Shown in pieces: positions 1 through 64,000 of a stretch of DNA of 64,000 nucleotides. A program made the translations under genes and the position numbers. The notes under the pieces are model-generated. The model made no database searches. It was given only the letters and a program-made list of their open reading frames with translations, and was not told the DNA's origin. The DNA is from Marinobacterium litorale DSM 23545 (GTDB lineage: Bacteria > Pseudomonadota > Gammaproteobacteria > Pseudomonadales > Balneatricaceae), in contig NZ_AUAZ01000003.1 in the NCBI RefSeq assembly GCF_000428985.1, positions 239,324-303,323 on the forward strand, in the 5' to 3' direction. Positions within the stretch are counted from its first letter, which is position 1. Each line of letters begins with the position of its first letter.

Positions 1-1488
1 CTGGATGACGGCGGTGATGCCGGCTTCGGCCGCAGAGTCGATACCATCGCGGAACGGGAAGAAGGCGTCGGATGCCATGACGGAGCCTTTGACTTCCAGC
101 CCTTCATCGGCCGCTTTGATGCCGGCGATCTTGGCGGAGTAAACGCGGCTCATCTGGCCCGCGCCGATACCGATGGTCTGGCCGTCTTTGGCGTAGACAA
201 TGGCGTTGGACTTGACGAACTTGGCCACTTCCCAGCAGAACAGCAGATCGCGGATCTCCTGCTCTGAGGGCTGCTTCTTGGTAACAATCTTGAGCTGGGA
301 GGCATCCACCATACCCAGATCGCGATCCTGCACCAGCAGACCGCCGTTAACGCGTTTGTAGTCGAAAGCATGGGCGCGCTGGGCATCCCACTCACCGCAC
401 TCCAGAAGACGCACGTTGGGCTTGCTGGCGACGATGTCGGATGCTTCCTTGGTTACGCTCGGGGCGATGATCACTTCCACGAACTGACGTTCGACAATCA
501 CTTTGGCGGTGTCGCCGTCCAGCTCCCGGTTGAAGGCAATAATGCCGCCAAACGCCGAAGTCGGATCGGTCTGGAAGGCCCGGTTATAGGCTTCCAGGAT
601 GTCGTCACCAACGGCGACGCCACAGGGATTGGCGTGCTTGACGATCACGCAGGCCGGCTCTTTGAACGGCTTAACGCACTCCAGTGCCGCGTCGGTATCC
701 GCCACGTTGTTGTAGGACAGCGCTTTGCCCTGCAGTTGACGCGCTGTCGACACGCTGGGCTCGGCCGGGTTCGCTTCCACATAGAAGGCGGCGCGCTGAT
801 GCGGGTTCTCACCGTAGCGCATATCCTGCGCCTTGAGGAACTGGGTATTGAAGGTGCGGGGGAAATCCGCGGGCTCTTCATCTTCGCTTTCGACGATGGC
901 ACCCAGGTAGTTGGCGATCATGCCGTCGTAGGCGGCCGTATGTTCAAACGCTTTAACGGCCAGGTCGAAACGGGTGTTCTGGCTCAGGCCACCGTCTGCT
1001 TCCAGCTCTTTAAGAATGCTGTCGTAGTCAGTCGCATTGACGACGATGGCGACATCCTTGTGGTTTTTGGCCGCTGAACGAACCATGGTCGGACCGCCGA
1101 TATCGATGTTCTCGATCGCCATCGGCAGGTCACAATCCGGGCGCGCAATGGTCTGGGCAAAGGGATAAAGGTTGACCACGACCATGTCGATCGGATCGAT
1201 CCCGTGTTCCGCCATAACCGCGTCGTCAGTGCCGCGACGGCCAAGAATGCCGCCGTGGACTTTCGGGTGCAGGGTTTTGACACGGCCAGCCATCATCTCC
1301 GGAAAACCGGTGTAATCAGAGACTTCGGTGGCCGGAATGTCACTGTCCTGCAGCAGCTTGAAGGTGCCGCCGGTGGACAGGATTTCAACGCCCCGCGCGG
1401 TCAGGGCGCGGGCGAACTCTACAATACCGGTTTTATCCGACACGCTGATCAGCGCGCGGCGAATCGGGGTGGTGTTCTGCTCAGACAT
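1..1488 (-). CDS. purH: PurH, bifunctional AICAR formyltransferase/IMP cyclohydrolase (C-terminus cut by window edge)
   Basis: Catalyses the last two steps of de novo IMP synthesis in the cytoplasm. The reading frame starts at the ATG whose complement lies at 1486-1488 and stays open to base 1, giving 496 of about 525 residues. The N-terminal MGS-like cyclohydrolase domain starts [19 protein letters not shown] and has an STGGT phosphate loop. The transformylase domain carries the catalytic KHANPCG motif, and a TSAFGG motif follows. It is the last visible gene of the run prmA-DUF3426-dusB-fis-purH, 50 bases after fis. purD usually follows purH in relatives but would lie outside the window. Identity is certain from motifs; only the last 30 or so residues are missing. 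Confidence 0.97.
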
Positions 1489-1538
1489 GGTCTTGGGTCG
1501 CTTCTCTCTGTTCGCTGATTGCTCTCGATTGCTCTCGA

Positions 1539-1835
1539 TCAGAGCAGGCCGTACTGCTTTAGTTTCTTACGCAGTGTACCGCGGTTGAGCCCGAGTACTT
1601 CGGATGCCTTGGTCTGGTTGTCCTTGGTGTAAGCCATCACGCTCTCAAACAGCGGTGCTTCGATTTCAGACAGGACCATCTGGTACACGTCGGTAACCGG
1701 TTGACCATCGAGCTGCTGGAAGTAGCTGGTCAGCGACTGGTGAACGGTGTCACGCAGAGTCTGAGCCGGCATACCGGACTGCGGCTGGGTGGTTTGTGCA
1801 TACTGTTCCAAATCTTTGCTATCCACTGTACTCAT
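1539..1835 (-). CDS. fis: Fis family DNA-binding protein
   Basis: Nucleoid-associated DNA-bending protein, 98 residues, the usual length for Fis. The C-terminal helix-turn-helix (about residues 74-96) is near-canonical, with [17 protein letters not shown] and an end in KQYGLL. The N-terminal half carries the beta-hairpin arm and dimerisation helices (around LRDTVHQSL and [12 protein letters not shown]). It lies 16 bases downstream of dusB. The dusB-fis pairing is the standard gammaproteobacterial arrangement and implies co-transcription. The following purH suggests that Fis and purine synthesis are expressed from one operon here. Confidence 0.97.
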
Positions 1836-1851
1836 GTACCCAATCCTGGAT

Positions 1852-2826
1852 TCAAGCCGCCGCCGATGCCGCCATAAACCGCGTTACGGCGAGGACTTGA
1901 TCACGTGTTGTTTCTAGTTGATTAAAGTGCTTCCTAAACCCGGCAGCGTCCGGATGTTGCTGCAGGTACCAACCCACATGTTTACGCGCGATGCGCACAC
2001 CCATGTAGTCACCGTAAAACGCGTGGAGAGCGTTCAGGTGAGAGATCAGGATATCCAGAATCTCGGCTGGTTGTGGTTCGGGCAGCTTCGTTTCGTTGCG
2101 CAGGAAATGATCGATCTCGCGAAAAATCCAGGGACGCCCCTGGGCCGCACGACCGATCATAACCGCCGTGGCGCCGGTGTGATCCAATACCCGACGCGCT
2201 TTCTCCGGCGAGTCGATATCGCCATTGGCGAAAACCGGGATCGAGACCTGGCGGCATATGCGCGCGATGGTGTCGTACTCCGCTTCGCCCTGATATCGGT
2301 CTGACCGGGTTCGTCCGTGGACCGCCAGTGCGGCTATGCCAGCGTTTTGTGCCAGTTGAGCAACGCGCTCTCCATTGCGCATATCCGGTGACCAGCCCGT
2401 GCGAATCTTGAGTGTCACCGGTACCTCGACCGCTTCCACGACCGCTTGCAGAATCTCATCGACCAGCCCTTCATCACGCAGCAGGGCAGAACCGGCAGCC
2501 TTGTTACAGACTTTTTTGGCCGGGCAGCCCATGTTGATATCGATGATCTGAGCACCGCGTTTCACATTCATGCGAGCCGCGTTGGCCATCATCTCGGGGT
2601 CACCACCGGCGATCTGGACCGAGCGGGGTTCGGTCTCACCCTGATGGTTGAGTCGTTGAGCGGATTTGCGTGAGTTCCAGAGCCGTGTGTCGGAGGTCAC
2701 CATTTCGGAGACGACCAGCCCTGCTCCCATTTGGCGGCAGAGGGCGCGAAACGGACGGTCTGTAACCCCTGCCATCGGTGCCAGTACAACCTGACTGTCA
2801 ATGGTGTAAGGGCCGATCTGAATCAT
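1852..2826 (-). CDS. dusB: tRNA-dihydrouridine synthase B
   Basis: FMN-dependent reduction of uridine to dihydrouridine in the tRNA D-loop; 324 residues, normal length. The N-terminal TIM barrel opens with the FMN-binding LAPMAGVTDRPFR segment. The catalytic cysteine is C101 in the DINMGCPAKKVCNKAAG motif, and a VHGRTRSDRY motif follows. The C-terminal helical domain contains RKHVGWYL. It sits between the DUF3426 gene and fis, as in Pseudomonas and relatives. The ATG has no better upstream alternative. Confidence 0.96.
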   Translation of the reverse strand: MIQIGPYTIDSQVVLAPMAGVTDRPFRALCRQMGAGLVVSEMVTSDTRLWNSRKSAQRLNHQGETEPRSVQIAGGDPEMMANAARMNVKRGAQIIDINMGCPAKKVCNKAAGSALLRDEGLVDEILQAVVEAVEVPVTLKIRTGWSPDMRNGERVAQLAQNAGIAALAVHGRTRSDRYQGEAEYDTIARICRQVSIPVFANGDIDSPEKARRVLDHTGATAVMIGRAAQGRPWIFREIDHFLRNETKLPEPQPAEILDILISHLNALHAFYGDYMGVRIARKHVGWYLQQHPDAAGFRKHFNQLETTRDQVLAVTRFMAASAAA

Positions 2827-3001
2827 CTCGCACCTGCCAAAACGAAAGAATTACTGACCCTGGCCGCGGGGACCGGGTTATTTGGAAGGCGGCCAATGAT
2901 ACTCTTTCGGGGGGTGGGCTCCAACCCGTTTTTGTTGGTTTTTTGATCGATATCGGGGTTGACCCGGAGCTGAATTTGGGCGTTTGGTAGTCAGGCGGCG
3001 C

Positions 3002-3961
3002 TTAGATATCGGGCTTCAGGTCCAGGGTATAGCTTACGGCCTGAGCCCCCGGGTCAGTGATCTCCAGTTGCAGTTCGATCGGTGTGCCAGCGGGCATCAG
3101 TCGATCCGGGTAGCTTTCAGCTGTGAGGTATTGGAACGGTCTGAAGAGACGCTGTGCGACCCGCTGCCCTTTTACATCGGTGAATGTCAGCTCGAGGGCT
3201 GGAAAAGGCTGCGAAAAGGCGGCGTCGTTCAGCAAACGGATATCGACAGTCAGGGCATCGGCGTAGGCTGGGTGGGGACGTACCACCATCTGCTGGGTTT
3301 CGATAGCGTCAACAGCGGTATGATTCAGCTGGCAGGGTAACCGCTCGCAGGCAAGGACGTAGATCGGTTGTAACTCCGGGCGTAAAGCCAGGGTGGCGCG
3401 TTCGAACCAGAAATACTGACCGCCCAGAGCCATGAGGGCCAGCAGACAGGCGAGCATCCAGCCGGCGGTGACAAAGGGGTCGGTTTCCTCCTCACTGATC
3501 TCCAGCACGATCGGCTCTGCCTGCAGCCGCGGGATGCCATCGGGGTCTGTATCGGACTGTGGGGCCGGCGTGGCCTCTGCCGCGATCGGCTCGGGAACCG
3601 GTTGTCCTTGATCTGTACTGGAGGGCGTATCCGCTGGCGGGTTCTGGCGTTGTCTGGGGCTAGCCTCCTCGGAGGTTGCCTCGGAGGCAGGTTTGGGAGG
3701 CACCGGTGACGGTCGTGCACGTGAAACCGGGGTCGCGCCTGTTGCGCGCGGCTTGGGGGCAGAGGGTTGCGCAACGGTACTCGTTTTGTTTTTGCTGGCG
3801 GCCTCCAGACGTCTCTGAAGGCGGCGTGCTTCGATACGAGCATCAAACACCGTAAGACAACTACCACAGCGCACCTGGCCCTGTGCAAGTTTGACCTGTC
3901 CTTCGGTAACCCGGAAGCGCGAATGGCAATCCGGACATTCGGTGATGATCGTCGTTGTCAT
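3002..3961 (-). CDS. Zinc-ribbon and DUF3426 membrane protein
   Basis: 319-residue protein of unknown function. The N-terminus is an MJ0042-type zinc ribbon with C9-x2-C12 and C32-x2-C35. A long Pro/Ala/Glu-rich low-complexity linker covers about residues 65-155. A single membrane segment follows (about 168-188), and the remaining 130 residues form the DUF3426 domain, predicted outside the cytoplasm. It starts 4 bases after the prmA stop, so it is co-translated with prmA. The same neighbour occurs between prmA and dusB in many gammaproteobacteria. The layout suggests a cytoplasmic zinc-binding head with an envelope-facing domain, but no role is established. Confidence 0.9.
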   Translation of the reverse strand: MTTTIITECPDCHSRFRVTEGQVKLAQGQVRCGSCLTVFDARIEARRLQRRLEAASKNKTSTVAQPSAPKPRATGATPVSRARPSPVPPKPASEATSEEASPRQRQNPPADTPSSTDQGQPVPEPIAAEATPAPQSDTDPDGIPRLQAEPIVLEISEEETDPFVTAGWMLACLLALMALGGQYFWFERATLALRPELQPIYVLACERLPCQLNHTAVDAIETQQMVVRPHPAYADALTVDIRLLNDAAFSQPFPALELTFTDVKGQRVAQRLFRPFQYLTAESYPDRLMPAGTPIELQLEITDPGAQAVSYTLDLKPDI

Positions 3962-3965
3962 CGCT

Positions 3966-4865
3966 CTAGCGTTTGCTTCCTGTCAGACGAATCCAGCCAT
4001 CGCGTTCGACCGGTGTCTCCATATCAAACCATTTTTGATACGCCAGGGAAACCGCTTCAGCCTGGTCAGCCAAGAGCCCGGAGAGCAGAATTTTACCCCC
4101 GGGGCGAACCAGCGCTTCCAGGGTTGGTGCGAGCTCGACCAGGGGGCCGGCCAGAATATTGGCTACCAGTGTATCGGCTTGGGCCTTGGGCGCAGACTCG
4201 GGCAGCCAGGCTTCAAGCCTGTCATCTGTCAGATGGTTGCGCGCCAGGTTGTCCCGGGTTGCAGTCAATGCCTGGGTATCGATATCCACGGCGATCACAT
4301 GCTTTGCACCCAGCAGGAGGGCCGCGATACCCAGGATACCGCTGCCACAGCCGTAATCGACAATCAGCTGACCTTCCAGGTCTTGCGCATCGAGCCACTC
4401 GAGGCAGAGTGCCGTGGTTGGATGGGTGCCGGTGCCGAACGCAAGGCCTGGATCAAGCAGGAGGTTGACGGCCCCGGGGTCCGGCGCTTCACGCCAGCTG
4501 GGGCAAACCCACAGGCGCTTGCCAAACTGCATGGGGTGGTAGCTCTCCATCCATTCGCGCTCCCAGTCTTTATCTTCAAGAATTTCGGCGTGAAACTGGG
4601 GTAGATCGACGGTGGCGGCGGTACTGATAGAGCGCTGTGCTTCAGTGAGCAGCGCCAGTGTTTCCTGCAGATCGTGTTCGGCGGCAAATAGACCGGTGAC
4701 TACCGTCTTGCGCCAGAGTGGGGTGGTGCCCAGCTCGGGTTCGAAAATCGGGTTGTCTTCGGCATCCTGATAGGTCACGGCGGCGCAGCCGGCGGCCAGC
4801 AGCAGATCTTCGTATTGTTCAGCCTGTTCGGGGGGCGTTTCGACTTTTAATTGCAGCCAGGGCAT
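3966..4865 (-). CDS. prmA: Ribosomal protein L11 methyltransferase
   Basis: Trimethylates lysines and the N-terminus of ribosomal protein L11 using S-adenosylmethionine. 299 residues, close to the usual length of about 293. The N-terminal substrate-recognition domain (about 1-55) is followed by a Rossmann methyltransferase domain with LDPGLAFGTGTHPTT, the SAM motif VDYGCGSGILGIAA, and LVANILAGPLVEL. It heads the run to purH. A rho-independent terminator separates it from accC upstream, so it probably has its own promoter near the inverted repeat at 4890-4914. Confidence 0.96.
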   Translation of the reverse strand: MPWLQLKVETPPEQAEQYEDLLLAAGCAAVTYQDAEDNPIFEPELGTTPLWRKTVVTGLFAAEHDLQETLALLTEAQRSISTAATVDLPQFHAEILEDKDWEREWMESYHPMQFGKRLWVCPSWREAPDPGAVNLLLDPGLAFGTGTHPTTALCLEWLDAQDLEGQLIVDYGCGSGILGIAALLLGAKHVIAVDIDTQALTATRDNLARNHLTDDRLEAWLPESAPKAQADTLVANILAGPLVELAPTLEALVRPGGKILLSGLLADQAEAVSLAYQKWFDMETPVERDGWIRLTGSKR

Positions 4866-4889
4866 GGGGTACTCCGTTGTCGGCTTACA

Positions 4890-4914
4890 GGGTCAGTATC
4901 GCCTATACTGACCC
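4890..4914. promoter_or_regulatory. Perfect 10-bp inverted repeat upstream of prmA
   Basis: Two perfectly complementary 10-base arms (4890-4899 and 4905-4914, gggtcagtat and its complement) surround a 5-base spacer. The site lies 24 bases upstream of the prmA start and downstream of the accC terminator, where the promoter of the prmA-purH run should be. It could be a repressor operator or a leader hairpin. No T-run follows it, so it is not a terminator. The regulator is unknown. Confidence 0.5.
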
Positions 4915-4932
4915 GGTGTGCAGAGTGCCATC

Positions 4933-4958
4933 AAAAAAGCCCGCTGGCGCGGGCTTTT
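4933..4958 (-). terminator. Rho-independent terminator after accBC
   Basis: The 7-bp GC-rich stem agcccgc/gcgggct has a four-base loop. An A-run lies on one side and a T-run on the other, so it can act in both directions. It lies 21 bases beyond the accC stop and separates accBC from prmA. Confidence 0.85.
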
Positions 4959-4978
4959 CGCGGCGTCCGGGTTGAGAA

Positions 4979-6319
4979 TCAGAGCCCGAGCTTTTTCTCC
5001 AGGTAGTGGATATTGACGCCGCCGCGGGCAAAGTTGGCATCGCGCACGATATCGTTGTGCAGCGGGATATTGGTCTTGATCCCTTCGACTACCATTTCGT
5101 CCAGTGCGTTCTGCATGCGGTTCAGCGCGGTTTCCCGATCTTCGGCCCAGGTGATCAGTTTGGCGATCAATGAGTCGTAGTGGGGAGGAACTGTGTAACC
5201 CCCGTAGAGGTGCGAGTCTACACGGATACCGTTGCCGCCCGGGGCATGGTAGTAGCTGACGCGGCCAGGGCTGGGCATAAAGGTTCGCGGGTCTTCGGCA
5301 TTGATTCGACACTCGAACGCATGACCGTTGAGTTTGACATCTTCCTGCTTGATCGTCAGCGGCATACCGGAGGCGATGCGCAGCTGCTCCTTGACGATGT
5401 CGACGCCGGTGACCTGCTCGGTAACCGGATGCTCTACCTGGACACGGGTGTTCATCTCAATAAAGTAGAAGCCGCCATCTTCGTACAGGAACTCAAAGGT
5501 ACCTGCGCCACGGTAACCGATCTCGATGCAGGCATCCACGCAAGCCTTAAGCACGTCAGCCCGGGCCTGGGGGTCGATACCCGGTGCGGGGGCTTCTTCC
5601 ACCACTTTCTGGTGGCGGCGTTGCAGCGAGCAGTCACGATCATAGAGGTGGATCGCATTGCCCTGGCCATCAGCCAGCACCTGGACCTCCACGTGGCGAG
5701 GCTTCTCGAGAAACTTCTCCATGTAGACCGTTTCATCGCCAAAGGCCGCTTTTGCCTCGGATCGGGTGACCTGTACCGCATTGGTCAGGTGGGCTTCGGT
5801 GTGGACAACACGCATACCGCGACCACCACCGCCGGCAGCCGCTTTGATGATGACCGGGTAACCGATGCGTTTGGCGACTTTATGCAGGGTTTCGGGATCT
5901 TCCGGCAATGGGCCGTCAGAACCGGGTACGGTGGGTACGCCAGCTTTCTTCATCGCCTCGATGGCAGACACTTTGTCCCCCATCAGGCGAATTGTTTCGG
6001 CACGCGGGCCAATGAAGGTAAAGCCTGACTGTTCCACCTGCTCAGCGAAACCGGCGTTTTCCGCCAGGAAGCCGTAGCCGGGATGAATGCCGACCGAATC
6101 GGTGACTTCAGCCGCGCTGATGATGGAGGGGATGTTGAGATAACTCTGGGCGGACGGAGCCGGGCCAATGCAGACGGCTTCGTCCGCGAGCCGGACGTGC
6201 ATCAGGTCCCGGTCGGCCACGGAGTGAACCGCCACGGTCTTGATACCCAGCTCCTTGCAGGCTCGCAGGATACGCAGTGCGATTTCACCGCGGTTGGCTA
6301 TGAGCACTTTATCGAGCAT
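4979..6319 (-). CDS. accC: Biotin carboxylase subunit of acetyl-CoA carboxylase
   Basis: Carboxylates the biotin carried on AccB with ATP and bicarbonate, the first half-reaction of malonyl-CoA formation. 446 residues; E. coli AccC has 449. The N-terminal domain starts [20 protein letters not shown]. The ATP-grasp domain has the glycine-rich [12 protein letters not shown] loop, and the active-site region reads [14 protein letters not shown]. It is followed by the C-terminal domain. It lies 36 bases after accB in the standard accBC operon and is followed by a terminator. Confidence 0.98.
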
Positions 6320-6355
6320 CGTTTAGATATCCTCGGATCAGGTTCGTGACGGGCT

Positions 6356-6826
6356 TCAGGCGATGACGATCAGCGGCTGATCGTATTCCACCGGCTGGCC
6401 ATCCTCGACCAGAATCGCTTCGATAACGCCGGATTTATCGGCCTCAATCTGGTTCATCATCTTCATCGCTTCGACAATGCAGATTACGTCACCGGCCTTA
6501 ACGCTCTGGCCTACTTCCACGAAGGGGGCTGCGGTGGGAGAGGGTGAGCGATAAAAAGTGCCGACCATCGGTGAACGTACCGAATGTCCGGTGGGCTCGG
6601 CATCAACGGACGCTGCGGCCGGAGCCTCCGGCGCACTGGGTGCCGGCATCGGCTGCTGAGGTGCAGCCGCCATCTGGGGCATCGGCATCGGGGCGTAGGC
6701 TGCCTGCTGAACCAGGCCGGAAGCCCGGCTGATGCGGACTGATTCCTCACCCTCTTTGATCTCGATCTCGTTAATATTGGACTCTTCGAGCAGCTCGATC
6801 AGTTTTTTGACTTTGCGGATATCCAT
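6356..6826 (-). CDS. accB: Biotin carboxyl carrier protein of acetyl-CoA carboxylase
   Basis: Carries the covalently bound biotin of acetyl-CoA carboxylase. I chose the ATG at 6824-6826 (complement), giving 156 residues starting [16 protein letters not shown], the same length as E. coli AccB. The open frame extends further upstream, but that part has no family similarity. A Pro/Ala/Met-rich linker covers about residues 41-75. The biotinyl domain follows, with the modified lysine K122 in the EAMKM motif. First gene of accBC. The biotin operon at 49127-53604 in the same window makes its cofactor. Confidence 0.97.
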
Positions 6827-7021
6827 CAGAATAGATTCTCGGAACGTTTTCTGGATTGATGTTGGTGATGGCGGGTGCCGGAGAACCGGACCTGCCGGAC
6901 CCCAACCAGACAGAGCCAAGGGCCTGTAAAGTCGTCGGGTCGCGAATTGACGGTAAGTGTGCATCAAACCCCGTTTGCTGTCCATTTGCGGTGACCACTT
7001 TCCTGCATTAAGCAGCAGTTT

Positions 7022-7046
7022 GCCGACGTTTTCGGCTGTTTTTTTT
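7022..7046 (+). terminator. Possible terminator hairpin with T-run, no obvious upstream gene
   Basis: A 5-bp stem gccga/tcggc with a 5-base loop is followed by a T-rich tract on the plus strand. Nothing on the plus strand is transcribed into it as far as I can see. It is either chance or the end of a short unannotated transcript. The stem is weak. Confidence 0.25.
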
Positions 7047-7150
7047 CGATATTGTCTGTTTTTTGCCCAATCAGGATTGTGTTCTGCGCCCACACTCGGT
7101 GCTGCCGTCGAGCGAGTGCGTCATAACGGTTTGCGGCGCGGGTGTGTCCG

Positions 7151-7179
7151 TTGACCGGTGACGGGAAATTCGCCATAGT
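7151..7179 (+). promoter_or_regulatory. Candidate sigma70 promoter for the DUF2333-parA unit
   Basis: The -35 hexamer TTGACC (5 of 6 to consensus) and the -10 hexamer CATAGT (4 of 6) are separated by exactly 17 bases. This would start transcription near 7186, about 40 bases before the TTG start of the DUF2333 gene. Assigned by eye only. Confidence 0.5.
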
Positions 7180-7224
7180 GCAACGCATCATAAATCGGTT
7201 TGAACGCACGATAAGGACGGTGTT

Positions 7225-8271
7225 TTGGATAGCCTGCAACGAATCTGGTTAAGGTGCTGGGATGGTGTAGTGGCGCGATTGGGGCGCGGGCGCATCGCGC
7301 AGGCGGTGCTGGCGCTGGTTGTGCTCTATCTGCTGATCGCTGTCATTATCGGTATCTACTGGAGTTTCGAGCCATCGCGTTTTTCCGTCGACGAGCTGGC
7401 TCAACAGCAGGCGCAGGCGCGAAATCAGCAACCCGTGGTGGGTTATCACACGACCGCGGCATTGATTGGCATTGGTGAAACACTGCTTGAAAAACCCGGT
7501 GGGTATCTGAGTAATGATCGTTTCCCACCGGGCCTGTGGCTCGACAATATGCCGAATTGGGAGTTTGGTGCGTTGGTCCAGGCACGCGACATGGCGCGTG
7601 CCCTGCGCAAAACATTCAGCCGTTCGCAATCCCAGTCCACGGAAAACCCGGATCTGGCCGAAGCGGAGCCGCTGCTGCATTTTGATTCAAACAGCTGGAT
7701 TCTGCCCTCCACCGAAGGCGAGTACCGCAAGGCGCTGAAAGCGCTGCGTGCCTATCAGGCGGGACTGGGTGACAGTGGTGCCAGCTCGACACAGTTTTAT
7801 GCCAGGGCGGATAACCTGCGGGATTGGCTGGGTGATGTATCGACCCGTCTGGGCAGTCTTTCGCAGCGGCTCAGTGCGAGCGTTGGTCAGCGTCGCCTGA
7901 ACACCGATCTGGCGGGCAGCCCCGGTGCCACTCAGTCTACCGCTACGGCGAAGCAGAGCGATATTCAGACGCCCTGGCTTGAAATCGATGATGTGTTTTA
8001 TGAGGCCAGGGGGACCGCCTGGGCTCTGATCCAACTGTTAGAGGCGGTGGAGCGCGACTTCGGTGAGACCCTGGATAAAAAGGGAGCCCGTGTCAGCGTC
8101 GATCAGATTATCCGCGAACTGGAAGCGACCCAGACGATGATCTGGAGTCCGGTGATTCTCAACGGTAGCGAGTTCGGTTTTCTAGCCAACCATTCCCTGG
8201 TGATGGCTTCGTATATTTCACGTGCCAATGCCGCCATTATCGACCTGCGTGAGCTGCTCTCGCAGGGGTGA
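7225..8271 (+). CDS. DUF2333 family inner-membrane protein
   Basis: 348 residues starting at TTG, with an AAGGACGG ribosome binding site just upstream. One N-terminal membrane helix (about residues 26-46) is followed by a roughly 300-residue region rich in helices. This region contains the conserved-looking GGYLSNDRFPPGLWLDNMP and FHFDSNSW-like segments typical of the DUF2333 family. No catalytic motif is visible. A parA-like gene follows 42 bases downstream in the same direction, so the two are probably co-expressed. Function unknown; the single anchor and large extracytoplasmic part suggest an envelope role. Confidence 0.88.
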   Translation: MDSLQRIWLRCWDGVVARLGRGRIAQAVLALVVLYLLIAVIIGIYWSFEPSRFSVDELAQQQAQARNQQPVVGYHTTAALIGIGETLLEKPGGYLSNDRFPPGLWLDNMPNWEFGALVQARDMARALRKTFSRSQSQSTENPDLAEAEPLLHFDSNSWILPSTEGEYRKALKALRAYQAGLGDSGASSTQFYARADNLRDWLGDVSTRLGSLSQRLSASVGQRRLNTDLAGSPGATQSTATAKQSDIQTPWLEIDDVFYEARGTAWALIQLLEAVERDFGETLDKKGARVSVDQIIRELEATQTMIWSPVILNGSEFGFLANHSLVMASYISRANAAIIDLRELLSQG

Positions 8272-8313
8272 TGGGAGCCTTTTGGGCGGACAGCGCGAAT
8301 AGAGGATGTTGAA

Positions 8314-9090
8314 ATGCGTCGAGTGGTATTCAATCAGAAAGGTGGCGTGGGCAAGTCCAGTATCGCGGTTAACCTGGCCGCAATCAGTGCTGCCCGGGGG
8401 GTAAAGACACTGGTGGTGGACCTGGATCCTCAGTGCAACTCGACTCACTACCTGCTCGGGGACGATGCTAATAACCCTGAAAGTGATATCCGCGACTTTT
8501 TTGAACAAACCCTGAGCTTTCAGCTCAAACCCACGCATCCGGAAGGCTATGTACACCGGACGCCGTTTGCGAATCTGGCGTTGATACCCTCTCATCCGGA
8601 TCTGGGTGATCTGCAATCCAAACTGGAGTCCAAGCACAAGATCTACAAGCTCAAGGATGCGCTGGAAACGCTGATGGAGAGTTATCAGGCGATCTATATC
8701 GATACGCCCCCGGCGTTTAACTTCTTTGCGCTCTCGGCGCTGTGCGCGGCGGACCGTTGCCTGATTCCGTTTGACTGCGATGATTTTGCGCGTCAGGCAC
8801 TGTATAGCCTGCTCAATAATGTGCAGGAGACGCGGGAAGATCATAACCGCGACCTGGAAGTGGAAGGGATCGTTGTTAACCAGTATCAGCCGCGCGCCTC
8901 CCTGCCGCAGAAAATCGTGGCCGAACTGCGGGGAGAGAATCTGCCGGTATTGGAAACGCTGATTCCGGCGTCAGTCAAAATGAAAGAATCGCACACCGCA
9001 GCGAAACCGCTGATCCAGCTTGCGCCCAAGCATCGCCTGACCGAGGCATTCGTGAGCCTCTATGACGAGTTACATCAAGGGAAGAAGTAG
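8314..9090 (+). CDS. ParA family ATPase, orphan (no ParB nearby)
   Basis: 258-residue deviant Walker A ATPase of the ParA/MinD/Soj superfamily. The N-terminus shows the signature KGGVGKSS (K9 deviant lysine, K14 P-loop lysine). It is followed by VVDLDPQCNST, and a Walker B-like IYIDTPPAF segment follows. These proteins dimerise on ATP and position DNA or protein cargo. There is no parB, parS-like site or oriC gene set beside it, and the length fits the chromosomal orphan group. The linked DUF2333 membrane protein may be a partner, which is inference. Confidence 0.9.
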   Translation: MRRVVFNQKGGVGKSSIAVNLAAISAARGVKTLVVDLDPQCNSTHYLLGDDANNPESDIRDFFEQTLSFQLKPTHPEGYVHRTPFANLALIPSHPDLGDLQSKLESKHKIYKLKDALETLMESYQAIYIDTPPAFNFFALSALCAADRCLIPFDCDDFARQALYSLLNNVQETREDHNRDLEVEGIVVNQYQPRASLPQKIVAELRGENLPVLETLIPASVKMKESHTAAKPLIQLAPKHRLTEAFVSLYDELHQGKK

Positions 9091-9106
9091 GCCGAGCCGG
9101 AAATGA

Positions 9107-9132
9107 CCGCCAGCGCGTTAGCGCTGCTGGCG
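9107..9132. other. GC-rich hairpin between parA and hpt units
   Basis: Nearly complementary arms around ccgccagcgc and gcgctgctggcgg enclose a short loop. It stands between the convergent parA and mini-protein/hpt transcripts, where a terminator is expected. There is no clear T-run on either side, so it is at best a weak or factor-dependent terminator. Confidence 0.4.
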
Positions 9133-9216
9133 GCGGGTCGCCGGCTTGCGACGCAGACTCATCAGCCAGCATCCGAGTGCGGCAGCAGAGAGCGTCAGTA
9201 TCACGACTTCAGTCAT
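9118..9216 (-). CDS. Possible 32-residue single-pass membrane mini-protein
   Basis: An ATG frame of 33 codons lies 79 bases downstream of hpt on the same strand. The product has one hydrophobic stretch (about residues 4-21) followed by a strongly basic tail with RRK, TRR and QQR. By the positive-inside rule it would sit with its C-terminus in the cytoplasm. A weak CAGG ribosome site lies upstream. The stop codon falls inside a GC-rich hairpin shared with the end of the parA region. I do not recognise a family, and chance is possible. Confidence 0.35.
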   Translation of the reverse strand: MTEVVILTLSAAALGCWLMSLRRKPATRRQQR

Positions 9217-9295
9217 GCTTAACCTGTCATTGGTTGGGGTTATTCGATTCTAGCGAAGATTTACTCGCTGGCAACCGAAAATTGACCACGTTTTT

Positions 9296-9856
9296 TCACA
9301 TCCCTTTGACCGCAAATATCCCCGGTGCGTTCCGCCAGTAACCCTGATAATCCATCCCGTATCCAAACAGGTAGCGGTCTTCCACTTCCAGCCCCACGTA
9401 ATCCGCTTTCAGGTCAGGGCGCGCCTTGCGATCATGGAGTTTATCGACCAGCACAGCGCACTGGACCTGAGAGGCTCCCTGCGCCTTGCAGTAGTCTATA
9501 ATAGCTGCCAGCGTGTGCCCCTCGTCGAGTATGTCGTCGATAATCAGGACCGGTCGGCCGGTAAACTCGACCATGGGCGGGACTTTCCACTCCAACTCAT
9601 GTCCGGAGGTAGTATTTCGGTAGCGGGTCGCGTGCAGGTAACTGGCTTCGAGCGGAAAATTCAGGCGTGGCAGAAGCTGTCCGGCGATCACCAGCCCGCC
9701 GTTCATGACGGTAAACACGACCGGGTCGGCATCAATCAGAGCATCCGTGATATCGCGGGCCATGCGGTCGATGGCCGTTCTGACTTCGTTTTCGCTGAAT
9801 AACAGGTCCGACTCCATGTAAACCTGCCGAATGTGCTCCAGATCGGTGCCGCTCAT
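9296..9856 (-). CDS. Hypoxanthine-guanine phosphoribosyltransferase
   Basis: Purine salvage enzyme converting hypoxanthine or guanine with PRPP to IMP or GMP. 186 residues. The PRPP-binding motif VLIIDDILDEGHTL lies in the second half. It is preceded by the FTVMNGGLVIAGQL loop and followed by the LVDKLHDRK purine-side segment. This is the longer gammaproteobacterial HGPRT type rather than the gpt-like enzyme. It is divergent from upp-uraA, which places purine and pyrimidine base salvage side by side. Confidence 0.93.
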   Translation of the reverse strand: MSGTDLEHIRQVYMESDLLFSENEVRTAIDRMARDITDALIDADPVVFTVMNGGLVIAGQLLPRLNFPLEASYLHATRYRNTTSGHELEWKVPPMVEFTGRPVLIIDDILDEGHTLAAIIDYCKAQGASQVQCAVLVDKLHDRKARPDLKADYVGLEVEDRYLFGYGMDYQGYWRNAPGIFAVKGM

Positions 9857-9924
9857 TGGGTATTTTGCTCCGCTCGCGTGTTAAATCGCTGAAAGCGCAA
9901 AACGATAAAGGGGATTTTTGTTGC

Positions 9925-9952
9925 CCGCAACCGTTTCGGGTGACAGAAACGG
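9925..9952. promoter_or_regulatory. PurR-like half-palindrome and 7-bp inverted repeat between hpt and upp
   Basis: GCAACCGTTT at 9927-9936 matches the conserved centre of the PurR operator (GCAAnCGnTT), but the outer positions match poorly. The arms ccgtttc and gaaacgg (9931-9937 and 9946-9952) also form a perfect inverted repeat. The place, between two divergent nucleobase-salvage units, would suit an operator. A chance match cannot be excluded. Confidence 0.3.
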
Positions 9953-10038
9953 CACTATTGGTTAGTCTTGCCGGTTAATTTTGATGAGTTGGTCAGTTTC
10001 TTGCGTGGCCGGGTGCGCCAAGAGTCAAAGAGGGGTTA

Positions 10039-10668
10039 ATGATGAGTGTACATGAGATCCGTCATCCGCTGGTTCGGCATAAATTGGGATTAATGCGATC
10101 GGTGGATCGGAGTACGCGAGGCTTTCGTCAGCTCGCCGGCGAGGTGGGTTGTTTGCTGACCTACGAAGCGACCAAGGATCTGGAGCTGGAGAGTTACGAG
10201 GTCGAAGGTTGGTGCGGTCCAATTCAGGCTGAGCGCATCAAGGGCAAGAAAATTACCGTTGTGCCGATCCTGCGTGCGGGGCTGGGCATGCTCGATGGTG
10301 TGCTGGAGCTGGTGCCCAGTGCCAAGATCTCGGTGGTGGGACTCTATCGCGATGAAGAAACGCTGGAACCGGTGGCCTATTTTGAAAAGCTGGCCAGCGA
10401 TATCGATGCGCGCATCTCGCTGATTGTGGATCCGATGCTGGCCACCGGTGGCTCGATGATCGCGACCATCGATACCCTGAAAAAGGCGGGTTGCACCACG
10501 ATCCGCGCACTGGTGCTTGTTGCGGCGCCTGAAGGGATCAAAAAGGTTCAGGCTGCACACCCCGATGTGGATATTTTCTGCGCCTCAATCGATGACCATC
10601 TGAACGAAAACGGCTACATCATCCCGGGTCTTGGGGATGCGGGCGATAAAATCTTCGGCACCCGCTGA
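10039..10668 (+). CDS. upp: Uracil phosphoribosyltransferase
   Basis: Salvages uracil with PRPP to UMP. 209 residues from the first of two adjacent ATGs; the second gives 208, the usual length, starting [19 protein letters not shown]. The PRPP-binding motif is [14 protein letters not shown]. The C-terminus has the uracil-binding region near [17 protein letters not shown]. An AGAGGGG ribosome site lies upstream. It is followed 27 bases later by uraA, the standard upp-uraA operon. Confidence 0.97.
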
Positions 10669-10695
10669 TAGCCACTCTGAATGGAAAGGTGATTC

Positions 10696-12003
10696 ATGAC
10701 TGATACACAGTTGCAGGGCGACCCGGTCACGTCGGGCTGGCGCACAGTGGTCGCCGGGGCGCAGATGCTGTTTGTGGCGTTTGGTGCGCTGGTTCTGATG
10801 CCGCTGCTTACGGGGCTGGATCCGAGTGTCGCGCTGTTCACAGCCGGTATTGGCACACTGCTGTTCCACCTGGTCACCGGGTTGAGCGTACCGATCTTCC
10901 TGGCATCTTCGTTTGTTTTTATCGCACCGATCAGCTACAGCGCCCAGACGTGGGGTATTCCCGCGACCATGGGAGCGCTGATGGCAGCGGGCTTTGTTTA
11001 CATGTTTCTCGCGCTACTGGTTAAGCTGAAGGGGCCCGGTGTGATTCACCGTATTATGCCGCCGGTGGTAACCGGGCCGGTGATTATGATCATCGGGCTG
11101 GGGCTGGCGCCGATAGCGGTCAACATGGCCATGGGCAAAACCGGTGATGGCTCCGCCGAGCTCTTTCCGTACGGGGAGGCGCTGATCGTTTCAATGATCT
11201 CTCTGGCGACAACGCTGCTGGTTTCGGTATTCGGGCACGGTATCTTTCGCCTGTTACCGATCCTGTCCGGTGTTGTCGTCGGTTATATCGCCGCTTTTTT
11301 CATGGGAATGGTAGATCTGACGGTGGTGCGCGAAGCACCACTGGTGGCGCTGCCTAATTTCGTCACGCCCGAGCTGAACTGGCAGGCGATCCTGTTTATG
11401 ATTCCGGTGGCGATTGCGCCCGCTATCGAGCACGTGGGTGATGTTATCGCGATCGGCAATGTAACCGGCAAAGATTATATCCGCAGGCCGGGCCTGCAGC
11501 GCACGCTGTTTGGCGATGGGTTGGCCACCAGTGCGGCTGCGTTGTTCGGAGGTCCGCCCAATACCACCTACTCTGAGGTGACCGGCGCGGTCATGCTGAC
11601 CCGGGCATTCAATCCGGTGGTGATGCTTTGGGCAGCCGGCTTTGCCATACTGCTGGCGTTTGTGTCCAAGTTTGGCTCCTTTCTGCAGACCATTCCGTCA
11701 CCGGTGATGGGCGGTATCCTGATTCTCCTGTTCGGGTCTATCGCATCGGTGGGGCTGAATACCCTGGTCAAGGCGCAGGTGGATCTGGGTAAGCAGCGTA
11801 ATCTGGTGATTGTCGCGACAGTGCTGGTCTTTGGGATTGGCGGTATGGCAATCGGGGTGGGCGACCTGAACCTGCAGGGCGTGAGCCTGTGCGGTATTGT
11901 CGCGATTCTGCTGAATCTGGTTTTGCCCGGTGCAGACCCCTTGCCGGGTGACCTCCATGAAGAGGAGGCAGTGGTCGACGATATGGTCGAGCACAGTCGT
12001 TGA
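10696..12003 (+). CDS. uraA: Uracil permease, NCS2 family
   Basis: Proton-linked uracil importer of the inner membrane. 435 residues with about 14 hydrophobic segments. The substrate-site region around APAIEHVGDVIAIG and the following GGPPNTTYSE segment is characteristic of UraA rather than xanthine transporters. Its position directly after upp supports uracil as substrate: imported uracil is trapped as UMP. A strong terminator follows the stop. Confidence 0.95.
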   Translation: MTDTQLQGDPVTSGWRTVVAGAQMLFVAFGALVLMPLLTGLDPSVALFTAGIGTLLFHLVTGLSVPIFLASSFVFIAPISYSAQTWGIPATMGALMAAGFVYMFLALLVKLKGPGVIHRIMPPVVTGPVIMIIGLGLAPIAVNMAMGKTGDGSAELFPYGEALIVSMISLATTLLVSVFGHGIFRLLPILSGVVVGYIAAFFMGMVDLTVVREAPLVALPNFVTPELNWQAILFMIPVAIAPAIEHVGDVIAIGNVTGKDYIRRPGLQRTLFGDGLATSAAALFGGPPNTTYSEVTGAVMLTRAFNPVVMLWAAGFAILLAFVSKFGSFLQTIPSPVMGGILILLFGSIASVGLNTLVKAQVDLGKQRNLVIVATVLVFGIGGMAIGVGDLNLQGVSLCGIVAILLNLVLPGADPLPGDLHEEEAVVDDMVEHSR

Positions 12004-12019
12004 AACTTTGCTCAAGCAT

Positions 12020-12054
12020 AAAAAAGCCCGCCTCATTCGAGAGCGGGCTTTTTT
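12020..12054. terminator. Bidirectional rho-independent terminator between uraA and ppa
   Basis: The arms agcccgc and gcgggct are flanked by six A on the left and six T on the right. This arrangement suits termination of both the plus-strand upp-uraA transcript and the minus-strand ppa transcript, which converge here. Confidence 0.9.
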
Positions 12055-12067
12055 ACGTCAGTGAAGC

Positions 12068-12601
12068 TTACTTCTGAGCTTCGTAGGCAGCGACGGACTT
12101 GGTCACCGCTTCGCGTGCAGCGTCAGCGTTAGCCCAGCCCTCCACTTTAACCCACTTGCCTTTTTCCAGCTTCTTGTAGTTTTCGAAGAAGTGGGCGATC
12201 TGGTCCTTGGTCAGCTGAGGAATATCGTCCACGTCATGGATGTCGTTGTAGGCCTGGCTCAGTTTCTCGTGCGGCACGGCAACCAGTTTGGCGTCTTCGC
12301 CCGCTTCGTCGGTCATGTTCAGAATACCGACCGGGCGGCAGCGGATTACGGAGCCGGTCATCACCGGGTGCGGAGTCAGAACCAGCACGTCCAGCGGGTC
12401 GCCGTCGTCAGCCAGAGTGTTGTTCACGTAGCCGTAGTTGGCCGGGTAGAACATGGGAGCCGCCATGAAGCGGTCGACGAAAATCGCGTCCGCATCCTTG
12501 TCGATCTCGTATTTGACCGGGGAGCTCTCGGCCGGGATTTCGATGATCACGTAGAGGTCATTCGGCAGCTCTTTGCCGGCAGGCACTTTCGCAAAGCTCA
12601 T
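12068..12601 (-). CDS. ppa: Inorganic pyrophosphatase, family I
   Basis: Hydrolyses pyrophosphate released by biosynthesis, pulling those reactions forward. 177 residues, the usual length. The metal-binding motif is [30 protein letters not shown] precedes it, and a conserved [14 protein letters not shown] region lies near the C-terminus. It is a single gene between fbp and the uraA terminator. A perfect -10 hexamer lies upstream, within an inverted repeat (12642-12675). Confidence 0.97.
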
Positions 12602-12641
12602 GCGTCTCTTCCTGTTAGTCGATTAAAGATCAGATCTGATT

Positions 12642-12675
12642 CCTGAGCGGCATTATAAGCAGTGGGCCGCTCAGG
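12642..12675 (-). promoter_or_regulatory. Inverted repeat enclosing a perfect -10 hexamer upstream of ppa
   Basis: Perfect 10-base arms cctgagcggc (12642-12651) and gccgctcagg (12666-12675) enclose 14 bases. Read on the minus strand, these contain TATAAT at 12657-12652, about 50 bases before the ppa start. No good -35 is visible. A 12-base perfect palindrome (atcagatctgat, 12629-12640) lies just downstream. It may be an operator of ppa or a hairpin at the end of fbp. Confidence 0.4.
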
Positions 12676-12687
12676 GATGAATAATAC

Positions 12688-13677
12688 TTACTGCTGAATT
12701 ATCGATGGTGTGTCCTGATGGTACTGCATCAGTGACTCCACCTCTTCCCGGGAGCCCAGGGCAACGGCAACGCGCTGGTGAATATTCTGAGGCTCGATAT
12801 CCATGATGTTGGTGTAGCAGGTGGTGGACAGGCCGCCGGCCTGTTCGATCAGCAGACTCATCGGGTTGCCCTCGTACATAAGGCGCAGCTTGCCCGGCTT
12901 ACGTGGGTCACGGGAATCCCACGGATAGGTGAAGATACCGCCGCGGGTCAGTACGCGATGGACTTCGGCGACCATCGATGCGATCCAGCGCATGTTGTAG
13001 TTTTTCTCGCGCGGGCCTTCGCTACCGGCAAGCAGGTCGCCGACATAGTTGCGCATGGCCGGTTCCCAGTGGCGGTGGTTCGACATGTTGATGGCGAACT
13101 CTTTGGTCGCGTGCGGAATCTGCACATTCTCGCGGGTGAGCAGGAAGTCGCCGGTGTGCGCGAGGGTGAACATGTTCACGCCCTGACCGGTGGTCAGCGC
13201 CAATACCGCGGAAGGGCCGTACAGAACGTAGCCCGATGCAACCTGTTTGCGGCCTGGTTGCAGGAATAGATCGACGCTGTCCGGCGCGTCGGTATCCGGG
13301 ACTTCCAGGATCGAGAAAATCGTACCCACGGATACGTTGATATCGATGTTGGAGGAGCCGTCCAGCGGGTCGAACGTAACCAGGAAGCGACCTTCCGGGT
13401 AGCCAAACACCGGATCATCCTCCTCTTCTGACGCTACGCCGCGCACCAGACGATTACCCAGCAGTACCTCTTTCAGGATGTCGTTGGAGATAACGTCCAG
13501 TTTTTTCTGGGTCTCACCCTGAATATTGGTGTCTTCGGTGGTGCCATGGATGCCTGCCAGTGCGCCTTCACGCAGCTGCAGGGCGATCTCCTTGCAGGCA
13601 ACCATCAGGATTTCAATCAGTTCGACCAGTTCGTTGTCGGTGTCGTGGTGTTTCAGGTAGGCGCTGAGAAGCTGCAT
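12688..13677 (-). CDS. fbp: Fructose-1,6-bisphosphatase class I
   Basis: Gluconeogenic enzyme removing the 1-phosphate of fructose 1,6-bisphosphate. 329 residues, close to E. coli Fbp (332). Metal-binding residues lie in SEEEDDPVF and in the DPLDGSSNIDINVSVGTIF signature. The C-terminal sugar-phosphate region includes YPWDSRDPRKPGKLRLMYE. It is transcribed alone, with a TATAAT-like -10 at 13727-13722 on the minus strand but no clear -35. Confidence 0.97.
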   Translation of the reverse strand: MQLLSAYLKHHDTDNELVELIEILMVACKEIALQLREGALAGIHGTTEDTNIQGETQKKLDVISNDILKEVLLGNRLVRGVASEEEDDPVFGYPEGRFLVTFDPLDGSSNIDINVSVGTIFSILEVPDTDAPDSVDLFLQPGRKQVASGYVLYGPSAVLALTTGQGVNMFTLAHTGDFLLTRENVQIPHATKEFAINMSNHRHWEPAMRNYVGDLLAGSEGPREKNYNMRWIASMVAEVHRVLTRGGIFTYPWDSRDPRKPGKLRLMYEGNPMSLLIEQAGGLSTTCYTNIMDIEPQNIHQRVAVALGSREEVESLMQYHQDTPSIIQQ

Positions 13678-13844
13678 TGGGTGATTTGACCTTTAGGGTT
13701 TGGCTCGAAATTGGCCGCTGAATTATACGTCAAGTGTCGCGCGCTTGCATGTTGCGGCGCATCGAAATTGCCGGGAGGGGCCTGTAGTTCGCAGCTGGAG
13801 TTAAAGAGGTTATCATGCCTCCATCCAACAGGGGGGAGATCTGC

Positions 13845-15221
13845 GTGCATATCCATATTTTAGGGATCTGTGGCACTTTTATGGGCTCGCTGGCACTGCT
13901 GGCCCGGGAGCTGGGCCATCGGGTGACCGGGTCGGACGCCAATGTATATCCGCCGATGAGTACGCAGCTTGAGCGAGCCGGCATTGCGTTGTGGGAGGGC
14001 TACGACCCCGCACAGCTGGAGCCGGTGCCGGATCTGGTTATCATCGGTAACGCCATGACCCGGGGTAATCCCTGTGTTGAGGCGGTGCTGGAGCGAGGTT
14101 TGAAGTACACCTCGGGCCCTCAGTGGTTGCACGACGAAGTGTTGCAGGAGCGCTGGGTGCTTGCCGTGGCCGGGACCCACGGCAAGACCACGACCGCCAG
14201 TATGCTGGCCTGGGTGCTTGAGTATGCCAACCTGACGCCGGGTTTTCTGATCGGCGGCGCCCCCAACAATTTTGAGTACTCGGCTCGCCTGGGCAATACG
14301 CCGTTCTTCGTGATCGAGGCGGATGAGTACGACACCGCTTTTTTTGATAAGCGCTCCAAATTTGTTCATTACTGCCCCCGGACACTGGTCTTGAACAACC
14401 TGGAGTTTGATCATGCCGATATATTCCCGGATCTGGCGTCGATTCAGCGTCAGTTTCATCATTTGATCCGTACGGTACCCAGTGGTGGGCAGGTGATTCT
14501 CCCGGCTGGAGATGTCGCACTGGAAACGGTGATGGAGATGGGATGCTGGAGCGAGGTGCTACGCAGCGGTGATGGCAGCAACTGGCGGGTCCGGTTGGTA
14601 AAGGGCGATGGCAGTGAGTTCGCCGTTTTACAAAATGATCGTGAAGTCGCGCGCATCAGTTGGTCGCTCACGGGTGCACATAATGTCACCAACGGGCTGC
14701 ATGCGCTGCTGGCCGCCCGGCATGTGGGTGTAACCCCGGAACACAGTGCTGCGGCGCTCTCCGGTTTCGGTGGGGTCAAGCGTCGGATGGAGCTGCTGGG
14801 TCAGGCTGACGGGGTCTGGGTATACGACGATTTTGCCCACCATCCTACCGCGATTGCGACGACGCTGCAGGGGTTGCGGGCACGTATCGGTGATGCGCCG
14901 CTGGTGGCGGTTATCGAGCCGCGCTCCAATACCATGCGTCTGGGCAGTCATCGTGATGCACTTGCGCCCTCAACGGCGGAGGCCGATCGGGTGTTCTGGT
15001 ATCAACCCGCCGATCTGGACTGGTCGCTGGACTCTGTTGTCGCGCAAAGTATCGTGCCTGCCTCTTTGGTCAGGGATATCGATCAGCTGGTTCAGATGTT
15101 GGTGGATGAAGTCGCTCCGGGGGCACATCTGGTGATCATGAGTAACGGCGGCTTTGGCGGCATTCACGGCAAATTGATTGAACGTCTGGAAAAGCGGGGT
15201 AGCCATGGCGGAGCAGTTTGA
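13845..15221 (+). CDS. mpl: UDP-MurNAc:L-Ala-gamma-D-Glu-meso-DAP ligase (peptidoglycan recycling)
   Basis: Attaches recycled murein tripeptide to UDP-MurNAc in the cytoplasm. I chose the GTG at 13845 because it has a GGGGGAG ribosome site six bases upstream and gives the family N-terminus VHIHILGICGTFMGSLA. This yields 458 residues against 457 in E. coli. An ATG at 13815 would add ten unrelated residues. The ATP loop is AGTHGKTTTASM, and Mur-ligase motifs FVIEADEYDTAF and LNNLEFDHAD follow. Its end overlaps ubiX by 17 bases. Confidence 0.95.
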   Translation: MHIHILGICGTFMGSLALLARELGHRVTGSDANVYPPMSTQLERAGIALWEGYDPAQLEPVPDLVIIGNAMTRGNPCVEAVLERGLKYTSGPQWLHDEVLQERWVLAVAGTHGKTTTASMLAWVLEYANLTPGFLIGGAPNNFEYSARLGNTPFFVIEADEYDTAFFDKRSKFVHYCPRTLVLNNLEFDHADIFPDLASIQRQFHHLIRTVPSGGQVILPAGDVALETVMEMGCWSEVLRSGDGSNWRVRLVKGDGSEFAVLQNDREVARISWSLTGAHNVTNGLHALLAARHVGVTPEHSAAALSGFGGVKRRMELLGQADGVWVYDDFAHHPTAIATTLQGLRARIGDAPLVAVIEPRSNTMRLGSHRDALAPSTAEADRVFWYQPADLDWSLDSVVAQSIVPASLVRDIDQLVQMLVDEVAPGAHLVIMSNGGFGGIHGKLIERLEKRGSHGGAV

Positions 15222-15828
15222 GCGGCGTGTCACGGTGGCGATTACCGGTGCATCCGGTGCGCAATACGGTTTACGTCTGGTGGAGTGCCTGGTGCAGCAG
15301 AATGTGCAGGTTCTGCTGATGATCTCGCGCGCCGCTCAGGTGGTTATAGCCACCGAAACGGATGTTCAGCTCCCCGGCCAAACCGATGCCCAGGCAGATT
15401 ATCTGAGTCAGTGTTTTGGTGCCCGCGAAGGGCAGATCCGTGTTTTTGGGCGAGAGCAATGGATGGCTCCGGTGGCGTCAGGATCTGGCGCACCGTCCAC
15501 TATGGTAGTGTGTCCCTGCAGCACCGGGACCCTGTCTGCCATAGCCTGCGGTGCCAGCAATAATCTGATAGAGCGCGCCGCGGATGTGGCGCTCAAAGAG
15601 CGCAGGCAGCTGATTCTGGTCCCGCGCGAAGCGCCGTACTCCGAGATTCACCTGGAACATATGCTTAAGCTCACCCGCATGGGTGCGGTGATTATTCCGG
15701 CCAGTCCCGGCTTTTACCAGAAGCCGACCACCGTGGAGCAGATGGTGGATTTTATCGTGGCGCGGATTCTATCCCAGATCGGGATTGAGCAGACGATGGT
15801 ACCGCGCTGGGGGGAGGCGCTTCTGTAA
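15205..15828 (+). CDS. ubiX: Flavin prenyltransferase UbiX
   Basis: Makes prenylated FMN, the cofactor of the UbiD decarboxylase in ubiquinone synthesis. The ATG at 15205 gives 207 residues; an upstream in-frame ATG at 15178 lies inside mpl and adds only unrelated residues. The FMN-binding motif VAITGASGAQYGLRLVE opens the protein. CPCSTGTLSAIACGASNNLIERAADV and VPREAPYSEIHLEHMLKL follow, all diagnostic. Overlap with mpl implies coupled translation. Confidence 0.95.
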   Translation: MAEQFERRVTVAITGASGAQYGLRLVECLVQQNVQVLLMISRAAQVVIATETDVQLPGQTDAQADYLSQCFGAREGQIRVFGREQWMAPVASGSGAPSTMVVCPCSTGTLSAIACGASNNLIERAADVALKERRQLILVPREAPYSEIHLEHMLKLTRMGAVIIPASPGFYQKPTTVEQMVDFIVARILSQIGIEQTMVPRWGEALL

Positions 15829-15915
15829 GAGGAGGCTGTCTCGAACAGTCCCTGGCTTGATGAACGCGGTGGTGCGGTTACAATGTGGCCGCACTTCCTT
15901 TTGATGGTATTCCCG

Positions 15916-16602
15916 ATGTCCCGAATCCTCGCGCTGGATACATCCACCGATGCCTGCTCCGTGGCGTTGCAGCTGGATGGTACGATTCTCCAAGAAACCC
16001 GGGTGGAGCCGCGCCGCCATACCCATCTTTTGTTGCCAATGATTGAGCAGCTTTTGGCCGAGGCCGGTGTTACGCTGCGTTCACTCGATGCGATCGCTTT
16101 TGGCCGTGGCCCTGGCTCCTTTGCCGGCATCCGTATTGCCACTGGCGCCGCTCAGGGGCTGGCGCTTGGGAGTGAGCTTCCTCTATTACCGGTCTCCACA
16201 CTGGCTGCCATGGCGCTGGAAGCCAAGCAGCGGATGCCTGAGGCGCAACAGGTCGCGACGGCGCTGGATGCGCGGATGGATGAGATCTACTGGGGGGCGT
16301 TCGATCTCACCGGTGTGCTGCCTGAGGCGTTGATGGCGGAGTCGGTTCGTGCACCGGAGCAGGCTGAGCTGCCGGCAGATTCGGCCTGGATTGGTGTGGG
16401 CAGTGGCTGGCGCTACCGGGAGCAAATGCCGTCGAAGGTACAGCAGCTGATCCAGTCTCCAGAGTTTGATCTCTATCCGCGCGCGGAGGCGATGCTGCCA
16501 CTGGCTCAGGCGTTGCTCGATCAAGGGGGCGCCCTGGACCCGGCTGAAGCGACGCCGGTGTACCTGCGCGAAGGTAGCTGGAAGAAGAAGGATCAGCAGT
16601 GA
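15916..16602 (+). CDS. tsaB: tRNA t6A37 threonylcarbamoyladenosine biosynthesis protein TsaB
   Basis: Partner of TsaD and TsaE in forming N6-threonylcarbamoyladenosine at tRNA position 37. The ATG at 15916 gives 228 residues starting MSRILALDTSTDACSVAL, the family N-terminus; the upstream ATG at 15883 adds an unrelated leader. The ASKHA-fold segments are GRGPGSFAGIRIATGAAQGLA and TALDARMDEIYWGAF. It ends with a four-base overlap into uppP. Confidence 0.95.
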   Translation: MSRILALDTSTDACSVALQLDGTILQETRVEPRRHTHLLLPMIEQLLAEAGVTLRSLDAIAFGRGPGSFAGIRIATGAAQGLALGSELPLLPVSTLAAMALEAKQRMPEAQQVATALDARMDEIYWGAFDLTGVLPEALMAESVRAPEQAELPADSAWIGVGSGWRYREQMPSKVQQLIQSPEFDLYPRAEAMLPLAQALLDQGGALDPAEATPVYLREGSWKKKDQQ

Positions 16603-17408
16603 CGCTCAGTGACTGGATCCATATCGTTCTACTTGCCCTGATCCAGGGAATCACCGAATTTTTGCCGATCTCCAGCTCAGCCCACCTGATTTTGCCATCT
16701 CAGTTACTGGGTTGGCCTGACCAGGGTTTGGCTTTCGATGTGGGTGTCCACGTGGGTACGCTGGTGGCGGTGATTGCCTATTTTCGTCAGGATCTGTGGC
16801 GTATGACGCTGTCCACGCTGGCGTCCTTGGGCGGCAATCACAGCCGTGATTCGAAACTGGGTTGGCTGGTGGTGTTGGCTACGTTACCGGCGGTGGTTGT
16901 GGGCGGGCTGTTCGGTAGCCTGGTCGACGAATACGGGCGGTCGATACTGGTAATCGCCGCGACGACGCTGATTTTTGGCGCCCTGCTCGGTGTGGCGGAT
17001 CGTCGAGGGGCCCGCGATAAAACCCTTGCCCGACTCGATATGCGTCAGGCGGGGATTATCGGATTGGCCCAGGCGGTGGCGCTGATTCCCGGAACTTCGC
17101 GCTCCGGCATCACGATTACCGCAGCGCTGATGCTGGGGTTCGAACGTCAGGCTGCTGCCCGTTTCTCCTTTCTGCTCTCAGTACCTATCATTTTGGCTGC
17201 CGGTTCACTTAAGACCCTGGAGTTGGTGCAGGCCGGGGCTCAGGCGCAATGGCTTTCCCTCGGTGTCGGTGCTTTGCTGGCTGCGCTCAGTGCGTTCGCC
17301 TGTATTGCGCTGTTCCTGCGTTGGCTGGACCGGATCGGCATGATGCCGTTTGTAATATACCGCCTGGTGCTGGGGCTGGTTCTGCTGGGGGTCTGGTTTG
17401 CTCAGTAA
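16599..17408 (+). CDS. uppP: Undecaprenyl-diphosphatase UppP (BacA)
   Basis: Integral membrane phosphatase that recycles undecaprenyl pyrophosphate, the lipid carrier of cell-wall synthesis; extra copies give bacitracin resistance. 269 residues with about eight membrane segments. The two active-site motifs are [18 protein letters not shown] near the N-terminus and [10 protein letters not shown] in the middle. It starts at GTG in a GTGA overlap with the tsaB stop. Together with mpl this links two envelope recycling steps in one operon. Confidence 0.95.
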
Positions 17409-18198
17409 TGAAAGTCGAATCCAGGTTGCGGCTCTGGATGTTGATCACGAGGCGCAGGCTCAGGCGTTGGCCCATGAGTTGCGACTGGCGTTTGACCCAT
17501 CCCCTGATCTGGAATCGACCGCGACCGATTTTTACCTGTTGGTGGGCGACGAAGGCCTTGCTCTGCAAGAGACGGGACGCAAGCGTCCAGGGGCGATTAT
17601 GGCCGACTTCGTGACCGGGGCCGTAGCGCACCGGCGTCAGTTTGGCGGCGGTAAGGGGCAGATGATCGCTAAAGCCTGTGGCATAAAGGGGTCGCTTCGG
17701 CCCCGTATCGCTGATGTCACCGCGGGGCTCGGGCGCGACGCCTTTGTGCTCGCCTCGCTGGGCTGTCAGGTTCAGATGGTTGAGCGTTCCGCCATCGTAC
17801 ATGCACTGCTTGCCGATGGCCTGATGCGGGCACACCAGCATCCTGAAGTGGCAGAGATCGTAAGTCGGATGGCGTTGTTTTCCGGCGATGCCCGTCACTG
17901 GTTGCGCTCGCTGCCGGACCGGGATCGCCCGCAGGTGATCCATCTGGACCCCATGTTTCCCCACTCCGATAAGAGTGCCCAGGTTAAAAAAGAGATGCTG
18001 GCGTTCCGTTCCGTGGTGGGTGCGGATGAGGATGCGGCGGAGCTACTGGCTGTAGCGCTGGAGGTGGCCCAGTGTCGGGTGGTGGTCAAAAGACCGCGTA
18101 AGGCGCCGGATATTGCAGGCCCCGTCCCCTCATATCGTCTGGAGGGTAAATCCGGGCGTTACGACATTTATGCGTTGCGTCGGCTGGAGGCCGACTGA
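17398..18198 (+). CDS. rsmJ: 16S rRNA (guanine1516-N2)-methyltransferase RsmJ
   Basis: Methylates G1516 of 16S rRNA with S-adenosylmethionine. 266 residues from a TTG that overlaps the uppP end by 11 bases. No ATG or GTG nearby gives a complete N-terminal domain. Diagnostic segments are [20 protein letters not shown], the SAM motif [16 protein letters not shown], and the catalytic [13 protein letters not shown]. Its last 31 bases overlap the end of the convergent plsB gene. Confidence 0.93.
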
Positions 18199-19952
18199 CT
18201 GCTCATCCCATTGAGCCAGCGTTGGCTTTCCTGAATCAATACACCGGGTAGCAGCTTCTCACCGATGCGGAGTATCGGTGTCAGGTCGCGACGTACTTCA
18301 ACCCGGTCGTCGGTGAGAGCGAGCAGGTGTTGGCGTTCCAGTTGATCGATTAACGGCTCCAGTAACCGCTTGTCGCCGTAGTCCGGAGCCTGGTGGCCAT
18401 ACCAGCCATGGATGTGTACGGCCAGTCGCGTGACGGTGTCCAGCAGCAGTCCTTTGTGCCACCCACTTTGAGTATGCAGGGCTTTTAATAGCAGAAACTG
18501 CCTGAGTAGCAGGGTTTCGGCCAGGTGTATTAAGGCGTGGCACAGCGGGTTGTTGCGGGTCTTTAGCCAGTGCTGGTTGGCCTCCAGTAAACCCTGTTCG
18601 ATCAGAATATGACGGGCCCGCGCCGGGAAGTCCGAATCCAGTTGATCCGGGGGTAGCGTGAGTTCCGCATCCAGGTATGGCAGCAGGGCTTTGATCAGGC
18701 GGGTGACTGTGGACTTGCTGGGCGTTTTCAGGCGGGCACTCAGCAGCAGGGTCAGAGCCGGCAGTATCAACCCGTGCTGCAGAGTGTTGCGGTAGAAACA
18801 GAGCCCCGCTGCTTGACGCTGTGTTAACGAAAGTGTCGCGCCTTGTTGGGTGATCAAACCCTGACGGGCGGTCTCGGCGATGATGGTGGCGGGTTCCAGG
18901 TCGTTATTCGGACGCGGCATATTGAACTGATCGAGCAGATGGTTCAGTGCATTCAGGCCGGCTTCTACCCGTGCTGTTGGCGTTGACGGCTCGCTGCCGG
19001 CCAGCAGTAGTAATGCCAGTCGGGCGCTACCGGAGCTGACAATTGCGCTGTTGAGCCGCCGGGACACCGCGCCAGCGAGAGCGGTCGTATCGGGCGGGGG
19101 TGTTCCCTGTTCGAGCAAAAGCGGCTGGGCTACACGAATATAGGCACCGCCACAATCGCGTAACAGTCGGCCCGCAGAGGCCAGGGTGCCGACCAAGGTT
19201 TCTTTTTGTTTGGTACCTCCACTCAGTTCGCGCAGATATTGGCTGTTGTCCAGGCAGAGATCGTAGCTAATCGCGATGGGGACCAGAGCCAGAGGGCGTT
19301 GCCCGACGTTCTGCCAGGCGCTCAGGCACATCCCCAGCAGTCCCAGCTTGGGGGGTAAGAGTCGACCGGTCCGGCTGCGGGTGCCTTCGGGGAAAAATTC
19401 GAAGGGTCGCGCGCGTGCGAATAACTCATCCAGGTTGGCATTGAACAACTGGGTGTACAGTGGATCGTCCAGAAAGCTTCGGCGCATGAAAACCGCGCCA
19501 CCGCGCTGCAGAACCGGCCCGATCAACGGCAGGTTTAAGTTGCGTCCCGCGCCGATGTAGGGCAAGTCACAGCCCCTGCGATGCAGAATCCACGACAGCA
19601 GCAGGTAATCGATATGACTTCGGTGCGTGGGTAGAAAGATCAACTGATGGGTATGCTGCAGCGTGGTTATGAACTGCAGTCCTTCGACCTCAAGACGCGG
19701 ATAAAGGCGGCTGAGAAGGCGGTTAAAGAGCGGCTTCAAGCGCTCAACCGTGGCCGGATCGATACAGCTGCAGATCTCCTCCAGATCCGCCAGTGCCTCC
19801 TGTTCCAGTTGTAGTCGATCTCGCCCGCCCTGGCACTGGCGCTGAATTTCGGCCTGCACTCTGGGCGCGGCGAGCACCCGGGTAATCAGTGCCTGACGCC
19901 GGGTGCTGTGGCTCTTTTGTTGCCCGCGAACGGTGGAAAAAAGCGGCTTCAC
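18168..19952 (-). CDS. plsB: Glycerol-3-phosphate acyltransferase, PlsB-like, short N-terminus
   Basis: First acylation step of phospholipid synthesis at the inner membrane. 594 residues against about 807 in E. coli PlsB; the catalytic box starts at H110 instead of about 306. The missing part is therefore the N-terminal domain. Acyltransferase motifs are intact: HRSHID (H110, D115), [26 protein letters not shown], and LVPIAISYD, followed by the PlsB-type [12 protein letters not shown] found no frameshift that would hide an N-terminal extension, because slyX ends 6 bases upstream. Whether it prefers acyl-ACP, acyl-CoA or a lysophospholipid cannot be read here. Confidence 0.85.
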
Positions 19953-19958
19953 GGGTGA

Positions 19959-20153
19959 TCAGTAATGAGGCGGTGGCTGGTCGACAGGTTCAATACCTGC
20001 TTCCTTGAGCTGTCCGGCCAGAATCTGAACCATACGGGTCAGGCGTTCCAGGTCCTTTTCCTGTCGCGCCACCATATCACTGAGTTTATCGATCGCATCT
20101 TCCTGGAAGGTGATGCGTGATTCGAGTTCTGCGAAACGCTCGTTGTCGGTCAT
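19959..20153 (-). CDS. slyX: SlyX family coiled-coil protein
   Basis: Small protein of unknown function. The ATG at 20151-20153 (complement) has a GGGAGG ribosome site and gives 64 residues starting MTDNERFAELESRITFQED, the SlyX N-terminus. A longer upstream frame is not supported. Almost the whole length is heptad-rich coiled coil (about residues 6-50), ending in the proline-rich, aromatic PPPHY tail seen in the family. It lies 6 bases before plsB on the same strand. Confidence 0.92.
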   Translation of the reverse strand: MTDNERFAELESRITFQEDAIDKLSDMVARQEKDLERLTRMVQILAGQLKEAGIEPVDQPPPHY

Positions 20154-20343
20154 CGAAACCTCCCTTGCGCATGAAATAGATGTCCCAAGCATAGCTAACG
20201 GGGTGGCCAGTGAAAACTGATCTCTGTGTTGGCGGTGGGAGTTTATTCCGCTTCGGCGCGGGCCTCTCATGAACTGGCGCCTTGATCCAGCGCAATCCGT
20301 CGCGCGAGGGATGGATTTAACCCGTTAATAGCGGCCTAAGTTG

Positions 20344-20372
20344 TTGAAAAAGGAACTTTGTTGCGTTATACC
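20344..20372 (+). promoter_or_regulatory. Candidate sigma70 promoter of the cold-shock-domain gene
   Basis: TTGAAA (-35, 4 of 6) and TATACC (-10, 4 of 6) are spaced by 17 bases. Transcription would start near 20379 and leave a leader of about 75 bases, which fits the long leaders common on cold-shock messages. Confidence 0.45.
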
Positions 20373-20452
20373 TCGTCGGTTAGCCCCGTTGTCTTTTCGG
20401 CGGCGGCTGTTTCCTGTTTTTAACTTTGAAAATTAGAAGAGAAATCGAATAG

Positions 20453-20908
20453 ATGAGTGGTATTCAGGTCTTTAAAAGTATTGTCCTCAGTGTCATTGCG
20501 GCGGTTGCTATTCCTTCGGTGCTATCCAAGTTGACCTCAGTGGAGATCCCGTTGAATGTCGCGGTTTTAGGCGTCACTTTTGTTATTGTACTGGCAGCGT
20601 CGGTGATCTCCGCGCTGGGCGGCCAGGGTGAACAGTCACGTCCGGCTTCCGGCCAGAGTGGCGCGCCTTCGGAGAGCGACGAGCCGGAAGAGGGAGATGA
20701 TCGCGAAGAGGGCACGGTCAAATGGTTTAATGTCTCCAAGGGGTTTGGTTTTATCACCCGCTCCAACGGTGATGATGTGTTTGTGCACTTTCGCAATATT
20801 CGCGGACGAGGTCATCGTTCACTGAGCGAGGGTCAGGTGGTGCGCTTTAATGTCCATCAAAGCGAAAAAGGTCTGCAGGCGGAAGATGTTTCTGTGGTAC
20901 GCAGCTGA
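20453..20908 (+). CDS. Membrane-anchored cold-shock-domain protein
   Basis: 151 residues in three parts. Two hydrophobic stretches (about 6-25 and 33-54) are followed by an acidic, Ser/Gly/Glu-rich linker (about 56-84). The C-terminal cold-shock domain (about 86-150) has intact nucleic-acid motifs: KGFGFITR (RNP1) and DVFVHFRNI (RNP2), preceded by GTVKWFN. Normal CspA is a free 70-residue protein, so this one would hold a single-stranded nucleic-acid binding domain at the inner membrane. It is followed by a strong terminator, so it is probably a single-gene unit. The domain call is secure; the role is unknown. Confidence 0.9.
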
Positions 20909-20925
20909 CATGGTCGGACTGCAGT

Positions 20926-20956
20926 AAAAACGGGAGCCCAGGTGGCTCCCGTTTTT
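20926..20956. terminator. Bidirectional rho-independent terminator
   Basis: The 8-bp stem cgggagcc/ggctcccg has a five-base loop and is flanked by five A and five T. It lies between the convergent cold-shock-domain gene and the flavin reductase gene and can serve both. Confidence 0.9.
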
Positions 20957-20979
20957 GTCTCGGTTACAGTGAGCAAACA

Positions 20980-21915
20980 TCAAGCTTTCTGGATAACCCG
21001 GTTTAACATCTTTTTGAATAACTGGATTTGACTGTCGTTGAACTCATCGAACACCTTGTGCTGTTCCTGCTCGGACAGTGCCCAGTACTCACTGGCTCGC
21101 AGCGCACCATCGGCGGTCAGAGAAAAGGGGGCCGTGGTCGATTCCAGTAGTCCGCTTGCGTGCAGATTTTCAACCGCTTCGCGAATCTCCGACCCCGGTA
21201 GGCTGGACTCGCGCTGCAACCTTTCCAGGCCGGCATCCGGAATCACACTCAGTAAAATCAGTACTCTCGCTTCACTGACGCTGAGGCCCAGTGCCTGCTG
21301 TTTGGGCAGGTAGCTGGTTTGATAAGCGTTTACGGCTTGCAGCATCAGGTATAGCAGATTGTTCTCAAGGTATTTTTCAAGGCCGGGCAGCGTCGCTTGC
21401 GCAGCCAGATTTTTCTCGACCCGGGGGTGAGGGAGAACCAGTGAGTAGGCCCCTTGATGGTAGAGCAGCGGCGATCGCCCAAAATCATCGAACGCCAGTA
21501 CACGGCCCAGCAGAATCCAGTGATCACCGGCATCAATGGTTTCATGCAGAGCGCAGTGGAAACGCGCGGCACAGGCGTCAAGTAGTGGTGCCCGCCCAGG
21601 GCCCTCGCTGTAATCGATGTTGGCGAATTTGTCTGTTTGCGGACGAGCAAAGTGGTTGGAGAGGTCCAACTGATTAGCTGCCAGCACATTAATGGCAAAA
21701 TGGTCTGCACTCTGGATAACGCTCAGGCTGTCCGCGGAGCGTTTGTCCAGGCTCCAGAGCACCAGAGGTGGGTCCAGTGAGACCGAATTGAAGCTATTGA
21801 CGGTCAGTCCGATTTTGTCACCGTTGGGTGCTTGCGCAGTAACAATGGTAATACCGGTGGCAAAATTGCCCAGTGCCCGGCGAAAGGCGTGAGAGTCCAG
21901 AGGCTGATCAGTCAT
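20980..21915 (-). CDS. Flavin reductase domain fused to a MarR-like winged-helix domain
   Basis: 311 residues from the ATG at 21913-21915 (complement), which has an AAGGAG ribosome site; the longer upstream start lacks one. Residues about 1-165 are a flavin reductase-like (FMN-binding split barrel) domain with RRALGNFATGITIVTA, LTVNSFNSVSLDPPLVLWSL and FAINVLAANQ. Residues about 190-311 look like a MarR-type winged helix, with LGLSVSEARVLILLS and LHASGLLES. This layout matches the reductase component (C1) of Acinetobacter p-hydroxyphenylacetate hydroxylase, where the MarR-like domain senses the aromatic substrate. No oxygenase gene is adjacent. Substrate unknown. Confidence 0.85.
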   Translation of the reverse strand: MTDQPLDSHAFRRALGNFATGITIVTAQAPNGDKIGLTVNSFNSVSLDPPLVLWSLDKRSADSLSVIQSADHFAINVLAANQLDLSNHFARPQTDKFANIDYSEGPGRAPLLDACAARFHCALHETIDAGDHWILLGRVLAFDDFGRSPLLYHQGAYSLVLPHPRVEKNLAAQATLPGLEKYLENNLLYLMLQAVNAYQTSYLPKQQALGLSVSEARVLILLSVIPDAGLERLQRESSLPGSEIREAVENLHASGLLESTTAPFSLTADGALRASEYWALSEQEQHKVFDEFNDSQIQLFKKMLNRVIQKA

Positions 21916-22029
21916 CTCGATGCTCCTTAACCCGCAGGTTGGTTCCCGTTTGCGTTCCATGGCCGGATAGGGTTTCCTTGCATGAACAATAGCACTGCCT
22001 GACAGAATGTCCCCATGGAGGATCGAGAT

Positions 22030-22749
22030 TTGCGCAGCTTAACGGGCTCTTGGGTGGTTATCGGCTGTCTGCTCTGGTTGCCTGTAGCGACCGTGCGGGC
22101 CGATGCTGCAAATTGTTCACTTGCGCTTCTGGAGCGCTTTGCCGGCGAGACTCTGAAGTACGGTGTTCAGTGGAAAGGGTTTTCGCTGAACAGTGAGCGG
22201 CGCATTGAGCGTACTGAAACGGGCTGGCAGGCGATCAACCGCAGCAGCCTTCTGTTTATGTCGATTGAGGAGGAAACCCGGTTTCGGTTGGAGGGGTTGA
22301 ACCTGATAAGCGAAGCCTATCGCTATGAACGCCATGGGCTGAGCGATAAGCGGAATCTGCGGCTGGAGTTTAACGGCCCTGGGCGGGTTCGTTATTTCTC
22401 GCCGCGTGGAGATGGGGTATTGGATGTTGAGCCGCCCGTGTTTGATCTGCTCAACCACCAGCTTCAGATGCGCATCGACCTGAGTTGCGGGCCGCCGCAG
22501 GATGAATATCGCTACACAATCGCCCGGCACGACCATGTCAGCGAGTACCGGTACCGGGTGCTTGGCGCGGAATCAGTGACCACCGAGGCGGGGACATTTG
22601 ATGCGGTCAAGCTCGAGCGCGGCGAGGCCGGGGGTCATATCGATCATATCTGGCTGGCCCCTGCGCTTGATCATCTGATTGTCCGCATGGTGCGTACGGA
22701 GGACGGCGAAACCGCGGAACTGGAACTCAAGAAACGCCCTGATAGGTGA
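22030..22749 (+). CDS. DUF3108 family exported protein
   Basis: 239 residues from the TTG at 22030, which has GGAGG eight bases upstream and leaves a clean signal peptide (hydrophobic core about 8-20, cut near VRA-DA). An ATG at 22015 is the alternative but overlaps that ribosome site. The mature part matches the DUF3108 beta-rich pattern, with ETLKYGVQWKGFSL near the start and TFDAVKLERGE followed by IWLAPALDHLIVRM near the end. The family is periplasmic with unknown function; the fold is thought to bind lipids or cell-wall material, which is inference. Its end overlaps argO by 23 bases. Confidence 0.82.
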   Translation: MRSLTGSWVVIGCLLWLPVATVRADAANCSLALLERFAGETLKYGVQWKGFSLNSERRIERTETGWQAINRSSLLFMSIEEETRFRLEGLNLISEAYRYERHGLSDKRNLRLEFNGPGRVRYFSPRGDGVLDVEPPVFDLLNHQLQMRIDLSCGPPQDEYRYTIARHDHVSEYRYRVLGAESVTTEAGTFDAVKLERGEAGGHIDHIWLAPALDHLIVRMVRTEDGETAELELKKRPDR

Positions 22750-23350
22750 ACAAACTGGCGGCGATTGCCCACATCATCAGGCAGATAGCGCCGTCAAGCA
22801 CACGCCAGGACAGCGGAGACCGGAAAACCGGCTCCAGCCAGCGAGCGCCCGCGCACAGGCTTAAAAACCAGATTGCGGAAAAACTGATCGCGCCGACGGC
22901 GAACCAGATTCTTAAATCCGCCTGATACTGTCCGCCAATGCTGCCGATCAGCACCACGGTATCAATCCAGGCGTGGGGGTTAAGCAGCGTCACAGCGGCG
23001 GTGGTCAGCAGTGCCGTGCGCAGGTTGGCAACACCGCGTTCGCGGGCTTCCAGCGTATTGCGACTCAAGGCCCGGCGGGCCGCGCCCAGGCCAAACCAGA
23101 TCAGAAACAGCGCTCCGCCCCAGCGTGCGATCTCCAGCAGTACCGGCGACTGGTTGATCAGAACGCCCAACCCGGCAACACCGGCCGTGATCAGTAAGCC
23201 GTCAAACAGGATGCACAGCAGAGCGATGGGCCAATGGAACTGGCGTTTGAGGCTCTGTGTAAGCAGAAACGCGTTCTGAGCGCCGATCGCCATGATCAGG
23301 CCTGCGGAGGTGGCAAGTCCCTTGCCCCAGGCCATTAATTCGACAGTCAT
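22727..23350 (-). CDS. argO: LysE/ArgO family amino acid exporter
   Basis: Inner-membrane exporter of basic amino acids, 207 residues. The start at 23348-23350 (complement) has a GGGAG site and gives MTVELMAWGKGLATSAGLIMAIGAQNAFLL, the family N-terminus. There are about six membrane segments and the conserved TLLNPHAWIDTVVLIG motif. It is divergent from a gene that looks like argP, exactly the arrangement in which ArgP activates argO in response to arginine. I infer arginine/lysine as substrate. Confidence 0.9.
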   Translation of the reverse strand: MTVELMAWGKGLATSAGLIMAIGAQNAFLLTQSLKRQFHWPIALLCILFDGLLITAGVAGLGVLINQSPVLLEIARWGGALFLIWFGLGAARRALSRNTLEARERGVANLRTALLTTAAVTLLNPHAWIDTVVLIGSIGGQYQADLRIWFAVGAISFSAIWFLSLCAGARWLEPVFRSPLSWRVLDGAICLMMWAIAASLFTYQGVS

Positions 23351-23464
23351 TATTGCTCCCACCCTGTGCTCCTCGTCTGTGTGAATGAATCTGAGCGGCA
23401 TGTTGCGGTTTGAACTCTGGTAAGTAAAACTAATCTTTTTTATATCTAATAAGAGAAATTAATA

Positions 23465-24388
23465 ATGCTCGAGCTGAGACAGTTGGCGGCGCTGGCGGCG
23501 GTGGTCGAGGAGGGGAGTTTTGAGCGCGCTGCACAGCGCCTGCATGTCACTCAATCCGCTGTATCCCAACGGGTTAAGCAGCTAGAGGAGCGGCTTGGGC
23601 AGACGCTGGTGCTGCGCTCGGTTCCCATTCGGGCCACTGAAGCAGGGCATCAGGTGATTAAACATTTCCGTCAGGTGAGTTTGCTGGAGCAGGAGCTTCT
23701 GGGGGCGCTTTCCCAGCGAGATGAGCGGGGTTATACACGGGTGGCTATCGGTATTAACGCCGACAGCCTGGAAACCTGGTTTCCGGAAGCGATCGCCGAG
23801 CTTGTGGAGCGGGCGCAGTTACTGGTGGATCTGAAAGTGGATGATCAGGATGCCACTCAGCAACTGTTGCGCGATGGTGAAGTGATCGGTTGTGTGACCT
23901 CAAACCCCCGAGCCCTGCCAGGGTGTCTGTGTGTTCCCCTGGGCGTGATTCCCTACCGCTGTCTGGCCAGTGCGGACTATCTGACACGCTACTTCCCTGA
24001 TGGGGTGAAGGCGGAGAGGTTTCGCCAGGCACCGATTGCCGAGTTCAGTCACAAGGATCAGTTGCAGAACCGATACCTGCAACGCTTTTTCGGGATTGGC
24101 CCGCACGAGTATCCCCGTCACCGGATTCCCTCATCGACCGCTTTTTGTGATCTGATCGAGCGCGGGCTGGCCTGTGGCATGGTGCCGGATCAGCAGGGGT
24201 TGCCGCTTATCCAGGCAGGACGCGTGGTGGATATGACACCGGGGCGATACCTCTCGGTGCCGTTGTACTGGCATGTCTGGAATCTGAGGTCGGAGCTGAT
24301 CCGCCAGCTCACCGACGCCTTGGTTAAAGAGGCGACCCGGCAATTGGAGGGGTTCGATCGTCATCCAGAGCTGACCCGTCCCGGCTAA
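23465..24388 (+). CDS. argP: LysR family regulator ArgP (IciA)
   Basis: 307 residues. The N-terminal winged helix starts MLELRQLAALAAVVEEGSFERAAQ and has the recognition part VTQSAVSQRVKQLEERLG. The C-terminal effector domain is of the ArgP type, with AIGINADSLETWF and FSHKDQLQNRYL. ArgP controls argO according to lysine/arginine levels. The 114-base divergent spacer to argO should contain the shared operator, but I could not define it. Its end overlaps the next gene by four bases, head-on. Confidence 0.92.
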   Translation: MLELRQLAALAAVVEEGSFERAAQRLHVTQSAVSQRVKQLEERLGQTLVLRSVPIRATEAGHQVIKHFRQVSLLEQELLGALSQRDERGYTRVAIGINADSLETWFPEAIAELVERAQLLVDLKVDDQDATQQLLRDGEVIGCVTSNPRALPGCLCVPLGVIPYRCLASADYLTRYFPDGVKAERFRQAPIAEFSHKDQLQNRYLQRFFGIGPHEYPRHRIPSSTAFCDLIERGLACGMVPDQQGLPLIQAGRVVDMTPGRYLSVPLYWHVWNLRSELIRQLTDALVKEATRQLEGFDRHPELTRPG

Positions 24389-24984
24389 CCCAGGCCCAGT
24401 TTGATGCCCAATGCGATCAGCGCGCCGCCAATTACACGTTCCAGACTTCGTTTCGCCCGCATAAGCCGCACTCGCAGACCATTCTGGCTCAGGAGTGTTA
24501 GCACCAGCGAAAACCAGATCAGCTCAGCCAGCGGTGGCGTCAATACATAAAGCGCCTGCTCGGCCAGGGGCTGCTCAGGGCTTAGTACCTGGGCAAAAAT
24601 CGCCATAAAAAAGAGTAAGACCTTGGGATTGAAAAGGCTGATCAGCAGGCCACTCAGAAAGGGCGACCCGGCGTGCAGCGCGTTGGTATCGCCATTATTG
24701 CCGGCCTGTCGGTGCAGGAGCTGCCAGAACCCGAGTAGCAGCAGGTAGCCGGCGCCGCCCCAGCGTATGACCTCGAAAAGTGCGGGGTATTGATGGATCA
24801 ATGCGGTAATGCCGGCCAGTGACAAGGTGCCGTGAACAAGCAGCGCACTGGCAAGGCCCAGAGCTGTCAGAAAACCGCGTTGAACGGAACCACTGAGGGT
24901 GTTGCGCAGGACAATCGCCAGGTTGGCCCCGGGGACCATTGCGCCACCCAGTGTGATACCTAGAAACAGCAACCAATCCAGCAC
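24385..24984 (-). CDS. LysE/RhtB family amino acid or metabolite exporter
   Basis: 199 residues from a GTG with a GGAGG site five bases upstream. About six membrane segments, with the family motifs GGAMVPGANLAIVLRNTL near the start and GLLISLFNPKVLLFFMAIF in the middle. This is the RhtB/LeuE branch, different from the neighbouring ArgO. The LysR-type gene immediately upstream on the same strand (115 bases away) may control it. Substrate not predictable. Confidence 0.88.
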   Translation of the reverse strand: MLDWLLFLGITLGGAMVPGANLAIVLRNTLSGSVQRGFLTALGLASALLVHGTLSLAGITALIHQYPALFEVIRWGGAGYLLLLGFWQLLHRQAGNNGDTNALHAGSPFLSGLLISLFNPKVLLFFMAIFAQVLSPEQPLAEQALYVLTPPLAELIWFSLVLTLLSQNGLRVRLMRAKRSLERVIGGALIALGIKLGLG

Positions 24985-25099
24985 AATAACCTCCGTTTAT
25001 AGAGTTGCGGTGAAAAGTGAGTGTATTGGCGAGATTTAGCGGCTTCCAATCGAGAGTTGTTATTTAGATTATTACAAAAGCTTATAACCGTGGTGGTCG

Positions 25100-26011
25100 T
25101 CAGTGCGAGAAGGGTGAGCTTTCCAATACCCGGAACAGGCGCTCGCGCAGAAAACGGTGGGCGGGGTCATGTTGGGTACGACGATGCCAAAGAAGGTAGT
25201 ACTGCACGGGCGTGAGGGTGAGGGGTAAGGGCTTAATCACCAGGTTTAACGAAGGCGCCAGGCTTGCCGCCATATGGGCAGGTAGCGTCAGCAGGGCATC
25301 GCTATGGGCGGTGAATGCCAGTGCGGCTTCGATAAACGGGATGCTGACTCGGATGCGGCGCCGCAGGTCGAGCTCTGTCAGAGCTTCGTCCACCAGGCGG
25401 TTTTTGTCGCCACCCCCACTGATCGTTATGTGATCGGCTTGGGTATAGGCTGACAGGTCCAGGGGCTGATGCTGGAGCGGGTGCCCGTTTCGCATCAGAC
25501 AGGCCCAGTCGTCTGAGCCCACCTGACGGCCGTGAATGTCGTCCGGCACTTGATCCAGAACGCAGGCTGCCATATCGAGACGCCCCTCGCGCAGATCGGT
25601 GATCATGCCCGGCTCCCACAGATGAAAGTGAAGTCTCAGGCCAGGAATCTCTTGTGTCAGCTCGCCGACCAGCGAGGGCAGAATATGCTCGCCGATATAG
25701 TCGGTGATAGCGATATTAAAGCGGCCCTGGAAGCTCTCCCGGCTGAACTGGCCTGGGGTAAAAAACGCCTCCAGTTGTTGCAGGACAGGCGGAAGCTGGC
25801 GCTTCAACTCCTCACCATGGGCTGTTAGCTGCATCTGATTGCCGGTGCGCACCAGTAACGGATCACCAAATAGTTCACGTAACTGCGCCAGAGAACGGCT
25901 GACCGCCGGTTGCGTCAGGTTCAGTGCCTGCGCAGCACGGCTGACGCTACGCGCCTCCAGAAGCTGGTACAACACGCTGAGCAGATTCAAATTGATGCGT
26001 GAGAGGTCCAT
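25100..26011 (-). CDS. LysR family transcriptional regulator
   Basis: 303 residues starting MDLSRINLNLLSVLYQLLEA. The longer frame upstream runs through the preceding mini-gene and is rejected. The winged helix is at about residues 8-65, with SVSRAAQALNLTQPAVSRSLAQLRELFGDPLLVRTG. The effector domain begins near FNIAITDYIG and resembles the NahR/NodD/LeuO branch. It starts 11 bases after the oxidoreductase-like mini-gene and precedes the RhtB-type exporter, a likely target. Confidence 0.88.
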   Translation of the reverse strand: MDLSRINLNLLSVLYQLLEARSVSRAAQALNLTQPAVSRSLAQLRELFGDPLLVRTGNQMQLTAHGEELKRQLPPVLQQLEAFFTPGQFSRESFQGRFNIAITDYIGEHILPSLVGELTQEIPGLRLHFHLWEPGMITDLREGRLDMAACVLDQVPDDIHGRQVGSDDWACLMRNGHPLQHQPLDLSAYTQADHITISGGGDKNRLVDEALTELDLRRRIRVSIPFIEAALAFTAHSDALLTLPAHMAASLAPSLNLVIKPLPLTLTPVQYYLLWHRRTQHDPAHRFLRERLFRVLESSPFSH

Positions 26012-26022
26012 GTCCGGCACAT

Positions 26023-26184
26023 TTATTCGTCGCCGCTTTTGCCGGCTTGGGTTGCCTGGGCTTTGAGTCTCGCCTGCTCCTCTCGCCAGGCGTGCATCTC
26101 CTCGTAATAGGTGTCCCATACGCAGGGTGAGCATTCGCTTTCGCAGCATTCGCCCTCCATCGGGGGCGTGGGTTTCTCCAACAT
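26023..26184 (-). CDS. Oxidoreductase-like domain mini-protein (PF09791 type)
   Basis: 53-residue cysteine-rich protein starting MLEKPTPPMEGECCESECSP. The pattern P-x-PP-x2-GxCC-x3-C-x2-CVWDTYYEEMHAW matches the short oxidoreductase-like domain found alone in many gammaproteobacteria and at the N-terminus of larger eukaryotic proteins. Four cysteines (two adjacent, then two more) suggest metal or redox chemistry, but no activity is established. The C-terminus is a short charged, Ala/Gln-rich helix. It lies between hrpB and the LysR gene on the same strand. Confidence 0.85.
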   Translation of the reverse strand: MLEKPTPPMEGECCESECSPCVWDTYYEEMHAWREEQARLKAQATQAGKSGDE

Positions 26185-26229
26185 TATGTACTCTCTTTAA
26201 TCACGAAAATGCCATCTGGGCTCTATATT

Positions 26230-28761
26230 CTAGCCGTTTTTGGTGCCCGACTTCTTGGTCTTCGCGGTGGGCAGAGCCGCCAGTGGATCATCAGGCCATG
26301 GATGTTTGGGATATCGCCCCTTCATCTCCTTCTTGATCTCCTGATAGCTGGATTGCCAGAAGCTCTCCAGATCCTGGGTGACCTGCAGTGGTCGTCGGGC
26401 AGGTGATAGAAGATGGAGCTTCAGTTTGACGCCAAAGCCGATCTGGGGCGTTGAGGTACAGCCAAACATCTCCTGCAGCTTGACGGCCAATACCGGTGGA
26501 TCTTCGCTGTAGTCTAATTTGAGCCGTGCACCGGAGGGAACCTGAACTCGTTCCGGCGCCAGTTCATCAAGCTGCTGCGGCAGTGGCCAGGGGAGCTGGG
26601 CTTTGAGGATGGCTGTCAGGTCCAGGCGTGCGAAGTGGTTAATGTGCCGCACCGGATCGAGCCAGGGTAAAAGCCAGTTCTCAAGGTCGGCAAGCAAAGT
26701 CGCGTCAGAAAGATCCGGCCATTCATCGCAGGCACTGTGCTTTCGACAAAAAGCGACCCGGGCACGCCAGTGGTCAATCTCCTCATTCCAGGGCAGCAGC
26801 GAGAGGCCCCGCTTTCGGATAAGGTCCACCAGTGCCTGTGTCCTGGCTTGAGGTGATACCTGCTCGAGTGGTCTGGCAGTGAGAACCAGATTACCGATCC
26901 GGCGTTGCTGTTCGGCAAGCAGGCCCTGCTGGTTATCATCCCACTCAACCCGCTCTTGCTCGGATACCAGGTCCGTCAGTTCATGATCGAACAGTTTCGG
27001 GTCCAGCGGCAGGGCAAGCCGAATTCGATCCTGAGCATCCTGGGCGCGGCTGCTGAGCGCGGCCACGGCCAGCCACTCATAGCGGGTGAGTCGGTCGTGC
27101 TCTCCAACTTGGCAGCCCCGCCCAGCGGACAGTCGATACTGGCTACTGCCGGGCCGACGGCTTTGGGCAATGCGATCAGGGTAGGCACAGGCCAGCAGAA
27201 AGCCGGTCCAGTAGGCTTCATCACCGGCGTTGTGTTCCGGAGGCGCAGCGTGTTGCTCCAACAGGCGGCAGTACTGTTCTGCTAACTGCCTGATACGCGC
27301 TCTTTGAGCGGAGCTGGCGCCATCCCGCTCGCCTCGTAGCCATTCCAGCCGGAGGCTTAAATCGGCGTTCTCCCCGCGTAACGGGTCGCGCTCGCTAAGC
27401 AGGGCGGCGATCTCAGCAGCCCGGGTTAGCAGTCCTTTTTGCGCCCCTCGCAGAAGCAAGTGGGCCAGCCGGGGGTGGGTCGGGAGGCTGGCCATCTGTT
27501 CTCCGTGCGAAGTCAGGCGCAGGCGGTTTTGATCCAGGATTTCCGTGGCGCCCAGCCGGGCCAGTAAGTCAAGCCCCTGCTGCCAGTGAGCCGCCGGAGG
27601 CGGGTCCAGCCAATCCAGTTCATGCGGGTCGTTAACACCCCAGCTCAGTAGTTGCAGTGCCAGTGGGGCCAGATCTGCCTGCCGGATCTCCGGTGGCGTA
27701 AAGGGTGTGAGTTGTGCCTGCTGTCCTTCCGACCAGAGCCGATAACAAACGCCGGGCTCCAAACGTCCAGCACGACCGGCGCGTTGGGTGGCTGCAGCGG
27801 CAGAAACGCGCGTTGTAGTTAGCCGGTTCATACCTGTGGCTGGGTCGAATACCGCCTGGCGGGAAAGGCCGGAGTCTATCACGACTCTGATTCCCTCGAT
27901 GGTCAGGCTGGTTTCGGCGATGGCGGTTGCCAGCACGATCTTACGTTGTCCGGCGGGGGCGGGTTCGATTGCCGCACGCTGCTGTTGCAGACTCAGGTCG
28001 CCATACAGGGGGGTAACCGTTATCCGGTCCTGATTCGACAGCTGCTGCTCCAGCTCGCTCTGCACCCGGCGAATCTCGGCCTGGCCGGGCAGGAACACGA
28101 GGATGCTGCCAGGCTGCTCCGCCAGGGCTTGTTGCACAACACTGACCACGCGGGGTTCTATCCAGGTGCCTGCTTCATAGCGGCCGGTGTAAAGCAGATC
28201 GACGGGAAAGCTGCGCCCTTCCGAGCGGATAACGGGCGCTTGATCAAGCAGCTCAGCGATGGATGTGTCATCGAGCGTGGCGGACATCACCAGCAGCTTA
28301 AGCGGCGGGTCCTCGCGCAGTAGCTCACGTCCTTGCAGAGCCAGTGCCAACCCCAGGTCAGCGTCGAGACTGCGTTCATGGAACTCATCAAAAATCAGCA
28401 GGCCGACCCCGTCCAGTCCCGGGTCTGCTTGTAGCATCCGGGTCAGGATCCCGTCGGTAACCACCTCGATGCGGGTGCGTGGCCCGACTCGGGTATCCAG
28501 TCTGACACGGTAACCCACGGTTTCGCCGGGGCGTTCGCCGAGCTGCCGGGCCAGCTGTTCGGCCGCTGCTCGTGCAGCCAGTCGGCGTGGTTCGAGCATG
28601 ATGATTTTCTGCGTTCCGAGCCAGGATTGCTCGAGCAGCGTCAGGGGAACTCGGGTGGTCTTACCCGCGCCCGGCGGAGCTTCCAGTACCACCTCGTTGC
28701 GGGTGGCGAGCGTCTCGGCCAAAGCGGGTAAGAGTGGGTCGATCGGTAGCGCATCCATCAT
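26230..28761 (-). CDS. hrpB: ATP-dependent helicase HrpB
   Basis: 843-residue DEAH-type helicase, normal length. Walker A is APPGAGKTTRVPL, the motif II region is LIFDEFHERSLDADLGLAL, motif III is SATLDD, and motif VI includes TQRAGRAGRLEPGVCYRLW. The C-terminal half is the HrpB-specific domain, ending with the conserved PQIGFGVKLKLHLLSPARRPLQVTQDL and KGRYPKHPWPDDPLAA. Family members act on nucleic acids, but the cellular role is not well defined. It ends 45 bases before the oxidoreductase-like mini-gene. Confidence 0.95.
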   Translation of the reverse strand: MMDALPIDPLLPALAETLATRNEVVLEAPPGAGKTTRVPLTLLEQSWLGTQKIIMLEPRRLAARAAAEQLARQLGERPGETVGYRVRLDTRVGPRTRIEVVTDGILTRMLQADPGLDGVGLLIFDEFHERSLDADLGLALALQGRELLREDPPLKLLVMSATLDDTSIAELLDQAPVIRSEGRSFPVDLLYTGRYEAGTWIEPRVVSVVQQALAEQPGSILVFLPGQAEIRRVQSELEQQLSNQDRITVTPLYGDLSLQQQRAAIEPAPAGQRKIVLATAIAETSLTIEGIRVVIDSGLSRQAVFDPATGMNRLTTTRVSAAAATQRAGRAGRLEPGVCYRLWSEGQQAQLTPFTPPEIRQADLAPLALQLLSWGVNDPHELDWLDPPPAAHWQQGLDLLARLGATEILDQNRLRLTSHGEQMASLPTHPRLAHLLLRGAQKGLLTRAAEIAALLSERDPLRGENADLSLRLEWLRGERDGASSAQRARIRQLAEQYCRLLEQHAAPPEHNAGDEAYWTGFLLACAYPDRIAQSRRPGSSQYRLSAGRGCQVGEHDRLTRYEWLAVAALSSRAQDAQDRIRLALPLDPKLFDHELTDLVSEQERVEWDDNQQGLLAEQQRRIGNLVLTARPLEQVSPQARTQALVDLIRKRGLSLLPWNEEIDHWRARVAFCRKHSACDEWPDLSDATLLADLENWLLPWLDPVRHINHFARLDLTAILKAQLPWPLPQQLDELAPERVQVPSGARLKLDYSEDPPVLAVKLQEMFGCTSTPQIGFGVKLKLHLLSPARRPLQVTQDLESFWQSSYQEIKKEMKGRYPKHPWPDDPLAALPTAKTKKSGTKNG

Positions 28762-28845
28762 ACAAACCGCGGGCTTGATTCAAAGCCCCGCATTCTATCA
28801 TAGTGAAGTCCGCTACCCCGGTTAGATGGTGGACAGGAGAGATCG

Positions 28846-29814
28846 ATGAACGGTGACGGGAAAAACGCCCATCCGGTGAGGATGCACTTGCTCTCCAACG
28901 CGATGCAGTCGGCCGTTTTAATCGGCTTTATGGGTAGTTTTCTGGCTCTCTTGGGCTGGTTGATCTGGGGTGCCGGTGGGCTCGTGATCCTGCTGGTTCT
29001 GGGCGCCTTGGCAACGTTGTTTAATCCGGCGCTGTCACCGGACTGGGTGATGCGTCTGTACGGAGCGCGAAAGCTGACTCGCGGTCGGGTGCCGGCGCTG
29101 GATCAGGTCCGGGATTGGCTCGCTGAGCAGGCAGGCCTGAGTCGGACACCCACGCTTTATCTGATACCGAGCCGGGTTATGAATGCATTTTCTGTAGGGA
29201 CGCGCGGCGGATCCGCCATCGCGCTCAGCGATGCGATGATTCGGCGGTTGTCGCTACGCGAGCTGGTGGGTGTTATGGGGCATGAAATCAGCCATATCCG
29301 CCACAATGATCTCTGGGTGATGGGGCTTGCCGATCTGTTCAGCCGTCTAACCAGCCTGCTTTCGTTTACCGGCCAGTTGCTGCTGTTTATCAACCTGCCC
29401 CTGCTGCTGTTGGGCGAGGTCGTGATCAACTGGGGGATCATCGCGCTGCTGATTATCGCACCGCTGGTCAGTGCCCTGGCCCAGCTGGCTCTGTCACGTA
29501 CCCGCGAATATGCAGCCGACCTGGAGGGCGCTCGCTTGACCGGCGACCCGGAGGGGCTTGCGTTGGCGCTGCAGCGCATAGAGCGCGAACAGGGTGGGTG
29601 GCTTGAGCATATTCTGATGCCGGGGCGGCGAGTGCCTGAGCCCTCATTGCTACGCACCCATCCGAGTACCGCCGAGCGCGTTGAGAGGCTTCAGGCGATT
29701 GAGGCGGAGCTGGGAGAATCCGCGAAACTGCCCCTGGCGGAGCTGCTGCATCGGCTTGATCTGCCAGAGGCGCAACGTCCACCGCGGCGTCGGATATGGG
29801 GTGTCTGGTGGTAG
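28846..29814 (+). CDS. M48 family membrane zinc protease (HtpX-like)
   Basis: 322 residues. Two N-terminal membrane helices (about 19-60) are followed by a cytoplasmic-facing metalloprotease domain. The zinc motif is H146-E-I-S-H150, with the third ligand E221 in the TREYAADLEG segment. Further hydrophobic segments lie between (about 163-213). The C-terminus holds RTHPSTAERVERLQ, typical of HtpX-type proteases. It probably degrades misfolded membrane proteins. It is longer than E. coli HtpX and may be a paralogue, so I do not assign the symbol. It ends 1 base from the convergent DUF938 gene. Confidence 0.88.
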   Translation: MNGDGKNAHPVRMHLLSNAMQSAVLIGFMGSFLALLGWLIWGAGGLVILLVLGALATLFNPALSPDWVMRLYGARKLTRGRVPALDQVRDWLAEQAGLSRTPTLYLIPSRVMNAFSVGTRGGSAIALSDAMIRRLSLRELVGVMGHEISHIRHNDLWVMGLADLFSRLTSLLSFTGQLLLFINLPLLLLGEVVINWGIIALLIIAPLVSALAQLALSRTREYAADLEGARLTGDPEGLALALQRIEREQGGWLEHILMPGRRVPEPSLLRTHPSTAERVERLQAIEAELGESAKLPLAELLHRLDLPEAQRPPRRRIWGVWW

Positions 29815-29815
29815 C

Positions 29816-30418
29816 TTAGCCCCGTTTTACCCAGTGCAAAAGCTGGTTGTTGGCGGGCATGGCGTGGTCCTCAACCAGGGACAAGCCGGCATGGTCTGCC
29901 AGTTCCCGGAGCGCTTCAAAATCACGAATGCCACGGGCCGGGTCAATCTCCTTGAGCCAGCGGTCGAAGCTCGCGTTGCTCGGGCTGGTGTAATCGCCAT
30001 TGTATTTAAACGGGCCATACTGACAGAACACGCCGCCTGCCGGGAGTCGGCTGCCGATACGGGCAATCATCTCGACAACCGCCGGCCAGGGCATGATATG
30101 CGTGGTATTGGCGGTGAATACCGCATCAAAGCCCACGGGCCACGCCTGCTGGCTAACATCCAGCGCGACCGGGGCTGAAAGATTGGATAGAGATGCGTCC
30201 AGTAGCCACTGTTCAATCCCCGCGTGGTTTTCGGGCAGATCACTGGTTTGCCAGTGGAGATGGGGCAGGTTTCCGGCGAAGTGCACGGCATGCTGGCCTG
30301 TCCCGCTGCCGATCTCCAGAACCCGGGTCGATCCGGCAAATGCCGTTTTTAGGATCGCCAGGATGGGCTCCTTGTTGTTTTCACAGGCTTGTGAAAAGGG
30401 CTTTTCTACGGGGGTCAT
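29816..30418 (-). CDS. DUF938 family class I methyltransferase
   Basis: 200 residues. The SAM-binding motif is RVLEIGSGTGQHAVHFA, followed by an acidic loop in WQTSDLPENHAGIEQWL. FTANTTHIMPWPAVVEM and FCQYGPFKYNGDYTS are diagnostic of DUF938. The substrate is unknown. It stands alone, divergent from the histidine phosphatase gene. Confidence 0.9.
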   Translation of the reverse strand: MTPVEKPFSQACENNKEPILAILKTAFAGSTRVLEIGSGTGQHAVHFAGNLPHLHWQTSDLPENHAGIEQWLLDASLSNLSAPVALDVSQQAWPVGFDAVFTANTTHIMPWPAVVEMIARIGSRLPAGGVFCQYGPFKYNGDYTSPSNASFDRWLKEIDPARGIRDFEALRELADHAGLSLVEDHAMPANNQLLHWVKRG

Positions 30419-30506
30419 GGCACAGCTCTCTATCGATCAAGTTAATCCTTTACGCACAGGGAGAATAATCGGATCGGCAGATCCATGCGAGGATGTCTGT
30501 GACGGG

Positions 30507-30536
30507 TTGGCACTTTTGTCTCCAATCGAGTATGAA
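30507..30536 (+). promoter_or_regulatory. Weak candidate promoter for the phosphatase-diguanylate cyclase unit
   Basis: TTGGCA (-35, 5 of 6) and TATGAA (-10, 4 of 6) are separated by 18 bases. A start near 30543 would leave almost no leader before the ATG at 30552 and a comfortable one before the ATG at 30636. This bears on the start choice of the next gene. Confidence 0.3.
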
Positions 30537-30551
30537 TAGTGTCTAGGTTAA

Positions 30552-31256
30552 ATGAGGGTTTTCCGAGAAGTGTGCGACACCTTGCGACCGGCACACCATT
30601 TTGCTCGAGAGGCAGGCTCATCCCGCCGATGGCGGATGATCCTGTTTGGCTTTCTTGTGCTTATTTTGTCGGTGATTTGTACGGCGCAGCCAATCGCCGC
30701 GGAAAGATCGGCGGACGAGGTTTTGTCAGCCCTGCGAGAGGGAGGGCTGGTCATATACTGGCGTCACGCGCATACCGACCGGTCTCAGCGGGATCGACGG
30801 CCCCTTAACTATGATGACTGTAGTGCGCAACGGAACCTGTCGGCACAGGGGCGAGAAGACGCGCGGTTGGTGGGTGAGGCGATTCGCGAGCTGGGGGTGC
30901 CAGTCGGGGAGCTCTACTCAAGTCCCTACTGCCGGTGTATTGATACGGCTGACCTGGCATTTACCGATATCACGGCGATAGTCGATCCACGTCTTTCCTA
31001 TATTCTCGGCGAGAAGCCAGCCAAACGTGACACCAATACGGAATTTTTGAATCAGTTGCTCGCGCAGCCGGTTCCTTCAGGTAATCGGGTTATCGTATCG
31101 CACACGGCAAACCTGAAGGAAAGTACCGGCTTCTGGCCCGGACAGGAGGGCCTGATGGTGGTCTTTGAACCCAGTGCGGCGCCCGAGTTGTTTGGCGAGC
31201 TCTCTCCGGCCGACTGGGCCCGGCTTGCAGCCGCCGGAATCGAGGGGGATCTCTAA
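30552..31256 (+). CDS. Exported histidine phosphatase family protein
   Basis: 234 residues from 30552, or 206 from the ATG at 30636, which puts the signal peptide (MILFGFLVLILSV, cut near AIAA or IAA-ER) right at the N-terminus. The second start may be the true one. The phosphohistidine motif reads YWRHAHTDRS, with Ala-His where RHGET is usual. The other catalytic residues follow in SSPYCRCIDTA (Arg) and VIVSHTANLKE (His). It is a periplasmic branch of the family with unknown substrate. The stop overlaps the start of the diguanylate cyclase gene (TAATG), so the two are translationally coupled. Confidence 0.85.
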   Translation: MRVFREVCDTLRPAHHFAREAGSSRRWRMILFGFLVLILSVICTAQPIAAERSADEVLSALREGGLVIYWRHAHTDRSQRDRRPLNYDDCSAQRNLSAQGREDARLVGEAIRELGVPVGELYSSPYCRCIDTADLAFTDITAIVDPRLSYILGEKPAKRDTNTEFLNQLLAQPVPSGNRVIVSHTANLKESTGFWPGQEGLMVVFEPSAAPELFGELSPADWARLAAAGIEGDL

Positions 31257-33073
31257 TGGGAAAGCGCTATGGGCTGCGGGCCCGGCTGTTGTTCCCGATA
31301 ATCAGCGCCATGGTCGTGGTGTTGATCTCCGTAGTCACGATGATAATCCTCAACACCCGCTACGGCGAGATCGTTACCCATCTGGTGGATGATGACATCG
31401 CTGTCCTTCACCAGCTTACCGAGTATGGCGGGCAACTCAACCAAGCCCATGCCGATATCGTGAATACCATCCGCCATGCCAGTGAGCATCAGGACCCAGA
31501 GCATCTCTACGAGCAGTCACAGGCGAATTTAGACCGACTCAATCATCTGATCAATGAGATCAAAGGCGGCGGGTTCGAAACGACCTGGGCGCCTAAAGGG
31601 GGCGCGGTGGATCGCCAGCAGCTGAATGATGCGTTGGACCGCTACTACTGGGCTCAAGCGGATGTGATCGCGATGTTAACGGTGGATTTGAAGGCGGTTA
31701 CCCGGTACCAGCGTGAGGCTGAGCTGGCTATTTTGGAGGTGATGCAGTTGATAACCCAGCGTAACCAGGAGATCACGCACGAGGTTAAGCTGGAATCGGA
31801 TGGAATGCTTGCGCAGCTGCATAGCCAGGCGATTTGGGTGTATCTGAGTATCATGGCCCTGCTTGTGTTCATGTTTTTGATCTCACTGGCCCATACTGGC
31901 GGCATTGTTCGCACCCTGCATGAGATTCAGCGCGCCATGGTTGCTTTGGCCAGACGTAAACCTTTCCCCGATAGTTTTAAAGTCACAGCCGATGTCCCCG
32001 AGATCAACGAAATGGGCAGGGCATTGATCGACTACCGCGACACCCAGGTTGAGTTGGCTGAGGCGTCCCAGTCTTTGGTTCGTATTAACCAAGAACTGGA
32101 GCAGCGGGTGGTTGATCGCACTCAGGCCTTGAGTAAGGAGGTTGAAGTCAGGCGTCAGACTGAGCAAACCCTGCGCCTCTATGCAGAGGCCTTTGAATGC
32201 ACGGACGACGCGATCCTGATTACCGATGATAATGCCGAAATCTGTTTTGTGAATCGAGCTCATCGATTGCTTTCCGGTTATCGGGCCGATGAAGTGCTGG
32301 GCCGTAACCCGCGTATGTTTCGGTCCGGTCGGCATGACCGCGATTTTTATCAGAAAATGTGGGCCGACCTGACCGAACGGGGGGCCTGGCAGGGCGAGAT
32401 TTGGGATCGGCGAAAAAATGGCGAAATCTACCCCAAGTGGTTAACGATTAACGCGCTGGAGCTGGCAGAAGGACAAGATCGGGGGGTGCGTCGTTATTAT
32501 GTGGGTGTATTCCGGGATATGTCCCTCATCAAGCAGACGGAAGCGCGCCTTGAAGTACTTGCCTACAGTGATCCCCTGACAGGGTTGCGTAACCGCGGGC
32601 GGTTTTATGCCGATCTTGATGAACTCTGCGGGGTAACGAATAACAGTGGGTTCGCTTTGATGCTGCTGGATCTGGACCGTTTTAAACCGGTCAACGATCG
32701 TTACGGGCATCCGGTGGGTGATGAGCTGTTGGTTCAGATAGCCCGGCGCTTGGGCAACTGTCTTCGCGATGGCGATACGGCGTATCGGCTAGGGGGGGAT
32801 GAGTTTGCGTTGCTGTTCTCTGGCGTTAACGATGATGCCACCCTCAGTCTGTTGGCCCAGCGTGTTGTTGAGGTCCTGTCCGGCCCGGTTAAGGTGGAGG
32901 GGTTGCCCGAACCGCTTCGGGTTGGAGCCAGTGCCGGCATTGCTGTGGCGGAGCCCGGTGAAGTGGGAGAGGCGCTGGTGAAGCGGACTGATCGTGCTTT
33001 ATACGCCGCAAAAGGGCAGGGGCGGGGATGTATTGAATTTGCCGATTTTGGTGATCCAACCTCCGCGCCATAA
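31256..33073 (+). CDS. Membrane PAS-GGDEF diguanylate cyclase
   Basis: 605 residues. TM1 (about 12-32), a periplasmic helical sensor (about 33-195) and TM2 (about 198-217) are followed by a HAMP-like/coiled-coil linker. A PAS domain (about 305-420, with DDAILITDDNAEICFVNRAH) and a C-terminal GGDEF domain complete it. The active site is G513-G514-D515-E516-F517 and an inhibitory-site RxxD (R504-D507) stands exactly five residues before it. It should make cyclic di-GMP and be subject to product inhibition. No EAL domain. Coupled to the exported histidine phosphatase, which may share its signal (inference). Confidence 0.93.
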   Translation: MGKRYGLRARLLFPIISAMVVVLISVVTMIILNTRYGEIVTHLVDDDIAVLHQLTEYGGQLNQAHADIVNTIRHASEHQDPEHLYEQSQANLDRLNHLINEIKGGGFETTWAPKGGAVDRQQLNDALDRYYWAQADVIAMLTVDLKAVTRYQREAELAILEVMQLITQRNQEITHEVKLESDGMLAQLHSQAIWVYLSIMALLVFMFLISLAHTGGIVRTLHEIQRAMVALARRKPFPDSFKVTADVPEINEMGRALIDYRDTQVELAEASQSLVRINQELEQRVVDRTQALSKEVEVRRQTEQTLRLYAEAFECTDDAILITDDNAEICFVNRAHRLLSGYRADEVLGRNPRMFRSGRHDRDFYQKMWADLTERGAWQGEIWDRRKNGEIYPKWLTINALELAEGQDRGVRRYYVGVFRDMSLIKQTEARLEVLAYSDPLTGLRNRGRFYADLDELCGVTNNSGFALMLLDLDRFKPVNDRYGHPVGDELLVQIARRLGNCLRDGDTAYRLGGDEFALLFSGVNDDATLSLLAQRVVEVLSGPVKVEGLPEPLRVGASAGIAVAEPGEVGEALVKRTDRALYAAKGQGRGCIEFADFGDPTSAP

Positions 33074-33201
33074 ATAGTGAACCGCGCCTCATTAGCTCGC
33101 CACCGAACACAGAAAATCTATGTTAAGCTTCGCGTTTAACTTAAAGCGCAAGACAACCTCGATGTACATACCTTCCGAGTTGCCAGCCAGGAGCGAATGC
33201 C

Positions 33202-33780
33202 ATGGTCCTGGTTATCGATAATTACGATTCCTTTACTTACAACATCGTACAGTACCTCTGCGAGTTGGGAGCTGAGGTGGTGGTTCACCGCAATGACGAG
33301 ATCGACCTGGACGGAATCGAGCGGGCCGCGCCCAGCCATCTGCTTATTTCGCCGGGGCCTTGCACGCCGAATGAGGCCGGTATTTCCCTCGCGGTGGTGA
33401 AGCACTTTGCTGGCCAGTTACCGATTCTCGGCGTGTGCCTGGGGCACCAGGCGATCGGTCAGGTGTTCGGCGCCGATGTGGTACGCGCGCGACAGGTGAT
33501 GCACGGCAAAACCTCTCCGGTATATCATCATGGGGTTGGCGTTTTTACCGGTTTGGAAAACCCGCTCGAAGTCACCCGCTACCATTCACTGGTATTGGCA
33601 CCGGATTCGCTCCCCGAGGAGATCGAGGTAACGGCCTGGACCCGGCGGGCGGATGGTACTCGGGATGAGGTGATGGGCATCCGTCACCGATCGCTCGATG
33701 TGGAAGGGGTGCAGTTTCACCCAGAGTCGATACTGACCCGGCAGGGACATGAACTGCTGGCGAACTTTCTCAGTCGCTGA
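33202..33780 (+). CDS. trpG: Anthranilate synthase glutamine amidotransferase subunit
   Basis: Supplies ammonia from glutamine to TrpE for anthranilate; many such proteins also serve PabB. 192 residues. It starts [19 protein letters not shown], with the catalytic cysteine C79 in [15 protein letters not shown] and the His-Glu pair in [13 protein letters not shown]. An AGGAG site lies eight bases before the ATG. trpE is not in the window; a diguanylate cyclase occupies the upstream position. First gene of trpG-trpD-trpC-osmC. Confidence 0.94.
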
Positions 33781-33799
33781 ATCAGATAAGGGACAGAAC

Positions 33800-34828
33800 A
33801 TGGATATCAAACAGGCACTTTCCAAAGTGGTCGAACATATCGATCTCAGCCGCGAAGAGATGGTCGATGTGATGCGTCAGGTCATGACCGGCCAGTGCAG
33901 TGAATCCCAGATTGCCGGTTTTCTGGTCGCGCTGCGAATGAAAAGCGAATCGATTGATGAGATCACCGGGGCTGCTCAGGTGATGCGTGAGCTTGCCACA
34001 CCAGTAAATGCAACCAGCGGTCCGCTGGTGGATATTGTGGGTACCGGCGGTGATGGTGCCAACCTGTTTAATGTCTCTTCGGCCAGTGCCTTTGTGGCGG
34101 CTGCAGGCGGTGTGCACGTTGCCAAGCATGGTAACCGGGGTGTGTCCTCCAGCAGCGGCAGTGCGGATCTGCTGGAGAAGGCAGGTATCAACCTGGATCT
34201 CGGTGCGGAGCAGGTGGCGCGTTGTATCGATGAGGTCGGTGTTGGCTTCATGTTTGCGCCAGGTTACCACGGCGCGATGAAGCATGCGATCGGTGCACGG
34301 CGTGCGTTGGGCGTGCGGACAATGTTCAACATCCTGGGGCCGATGACGAATCCGGCTGGCGCAAAACGACTGGTGATCGGCGTGTTTACTCAGAAGTTGT
34401 GCCGCCCCATGGCAGAGGTGATGCAACAGCTTGGTGGTGAGCACATCATGGTGGTGCATGCGGAAGATGGTCTCGATGAGATCAGCCTGGCCACGCATAC
34501 GCATGTGGCTGAGTTGAAAGATGGCCAGATCACCGAATATCGGATTACGCCGGAGGAGCTGGGTGTCGAAAGTCAGAGCCTGATTGGTCTGGTGGTCGAT
34601 AGCCCCGAGCAGTCATTGGGCCTGATTCAGGCTGCGCTGAGTGGTGGCGAAGGTGCAGAAGCGGAGAAAGCCCGGGCGATGGTGGCATTGAACGCCGGCG
34701 CCGCGATCTATCTGTCCGGTGAGGCGGCATCCCACAAGGCCGGAGTTGAGAAAGCGATGGAGGCGATCCGCTCGGGTGCGGCGCTGGAGAAAATGAATCA
34801 GCTGGCCCAGTTCAGTCAGCAGCTTTGA
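33800..34828 (+). CDS. trpD: Anthranilate phosphoribosyltransferase
   Basis: Transfers phosphoribose from PRPP to anthranilate. The ATG at 33800 gives 342 residues starting [20 protein letters not shown]; an upstream frame extension overlaps trpG and is rejected. Signature segments: [39 protein letters not shown] and [25 protein letters not shown]. It follows trpG by 19 bases and precedes trpC by 10. Confidence 0.96.
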
Positions 34829-34838
34829 CGGGTGACCC

Positions 34839-35648
34839 ATGACCGATACCCCCACCGTGCTGAAGAAGATTATCGCACGTAAGTATGAAGAGATAGCCGA
34901 GCGTTCAGCTCAAGTGTCCATCGATCAGCTGAGTGAGCGTATCGAGAAGGCGCGGGGCAGCGCGGCGGAACCACGCGGTTTTGTTCAGGCGCTGGAAGCC
35001 TCGTTGACCGCAGGGCGCTCCGCTGTTATCGCGGAGATTAAAAAAGCGAGTCCCTCCAAGGGCGTGATTCGTGACCCCTTTCATCCGGCGGAGATCGCAC
35101 GGTCATACGCACAGGGCGGTGCGAGCTGCCTGTCGGTACTGACCGATGTGGATTTTTTTCAGGGCGCGGATGAATACCTGATGGAAGCGCGGGCCGCCTG
35201 CGAGCTGCCGGTGATTCGTAAGGATTTTATCGTTGAGCCCTACCAGGTTTACGAAGCGCGGGCGATTGGTGCGGACTGTATCCTTCTGATTGTCGCAGCG
35301 CTGAGTGACGCTAAACTGGCTGAACTCAACGAGCTGGCGCAGAGCCTGGGTATGGATGTGCTGATTGAGGTACATGACGAAGCGGAACTGGCGCGCTCGC
35401 TGCCGCTGGGTAATCGCCTGGTGGGGATCAATAACCGTAATCTGCATACGTTTGAGGTCTCACTGGATCATACCTACCGGATGCTTGAGGGCATTCCGGC
35501 TGATCGGATCGTGGTGACCGAAAGCGGCATTCTGACGCCGGCCGACGTGGCCGCCATGCGCAGTCGCAACGTAAATGCCTTTCTGGTGGGTGAGGCGTTT
35601 ATGCGGGCGCCGGAACCCGGTCAGAAGCTGGCCGAACTTTTTGCATAA
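34839..35648 (+). CDS. trpC: Indole-3-glycerol phosphate synthase
   Basis: Closes the indole ring to give indole-3-glycerol phosphate. 269 residues, a monofunctional TIM barrel without a TrpF domain. Active-site regions: [59 protein letters not shown], and [11 protein letters not shown] followed by VTESGI. Third gene of the trp run; trpF, trpB and trpA are not present here. Confidence 0.96.
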
Positions 35649-35662
35649 GGAATCAAGCAGAC

Positions 35663-36076
35663 ATGACGATGAACGTCAACGTACATTGGGATGGTGACGA
35701 GCGCTTCAAGGCGGTCACTGACTCCGGTTTTGATGTAATGATCGACCGTGATCTGAAACAGGGCCCCCGCCCCATGGAGCTGCTGCTGGCCGGCCTGGGC
35801 GGTTGCACCAGCGTGGATGTCATGAGCATTCTGCGTAAGGCGCGCCAGGATGTAACCGACTGTGTGGCACAGATCGAGGCCGAGCGTGCGGACACCGTCC
35901 CCTCCGTATTTACCAAGATCCACGTAAAATTTGTTGTCACCGGTCGTAAATTGAAGCCTGCAGCTGTAGAGCGAGCAGTAAAGCTCTCCGCCGAGCAGTA
36001 CTGCTCGGCATCGCTGATGCTGGAAAAGGGCGGCGTTGAGATCAGCCACAGTTTCGAGATTGTTGAAGCTGAGTAA
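35663..36076 (+). CDS. OsmC/Ohr family redox protein
   Basis: 137 residues. The two family cysteines are seen in LAGLGGCTSVDVMSIL and in EQYCSASLMLEKGG. This is the YhfA-like OsmC branch that probably reduces organic hydroperoxides; its physiological thiol donor is unknown. It begins 14 bases after the trpC stop and is likely read from the trp operon. In Pseudomonas a crp/vfr gene stands between trpC and an osmC gene; here it is missing. Confidence 0.9.
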   Translation: MTMNVNVHWDGDERFKAVTDSGFDVMIDRDLKQGPRPMELLLAGLGGCTSVDVMSILRKARQDVTDCVAQIEAERADTVPSVFTKIHVKFVVTGRKLKPAAVERAVKLSAEQYCSASLMLEKGGVEISHSFEIVEAE

Positions 36077-36117
36077 GTCCCGTCTTTAATGCTCGTCGGT
36101 AGTTGTAAATACCGCTG

Positions 36118-36146
36118 TTGGCGGGTATGATTTTGCGTCCGATAAT
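36118..36146 (+). promoter_or_regulatory. Candidate sigma70 promoter of rpsF-rpsR
   Basis: TTGGCG (-35) and GATAAT (-10, 5 of 6) have a 17-base spacer, placing the start near 36153 and giving a leader of about 95 bases before rpsF. Confidence 0.5.
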
Positions 36147-36182
36147 TTCGGCACATACTGAAAGTTACTTAACTCCTTGCTT

Positions 36183-36216
36183 TCGGTTGGTGTGGTTGCG
36201 GTTTGCAACGACCCGA
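36183..36216 (+). ncRNA. Possible S6:S18 autoregulatory leader hairpin
   Basis: Within the rpsF leader, gttgc (36195-36199) pairs with gcaac (36205-36209). The outer tcgg (36183-36186) can pair with ccga (36213-36216), leaving internal loops with a CCG-containing strand. The S6-S18 complex is known to bind a leader hairpin with a bulged CCG in many bacteria. The fit here is by eye and not proven. Confidence 0.3.
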
Positions 36217-36247
36217 TGCGAAGGCTATTAACCCGTAAGGAGCAATA

Positions 36248-36664
36248 ATGCGTCATTACGAAATCGTCTTTCTGGTTCACCCGAACCAGAGCGAACAGGT
36301 TCCGGCTATGATCGAGCGTTACAAAGCCCTCATCGAAGGCGATAACGGTCAGATCCACCGTCTGGAAGACTGGGGCCGTCGTCAGTTGGCTTACCCGATC
36401 AACAATGTTCACAAGGCACACTACGTGCTGATGAACGTTGAGTGCACCCAGGAAGTCCTGGACGAAATGTCCAACCTGTTCCGTTACAACGATGCTGTGC
36501 TGCGTAACATGGTTATCCGTTGTAAAGAAGCAATCACTGAAGCCTCTCCGATCAAGGCCGCTGAAGCTCGTGAAGAGCGTAAGCCTCGCCGCGAAGAGCG
36601 TAGCTCTGAGCAGAAGCAGGAAAAACCTGCTGAAGAGAAGTCCGAAGCAGCTGCCGAAGAGTAA
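36248..36664 (+). CDS. rpsF: 30S ribosomal protein S6
   Basis: 138 residues starting [25 protein letters not shown], with [13 protein letters not shown] and [18 protein letters not shown], all canonical S6. The C-terminal tail (about 108-138) is rich in Glu and Lys, as in proteobacterial S6 that is glutamylated by RimK. A TAAGGAG site precedes the ATG. Forms a heterodimer with S18, encoded 18 bases downstream. Confidence 0.98.
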
Positions 36665-36682
36665 TTATTAAGGAGAGTTCAG

Positions 36683-36913
36683 ATGGCACGTTTTTTCCGT
36701 CGTCGCAAGTTTTGCCGTTTCACCGCTGAAGGCGTTAAAGAGATCGATTACAAGGATCTCGACACCCTGAAAGGCTACATCACCGAAACTGGCAAAATCG
36801 TTCCGAGCCGCATCACCGGTACCAAAGCGCGTTACCAGCGTCAGCTGGCCACCGCCATCAAGCGTGCGCGTTACGTGGCTCTGCTGCCGTACACTGACAG
36901 CCACGACATCTAA
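36683..36913 (+). CDS. rpsR: 30S ribosomal protein S18
   Basis: 76 residues, normal length, starting [25 protein letters not shown], with [34 protein letters not shown]. Codon use is strongly biased, as expected for a ribosomal gene. It follows rpsF by 18 bases with an AAGGAGAG site. Confidence 0.98.
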
Positions 36914-37029
36914 GGTTCGTCCGGCCAGAGCCGGATCTGCCCGGCGCGATAAACCCGCAAGGTGAGTCGCGCGGATGAACAGGTTAGAGGTGAGACGGGG
37001 CATGCCCGTCAACCGGATAGGAATTAAAC

Positions 37030-37047
37030 CTGCAGCCAGGGCTGCAG
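37030..37047 (+). other. Hairpin in the rplI leader
   Basis: The 7-bp perfect stem ctgcagc/gctgcag with a four-base loop lies 19 bases before the rplI start, within the 153-base rpsR-rplI spacer. No T-run follows. It could be a processing site or an element regulating L9 translation. Confidence 0.35.
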
Positions 37048-37066
37048 ATATGATGAGGTTTACGAG

Positions 37067-37513
37067 ATGGAAGTAATTCTGCTCGAGAGCATCGGCAAGC
37101 TGGGTCAGCTTGGCGACAAGGTTGCGGTGAAGGGCGGCTTTGGCCGTAACTACCTGATCCCGCAGGGTAAAGCCGTACCGGCTACTGAGATCAACATCGC
37201 ACGTTTCGAAGAGCGTCGTGCAGAGCTGGAGCAGGCTGAAGCTGAGAAGCTGACTGCGGCCAACGCTCGCGCTGACCAGCTCAACGATCTGGAGCTGTCT
37301 GTTGTCGCTAAAGCCGGTGACGAAGGCAAGCTGTTCGGTTCTATCGGTACGCGTGATATCGCTGATGCGATCACCGAAGCCGGTATCGAAGTGGACAAGA
37401 GCGAAGTTCGTCTGCCGTCCGGTACTATCCGCAGCATCGGTGAGTACGAAATCGCCCTCCAGCTGCACCCGGAAGTGATCGCGAACATGAAGCTGACTGT
37501 CGTCAGCGAATAA
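37067..37513 (+). CDS. rplI: 50S ribosomal protein L9
   Basis: 148 residues, normal length, starting [36 protein letters not shown], then a long central helix (about 45-75) and the C-terminal domain with [19 protein letters not shown] ribosome site precedes it by seven bases. Last gene of the ribosomal trio; a terminator follows. Confidence 0.98.
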
Positions 37514-37530
37514 ACCGCTCGTCGGTTTAG

Positions 37531-37570
37531 AAAAGCACTGCTCTCTCTACATGAGGGGCGGTGCTTTTTT
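37531..37570 (+). terminator. Rho-independent terminator after rplI
   Basis: The arms agcactgc and gcggtgct form an 8-bp stem with one wobble pair and are followed by a run of six T. It closes the rpsF-rpsR-rplI transcript ahead of dnaB. Confidence 0.85.
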
Positions 37571-37680
37571 GTTTCTGGATACCGATAGGGCAGGCACTCT
37601 TCAGTCATCCGCCTGCGTCGATTAGACTACGTCTTTCCGGCTGTCGCGCTGGATCACCCATCTGACTCGGAACTGCTGCT

Positions 37681-39066
37681 GTGGATATGGCCGAACTCAA
37701 CGACGAAGCGCTGGAAGGTGCGAAAATACCTCCTCACTCCATGGAGGCGGAGCAGTCCGTGCTGGGCGGCTTGATGCTCGACAACAACGCCTGGGACACC
37801 GTGTCCGAGGTGGTGCTGGACCAGCATTTTTATACGGCCAGTCATCGTTCTATCTACCGGACCATGCAGAAACTGGTAGACGAAGGGCGGCCTATCGATG
37901 TGGTGACCCTTTCCGAAGAGCTGGACCGCGTTGCTGAGCTGGAGCAGGCCGGCGGACTGGAGTACCTGGTTTCACTGGCACGCAATACACCCAGCGCGTC
38001 CAATATCCGCGCCTATTCCGAGATTGTCCGCGACCGTGCACTGCTGCGGCAGATGATCACCGTGGCCAATACCATTGCCGACAACGCCTTTTTTCCACAG
38101 GGGCGTGCATCCGATGAGATTCTGAACGAAGCCGAGCAGAAAATCTTTGAGATTGCTGAAAACCGGCCTAATCAGGGTGGTCCGGAGTCGGTTAATCCGT
38201 TGCTGAAGCGCGCGGTGGACAGGATCGATACCCTGTTTAATAACGCCGATGCGCTGACCGGTGTGACCACTGGCTTTGATGATCTGGATGATCGCACCGG
38301 CGGCTTGCAGAAATCGGATCTTATTATCGTAGCGGCGCGTCCCTCCATGGGTAAGACCACCTTTGCCATGAACCTGGTGGAGAACGCCCTGATGGGCACG
38401 GAGAAGCCGGTCCTCGTATTCAGTCTCGAGATGCCCGCTGACCAGTTGATCTCCCGTATGCTCTCTTCACTGGGCAAGATCGATCAGACCCGCGTGCGTA
38501 ACGGTCAGCTGCAGGAGGATGACTGGCCGAAGCTGACGGCGGCGGTCAATATGCTCAAGAACAAGCCGCTCTACATCGATGATCAGCCCGGTATCAGCCC
38601 TAACGAGATGCGTGCCCGGGCCCGGCGTATCGTCCGTGAGCATGGCGAACTGGGTATGATCATGGTCGACTATCTGCAGTTGATGTCGATGAAAAACGGC
38701 AAGAACGAGGGCCGTACCCAGGAGATTTCCGAGATATCCCGCTCCCTCAAAGCACTGGCCAAGGAGATGGAGTGCCCGGTGATCGCGCTGTCGCAGCTCA
38801 ACCGCTCTCTGGAGCAGCGCCCCAACAAACGCCCGGTAAACTCCGACCTGCGTGAATCCGGCGCCATCGAGCAGGACGCCGACGTGATCATGTTTATCTA
38901 TCGTGATGAGGTCTACAACGAAGACAGCCCGGAGAAGGGGGTTGCGGAGATTATTATCGGTAAGCAGCGTAACGGTCCCATCGGTACCACCAGACTGGCA
39001 TTTATCGGTAAGTACACTCGCTTTGAAAACCTGGCCCACAGCTATGACTATGGGCCGGATGAATAA
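37681..39066 (+). CDS. dnaB: Replicative DNA helicase DnaB
   Basis: Hexameric 5'-3' helicase of the replication fork. 461 residues from the GTG at 37681; an ATG two codons later is equally possible. The N-terminal domain contains PPHSMEAEQSVLGGLMLDN. The RecA-like domain has the Walker A ARPSMGKTTFAMN, Walker B-like IMVDYLQLMS, and SQLNRSLEQR. No intein. It follows the ribosomal trio, the usual neighbourhood. Confidence 0.97.
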   Translation: MDMAELNDEALEGAKIPPHSMEAEQSVLGGLMLDNNAWDTVSEVVLDQHFYTASHRSIYRTMQKLVDEGRPIDVVTLSEELDRVAELEQAGGLEYLVSLARNTPSASNIRAYSEIVRDRALLRQMITVANTIADNAFFPQGRASDEILNEAEQKIFEIAENRPNQGGPESVNPLLKRAVDRIDTLFNNADALTGVTTGFDDLDDRTGGLQKSDLIIVAARPSMGKTTFAMNLVENALMGTEKPVLVFSLEMPADQLISRMLSSLGKIDQTRVRNGQLQEDDWPKLTAAVNMLKNKPLYIDDQPGISPNEMRARARRIVREHGELGMIMVDYLQLMSMKNGKNEGRTQEISEISRSLKALAKEMECPVIALSQLNRSLEQRPNKRPVNSDLRESGAIEQDADVIMFIYRDEVYNEDSPEKGVAEIIIGKQRNGPIGTTRLAFIGKYTRFENLAHSYDYGPDE

Positions 39067-39102
39067 ACGTCTTTAACGACCTCCGTTAGGCAGCTAACCG
39101 AC

Positions 39103-39540
39103 TCAGCCTTCAGTCTCTTTTATCATTTGTTCACGGAAGGCTTTCGGGATAGGGCTGATCTTGCGTGTATCGTAATCGAAGAACACGATGCCTGTTTTGC
39201 AGTGGGCAATTTCTACCGCGGTTTTCTTATTCGTCAGCAGATAGTAGATGTCGCAGCCGTATTTATTGAAATCACAGACGGCGATGTCTATCTGGATACT
39301 ATCGCCATAAAACCCCTCTGCCTTATAAATGATGGCGGAGTCAGACATGATCAGCCCTACCCCTTCTATATCCGTTTCGGTGTAGTGATAGTTGCGAAGA
39401 AAGCGCACCCGCGCTTCATGGACCATTGCCAGGACCGCATCATTGCCCAAATGTCCTGTGTAGTTGATGTCGCTGATCTGTACCGGAATTTCGGTGCTGA
39501 ACAGGTAATTCTCCGGCATATCAATCCGCACTCGCGCCAT
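39103..39540 (-). CDS. Hotdog-fold acyl-CoA thioesterase
   Basis: 145 residues of the 4-hydroxybenzoyl-CoA thioesterase type. The active-site region is IPVQISDINYTGHLGNDAVLAMVHEARVRFL, with the usual aspartate just before the Y-G-H. The protein has a YbgC-like length, but the loops differ from YbgC and it is not next to tol genes. Substrate unknown. It stands between dnaB (convergent) and bioA (same strand, 71 bases away). Confidence 0.88.
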   Translation of the reverse strand: MARVRIDMPENYLFSTEIPVQISDINYTGHLGNDAVLAMVHEARVRFLRNYHYTETDIEGVGLIMSDSAIIYKAEGFYGDSIQIDIAVCDFNKYGCDIYYLLTNKKTAVEIAHCKTGIVFFDYDTRKISPIPKAFREQMIKETEG

Positions 39541-39611
39541 AATCCTCTCCTGATATCACAGCTTTCCAGGGAAATAGAGTAGCTTAAAACCCGGCCGTAA
39601 GGGCAGGGGCG

Positions 39612-40901
39612 TTACTCACATAGATCGCTCAAAACCTTGACGATTGCGCCACACAGCGAGGTGAGATCTTCGTCAGACATCACATAAGGCGGCATCACGT
39701 AAACCAGCTTGCCAAAGGGGCGTACCCAGACGCCGGCTTCAACGAAACGCGGCTGGATTTCGGCCAGCGAGACAGGCTCGTGCAGCTCAACAACACCGAT
39801 AGCACCCAGCGCCCGAACGTCGGCAACGTTATTGAGCTTGGCGGCGGGGGTCAGTTTCTCTTTCAGCTGTTGCTCAATCCGCCGGACCTGGCTTTGCCAG
39901 TCCTGCTCTTGTAGCAGAGCCAGGCTTTCGTTGGCCACGGCGCAGGCCAGAGGGTTGCCCATAAACGTGGGGCCGTGCATAAAGCAACCGGCACCGCCTT
40001 TGGAGATTGTCTCGCCGATATGGGCAGTGGTCAGGGTGGCAGCCAGGGTCATGTAGCCACCGGTGAGCGCTTTACCCAGGCAAAGGATATCGGGACTGAT
40101 ACCGGCGTGATTACACGCGAACAGCTCGCCGCTGCGGCCAAAACCGGTGGCGATCTCGTCGGCGATCATCAGTACCTCGTAGCGGTCACAGAGTGTACGG
40201 GCGCCCTTGAGCCACTCGGGCGAATAAAAGTACATGCCGCCGGCACCCTGGACGACCGGCTCCAGAATCAGTGCGGCGATCTCGTCGCCATGCTCGGCCA
40301 GTGTCTGCTCAAGCGCATCCAGGTCACCATCGCGCAGTGCCTCCCCGAAACGGGTTTCCGGGCGCGGGATGAAGAATTGCTGAGCGAGTACACCGCTGAA
40401 CAGTTCATGCATACCGGTGACCGGATCACAGACCGACATGGCACCAAAGGTGTCGCCGTGGTAACCGTTCCTCAGTGCCAGCATTTTGTGTTTGCCCGGT
40501 TTACCGCGGGCGTGCCAGTACTGAATCGCCATTTTCATGGAGACTTCGGCGGATACAGAGCCTGAATCGGCCAGAAAGACGCGATCCAACCCTTCCGGTG
40601 TCATGGCAACCAGTTTTTTGGCCAACTCAATGGCGGGCTCATGGGTGATGCCGCCGAACATGACGTGGGCCATTTTGTCGATCTGACCATGGGCGGCGGC
40701 GTTCAAGCGCGGGTGGTTATAACCGTGGATCGCCGACCACCAGGAAGCCATGCCGTCGATCAGCTCGCGCCCGTCGCTGAGTCTGATTCGCACGCCGGAT
40801 GCCGAGTCCACCGGCGTCATGGGCGGTGGGTTGATCATCGACGAGTAGGGGTGCCAGATATGCTGTTGGTCGAAGGCCAGTTGTTGTTCGCTGATCGGCA
40901 T
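39612..40901 (-). CDS. bioA: Adenosylmethionine-8-amino-7-oxononanoate aminotransferase
   Basis: PLP enzyme converting KAPA to DAPA in biotin synthesis. The ATG at 40899-40901 (complement) gives 429 residues, the same as E. coli BioA, starting MPISEQQLAFDQQHIWHPY; a longer frame upstream runs into the photolyase-like gene. Motifs: SGSVSAEVSMKMA, MIADEIATGFGRSGELFACNHA, and the PLP lysine in LCLGKALTGGYMTLAAT. It lies 8 kb from bioBFHCD, downstream of two photolyase-family genes. Confidence 0.95.
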   Translation of the reverse strand: MPISEQQLAFDQQHIWHPYSSMINPPPMTPVDSASGVRIRLSDGRELIDGMASWWSAIHGYNHPRLNAAAHGQIDKMAHVMFGGITHEPAIELAKKLVAMTPEGLDRVFLADSGSVSAEVSMKMAIQYWHARGKPGKHKMLALRNGYHGDTFGAMSVCDPVTGMHELFSGVLAQQFFIPRPETRFGEALRDGDLDALEQTLAEHGDEIAALILEPVVQGAGGMYFYSPEWLKGARTLCDRYEVLMIADEIATGFGRSGELFACNHAGISPDILCLGKALTGGYMTLAATLTTAHIGETISKGGAGCFMHGPTFMGNPLACAVANESLALLQEQDWQSQVRRIEQQLKEKLTPAAKLNNVADVRALGAIGVVELHEPVSLAEIQPRFVEAGVWVRPFGKLVYVMPPYVMSDEDLTSLCGAIVKVLSDLCE

Positions 40902-40963
40902 GCGGTTACCTCGTGCGCTTTTATTCACCGGGTGGGCGAGTCTAGCACACTGGCCGGCACTGA

Positions 40964-42517
40964 TCAGAGCGCCTCCAGGTGGTTCAGACACCAATCGGCT
41001 CTATCCAGTATCGTCCGGCGCTCTTCGGCATCTCGCTTGTCCCATCCCTTATAGATCACCGCCATACGCGGGTTGTTTTCGAACCGGGTACGATGGCGGT
41101 GGAGAAAAGACCAGTAGAGGCTGTTAAACGGGCAGGCGTGATCGCCAACGCGCTCGCGGACCTGATAGCTGCAGTTGCGGCAGTAGTCGCTCATGCGGTT
41201 GATGTACTGGCCGCTGGCAGCATAGGGTTTGCTGGCGACCAGCCCGCCATCGGCGAATTGACTCATACCGCGGGTGTTGGGCTGCTCGACCCACTCGATG
41301 GCATCTACGTAAACCCCCAGGTACCAGTTATCCACTTCATCCGGATCGATACCCGCAAGCAGACAGAAATTACCGATCACCATCAAGCGTTGGATATGGT
41401 GTGCGTAGCTGTATTCCAGCGATTGGCCCAGAGCATGGCGCATGCAGTTCATCTCTGTTTCGCCGTGCCAAAAATAGTCGGGTAGGGCGCGTTCTGCCTG
41501 CAATGCGTTGAACGAGCTGTAGTTGGGCATATTGGCCCAGTAGATGCCGCGCACGAACTCACGCCAGCCTAAGATCTGACGAACGAAGCCCTCGATTTGC
41601 GCCAGTGAAATGCGCTCCGGGTTTTGTTGCCAGGCGTTCAGCGCGGCATCGATCACCTGCCTGGGGTGCAGCATTTTGCTGTTCAGGGCAAAGGAGAGGC
41701 GGGAATGGTAAAGGCTCCAGTGTGCTGCGCCTTTCTCGGTCATCGCATCCTGGTAGTGGCCAAAGGCGGGCAGCAAGCGCTCGCAGAAATAGACCAGCAG
41801 CTCCCTCGATTGAGCCCGGTTAATCGGCCATGGCAGTGTCGCCTGTGAGGTACCGAAGGTGTCGATGCTGTGGCGCTCGAGTCGTTCAAGTATGGCGGAT
41901 ACATCATTAGTGAATAGACGTGGTGGTGGCACCGCCAGGCTTTCATCAGCTTTAAATGCCTGGCGGTTGTCGGCATCGAAGTTCCACTGCCCGCCTGTGG
42001 GCTCGCCATCCTTGATCAGTATACCGAAGCGTTTGCGCATGCGGCGGTAGAACATCTCCATCCGGTGGGCTTTGTTGGCCTGGAAGTGGCGCGGTATCTC
42101 ATCAAACGGGAGTAGGAAGTGTTCGCTGTCCTGCTCCCTGACAGGTATATCCAGCCGGGATGCAAACTGGCGCAGTTGCTCCAGCAGCCGGTACTCATCG
42201 GGGCGTTGGAACTCGAAGGCCCCAATTGCGTGGCTTTCGATCACGTCCGTAAGCAGGGCGGGTAGATCGGCGTACTCGGTTGTTTGATCGAGGGTAAGGT
42301 AGAGCACCTTATGGCCGGCCTGTTCCAGCGCCTTGGCGAAGCGTTCCATGGCGGCAAAGAAAGCGCAGACCTTTTGCACATGGTGGCGGACGTAACCGGT
42401 TTCCTGTTTCAGCTCGGCGATCAGGTAGAGGCGGTTTGGATTGAGTTCCTTGAACCAACCGTGGTTGGCGTTTAGTTGGTCGCCGAGAATCAGGCGCAGG
42501 GTCTTGGCTTGGGTCAA
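40964..42517 (-). CDS. Iron-sulfur bacterial cryptochrome/photolyase (FeS-BCP, PhrB type)
   Basis: 517 residues. A light-dependent repair enzyme family carrying FAD, a lumazine-type antenna and a [4Fe-4S] cluster; a characterised member repairs (6-4) photoproducts. It starts at TTG, overlapping the DUF2256 stop. The N-terminal part begins [16 protein letters not shown], and the C-terminal part has [17 protein letters not shown] and [17 protein letters not shown]. The cluster cysteines are C358, C446, C449 and C462, spaced 88, 3 and 13 residues as in Agrobacterium PhrB. I infer DNA repair over pure signalling, but the sequence cannot settle it. Confidence 0.92.
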
Positions 42518-42678
42518 ATCGGCTTGGTCCTTTTACCGGGCGAGCGGCGACAGCGCTCAGAGCAGTAGATCACCTGATCCCAGCAGCGTGCCCAGCGCTT
42601 GCGCCATGTAAATGGCCGCTGGCACACAGGGCAGGTTTTCTCAGGCAGGTGTGGTTTAGCATGCACCGAAATACGCAT
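42514..42678 (-). CDS. DUF2256 zinc-finger-like mini-protein
   Basis: 54 residues starting [19 protein letters not shown]. The pattern [18 protein letters not shown], then YCSERCRR, gives two CxxC-type pairs (C16/C19 and the later C-x3-C) that look like a treble-clef zinc finger. The family DUF2256 is often found beside photolyase/cryptochrome genes. The stop overlaps the TTG of the FeS-BCP gene, and the start is 17 bases after the cry-DASH stop, so all three are co-translated. Function unknown; a DNA- or RNA-binding helper is plausible. Confidence 0.88.
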
Positions 42679-42695
42679 CCTTGATTGTTGGTCGC

Positions 42696-44024
42696 TTAGT
42701 CATGGTGTTCGGGAACGATGGGCCAATCCACATAATCCACATGGTCGAGCAGCTTCAGCTCGCTGTTTCCGGCCCAGTGTTGAATGTACTGGTGCAGTGG
42801 ATCGTACTGCCGGGTTTGCCACTCCAGGTCGAAATGACGGCCACCCCTGGGATCCGCGCCGACACCGGCGATATACTGCCAGTTCCCCCAGTTGCAGGCG
42901 GGGTCGTAGTCGATCAATTGCTGCTGAAACCAGGAAGCACCATAGCGCCAGTCCAGTGACAGCTCGTTGACGAGGCAGCTGGCGGCCAATTGGCGTCCGC
43001 GGTTGGAGAGCGTCCCAGTGCTGGCGAGCTGTTTCATACAGGCGTTGACAATGGGGTAGGGGGTTTCGCCTTCGATCCATTTGCGGAAACGCCCGGGATA
43101 GAAACTGGTCAGTGGTGGTTTTGAGGTGATCCCGCGAAACCGGTAGAGGCCGACACCGAATTTTTGCGCATACCACTGAAAGTACTCGCGCCAGAGCAGT
43201 TCAAAACTGATCCATTCGGTTGAATCGTTGCGCACCCGTTCCTGTTCGTAGCGCTTGAGGCGATCGATAACCTGTCGTGCCGACAAGCAGCCATGGGCCA
43301 GCCAGGGGCTCAGTCCAGTGCTGGTATCGCCACCGGACAGTGAATTGCGGGTCTGCTTGTAATGGGCGGGTAACTGATCAGCAAAATAGTACTCAAGCCG
43401 AGCATGGGCAGCGCTTTCGCCGCCGCTGAAAAGCGTTATATCTGCTGTTGCGTCAGGCAGTTCATTCCAGTGACTGGGTTCCACGGCGATCGGCGGTGGT
43501 GGCAGCTGACCCGGTGCTGCCAGCGGGGTAGAGATGTGCAGAGATTCAACCGCTTTGCGGAATTGAGTAAAGGTGGTTGGCAGGTGTTGAAGGTCAAAGG
43601 GCAGATGATCCGGAGAGAATAGAGTGTGGGTCCAGAACTGGGCGATATGGAGCCTCGGGTGGCGCTCGCGTATCTGTTCCAGCTGCTGTTGCTCATCGCT
43701 CGCTACCGCATGGCTGCGAACCAGCGTATCGACCCGATATTTACGGATCAGCTGATCAATGGTGGTTTCCGGGTCGTCGAAACGGATCAAAAGCCGTTGC
43801 CCAAGAGCGCTCAGCTGATGGTCGAGTTCGCGCAGCGATTGATAAATAAAACGCCAGCGATGTTGGCCCATAGGCCGTGACTGGAACTGCCCGGGCTGGA
43901 ACCAGCTCGGATCCACGCAATAAACCAATAACATCTGATCGGCACTGGCGGCGGCTGCGCGCAATGCCGGGTTATCGCATAGGCGAAGGTCGTGGGTGAG
44001 CCAGTAAAGCGCCGTTGTCGCCAT
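42696..44024 (-). CDS. Cryptochrome DASH
   Basis: 442-residue FAD/folate protein of the cryptochrome DASH group, which repairs cyclobutane dimers in single-stranded or looped DNA and may signal. The N-terminal antenna domain starts [17 protein letters not shown]. The FAD domain contains [32 protein letters not shown], and the DASH signature [15 protein letters not shown] followed by [17 protein letters not shown] and [22 protein letters not shown] lies seven bases before the ATG and overlaps an 11-bp inverted repeat. First gene of the light cassette. Confidence 0.93.
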
Positions 44025-44031
44025 GGAGCCT

Positions 44032-44063
44032 CCTGTAACGTACTGATCTGCTTACGTTACAGG
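44032..44063 (-). promoter_or_regulatory. Perfect 11-bp inverted repeat abutting the cry-DASH ribosome site
   Basis: Arms cctgtaacgta (44032-44042) and tacgttacagg (44053-44063) match perfectly around a 10-base spacer. On the minus strand, the end of the second arm (ACAGG) is part of the AGGAGG site. As RNA it would form a stable hairpin that hides the ribosome site; as DNA it could be a repressor operator. No T-run follows, so it is not a standard terminator for the TDT gene. Confidence 0.55.
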
Positions 44064-44090
44064 ATAGCTGATGGATCACCGGCTGATGCC

Positions 44091-45077
44091 TTAATCGGGT
44101 TGGAACAGTTGCCCGCTGATGGCCGCTTTCAGGGTTCTCAGCATCAATACCGTGACCAAGGTGGAGATCAAAGCCAGTGACGCCCACGCCAGTACCGAGA
44201 AAACGTTTCCACCGATGCGCTCATGCATGATCTGGGTCGCGATGGAGAAGGCAGCCAAAGGGAAGGAATAGGCCCACCAGGAGATGAAAAAGGGCAGTCG
44301 GATAAAGTAACGCCACTGCGTCAGTAAGAGCAGAACCAGAAACAGCGACGCATAGAAAAGAATACGCGAAAAGCCATCGATGGCGCCCCCGTTGAGCTGG
44401 GTATAGGCGATAAAGCCCACTGCCGGAGGCGCGATCAGAATAAAGAGCGTTGGCAGCAGTTTTTGCGGCAGCGGGTCGTGGAAGAGTACACGATTAAAAA
44501 TCAGTGTTTTCAGAATAATCCAATACACGAGGCCAATAGCGAAGAAGAACCAGCTCAGCTCAACGTAGCCATGGTGTACACCGGCGATGGGAATCAGAAT
44601 GTTACCTACGACGGGTATAAACCAGGCAGGCGTACTATGAACAACCTGGAAGCGGGTGTGGTGGATCCACTGCGTCATCACATGCAGCGTAAACAGCAGG
44701 TGCATAAAGCTGCCCATCACCCAGAGTATATGAGACAAGGTTTGTGAGACCGGGAGTGTGGCCGTCGAGAACAGAACCAGGCTGATGGAAAACGCCGGGA
44801 AAAAGCTGATCTTTATGGGATGGCTCCATTCAGCCAGCACCGCTTGCGGATAACGCAGGATCTTCAGCAGATAGCTGCCGGTCAGCATCAGCATCAGGCA
44901 AGCGGCCATAACCAGCAGGACTTGGCTGACTAACAAAGGAGCACCGAGGGTTTCATGGGCTTTCTGCCAGCTCAGCGTCAGCCCAACACTGCCCATGATC
45001 ATGGAAAAGATGGAAATGGGCAGGTGTTGCAGATGGCCGGCGCTATCGGAACTGGCGCTTTGTTGGATGGTTGGCAT
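44091..45077 (-). CDS. SLAC1/TDT family anion channel or exporter (TehA-like)
   Basis: 328 residues with about ten evenly spaced hydrophobic helices, the TDT/SLAC1 fold. It begins with a short polar segment, then LPISIFSMIMGSVGLTLSWQKA, the family's first helix. VVGNILIPIAG follows, and a central FISWWAYSFPLAAF helix lies near the C-terminus. Members carry tellurite, sulfite, C4-dicarboxylates or act as anion channels. Substrate here unknown; a nearby TauE-type gene hints at sulfur oxyanions, which is weak inference. An 8-bp AT-rich inverted repeat lies upstream. Confidence 0.86.
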   Translation of the reverse strand: MPTIQQSASSDSAGHLQHLPISIFSMIMGSVGLTLSWQKAHETLGAPLLVSQVLLVMAACLMLMLTGSYLLKILRYPQAVLAEWSHPIKISFFPAFSISLVLFSTATLPVSQTLSHILWVMGSFMHLLFTLHVMTQWIHHTRFQVVHSTPAWFIPVVGNILIPIAGVHHGYVELSWFFFAIGLVYWIILKTLIFNRVLFHDPLPQKLLPTLFILIAPPAVGFIAYTQLNGGAIDGFSRILFYASLFLVLLLLTQWRYFIRLPFFISWWAYSFPLAAFSIATQIMHERIGGNVFSVLAWASLALISTLVTVLMLRTLKAAISGQLFQPD

Positions 45078-45090
45078 ACCGGGAGCCTCA

Positions 45091-45112
45091 AATATTAGGT
45101 ATGTCTAATATT
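45091..45112 (-). promoter_or_regulatory. Operator-like AT-rich inverted repeat upstream of the TDT gene
   Basis: The perfect arms aatattag and ctaatatt enclose six bases, centred about 25 bases upstream of the TDT start. It lies immediately before the GAGG ribosome site. The size and AT-rich symmetry suit a MarR, Rrf2 or TetR-type repressor site. No regulator gene is adjacent. Confidence 0.45.
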
Positions 45113-45172
45113 CTACCGGGGAGGCTGGTCTGTGTGAAGGATTCCTTGTCCGGCAGGGTGCGACACAGTGTC

Positions 45173-45886
45173 TCATGCAGGGGATGTGTCGAGCGAGACG
45201 ACCTCGATGGCATCAGCTCCGATCCTGAACCGTATATTGTGCTGGTGCAGGCTGATCCCGTAAATGCGTTCGGGATCCTGCTGATAAGCCGGGCGTGGGT
45301 CGCAGCGCAGCACTTCTTCGACCTGTTGTGTGACGGGTTGCTCCAGATCCCGTTCCAGTTCGGCGGCCCGCGCGCTCGCCTGCTCGCTCCAGAGGATGGG
45401 AAGGTCAAGCAGCTCGATCTTCTCTGCCAGATCGAAGCGTGCTTCGGGCAAGCTGTCCGAATAGGGGAGGTAGGGTTTGATGTCCAGGATCGGGGTCCCA
45501 TTGAGCAGGTCAGCCCCAATGACATCGATCCAGAGTTTTCCGCCTTCACGACGAATACCGCGCAGTTCAACCGGGGAAAGGCCGATCGGGTTGGGACGAA
45601 ACGGAGAACGGCTGGCAAAAACGCCCAGCTTACGGTTGCCCCCAAGCCGGGGTGGTCTGACCAGGGGTTTCCAGCCCTGATCGGCCGTGGCGCTAAACCA
45701 GAACAGCAGCCAAAGATGACTGCATTGATCCAGTCCGCGTACCGCCTCATCGCTGGCGTAAGGGGGGTAAAGCTCGATACTGGCTTCCACGGAACGCGCT
45801 AATCCGGGCTGACGGGGAATGCCAAATTTTTCGTCGAAGGCGGTATGAATAACCCCTATCGGTTCGATCTCCAGAGAAGCAGTCAT
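45173..45886 (-). CDS. trmO: tRNA (N6-threonylcarbamoyladenosine37-N6)-methyltransferase TrmO
   Basis: Adds the N6-methyl group to t6A37 in a subset of tRNAs using S-adenosylmethionine. 237 residues; E. coli TrmO (TsaA) has 235. The N-terminal beta-barrel domain starts IEPIGVIHTAFDEKFGIPRQPGLA, with WLLFWFSA and VFASRSPFRPNPIGLSPVEL, all diagnostic. Its substrate modification, t6A, needs TsaB, encoded at 15916. It lies 12 bases after a TauE-type gene. Confidence 0.94.
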   Translation of the reverse strand: MTASLEIEPIGVIHTAFDEKFGIPRQPGLARSVEASIELYPPYASDEAVRGLDQCSHLWLLFWFSATADQGWKPLVRPPRLGGNRKLGVFASRSPFRPNPIGLSPVELRGIRREGGKLWIDVIGADLLNGTPILDIKPYLPYSDSLPEARFDLAEKIELLDLPILWSEQASARAAELERDLEQPVTQQVEEVLRCDPRPAYQQDPERIYGISLHQHNIRFRIGADAIEVVSLDTSPA

Positions 45887-45898
45887 TCGAGTATCCGT

Positions 45899-46651
45899 TC
45901 AGGGTAGGGGAATCAGCGCATCGTACAGTAGTTTGCTGCCGGTCAAAAAAAGCAGCACAAAACAGATGCGATAGAACCAGGTCTCGCTGATCCGATGGTG
46001 CATCCAGTACCCGAGCCGAACGCCCACGGGAGCCAGCAGCGCCAGCACCGCCGCGGTGGTCAGGTTGGCCGTGGTGAACTGGCCCAGCATCGCGTAAGGG
46101 ATCAGCTTAAGATAGTTGATGGCCGCAAACATAATGATGGTGGTGCCGATATAAACGCTTTTATCCAGCCGCAGTGGTAGCAGGTAGATGTTGAGCGGTG
46201 GGCCGCCGGCATGAACACTGAAGCTGGTAAAGCCGGTGACGACACCCCAGAAGCCGCCGCGCAGTGTGCTGGCTGGTTTGGGGTCCCGCTGTCTGGGCCG
46301 CAGCCAGTAGTTCAGCGTGAACAGCACGGCAATACTCCCGACGATAAGCTTCAGATGTTGATCGCTTAAATAGCTGAAACTGAAAGCGCCAATAATGATC
46401 CCGATCAGCGCTGCGGGAATCAGCACTCGGATCAGGCCCTTGTCACCCTGTCCGCGAAAACTCCAGAGGCCGACCAGGTCCATCAGACAGAGAATCGGCA
46501 GCATGATAGCAGCCGCTTGCGCAGGGCTTACAACCAGCGACATCAGGGGTACGGCCAGGAGACCCAGCCCACCGCCAAAGCCACCTTTTGAAATACCCAC
46601 GATCAGAATGGCAGGCACCGCCGCCACGTAAAACCAGGGATCTGTGATCAT
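45899..46651 (-). CDS. TauE/SafE family anion exporter
   Basis: 250 residues with about eight membrane helices in two repeats. It starts near AVPAILIVGISKGGFGGGLGLLAVPLMSLVVSP and has GFTSFSVHAGGPPLNIYLLPLRLDK in the second half, both typical of TauE. Family members export sulfite, sulfoacetate or related organic anions. The start overlaps the Na/Pi cotransporter stop by four bases, implying coupling. Confidence 0.9.
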   Translation of the reverse strand: MITDPWFYVAAVPAILIVGISKGGFGGGLGLLAVPLMSLVVSPAQAAAIMLPILCLMDLVGLWSFRGQGDKGLIRVLIPAALIGIIIGAFSFSYLSDQHLKLIVGSIAVLFTLNYWLRPRQRDPKPASTLRGGFWGVVTGFTSFSVHAGGPPLNIYLLPLRLDKSVYIGTTIIMFAAINYLKLIPYAMLGQFTTANLTTAAVLALLAPVGVRLGYWMHHRISETWFYRICFVLLFLTGSKLLYDALIPLP

Positions 46652-48288
46652 CCGTGTTCAGGCTCCTCGGTAAGGGACGCGCGGTGTTGTACGGGCAGTG
46701 TACTGCTCCAGTGGCTTGATGCTTTTTCCGCCTGTTCTGCCATGCGTTGCAGCTGACTGGCTGCATCAAGCAGCGACATGCTTTCCTCGGCCTGCAGCCG
46801 GCCGCTGACCGCATGTTCCAAAAGCAGGCTCTTGAGGCTTTGGTAATCCCGATGTACCTCACGCATCAGCTGATGGCTCTCATAGCCCTGAGTGTTGCTG
46901 TCTGCGCTGATCTCGGTCAGGTCGATCAGGCGAATGACACTCTGCTGGAAACGCGTCAGGCTGTTCCCCAGGCCGCTGTCCTGAATCTGTTCGAACAAGT
47001 GGTAGTACTCCGGCAACTTGGCAGAAAGACGCGCCATTTCACTGTAATAGCGAGCCACACGCAAGGAGATGGGCAGCGTTTCGCTGATCTCTACCGTCAA
47101 GTTCTGGCGAGCCAGCTCCTGGTTAAACTCACTGATTTTTCCAACCAGCCGGTAGACGCCCTGAGCCTGCGCTTCCAGACGTGCCTGATCGGTGGCTTCG
47201 GCGCTGATCGCCTCACGGGCCATGCGAGAGCAGTGGCGGCTGACCCGGGTAAGCTCCCGGTTGATCGCTTCAATCGCCAGTGAAGGGGTACTGAGGATGT
47301 TGTTATCCAGATAGCGGGGCTGTGCCTCATCCTCCTCCATACTCCGGAAGCGCTTGAGCAGGAACGCCTCCATGCGATCTGTCAGCGGCCAGATCATGGC
47401 GACACCGGTCAGGTTAAACAGGGTATGGTAGAGCGCAAGCAGCGAAACCAGGTCAAAGCGATCCGGATCCAGTTTGTCGAGCCAGCCGGCGAGTAAGATC
47501 AGGAAAATCAGGCCGACAGCACCTGTCAGCAGGTTGAACAGGACATGGGCTGCCGAGATCCGCTTGGCACTCGGTGTGGCGCCAATGGCTGCAAGCAGGG
47601 CCGTTGTCGTGGTGCCCACGTTGGCGCCAATGACCAGCGCAGCCGCGGCGGAGAGTGTGATTGAGCCGGTGTGTACCAGTGACAGGGCGATGGCCATCAC
47701 TGCGGCCGAGGCCTGCATCAGGAAGGTCATCACAAAACCGGCCAGGACAAACAGCGTCAGGGCGAGGGGGCCATGGCCGATCTCATTCAGAGGCACCTGC
47801 TCCGACAGCCCGTCAAAGCTGCCACGCAGGAAGTCCAACCCGATAAAGAACAGACCGAAGCCGGCCACGGCCGTACCGATATGGGAGAGGCGGCCGCTCT
47901 TGCCGATGATTCTCAGAACCATCCCGGCGCCGATCATCGGTAGCGCGAAGGCGCTGATCTTGATCTTGAAACCGATCAGCGCCACCAGCCAGCCGGTCAT
48001 CGTGGTGCCAATGTTGCAGCCGTATATCACGGCAATAGACTGCCCCAGTGTGAGCAGACCGGCATTGACGAAACCCAATGTGGCTACGGTGACTGCACTG
48101 GACGACTGCACGGCGGCGGTGATCAATGTCCCTGACAGCAGGCCTCTCAGCTTGGATCGGGTGGCCGCTTCCAGCGCTTTTTTCAGTGAACGACCTGCCG
48201 CCTGCTTCAGGCCCAGAGTCATTAACTGCATCCCCAACAGGAAAAGTCCGATACCGCCAATCAGTTGGCCCAGCATCTCCAGGGTCAT
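46648..48288 (-). CDS. Na/Pi cotransporter family protein with PhoU-like tail
   Basis: 546 residues. The membrane half has two inverted Na/Pi repeats, recognisable by GLFLLGMQLMTLGLKQA, TAAVQSSSAVTVATLGFVNAG and VIGANVGTTTTALLAAIG. The C-terminal cytoplasmic helical region (about 330-546) is PhoU-like. Members move phosphate with sodium. A four-base overlap with the TauE-type gene and a 12-base gap to trmO suggest one three-gene transcript. Whether it imports or exports phosphate cannot be told. Confidence 0.9.
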   Translation of the reverse strand: MTLEMLGQLIGGIGLFLLGMQLMTLGLKQAAGRSLKKALEAATRSKLRGLLSGTLITAAVQSSSAVTVATLGFVNAGLLTLGQSIAVIYGCNIGTTMTGWLVALIGFKIKISAFALPMIGAGMVLRIIGKSGRLSHIGTAVAGFGLFFIGLDFLRGSFDGLSEQVPLNEIGHGPLALTLFVLAGFVMTFLMQASAAVMAIALSLVHTGSITLSAAAALVIGANVGTTTTALLAAIGATPSAKRISAAHVLFNLLTGAVGLIFLILLAGWLDKLDPDRFDLVSLLALYHTLFNLTGVAMIWPLTDRMEAFLLKRFRSMEEDEAQPRYLDNNILSTPSLAIEAINRELTRVSRHCSRMAREAISAEATDQARLEAQAQGVYRLVGKISEFNQELARQNLTVEISETLPISLRVARYYSEMARLSAKLPEYYHLFEQIQDSGLGNSLTRFQQSVIRLIDLTEISADSNTQGYESHQLMREVHRDYQSLKSLLLEHAVSGRLQAEESMSLLDAASQLQRMAEQAEKASSHWSSTLPVQHRASLTEEPEHG

Positions 48289-48353
48289 GATTAAGTTCCT
48301 TGAAATTAAACGAACTTTTCCAGTCTAACCAACGTATCGGTTTTACGCATCTT

Positions 48354-49052
48354 TCAGCTCGGTGTCCGCGCCAGGGCCCAGATCTGTATATGTACCGCGC
48401 CATGCTCACGCAGGGTTCGGGCGAGTTCTCTGGCCGTTGCTCCGGTTGTCATCACATCATCGACGATAGCGACAGATGCGGGCAGTGTGCGACGCACTTG
48501 AAAGCTGTGCTGAAGGTTGGCCAAACGCTCCTGCCGGTTGAGTTCAGCTTGGTGTGCTCCGCCTGCTTTCCTGCTGATTCCCTTTTCGATAACCGGAATG
48601 CCCAGCTCCTGGCCGAGGATGGCCGCGATCAGCTCGGCCTGGTTAAAACCCCGGCGAAAGCTGCGCCAGGGATGCATCGGTACCGGAATCAAAGCCTCCG
48701 GTATGTCGTTTTCCAGCCGGTCACGCATCAGTTGAGCCAGGCTGCGGCTTAACCAGCCAAGCATGGCAGGGCGGCGATGATATTTGACCGCGGGGATGAT
48801 CTGGTTGATTGGAAAACTGTATCGGAAAGCCGCATGTGTTCGGTCGAACGGTGGCGGGTCCTTCACACAGTTTGGGCACAGAAGATCCTGATGGGAGGTC
48901 AATGGCTCGGCGCAGCACCTGCACGCGGCGACCAACCAGGGTAAGTCGGTGTGGCAACCTTCGCAGAGGCCGGTCTCTGTTGCCGGGAAAGTAGAGCAGA
49001 GCGCACAGGATTGGTTAAAAAATAATCTGTAGTTCTTTTCTGTTGTTTTCAT
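48354..49052 (-). CDS. ComF family phosphoribosyltransferase-like protein
   Basis: 232 residues. The N-terminus has a cysteine-rich zinc-binding region with pairs CALC, CEGC, CRCC and CPNC. The C-terminal half is a PRTase-type domain with VAIVDDVMTTGATARELARTL and a conserved PVPMHPWRSFRRGFNQAELIA. ComF acts in DNA uptake in naturally competent bacteria, but the family is widespread and its reaction is unclear. It is divergent from bioB, 74 bases apart, a common gammaproteobacterial arrangement. Confidence 0.92.
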   Translation of the reverse strand: MKTTEKNYRLFFNQSCALCSTFPATETGLCEGCHTDLPWLVAACRCCAEPLTSHQDLLCPNCVKDPPPFDRTHAAFRYSFPINQIIPAVKYHRRPAMLGWLSRSLAQLMRDRLENDIPEALIPVPMHPWRSFRRGFNQAELIAAILGQELGIPVIEKGISRKAGGAHQAELNRQERLANLQHSFQVRRTLPASVAIVDDVMTTGATARELARTLREHGAVHIQIWALARTPS

Positions 49053-49055
49053 AGG

Positions 49056-49083
49056 TTGACAGCATTCCTTGCCGCTATAAGAT
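49056..49083 (+). promoter_or_regulatory. Candidate promoter of the biotin operon
   Basis: A consensus TTGACA (-35) and a TAAGAT (-10, 4 of 6) are spaced by 16 bases, with a likely start near 49090 and bioB at 49127. GGTTGACA overlaps one half of a possible BirA-type operator (TTGTnAACC-spacer-GGTTnACAA), but the other half is poor. BirA control is therefore not shown. Confidence 0.5.
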
Positions 49084-49126
49084 TGGCGTCCTGGATCTGT
49101 TTAATGCTGAAGGGGAGTCCCACGCA

Positions 49127-50176
49127 ATGCAAACCACCGCCGAAGTACGCCAGGATTGGACTGAAAAGGAGGTTCGAGCGCTGTTCGAACTGCCTTTCAA
49201 TGATCTGCTGTTCCAGGCGCAAAGCGTGCATCGTCAGCATTTTGATCCTAATCAGGTACAGGTCAGCACCCTGCTTTCGATCAAGACCGGCGCCTGCCCC
49301 GAGGATTGCAAGTACTGCCCTCAAAGTGCCCATTACGATACCGGCTTAGAAAAGCAACGCCTGATGGAAGTTGAGGCGGTGCTTGCAAAAGCCAAGCAGG
49401 CCAAGGCCGCAGGCTCCACCCGCTTCTGTATGGGCGCAGCGTGGAAGCATCCCACTGATCGTGACATGCCCTATGTGCTGGAGATGGTCAAGGGCGTAAA
49501 AGCGCTAGGGCTGGAGACCTGCATGACGTTGGGTATGCTCAAGGAGCATCAGGCGGATCAGCTGGCTGACGCCGGGCTCGACTATTACAACCACAACCTG
49601 GATACCTCGCCCGAGTTTTACGACAAGATTGTTACCACGCGAACCTTTGCAGATCGCCTCGACACACTGGCCCATGTTCGGGACGCGGGGATGAAAATCT
49701 GCAGTGGCGGCATCCTGGGTATGGGCGAAACAGCCAAGGACCGAATCGGTCTGCTGCTCCAGCTTGCCAATCTGCCGCAGCAACCAGAGTCGGTGCCGAT
49801 TAATATGCTGGTCAAGGTTGAAGGTACTCCGCTGGAGGATGTGGAGGACCTGGATCCACTGGAGTTTATTCGCAATATCGCTGTAGCTCGTATCTTGATG
49901 CCCAAGTCCCATGTGCGCCTTTCAGCCGGGCGAGAACAGATGTCGGATGAACTGCAGGCGATGGCGTTCTTTGCCGGTGCCAACTCGATCTTCTATGGTG
50001 AGTGCCTGCTGACGACACCGAACCCCGAAACTCACCGAGATCTTCAGCTGTTCAAGCGCCTGGGAATTAACCCGGAGCAGCGTATCGAGGAGTCTGATGC
50101 CGAGCAGGTCCAGGCGATCGCCGGCCAGCTGCAGGCCCGGAAAGATGATGCGCTGTTCTACGACGCGGCGAACTGA
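49127..50176 (+). CDS. bioB: Biotin synthase
   Basis: Radical-SAM enzyme inserting sulfur into dethiobiotin. 349 residues; E. coli BioB has 346. The cluster motif is [43 protein letters not shown] and [10 protein letters not shown] are BioB signatures. The GGGG ribosome site is close to the ATG. First gene of an overlapping bioB-bioF-bioH-bioC-bioD operon; the product serves AccB at the other end of the window. Confidence 0.97.
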
Positions 50177-51342
50177 TGTCCTTCCACGAGCTGGAGTCTG
50201 AGCTGGCCGAGCGTCACCACGCACACCTTTACCGGCGTCGTCGTCTACTGGAGTCGCCTCAAGGTCCGGAGGTGGTCGTCGACAGCAAGCGTTGCCTGGC
50301 CTTCTGCTCCAATGATTACCTGGGGCTGGCCAACCATCCGGCTCTTCAGCGCGCGATGATCGAGGGCGCGGAGCTTTTCGGCGTCGGCGGGGGCGCCTCG
50401 CATCTGGTGATGGGGCACTCCTCAGCCCACCATCAGTTGGAAGAGGCATTGGCCGAGTTTACCGGACGGCCCAGGGCGCTGCTTTTCTCCACCGGCTACA
50501 TGGCAAACCTCGGTGTGATCACGGCGTTGCTCGATAAGCAGGACGCGGTGTTTGAGGATCGTCTGAATCATGCCTCTCTGCTGGATGGCGGGCTGCTCAG
50601 TGGTGCTCGCTTCCAGCGCTATCTTCACAACGACCCCCAAAGTCTTGCCCAGCGGTTGGATAAAAGTGATGCGAGGCGCAAATTGGTAGTCACCGATGGC
50701 GTTTTCAGCATGGATGGTGATATCGCAGATCTGCCCCGGCTTTCCCGGGAAACGCGTAAGGCCGGTGGCTGGCTGATGGTGGACGATGCCCACGGCTTTG
50801 GGTGCATTGGGAGCCAGGGTGGAGGCTGCGCCGAGCACTTTGTACTGGGTGTTGAAGAGCTGCCTATTCTGATGGGGACTCTGGGGAAGGCCTTCGGAAC
50901 AGCGGGGGCTTTCGTAGCGGGGAGTGACGCGTTGATCGAGACCTTGATCCAGTTTGCCCGCAGTTACATCTATACCACCAGCATGCCACCGGCTGTCGCC
51001 TGGGCGACGCTTGCCAGTCTGAAGTTGGTACGAGAGGAGCACTGGCGCCGAGAGAAGCTGGCGCGGTTGATAGAGCGCTTTCGCACCGGGGCCTCGCAGC
51101 TTGGTTTCGAGCTGATGAACTCATCCACACCGATTCAACCGATCCTGGTGGGCTCCGCCGATGAGGCGTTGCGCTTGAGTGAGGCGTTGGAGGATCGGGG
51201 AATCTTTGTCAGTGCGATTCGCCCGCCAACTGTTCCCGCGGGGAGCGCTCGGTTGAGGGTCACGCTCAGTGCTTCTCATACCGATGCGCAGGTCGACCGT
51301 TTGCTCGATGCACTGTCCGCGATTAACGGGTCGCAGTCATGA
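50176..51342 (+). CDS. bioF: 8-amino-7-oxononanoate synthase
   Basis: PLP enzyme condensing pimeloyl-ACP (or CoA) and alanine to KAPA. 388 residues; E. coli BioF has 384. Key segments: [54 protein letters not shown], and the PLP lysine in [14 protein letters not shown]. The ATG shares a base with the bioB TGA, so translation is coupled. Confidence 0.97.
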
Positions 51343-52118
51343 CGTTATATGTCGAACAACGGGGTGAGCGTGGACCGGAACTGGTTTTGCTTCACGGTTG
51401 GGGCCTCTCCAGTGATATCTGGCAGCCGTTGGTGGATCAGTTGGCTGAGCGCTATCGGCTCACGTTGATTGACCTGCCGGGATTGGGCCGGTCGGAACCG
51501 CTTACTGAAACAACGCTTGATTCCCTGGTTGAGGTGGTTCTGGCAAAGGTGCCGGAGCGTGCGTTGTGGGTCGGCTGGTCGCTTGGCGGTACGCTGGCGG
51601 TTCATGCTGCGGCCAAGGCGCCCGGGCGTATATCGGCTCTGATGTTGGTCGCGGCATCTCCCTGCTTCGTGCAGCGGCCGGATTGGTCCTGTGGGATGGA
51701 GATGAACACCTTTAAGGCGTTTGAGCGGGGGCTGGTGACGTCCCCGGTGAAGACGCTGAACCGTTTTGCGGCACTGCAGACTCAGGGCAGTGTTCGTGCA
51801 CGTCAGGAATTCAAACTTCTGAAGCAGGTGATCGCAGATAGCCCTGCGTCGAGTGAGGGCTTGGTCGCCACGCTGGGCGTGTTGCGAGCTGACCTGCGCC
51901 CGTCACTGGGGCAGCTGAGGGGGCCTGTTACCGTTCTGCTGGGGGAGCACGACCCTTTGGTGCCCGTATCCCTCAAGGACACCTTGGTCACCTTGATACC
52001 CGATGCCCGAGTGGTGTGTGCTGAGCACTCCGCCCATCTGCCATTCCTGACCGAGCCGGATCTATTTATTGCCGAGCTGGATGAACTCGCGGCGCAAAGC
52101 CAGAGAGGTTCGTCATGA
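51339..52118 (+). CDS. bioH: Pimeloyl-[ACP] methyl ester esterase
   Basis: Alpha/beta hydrolase releasing pimeloyl-ACP after chain elongation. 259 residues. It starts with [17 protein letters not shown], the nucleophile elbow is [14 protein letters not shown] (Ser), GEHDPLVPV carries the aspartate and [11 protein letters not shown] the histidine. It overlaps bioF and bioC by four bases each (ATGA). In E. coli bioH is unlinked; here it is part of the operon. Confidence 0.95.
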
Positions 52119-52912
52119 ATGCGGCTTTGCTGCGTGATAAAAAACAGGTGGCTCAGTCCTTCAGCCGTGCCGCCGCGACTTACGACAGTGTGGCGACCCT
52201 GCAACGAGAGGTGGCGGACAGGCTGATCGGCAAGCTACCCGCAGGTGACATCGGACGGTATATGGATCTGGGATGTGGGACGGGCTACGCCGCACCTGCC
52301 TTGAACGACCGTTATCCCGGTGCCTTTGGGCTGAGCCTGGACCTGGCGGAAGGCATGTTAAAATACGCCCGTGATCGACACGGCGCGGCGGGTTTCACTC
52401 CCCTGTGTGGTGATGCGGAGGCGTTGCCGTTAAAGAGTGGTGCACTGGATTTGGTCTTTTCCAGTCTGGCGCTTCAGTGGTGTGAGCAGCCGAAGCTTCT
52501 CTTCAGTGAGCTCAGTCGCGTGCTGCGCCCGGACGGACATTTGGTCGTTGCAACCCTGGGACCCTCAACGTTGGGGGAGCTAAAGGCGGCCTGGGCTGCG
52601 GTGGATGAGGACCGCCATGTAAACGACTTTCTGGAGCTGGATGCCTTGCAGCAGCCGGCTCAAGCAGCGGGTTTGAGGCTGGCGGAAGCGGAGTGTCAGC
52701 ATCGGGTATTGGAGTATGCGACCCTCAAGCCGCTGATGCGTGAGCTTAAGGCGCTGGGTGCCCATAACGTCAACCACCGCGAGCGGCGCGGATTGGCGGG
52801 CAGGACGCGTCTGAATAGGCTATCCGAAGCCTATGAGACGATGCGCGGGAGCTCGGGTATGTTGCCCGCGACCTACGAAATCTATTATCTCAAATGGGTG
52901 AAAACGCTCTGA
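52115..52912 (+). CDS. bioC: Malonyl-[ACP] O-methyltransferase
   Basis: SAM-dependent enzyme that methylates malonyl-ACP to enter pimelate synthesis. 265 residues. It begins with the typical KKQVAQSFSRAAATYDSVATLQREV, the SAM motif is MDLGCGTGYAAPAL, and FSSLALQWCEQPKLLFSEL is a BioC marker. It overlaps bioH by four bases and shares one base with bioD. Confidence 0.96.
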   Translation: MNAALLRDKKQVAQSFSRAAATYDSVATLQREVADRLIGKLPAGDIGRYMDLGCGTGYAAPALNDRYPGAFGLSLDLAEGMLKYARDRHGAAGFTPLCGDAEALPLKSGALDLVFSSLALQWCEQPKLLFSELSRVLRPDGHLVVATLGPSTLGELKAAWAAVDEDRHVNDFLELDALQQPAQAAGLRLAEAECQHRVLEYATLKPLMRELKALGAHNVNHRERRGLAGRTRLNRLSEAYETMRGSSGMLPATYEIYYLKWVKTL

Positions 52913-53604
52913 TGAAGCAGGTCTATTTTGTAACCGGTACCGATACCGATGCAGGGAAAACCGCTGTAACGGCAGGCATGCTGCATCAAGGCGCAGCATC
53001 AGGGCTCAGAACCCTGGGCCTAAAGCCAGTTGCTGCCGGCTGTGAGATGACGCCGGACGGACTGCGTAACAGTGATGCCCTGCGGTTGCAGGAGAGTGCG
53101 TCGGTCAAACTGCCGTACCAACAGGTTAATCCGGTTGCACTGGCGGAGCCGATCGCTCCGCATATTGCCGCGCAGCGGGAAGATCGCAGGCTCAGTGCAG
53201 ACCGTCTGGCGGCGTTTTGCCGTGGCGCCATGATGCAGCCGGCAGATCTGGTTTTGATAGAAGGGGCCGGTGGCTGGCGGGTGCCATTGAGCCCGTCGGA
53301 ATCATTGTCTCGTTTGCCGCAGTTGCTGGAGGTTCCAGTGATTCTGGTGGTTGGAATCAAGCTGGGGTGCATCAGTCATGCGCTGTTGACGGCGGAAGCG
53401 ATTCACCGGGATGGATTGCATTTGGCGGGTTGGGTTGCCAATGTGCTCGATCCCCACATGCCTGTGTTGGAGGAGAATATCGATACGCTGCGCAACAGCC
53501 TGCGAGCCCCTCTACTGGGTGTCGTGCCCCGGCTGGAACCCTGTACTGCGGAGACAGTTGCCCCCTATATTGACTTGAAACATCTTCAATTGCACAAAAA
53601 GTGA
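52912..53604 (+). CDS. bioD: Dethiobiotin synthetase
   Basis: ATP-dependent ring closure of DAPA with CO2. The ATG at 52912 shares a base with the bioC TGA (TGATG) and gives 230 residues starting MKQVYFVTGTDTDAGKTAVTAG, with the P-loop in TGTDTDAGKT. The next motifs are KPVAAGCEMTPDG and EGAGGWRVPLS. An in-frame ATG six codons upstream lies within bioC and is less likely. Last gene of the operon; no clear terminator follows. Confidence 0.96.
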   Translation: MKQVYFVTGTDTDAGKTAVTAGMLHQGAASGLRTLGLKPVAAGCEMTPDGLRNSDALRLQESASVKLPYQQVNPVALAEPIAPHIAAQREDRRLSADRLAAFCRGAMMQPADLVLIEGAGGWRVPLSPSESLSRLPQLLEVPVILVVGIKLGCISHALLTAEAIHRDGLHLAGWVANVLDPHMPVLEENIDTLRNSLRAPLLGVVPRLEPCTAETVAPYIDLKHLQLHKK

Positions 53605-53629
53605 ACAAGTTCTGCAGTTGCGCTATACT
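53602..53629 (+). promoter_or_regulatory. Weak candidate promoter for the 83-residue protein and SprA-like gene
   Basis: TGAACA (-35, 4 of 6) and TATACT (-10, 5 of 6) are spaced by 16 bases at the very end of bioD, with the next gene at 53720. Confidence 0.35.
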
Positions 53630-53719
53630 CGGAGTGACTAAGGTAGCGGTCGGTCTATGTAGTGGCTTAGCAGAGCGTCCGCTGTTTGTTGAATTGAAAG
53701 GTCCCGACAGGGTGCAAGT

Positions 53720-53971
53720 ATGAACATTAACGGCATTTCAGCTCAGAGTGCTGCGCTTTACTCCAGTAACCGAAGCGCAGATGGCGTTCAGCGTGCTGCC
53801 AGTGATGTGCAGGGCAGCGGTCAACCGCAGGAGCCGGAACAGGCCACCGGGCGTGATCCGAACGTCAGTGTTCGTGAAACTACGGTTAATGCCAGCGATC
53901 CTGCCGCTACCACTCAGGTAGTGGAAGAGGCAAGCGAAGCGTTGGGTACGGTTATCAATACCCGTGCCTGA
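53720..53971 (+). CDS. Small Ser/Gln/Ala-rich protein of unknown function
   Basis: 83 residues starting MNINGISAQSAALYSSNRSAD, with a Gln/Pro/Glu-rich middle and a C-terminal helix ending VVEEASEALGTVINTRA. There is no membrane segment and no cysteine. I do not recognise a named family. The layout (MxINxIS N-terminus, disordered middle, terminal helix ending in a small hydrophobic residue) is like that of small proteins found near flagellar genes and SprA-type genes. A weak AGGGTGCA precedes the ATG. It lies 52 bases before the SprA-like gene, with which it may work. Confidence 0.7.
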   Translation: MNINGISAQSAALYSSNRSADGVQRAASDVQGSGQPQEPEQATGRDPNVSVRETTVNASDPAATTQVVEEASEALGTVINTRA

Positions 53972-54023
53972 GGCACGCTGAACCATCGCGTGACAGTAGT
54001 CGTTTAGGAATCCGGGTAGCAGG

Positions 54024-55022
54024 ATGATTACGGCGATCTCGAGTACCTACAGTGCTTACACCAGCCTTCCGGGAACATCGGCGGCCCCCGCGTCGCCTGA
54101 TGAACAGAATCCGTCCCGGGGTGGTGCAGACAGCACGGCATCTCAAGCGGCCACAGCGAGCCGCCCGACCCAGTCTACCGGCACTGGATTGCGGGCGGAT
54201 CAGCAGGTCGGAGAGGGACGCCGTGCATCTGACGTTGAGCAAAAGGCTCGTGAACAGCAGAATCAACAGTTGGTTGATCGCCTTGAATCCCGTGACCGGG
54301 AGGTCCGGGATCACGAGCGTGCTCATCAAGCGGCGGGCGGTGGATTAACCGGCGCTGCGCGCTTTACCTACCAACGGGGGCCAGACGGTCAGCTATATGC
54401 CGTCGGGGGTGAGGTCAGTATTGATGCCCCGGTCAGCACAGGGGATCCGGAAAGGGATCTGGAGCGGGCGCAGACCGTCGCTCGGGCGGCACTGGCACCC
54501 GCCGAGCCCTCTGCTCAGGATTTACGTGTGGCGGCCGACGCACAGGCCGTGGTTGCCCAGGCGCAGGCGGAGCTGTCCACGCAACAGACAGCTGAGGCGG
54601 CGGATACCTCAGGCGACGAGTCTGACCGGAACGATTCATCGCAGGCCCAGCCCCAGCTTCAGGCTGACTCGCGCGCCTCCGATACCGTTAGTCCGGCTGT
54701 GAATGAGCAGAACAGTCAACAGGCCGGGGATGTCGAGCAAGACACGGGGATCCAATCCGCGTCCACGGGCGAGGAGGAGCAGTCAGCGGGGCCCTCCTTG
54801 ACTGAACGGCTGGATGAGCAGGAACGTCAGCAGGCAGAGCGTGAAGCTCGCCAGGAGGAGCTGGACCGTCAGCGTGAAGAGCGGGTCCAGAGTATGGCCG
54901 AGTACCAGGAAAAGATGAACCAGGTTCAGGAGCGGCTCAGCGAAATCAATCAGAAGCTGGTTGAAATTGGTGTGCTTGATCCAGAATTCTATGTGGGTTC
55001 ATTCGTCAACGATCAGGCCTGA
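54024..55022 (+). CDS. SprA-family putative metalloprotease with long disordered arms
   Basis: 332 residues. The conserved core (about 78-175) carries H97-E98-R-A-H101, a HExxH zinc-protease motif, in RDREVRDHERAHQAAGGGLTG. TYQRGPDGQLYAVGGEVSID and ERDLERAQTVARAALAPAEPSAQDLRVAA follow, all diagnostic of the SprA-related family. Around it lie a Ser/Thr/Ala-rich N-terminus, an acidic Gln/Ser-rich region (about 185-260) and a C-terminal coiled coil (about 262-320). No signal peptide is seen. Protease activity is assumed from the motif and unproven. Its end overlaps the convergent esterase gene by ten bases. Confidence 0.85.
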   Translation: MITAISSTYSAYTSLPGTSAAPASPDEQNPSRGGADSTASQAATASRPTQSTGTGLRADQQVGEGRRASDVEQKAREQQNQQLVDRLESRDREVRDHERAHQAAGGGLTGAARFTYQRGPDGQLYAVGGEVSIDAPVSTGDPERDLERAQTVARAALAPAEPSAQDLRVAADAQAVVAQAQAELSTQQTAEAADTSGDESDRNDSSQAQPQLQADSRASDTVSPAVNEQNSQQAGDVEQDTGIQSASTGEEEQSAGPSLTERLDEQERQQAEREARQEELDRQREERVQSMAEYQEKMNQVQERLSEINQKLVEIGVLDPEFYVGSFVNDQA

Positions 55023-55783
55023 TCGTCGAGAAAACGCTCTACTATCCGATTGAATGCGCCGGGCTTTTCGGCGTGCAGCCAGTGTCCCGTTCCCTCGATC
55101 ACCTTGAACCTGGCATTGGGAAAGCGGGAGCGAATCGCGTCTGCGTGCTCCTGTTTAAGGTAGTCCGAATCACCCCCTTTGATGAAGAGTACGGGCCCGT
55201 TGTAGGGCGACTCTGCCGGTGGCTCTGAGGAGATGCTCGAGTATCCTTGATGGAGCCCATTCAGGTTCATTTTCCATACGAAGCGACCATCCTGATCTTT
55301 TTGCAGGTTCTTCAGCAAAAAGGCTCGAACACCTGGGATCTCGATGTGTTCTGCCAGCTGCTTGTCTGCCTCGCTGCGGGACTTTAAACCGTCAAGCTGC
55401 ACATTAAACAGGCCCTTGAACACCTGGTCGTGGTGGGCTCCGTAGTTTACCGGCGCAATATCGGCAACGATCAGGCTGCGCACGCGTGAGGGATGAGCCT
55501 GGGCCAGTTGCATCGCTACTTTGCCGCCCATGGAGTGCCCCAGGATATGGGCCTGCTCGAGAGAGAGATGGTCCATCAGTTCCAGGACATCATCGGCCAT
55601 CGCGGCATAACCGGTGTCATCGGCATGCGGTGACTCACCGTGGTTGCGCAGGTCGGCGGCAATGACGTCATAATCCTTCGCCAGCATCTTGATCTGGGCG
55701 CCCCAGTTTTCCCAGGTGCCGAATAATCCGTGCAGAATGAGCAGCGCCGGACCTTCGCCCGTGCGGTGATAGTTCAGTTTCAT
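55013..55783 (-). CDS. ybfF: Alpha/beta hydrolase, YbfF-type esterase
   Basis: 256 residues; E. coli YbfF has 254. The oxyanion region is LILHGLFGTWENWG, the nucleophile elbow LGHSMGGKVAMQLA (Ser), then ADIAPVNYG, and the catalytic histidine sits in IEGTGHWLHAEKP. YbfF hydrolyses short acyl esters including acyl-CoA thioesters in vitro; its physiological substrate is unknown. It is transcribed after fklB, with 66 bases between. Confidence 0.9.
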   Translation of the reverse strand: MKLNYHRTGEGPALLILHGLFGTWENWGAQIKMLAKDYDVIAADLRNHGESPHADDTGYAAMADDVLELMDHLSLEQAHILGHSMGGKVAMQLAQAHPSRVRSLIVADIAPVNYGAHHDQVFKGLFNVQLDGLKSRSEADKQLAEHIEIPGVRAFLLKNLQKDQDGRFVWKMNLNGLHQGYSSISSEPPAESPYNGPVLFIKGGDSDYLKQEHADAIRSRFPNARFKVIEGTGHWLHAEKPGAFNRIVERFLDDQA

Positions 55784-55817
55784 GCGGGATCCATCTCTGT
55801 TGTCGCCAAAGCAAGAG

Positions 55818-55840
55818 GGCCCGGCGTCGTCGACCGGGCC
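55818..55840 (-). terminator. GC-rich hairpin between fklB and ybfF
   Basis: The perfect 7-bp arms ggcccgg and ccgggcc have a nine-base loop. The flanks lack a long T-run, so it is a weak or partial terminator, perhaps lowering ybfF expression relative to fklB. Confidence 0.4.
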
Positions 55841-55849
55841 GTGCTCGAA

Positions 55850-56470
55850 TCAGATGATATCGAGCAACTCCACATCAAAGACCAGGGCCGAGTAGGGCGG
55901 GATACCGCCCGGTGAGCCCTGTGCACCGTATGCCAGATTATAGGGAATATACAACTTCCACTTGGCACCCACGTTCATCAGCTGCAGCGCTTCGGTCCAG
56001 CCAGCGATGACCGCACCCACCGGGAACTCAGCCGGGGTACCACGCTGATACGAGCTGTCGAAGACCTTGCCGTCAATAAAGGTGCCGTGATAATGCACCC
56101 GAACCTTGTCCTGGCTCGCCGGCTGCTTGCCATCGCCCGCTTCAACCACCTCATACTGCAGGCCGGATTCCAGCGTAACCACGCCATCGCGCTCGCCATT
56201 TTTAGCCAGAAACTCGGAGCCGGCCTCGATGGCGGCCTGGGCTTCCTGCTCCTGCTTTTCGCGCAGGCGCTTGTTCAGCTCGTTGAAAGCCGCGGTCAGC
56301 GCTTCAGCATCTACGCGCAGTGCTTCGCCATTAAAGGCATCTCTCAGGCCGGCAGCGGCGGCTTCAATATCAACACCTTCAAAACCGTTCTGGGCCAACT
56401 GGTCGCCCATCTGTCGCCCTATGCCATAGCTGGCACGCTGTTCCACTGTTTCCAGAGTCAGATCACTCAT
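55850..56470 (-). CDS. fklB: FKBP-type peptidyl-prolyl isomerase FklB
   Basis: 206 residues from the ATG at 56468-56470 (complement), the same length as E. coli FklB; the longer frame adds four residues. The N-terminal dimerisation domain has SYGIGRQMGDQLAQNGFEGVD and a charged helix (about 70-100). The FKBP domain follows, with VRVHYHGTFIDGKVFDSSY and YAVG-like LAYGAQGSPGGIPPYSALVFDVELLDI. Catalyses proline isomerisation during protein folding. No signal peptide. Confidence 0.94.
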   Translation of the reverse strand: MSDLTLETVEQRASYGIGRQMGDQLAQNGFEGVDIEAAAAGLRDAFNGEALRVDAEALTAAFNELNKRLREKQEQEAQAAIEAGSEFLAKNGERDGVVTLESGLQYEVVEAGDGKQPASQDKVRVHYHGTFIDGKVFDSSYQRGTPAEFPVGAVIAGWTEALQLMNVGAKWKLYIPYNLAYGAQGSPGGIPPYSALVFDVELLDII

Positions 56471-56556
56471 CAGGTCTTCCACTTGTGTTTACATTCAAAT
56501 CGAGGCCTAAAGGCTACCACAGCACAGGGTCCAATGCCCGGGCTGGCACGGGCCCC

Positions 56557-57906
56557 TTACTCGCTATCAGGGGCGTTGATCGTGTCGACGGTGCAGATCA
56601 GCTCTCCTTCGTTCAACCGGGCATTAATTTTATCGCCCACTCGGACCTGATCTGTGTTGCGAAGGGCTTCGCCGGACTCGGTCAGCAGAATTGAATAACC
56701 CCGCTCCAGTGTGGCGAGGGGACTGACCGCATGGAGCTGACGGCTCCACTGTGCCAGCCGGGACCGGTTGTGCTCCAGCTGGCGCAGCATCAGCTTGGGC
56801 AGACGCTGCTCCAGCTGTTGCACGTACTCACGGCTGGTTTCGATACGGCGAACGGGAGATTCGCGCAGCAGCCTTGCTTGCAGCTGCGTCAGTTGGTTAC
56901 GACGCGACTCCATATACCGCCGCTGGCTGCTTAGCAGTCGCAGCTCCAGCCTGTCCACGCGCTGGGCATGCTCACGCAGACGCTCACCGGGATGGCGCAG
57001 GCGTTGGCGGATGTGTCCCAGCTGTTGACGGCGATTTGCAATCAGCCAGCTGACCCGCGATTGCAGTCGATCGCCCAGCTGGTTGACGCGCAGCTGGAGG
57101 GCGTGACGGTCCGGGCTGAGTAGCTCGGCAGCCGCAGATGGTGTCGGCGCCCGATGGTCGGCCACCAGGTCGGTGATGGCGATATCCACCTCGTGTCCGA
57201 CGGCGGATACCGTGGGAATAGCTGAGTCTGCCAGCGCTCGGGCGACCGCTTCCTCGTTGAACGGCCAGAGGTCTTCCAGGGATCCACCACCACGGCCGAT
57301 AATCAGTACATCGCACAGGCCGTGGCGGTTGGCCAGTCCGATCGCGCGGACCAGCTCGGCTGCGGCTTCCTTACCCTGGACAGCACTGGGGTAGAGGGTT
57401 ACCGGCAAGCCGGGGAAGCGCCGTCGCAGAACAGTCAATATATCGTGAATGGCGGCCCCGGTGGGTGAGGTGATCACACCGATATGCCGGGGTTGGGTTG
57501 GCAGGGGGCGCTTGCGCTGTGCATCGAAAAGCCCTTCGGCTTGCAGTTTGGCTTTCAGCGCGTCGAACGCCTGTTGAAGCTGTCCAAGCCCTGACTTCTC
57601 GATCTGGTCACAGATTAGCTGATAATCGCCCCGGCCTTCGTAAAGGCTGACCCGCGCCGTGACAACGACCTCCTCGCCCTCTTTGGGGATGAAGCCGCTG
57701 CGTTGGTTGCGGTTGCGGAACATGGCACAGCGCACCTGGGCCCGGTCGTCCTTGAGTGTAAAGTACCAGTGGCCGGATGAGGGGCGAACGAAGTTGCTGA
57801 TTTCACCCACCACCTGAATCGATAGGAATGAGTGCTCCAGCAGCGATTTGACCTGCCGGTTGAGGGCGCTGACGGTGAGCGCTCGACTGTTTTCAGAGAC
57901 TTTCAT
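56557..57906 (-). CDS. xseA: Exodeoxyribonuclease VII large subunit
   Basis: 449 residues; E. coli XseA has 456. The N-terminal OB-fold domain (about 15-110) has VGEISNFVRPSSGHWYFTLKDD. The catalytic region shows GVITSPTGAAIHDILTVLRRRFP and IIGRGGGSLEDLWPFNEE, and VGHEVDIAITDLVADHRAPTPSAAAEL. The C-terminus is a long coiled coil (about 260-400). Degrades single-stranded DNA from both ends with XseB, which is not in the window. Divergent from guaB. Confidence 0.96.
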   Translation of the reverse strand: MKVSENSRALTVSALNRQVKSLLEHSFLSIQVVGEISNFVRPSSGHWYFTLKDDRAQVRCAMFRNRNQRSGFIPKEGEEVVVTARVSLYEGRGDYQLICDQIEKSGLGQLQQAFDALKAKLQAEGLFDAQRKRPLPTQPRHIGVITSPTGAAIHDILTVLRRRFPGLPVTLYPSAVQGKEAAAELVRAIGLANRHGLCDVLIIGRGGGSLEDLWPFNEEAVARALADSAIPTVSAVGHEVDIAITDLVADHRAPTPSAAAELLSPDRHALQLRVNQLGDRLQSRVSWLIANRRQQLGHIRQRLRHPGERLREHAQRVDRLELRLLSSQRRYMESRRNQLTQLQARLLRESPVRRIETSREYVQQLEQRLPKLMLRQLEHNRSRLAQWSRQLHAVSPLATLERGYSILLTESGEALRNTDQVRVGDKINARLNEGELICTVDTINAPDSE

Positions 57907-57989
57907 GGCGACATTCTACCCTGCTTTTCCGGAACGGAGCAGGGATCTGCTGGTTCGGCTTAAAACCGGTGTCATCTTGTAGAGTTAAA

Positions 57990-58018
57990 TTGAGGTCAGG
58001 GCGGTTCTTCTGTAGAAT
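57990..58018 (+). promoter_or_regulatory. Candidate sigma70 promoter of guaB-guaA
   Basis: TTGAGG (-35) and TAGAAT (-10, 5 of 6) with an exact 17-base spacer. A start near 58025 would leave a leader of about 34 bases before guaB. Confidence 0.6.
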
Positions 58019-58043
58019 TGCTCGTTTAATTTTTCACAGATAG

Positions 58044-59528
<1,485 letters not shown>

Positions 59529-59551
59529 TTGCTAAACTGAAGTCGGATCGG

Positions 59552-59578
59552 AAGTGGGGCGGTTGCTGCCCCACTTTT
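59552..59578 (+). terminator. Terminator-like hairpin between guaB and guaA
   Basis: Perfect 9-bp arms aagtggggc and gccccactt have a seven-base loop and are followed by a short T-run (cttttcg). It lies 24 bases after the guaB stop. It may end part of the guaB messages and reduce guaA expression, or stabilise the guaB 3' end. Confidence 0.65.
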
Positions 59579-59625
59579 CGTTTCTGTCGTTTACCAGACC
59601 CCGTTTTTCGGTGGAGTCACTTGAG

Positions 59626-61206
59626 ATGACCAAAGATATTCATGCACAACGAATCCTGATTCTCGATTTTGGATCGCAGTACACGCAGTTGATCGCCCGT
59701 CGTGTTCGCGAACTCGGCGTTTATTCCGAGATCCATCCGTTCGATATGGATGAGGCAGCGATTCGCGAGTTCGACCCCAAGGGGATTGTTCTGGCCGGTG
59801 GCCCCGAGTCGGTAACCGAGCTGGATTCTCCGCGTGCGCCGGAATGCGTGTTCGAAATGGGAATCCCGGTGCTGGGTATCTGTTACGGTATGCAAACCAT
59901 GGCAACGCAGCTTGGAGGCAGTGTGTCCTGCTCCGAGAAGCGTGAGTTCGGCTATGCGCGTGTGCGTCTGGCCGATAGTCCCAGCCGTTTACTGGAGGGG
60001 ATAGAAGACCACATTGCCAACAATGGGGCGTTGTCGCTGGATGTCTGGATGAGCCATGGCGACAAGGTAGAGACGATGCCGGAAGGCTTTCATGTGATCG
60101 CTTCCACCGAGTCTGCGCCGATTGCGGCGATGTGCGATCCCAAGCGCAATCTATACGGTGTTCAGTTCCATCCGGAAGTGACCCATACCAAACAGGGTTT
60201 GCGTATTCTGGAGCGGTTCGTGCGCGAGATCGCAGGGACCGACGCACTGTGGACTGCTGCCAACATCATTAACGACCTGATCGACAAAGTACGTGCCCAG
60301 GTAGGTGACGAGAAGGTCCTGCTCGGCTTGTCCGGTGGCGTCGATTCGTCGGTGGTTGCGGCACTGCTGCATAAAGCGATCGGTGACCGCTTGACCTGCG
60401 TGTTCGTCGATAACGGTCTGCTGCGCAAGCATGAAGGTGACCAGGTCATGGAGATGTTCGCCCGCAATATGGGGGTGAATGTGATCCGGGCTGACGCTGA
60501 AGACCAGTTCCTCAGCCGTCTGGTCGGTGTTGATGACCCTGAAGCCAAGCGTAAAGTGATTGGTAACACCTTTATCGAAGTGTTCGATTTTGAAGCCAAC
60601 CGCCTGACCGAGTGTCGTTTTCTGGCGCAGGGCACCATCTATCCCGATGTGATCGAGTCAGCCGCTGCGAAAACCGGTAAGGCGCATGTCATCAAGTCAC
60701 ACCACAACGTGGGTGGTCTGCCTGAAGATATGAAGTTCGAGCTGGTGGAACCGCTGCGTGAACTGTTCAAGGATGAGGTGCGCAAGATCGGCCTGGAGCT
60801 GGGCCTGCCCTACGATATGGTCTATCGCCATCCGTTCCCGGGCCCGGGCCTTGGGGTGCGTATACTGGGTGAAGTGAAGAAAGAGTACGCCGATATTCTA
60901 CGCGAAGCCGATGCCATTTTCATCGAAGAGCTGCATAACGCCGACTGGTATCATAAAACCAGCCAGGCTTTTGCCGTGTTCCTGCCGGTTAAATCGGTCG
61001 GTGTCGTCGGTGATGGCCGCCGTTATGAGTACGTGATTGCACTGCGCGCCGTGGAAACGATCGACTTTATGACCGCCCGTTGGGCCCATCTGCCCTACGA
61101 GTTGCTGGAAACCGTGTCCAGTCGCATCATTAACGAGATCGAGCATGTGTCTCGCGTGGTTTATGATGTATCCAGCAAGCCGCCCGCTACCATTGAGTGG
61201 GAATGA
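59626..61206 (+). CDS. guaA: GMP synthase (glutamine-hydrolysing)
   Basis: Aminates XMP to GMP. The ATG at 59626 gives 526 residues starting [26 protein letters not shown]; a longer frame from 59554 would run through the intercistronic hairpin. The amidotransferase cysteine is C86 in [10 protein letters not shown], with His/Glu in [11 protein letters not shown]. The ATP-pyrophosphatase loop is [14 protein letters not shown]. The C-terminal dimerisation domain ends KPPATIEWE. Normal length. Confidence 0.98.
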
Positions 61207-61269
61207 CAGGGATTTTTAACACATTTTTTGATAGAGAGTTCCCGGTGGTGTTGGTGACCGAGGCATAGT

Positions 61270-62556
61270 GTGAACTCACTCTTGTGGGTGCTTTACCTCT
61301 TGGGAACGGTGCAAGGGGTAATGCTCTCGGTGGCGCTGCTCTCCAGTCGTGATGAGCGGCGCATAGCCAATCGCTATCTGGGGCTGTTAACCCTTCTCTT
61401 TTCCGTGGCCCTGGCTGACTATGTGTTGGACTATGTTGGCCTGACAGCGTCTTACCCGTGGGTGCGCACCCTGCAATGGCCCAAAGAGTTTTTCTACGGG
61501 CCGCTTATCTACTTTTATGTGCGTGAGCTCTCTGTCCCCAATCCGCCGCAACTGCAAGGGCGGGAGTGGTTGCATTTCGTCCCGGCTGCGCTGCACGTGA
61601 TCATTAGCTGGATGTTGTTGGCCCTGAGTGGTGAAAGACAGTTAGGGATTTTGACCGACGCGCCCGAGGCGGGGGATGAGTGGCTGTGGATGATCTTTGG
61701 CCCCATAGAGCAGACTGTCACCATGTCGGTGATTATGCTCTATCTGTTTATCAGTCTGAGGCTGCTGCGCGCTCACTCTCGACGTGTGTTAGAGACCTAT
61801 TCCTACACCGAGAAATTGAGTCTGGATTGGCTGCGGCACCTGATTATTGGGCTGATCTCGATCTACTTAATTTGGGTGTTGCAGGTCTTTAGCCCAACAA
61901 CTTTCTGGGAAGATGCACTGCATGCAGCGCTGGGGTTGGGTTTTGTGGTGCTGATCTACTCCATGGGTTACAAGGGGTTGCGGCAGCCACGTATCTTTCA
62001 CTTGGATCTCTCTGTACCGCTGGAACCCCTATCTCGATCTTCTTTATCAGCTGTCATGAACGGCGTCGAGCCGGTAGCTACGACGAATGAAGTCAGCGCT
62101 AGTGGGGGCGATGGCAAGATTAATAGGCTGGGGGAGGATCTTGATGAGAGCCCTGCTGCGTCATTTGCCGATAATAAGTACGCAAACTCGCCGCTTTCTA
62201 CTGAGCTGTCGCAGGCGTTGTTAGAGGAGTTGAAAACAGTGATGGCGTCCGAGCGACCTTATCTCGACAATCAGCTCACCCTGCTGAAGTTGGCCGCGAT
62301 GCTCAATATTTCGGCACATTATCTCTCTCAGGTAATCAATCAACAGCTGCAGATGAACTTCTTCGATTTCATCAACGGGCATCGAATTGAGGCATCGTTG
62401 GCGATGCTGCAGCAGGCGGATGAGACAGGAATGACCGTGCTCGACATCGCTATGGCGTCTGGTTTCAACTCCAAATCGGCTTTTTACAGCGCGTTCAAAA
62501 AGCATCAAGGGGTTACTCCGGGTGAGTACCGCAAACGCATAGCAAGCGCCTGTTAG
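61270..62556 (+). CDS. Membrane-embedded AraC family transcriptional regulator
   Basis: 428 residues from a GTG. The N-terminal 240 residues contain about seven hydrophobic helices, starting with LLWVLYLLGTVQGVMLSVALL. A polar linker (about 255-315) leads to a C-terminal AraC-type double helix-turn-helix (about 325-428), with LTLLKLAAMLNISAHYLSQVINQQL and MASGFNSKSAFYSAFKKHQGVTPGEYR. The layout suggests direct sensing at the membrane. Target genes are unknown; the lipoprotein gene downstream is a candidate. Codon use is less biased than in guaA before it. Confidence 0.9.
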   Translation: MNSLLWVLYLLGTVQGVMLSVALLSSRDERRIANRYLGLLTLLFSVALADYVLDYVGLTASYPWVRTLQWPKEFFYGPLIYFYVRELSVPNPPQLQGREWLHFVPAALHVIISWMLLALSGERQLGILTDAPEAGDEWLWMIFGPIEQTVTMSVIMLYLFISLRLLRAHSRRVLETYSYTEKLSLDWLRHLIIGLISIYLIWVLQVFSPTTFWEDALHAALGLGFVVLIYSMGYKGLRQPRIFHLDLSVPLEPLSRSSLSAVMNGVEPVATTNEVSASGGDGKINRLGEDLDESPAASFADNKYANSPLSTELSQALLEELKTVMASERPYLDNQLTLLKLAAMLNISAHYLSQVINQQLQMNFFDFINGHRIEASLAMLQQADETGMTVLDIAMASGFNSKSAFYSAFKKHQGVTPGEYRKRIASAC

Positions 62557-62745
62557 TGCAAAATCTCTCTTTAAATATCCATTTTGTCTGTAATTTGACG
62601 AGTCTGAGGTTCTGATGGATCGATCAGGACGACGAAAAAGGTGATTCATCGTGAAATGGCCCTGTCTCCGGCACTGGCGCCGGATTGAATGACGACTGGC
62701 TCTGATGGCTGTCTTCAGCCGTTACCACGAGACTGGAAACTATCC

Positions 62746-63192
62746 ATGAACATGATGAAACCCATACTCTGCACTTTGCTTATCTCTACCTTGGGCGCTT
62801 GCGCTAGCGTGAATTCTTCTGAACCGATAGCCGGGGAGGGAAAGAAAGATGCCGAGGTTCTCTTTTTCCGACAATCGTCTCTGCAGGCCAAATTGGCTGA
62901 TGCTTACCTGGGAACGGGGGGAGGGGATTACTTTCTCCAGCTGGGCGAGAAAGAGTACGCTCGCTACCCGGTATCATCTGGTTGGTATGAGTTTGTGGTG
63001 AAAGCTCATGGCAGCCTCTCGTCGTCGCAGAACATTGAGTTCCACGTCGGTAAAACCACCTGCGTCGAAGTGCGCCCCAATACGGAAGATGTTGAGTGGC
63101 TGGCGGTGCCTTTCCTGAATGCTCTGATCCCCAGCTTTAAGCTGGAGTCAGTCCCTTGTGTTTCGTTGGCGGAGCTGACTCAGGTAGAGTGA
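62746..63192 (+). CDS. Small lipoprotein, DUF2846-like
   Basis: 148 residues from the ATG at 62746, which places a lipoprotein signal peptide (MNMMKPILCTLLISTLGAC) at the start; an ATG at 62752 is possible. The lipobox is LGAC. The mature domain has VLFFRQSSLQAKLADAYL, YPVSSGWYEFVVKAHG and FHVGKTTCVEV, which resembles the DUF2846 pattern of small beta-rich lipoproteins, though the match is by eye. The residue after the lipid cysteine is Ala, so outer-membrane sorting is expected. Function unknown. Confidence 0.78.
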   Translation: MNMMKPILCTLLISTLGACASVNSSEPIAGEGKKDAEVLFFRQSSLQAKLADAYLGTGGGDYFLQLGEKEYARYPVSSGWYEFVVKAHGSLSSSQNIEFHVGKTTCVEVRPNTEDVEWLAVPFLNALIPSFKLESVPCVSLAELTQVE

Positions 63193-63298
63193 TGCGCGGG
63201 TCAAACAGCCCCATCAGGTTCCGTGGCGGCTGTGTTGCGAAAGCGGTTTTGTACTCCTCCTGCCGGCAATGCTGCGAACGAGGTGGGTCAGGTGCAAA

Positions 63299-63327
63299 TT
63301 GAACTTTCAAATAAATCCCTTTATAAG
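63299..63327 (+). promoter_or_regulatory. Candidate sigma70 promoter of the chemoreceptor gene
   Basis: TTGAAC (-35) and TATAAG (-10, 5 of 6) are separated by 17 bases. The start near 63334 would leave a leader of about 127 bases, in which I recognise no riboswitch. No sigma28-type site was seen. Confidence 0.5.
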
Positions 63328-63460
63328 CTACTAGGAGATTTTCACAGACGGTATGACAAATGCTCACTGATTTTGTTTTGGCGGCGGGCTTTGATGAACG
63401 AGAGTCCAGTCTGTTATCCGCTTTTTTGTCAAACTCGGGCCGGCAATTCAGGAGTAAAAA

Positions 63461-64000
63461 TTGAACAAACTATCTATTCAGCAACGGTTTGCCATATGGG
63501 CCGGCGTTAGTCTTTTTGCTGTCGTTCTTGGTTCCACCGCCGTGGGTATCTGGCAGTTCTCTGAAACGAAAGACGAGCTGGCCGTGCAAAGTGAGCAAAC
63601 CATAAACGCCATGGTCGAGGATTATCTGGAGGCGATCTCCCAGGAGATTACACTCTCAATGGCGGGGAGTTTGGCGGAAGGGCTCGACAAAGCGGAAAGC
63701 CTGGCCAGCAGCATGGCGGTTCTCTCCCGTTATGACGTTGACGAGAAACGCAGCCTGGCTTTGGATGCTCTGGCAGAGTTGTTGGCAGATAACCCGGATT
63801 TTCTGGGTACCTATGTGAATTTTGAACCGGATACCTTTAACCGGAATGATGCTTTATTTGCTGATACTCAGGGTAGCGATAGTGACGGCCGTTTCGTTCC
63901 CTACGTTACCCGCCAATCGCCGGACTCTGTATTGGTTGAAAATCTGGAAGGTTATCTGGACCAAACGGTGGACGATAATGGCGTAAGAGCCGGTGAGTAC
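63461..64000 (+). CDS. Methyl-accepting chemotaxis protein, N-terminal part
   Basis: The first 180 residues of a receptor that continues beyond the window. TTG start with AGGAG six bases upstream. One membrane helix (about 10-31) follows a short basic N-terminus, MNKLSIQQRF. The rest is a periplasmic sensor beginning with a long helix. Its NPDFLGTYVNFEPDTFNRND and a DSDGRFVPYVTR segment are typical of the Cache sensors of these chemoreceptors. The HAMP and signalling domains would lie outside the window, so a sensor kinase or diguanylate cyclase cannot be strictly excluded. Confidence 0.8.
   Translation, partial: MNKLSIQQRFAIWAGVSLFAVVLGSTAVGIWQFSETKDELAVQSEQTINAMVEDYLEAISQEITLSMAGSLAEGLDKAESLASSMAVLSRYDVDEKRSLALDALAELLADNPDFLGTYVNFEPDTFNRNDALFADTQGSDSDGRFVPYVTRQSPDSVLVENLEGYLDQTVDDNGVRAGEY

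Follow-up and report, generated by a model that had tools for sequence, protein, structure and literature searches.

The window, i.e. the whole 64,000-nucleotide stretch of the Marinobacterium litorale DSM 23545 genome that was analyzed, contains a short unit of two genes on one strand, a gene for a small protein of 83 amino acids followed, after a 52-bp gap, by a gene for a SprA-related protein. The features that are relevant for the analysis are the following, in window coordinates:

53720..53971, + strand: small gene, an open reading frame (ORF) for 83 aa
53858..53968, + strand: codons for small-protein residues 47-83 (predicted C-terminal helix plus tail), from profile alignments
54024..55022, + strand: SprA gene, an ORF (PF12118) for a 332-aa putative zinc metallopeptidase without cysteine
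54216..54629, + strand: codons for the SprA core, residues 65-202, mostly a confident prediction (AlphaFold2)
54312..54326, + strand: codons for HERAH, SprA residues 97-101
54798..54968, + strand: codons for the predicted long C-terminal helix of SprA, residues 259-315 (AlphaFold2)
54999..55019, + strand: codons for the C-terminal tail of SprA, SFVNDQA, which resembles the tail of the small protein

The gene order upstream of the pair is bioB, bioF, an ORF for 259 aa, bioC and bioD, so that the two-gene unit indeed comes after the biotin operon, with both ORFs at these coordinates and on the same strand, as had been noted from the sequence alone. Downstream of SprA, on the opposite strand, lie an esterase-like gene of the alpha/beta-hydrolase kind, which scores below the cut-off of the respective model, and a gene for an FKBP-type isomerase.

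The 332-aa protein is a member of PF12118, the already known SprA-related family (its score of 98.9 bits exceeds the cut-off of 27.3), for which a zincin fold has been predicted (PMC3650047). It carries an intact HExxH motif, HERAH, at residues 97-101, so that the earlier assignment of the protein to the SprA type and the numbering of its glutamate as E98 are both correct. H97, E98 and H101 are invariant in alignments of 20 and 54 rows, in which all rows other than the M. litorale SprA were picked by a rule that requires HExxH or HExxL. Given these sequence features, the protein is a putative zinc metallopeptidase; its closest named relatives among the matches listed come from Marinobacterium zhoushanense and M. 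lacunae. The AlphaFold2 model, in which the core is predicted fairly well and the block means of confidence are 42-56 for residues 1-60 and 48-57 for residues 201-250, predicts disordered flanks, a compact core with the HExxH motif and a long C-terminal helix. The disorder that had been read from the composition of both proteins thus has a counterpart in low model confidence, namely at residues 1-60 and 201-250 of SprA and 32-50 of the small protein; likewise, as had been remarked, neither protein has a classical signal peptide, with no hydrophobic core seen by eye. Searches of the PDB with the SprA model revealed no clear relative with Foldseek (top E-value 0.82) and, with VIA-align, a top Z-score of 7.2 on residues 140-207 and no zincin among the matches listed. 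The SprA sequence profile matched nothing among the PDB sequences, and no flagellin domain was found in the M. litorale SprA at E-values up to 1.

In 57 related genomes, a single-sequence search detected SprA in 38 and the small gene in 27 (E-values up to 0.1; one of the 27 is a match at 0.099 that contains stops). In other families of the order, the region preceding SprA encodes more proteins of about 70-120 aa that such a search misses. An order-level sample of 244 genomes was analyzed with a profile of 28 of these small proteins. In this sample, the small gene is located directly upstream of SprA, on the same strand, in 79 of the 92 cases, counting the best SprA place over the cut-off in each genome, excluding second places in G223, G227, G163 and G204 and dropping G205, where the match is below the cut-off. 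Among the 13 genomes where SprA lacks an upstream small gene, four carry one elsewhere and, in G235, the matches overlap; altogether, the small gene is present in 84 of the 92 SprA-bearing genomes. Outside this sample, G028 has SprA without the small gene. We further examined named loci, the best 80 of at least 505 relatives of the M. litorale SprA, which, being the best-scoring ones, lean to near relatives. In 77 of these, an SprA ORF is readable (L094, L135 and L140 were dropped by rule), and 58 of the 77 have the small gene upstream (57 with a stricter window). Judging by record titles, the small gene adjoins SprA in 58 of the 65 gammaproteobacterial loci compared to none of the 12 others. 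Absence of the small gene from most SprA loci, which would have spoken against the sequence-only reading, is thus not what is seen in Gammaproteobacteria, where the pairing prevails; among the named loci, the pairing does not extend beyond this class. The additional SprA loci from a phylum-level sample include nine of 15 with the small gene and six without it. In three loci that are assigned to Desulfobacterota by title (L113, L116 and L144), a protein of 117-127 aa, larger than the gammaproteobacterial mini protein, is encoded on the same strand 1.4-2 kb downstream of SprA and matches the small-protein profile with E-values from 2.2e-8 to 6.6e-9.

The order sample yields 121 listed places of this gene at about E 1e-6 or better, excluding long ORFs of the FlgE/FlgK type, a 50-aa fragment (G053:C96) and unlisted rows; when the matches to FlgE/FlgK-type long ORFs are counted, the profile matched 152 of the 244 genomes. 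In 42 of the 121 places (G235 included) the small gene is not beside SprA, and 36 of these 42 are in SprA-free genomes. Thus, in the order sampled, SprA seldom occurs without the small gene and the small gene often occurs without SprA, which suggests that the small protein has the more general role and SprA is its client. A component of a common export route would account for the lone small genes more readily than a substrate made for SprA would. Several of the 20 lone places that were read follow bioD directly and precede an acyl-CoA dehydrogenase gene; profiles were used to check this setting in L183 and L189, and the others were judged by eye. The pair itself follows bioD in some genomes, mostly a BioH-like gene in Colwellia and Pseudoalteromonas and yet other genes in further genomes, as judged by eye.

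The M. litorale small protein on its own matches no Pfam or NCBIfam model, and in this sense it was rightly described as unrecognized. Its family is more informative. Three sets of its members, which overlap in part, were searched at an E limit of 1, and the Flg_bbr_C domain (PF06429), the C-terminal region of FlgE, FlgF and FlgG, matches 5 of 7, 16 of 28 and 23 of 45, with best E-values of 3.2e-5, 3.2e-7 and 1.2e-7, respectively; in the two larger sets, every other family matches at most two members. The M. litorale protein is connected to Flg_bbr_C only via relatives that are 16-71% identical to it. In searches of small-family profiles against 177,635 distinct PDB sequences, FlgE was the top match three times (E-values of 1.2e-3, 0.012 and 4.1e-4, the last one with the largest profile), and in a fourth search a flagellar hook-associated protein came first (E 0.032), followed by FlgE; the search with the largest profile also placed unrelated coiled-coil chains, of a phage tape-measure protein and the coronavirus spike, at E-values of 0.012-0.026, above some of the flagellar chains. 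Each half of the small protein aligns with the corresponding end of FlgE, the N-terminal half only weakly; the N-terminal matches, which are weak and involve FlgE, FlgC and hook-associated protein 1, are collinear with the C-terminal ones. Residues 47-83 of the M. litorale protein fall within the profile half that corresponds to the C-termini of FlgE, FlgC and hook-associated proteins. The N-terminal rod domain of Pfam is not listed for any member of the 28- and 45-member sets. When nine long-ORF matches of the small-protein profile in genomes were opened, five turned out to be FlgE and four FlgK. The AlphaFold2 model of the M. litorale protein, which ends in GTVINTRA, is of low confidence, with pLDDT averaging 52.7, and shows two helices (residues 4-32 and 47-82) separated by a linker. 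Judging from the sequence matches of its family, the small protein resembles a hook or rod protein reduced to its inner D0 helices, with a short linker joining them and no outer domain.

Compared to FlgE, FlgK and FlgC, the small family thus has the C-terminal and, weakly, the N-terminal D0 region in the same order; the differences are that the small proteins are only about 70-120 aa long and lack outer domains, and that their genes adjoin SprA or follow bioD, with no flagellar cluster evident in the loci read. At 83 aa and encoded beside bioD, the M. litorale protein is a relative rather than an orthologue of FlgB, FlgC, FlgE, FlgF, FlgG or FlgK. In the 60 kb around the M. litorale flhA gene, where no flg hook or rod gene was recognized, neither the complete small-protein profile nor the profiles of the two halves gave an axial match. 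Elsewhere in the same genome, we observed a second mini axial-like gene, for 87 aa with the tail GTILDVSA (L182:3024-3287, minus strand; contig C2, match at 205926-206186), which is flanked by genes for an EamA transporter and a DUF4197 protein and has no adjoining SprA, and an ORF that resembles FliE by eye.

Among small proteins of type III export systems, the injectisome inner rod protein YscI and the flagellar protein FliE are helical, rod-like export substrates. The respective YscI family, T3SS_basalb_I (PF17001), weakly matches two of the 28 members of one small-family set (best E 0.0041) and two of the 45 of another (best E 0.017), and the FliE family is not listed for any member at E-values up to 1. 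These weak matches bear on a reading in which the small protein is a minor flagellar part, at the rod-hook junction or similar to FliE or YscI, SprA is an independent enzyme exported through the flagellum, and the two genes are neighbors by virtue of joint production. The lone small genes speak for it as well, with 35 of the 36 places in SprA-free genomes occurring along with FlhA; nevertheless, the presence of the small gene in 84 of the 92 SprA-bearing genomes, 79 times in adjacency, and the retention of the pair in differing neighborhoods suggest more than shared expression, and we hold this reading to be rather unlikely. The putative motility proteins of the YjfB family (PF14070), which are short and motility-linked like the small protein, match one of the seven members of the smallest set, at a non-significant E-value of 0.057; we know of no HExxH partner of YjfB.

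The similarity between the N-termini of the two proteins, which had been noticed in the M. litorale sequences, exceeds that in controls across both families. The pattern, a Met followed by 0-2 polar residues and Ile or Val with Ser, Thr, Asn or Gly near the start, is found in 48 of the 73 distinct SprA and 45 of the 54 distinct small-protein N-termini versus 45 of the 334 control ORFs, in sets where all starts were assigned mechanically and the controls are mechanically chosen ORFs, some of them spurious. At the other end, a profile of the last seven residues of the small protein scores SprA C-termini above those of control ORFs, and a tail of the form hydrophobic-[DNSE]-x-x-[AVI], or its variant shorter by one residue, is present in 45 of the 71 distinct SprA C-termini versus 7 of 312 controls; both terminal patterns were composed after the sequences had been seen. 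Both M. litorale proteins also lack cysteine. Lack of cysteine is typical of flagellar axial proteins, and 75 of the 77 SprA proteins and the last 80 residues of all 58 small proteins are free of it, compared to 306 of 350 control ORFs that contain cysteine; the disordered composition of these proteins may add to this scarcity.

Like termini and the tight adjacency, with the small gene first, would also be compatible with the small protein being a substrate, an inhibitor or an activator of SprA, with the termini alike only because they bind one common partner. Given that the small gene persists without SprA, that its family is axial-like and that no member of the 28- and 45-member sets matches a peptidase-inhibitor family of Pfam, this relationship appears improbable.

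SprA is almost confined to genomes that encode the flagellar export protein FlhA. In the order sample, where the counts ignore phylogeny and the Fisher values computed from them are accordingly not true probabilities, FlhA is encoded in 90 of the 92 SprA-bearing genomes versus 90 of the 152 others, the two exceptions being 74 and 88% complete; in the phylum sample, SprA is present in 24 of 299 genomes, all 24 with FlhA by comparison of the two lists, and FlhA itself is found in 237 of the 299. The genomes of the listed small-gene places have FlhA in 117 of 120 cases; G045, which is 99% complete, has the small gene and lacks FlhA. Among the 57 relatives, G014 and G030, which are 97 and 93% complete, respectively, have SprA without FlhA. 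The association with a flagellar export gene that would follow from export by the flagellar route is therefore seen for both members of the pair. The converse does not hold, with SprA missing from 90 of the 180 FlhA-encoding genomes of the order sample and from 213 of the 237 of the phylum sample.

A search of the region preceding the small gene in 58 loci detected no flagellar sigma-54 signal, and a sigma-28 signal is at most weak (3 of the 58 at 10 or more matches versus 0.4 expected, with no excess in a first scan); sigma-70-like sites occur at about twice the expectation (25 versus 11.4 at 9 or more matches in the 58 loci). The surroundings of SprA were scanned in L140 and in 19 loci that lack an adjacent small gene, 124 ORFs in all. 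No flagellar cluster is evident there, judging from the 25 commonest of the 149 families matched, which include three Flg_bbr_C members and two members implicated in chemoreceptor signaling.

Published data on a relative of SprA come from Campylobacter jejuni. In strains M1 and 81-176, Scanlan and colleagues (PMC5223770) describe CJM1_0395, which they name SprA-related, as present in supernatants of the wild type and absent from those of flgG mutants; their deletion mutants do not differ from the wild type in growth or swimming (swimming per the legend of Fig. S1), and the authors caution that some effects of flagellum loss could be indirect. CJM1_0395 shares with the M. litorale protein the PF12118 profile and the HExxH core and is itself flagellum-dependent in its appearance in the supernatant; the difference is the predicted long C-terminal helix of the M. 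litorale SprA.

These data are relevant to the idea that SprA processes axial proteins while the flagellum is assembled, as a peptidase for maturation or quality control, with the small protein as a recognition decoy or an anchor. The near restriction of SprA to FlhA-encoding genomes and the axial-like partner are compatible with such a function; the absence of SprA from half of the FlhA-encoding genomes of the order sample and from most of those in the phylum sample, together with the normal swimming of the C. jejuni mutant (PMC5223770), makes it quite improbable. Another explanation dispenses with any functional link, such that both genes are passengers on the bioD side and their co-occurrence with the flagellum comes from shared ancestry. 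The pair often adjoins bioD and the acyl-CoA dehydrogenase gene, the co-occurrence counts take no account of phylogeny and adjacency is unseen outside Gammaproteobacteria among the named loci; yet the pair stays intact where the upstream gene differs from bioD, and the three Desulfobacterota loci have another axial-like gene downstream of SprA, so that we give this explanation very little credence.

On balance, we favor the interpretation that the pair is a module linked to the flagellum, which consists of a reduced axial protein and SprA, both exported by the flagellar system, with the small protein probably serving as an adaptor or a minor axial subunit. Under this scenario, both proteins would leave the cell unfolded via the flagellar type III apparatus, the short N-terminus of the Ile/Val-Ser type and probably also the common C-terminal tail would serve as export signals, the small protein would dock in the axial channel or traverse it, and SprA, with the help of the small protein, would reach the cell surface or the medium or would be held on the flagellum. 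The sequence-only reading had proposed shared, perhaps flagellar, export of a protease and its substrate. The flagellar route has gained from the axial kinship of the small protein, the tracking of FlhA and the C. jejuni observations (PMC5223770); the protease-substrate relationship has not. A bolder, more tentative version of the favored interpretation would make the pair a widespread two-gene secretion module, in which an axial subunit reduced to D0 is a dedicated adaptor that carries a client metallopeptidase through the flagellum or retains it there, with N- and C-terminal signals that match between the two.

Export of a metallopeptidase as a part of the flagellum has a precedent in the flagellinolysins, which are proteolytic flagellins (PMC5595980, PMC7643111). 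In these proteins, the flagellin itself harbors the peptidase as an insertion, whereas the M. litorale SprA is a separate protein encoded beside an axial-like one. We found neither the small-SprA pair nor a mini axial protein of this kind described in open-access full text, outside of which most subscription papers lie. A pair with one reduced axial member could provide a simple genetic handle on how the flagellum selects non-flagellar proteins for export.

The interpretation also offers a testable role for an orphan gene that is common in Gammaproteobacteria, probably including PA0505 of Pseudomonas aeruginosa. A gene of the FadE kind follows the small gene in L184 and L189 (profile-checked in L189) and, by eye, the small-SprA pair in the named Pseudomonas loci L104, L115 and L120. 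The neighbor of PA0505, PA0506, is a FadE homologue (PMC5722320), and from this synteny we infer that PA0505 is the small gene. PMC3511353 lists PA0505, as a protein of unknown function, among those captured as surface-exposed on intact cells, which would fit export of the small protein, but the list also includes ribosomal proteins.

Several further observations concern the surroundings of these genes. Next to lone small genes, short ORFs in L190 (2508-2915, minus strand) and L198 (3307-3567, plus strand) resemble the N-terminal part of SprA by eye; they lack the HExxH core and have no Pfam match at E-values up to 0.01. The only record retrieved by plasmid searches, Aeromonas caviae NZ_AP026896.1, contains the pair (L202:4430-5432); it has no annotation in this stretch and is labeled as a plasmid, but, at 4.94 Mb, is probably a chromosome. 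In L132, L159 and L161, which belong to different organisms, the pair is followed by a gene whose product starts with an FLKWAGGK motif, which we take to be that of Dam-type DNA methylases.
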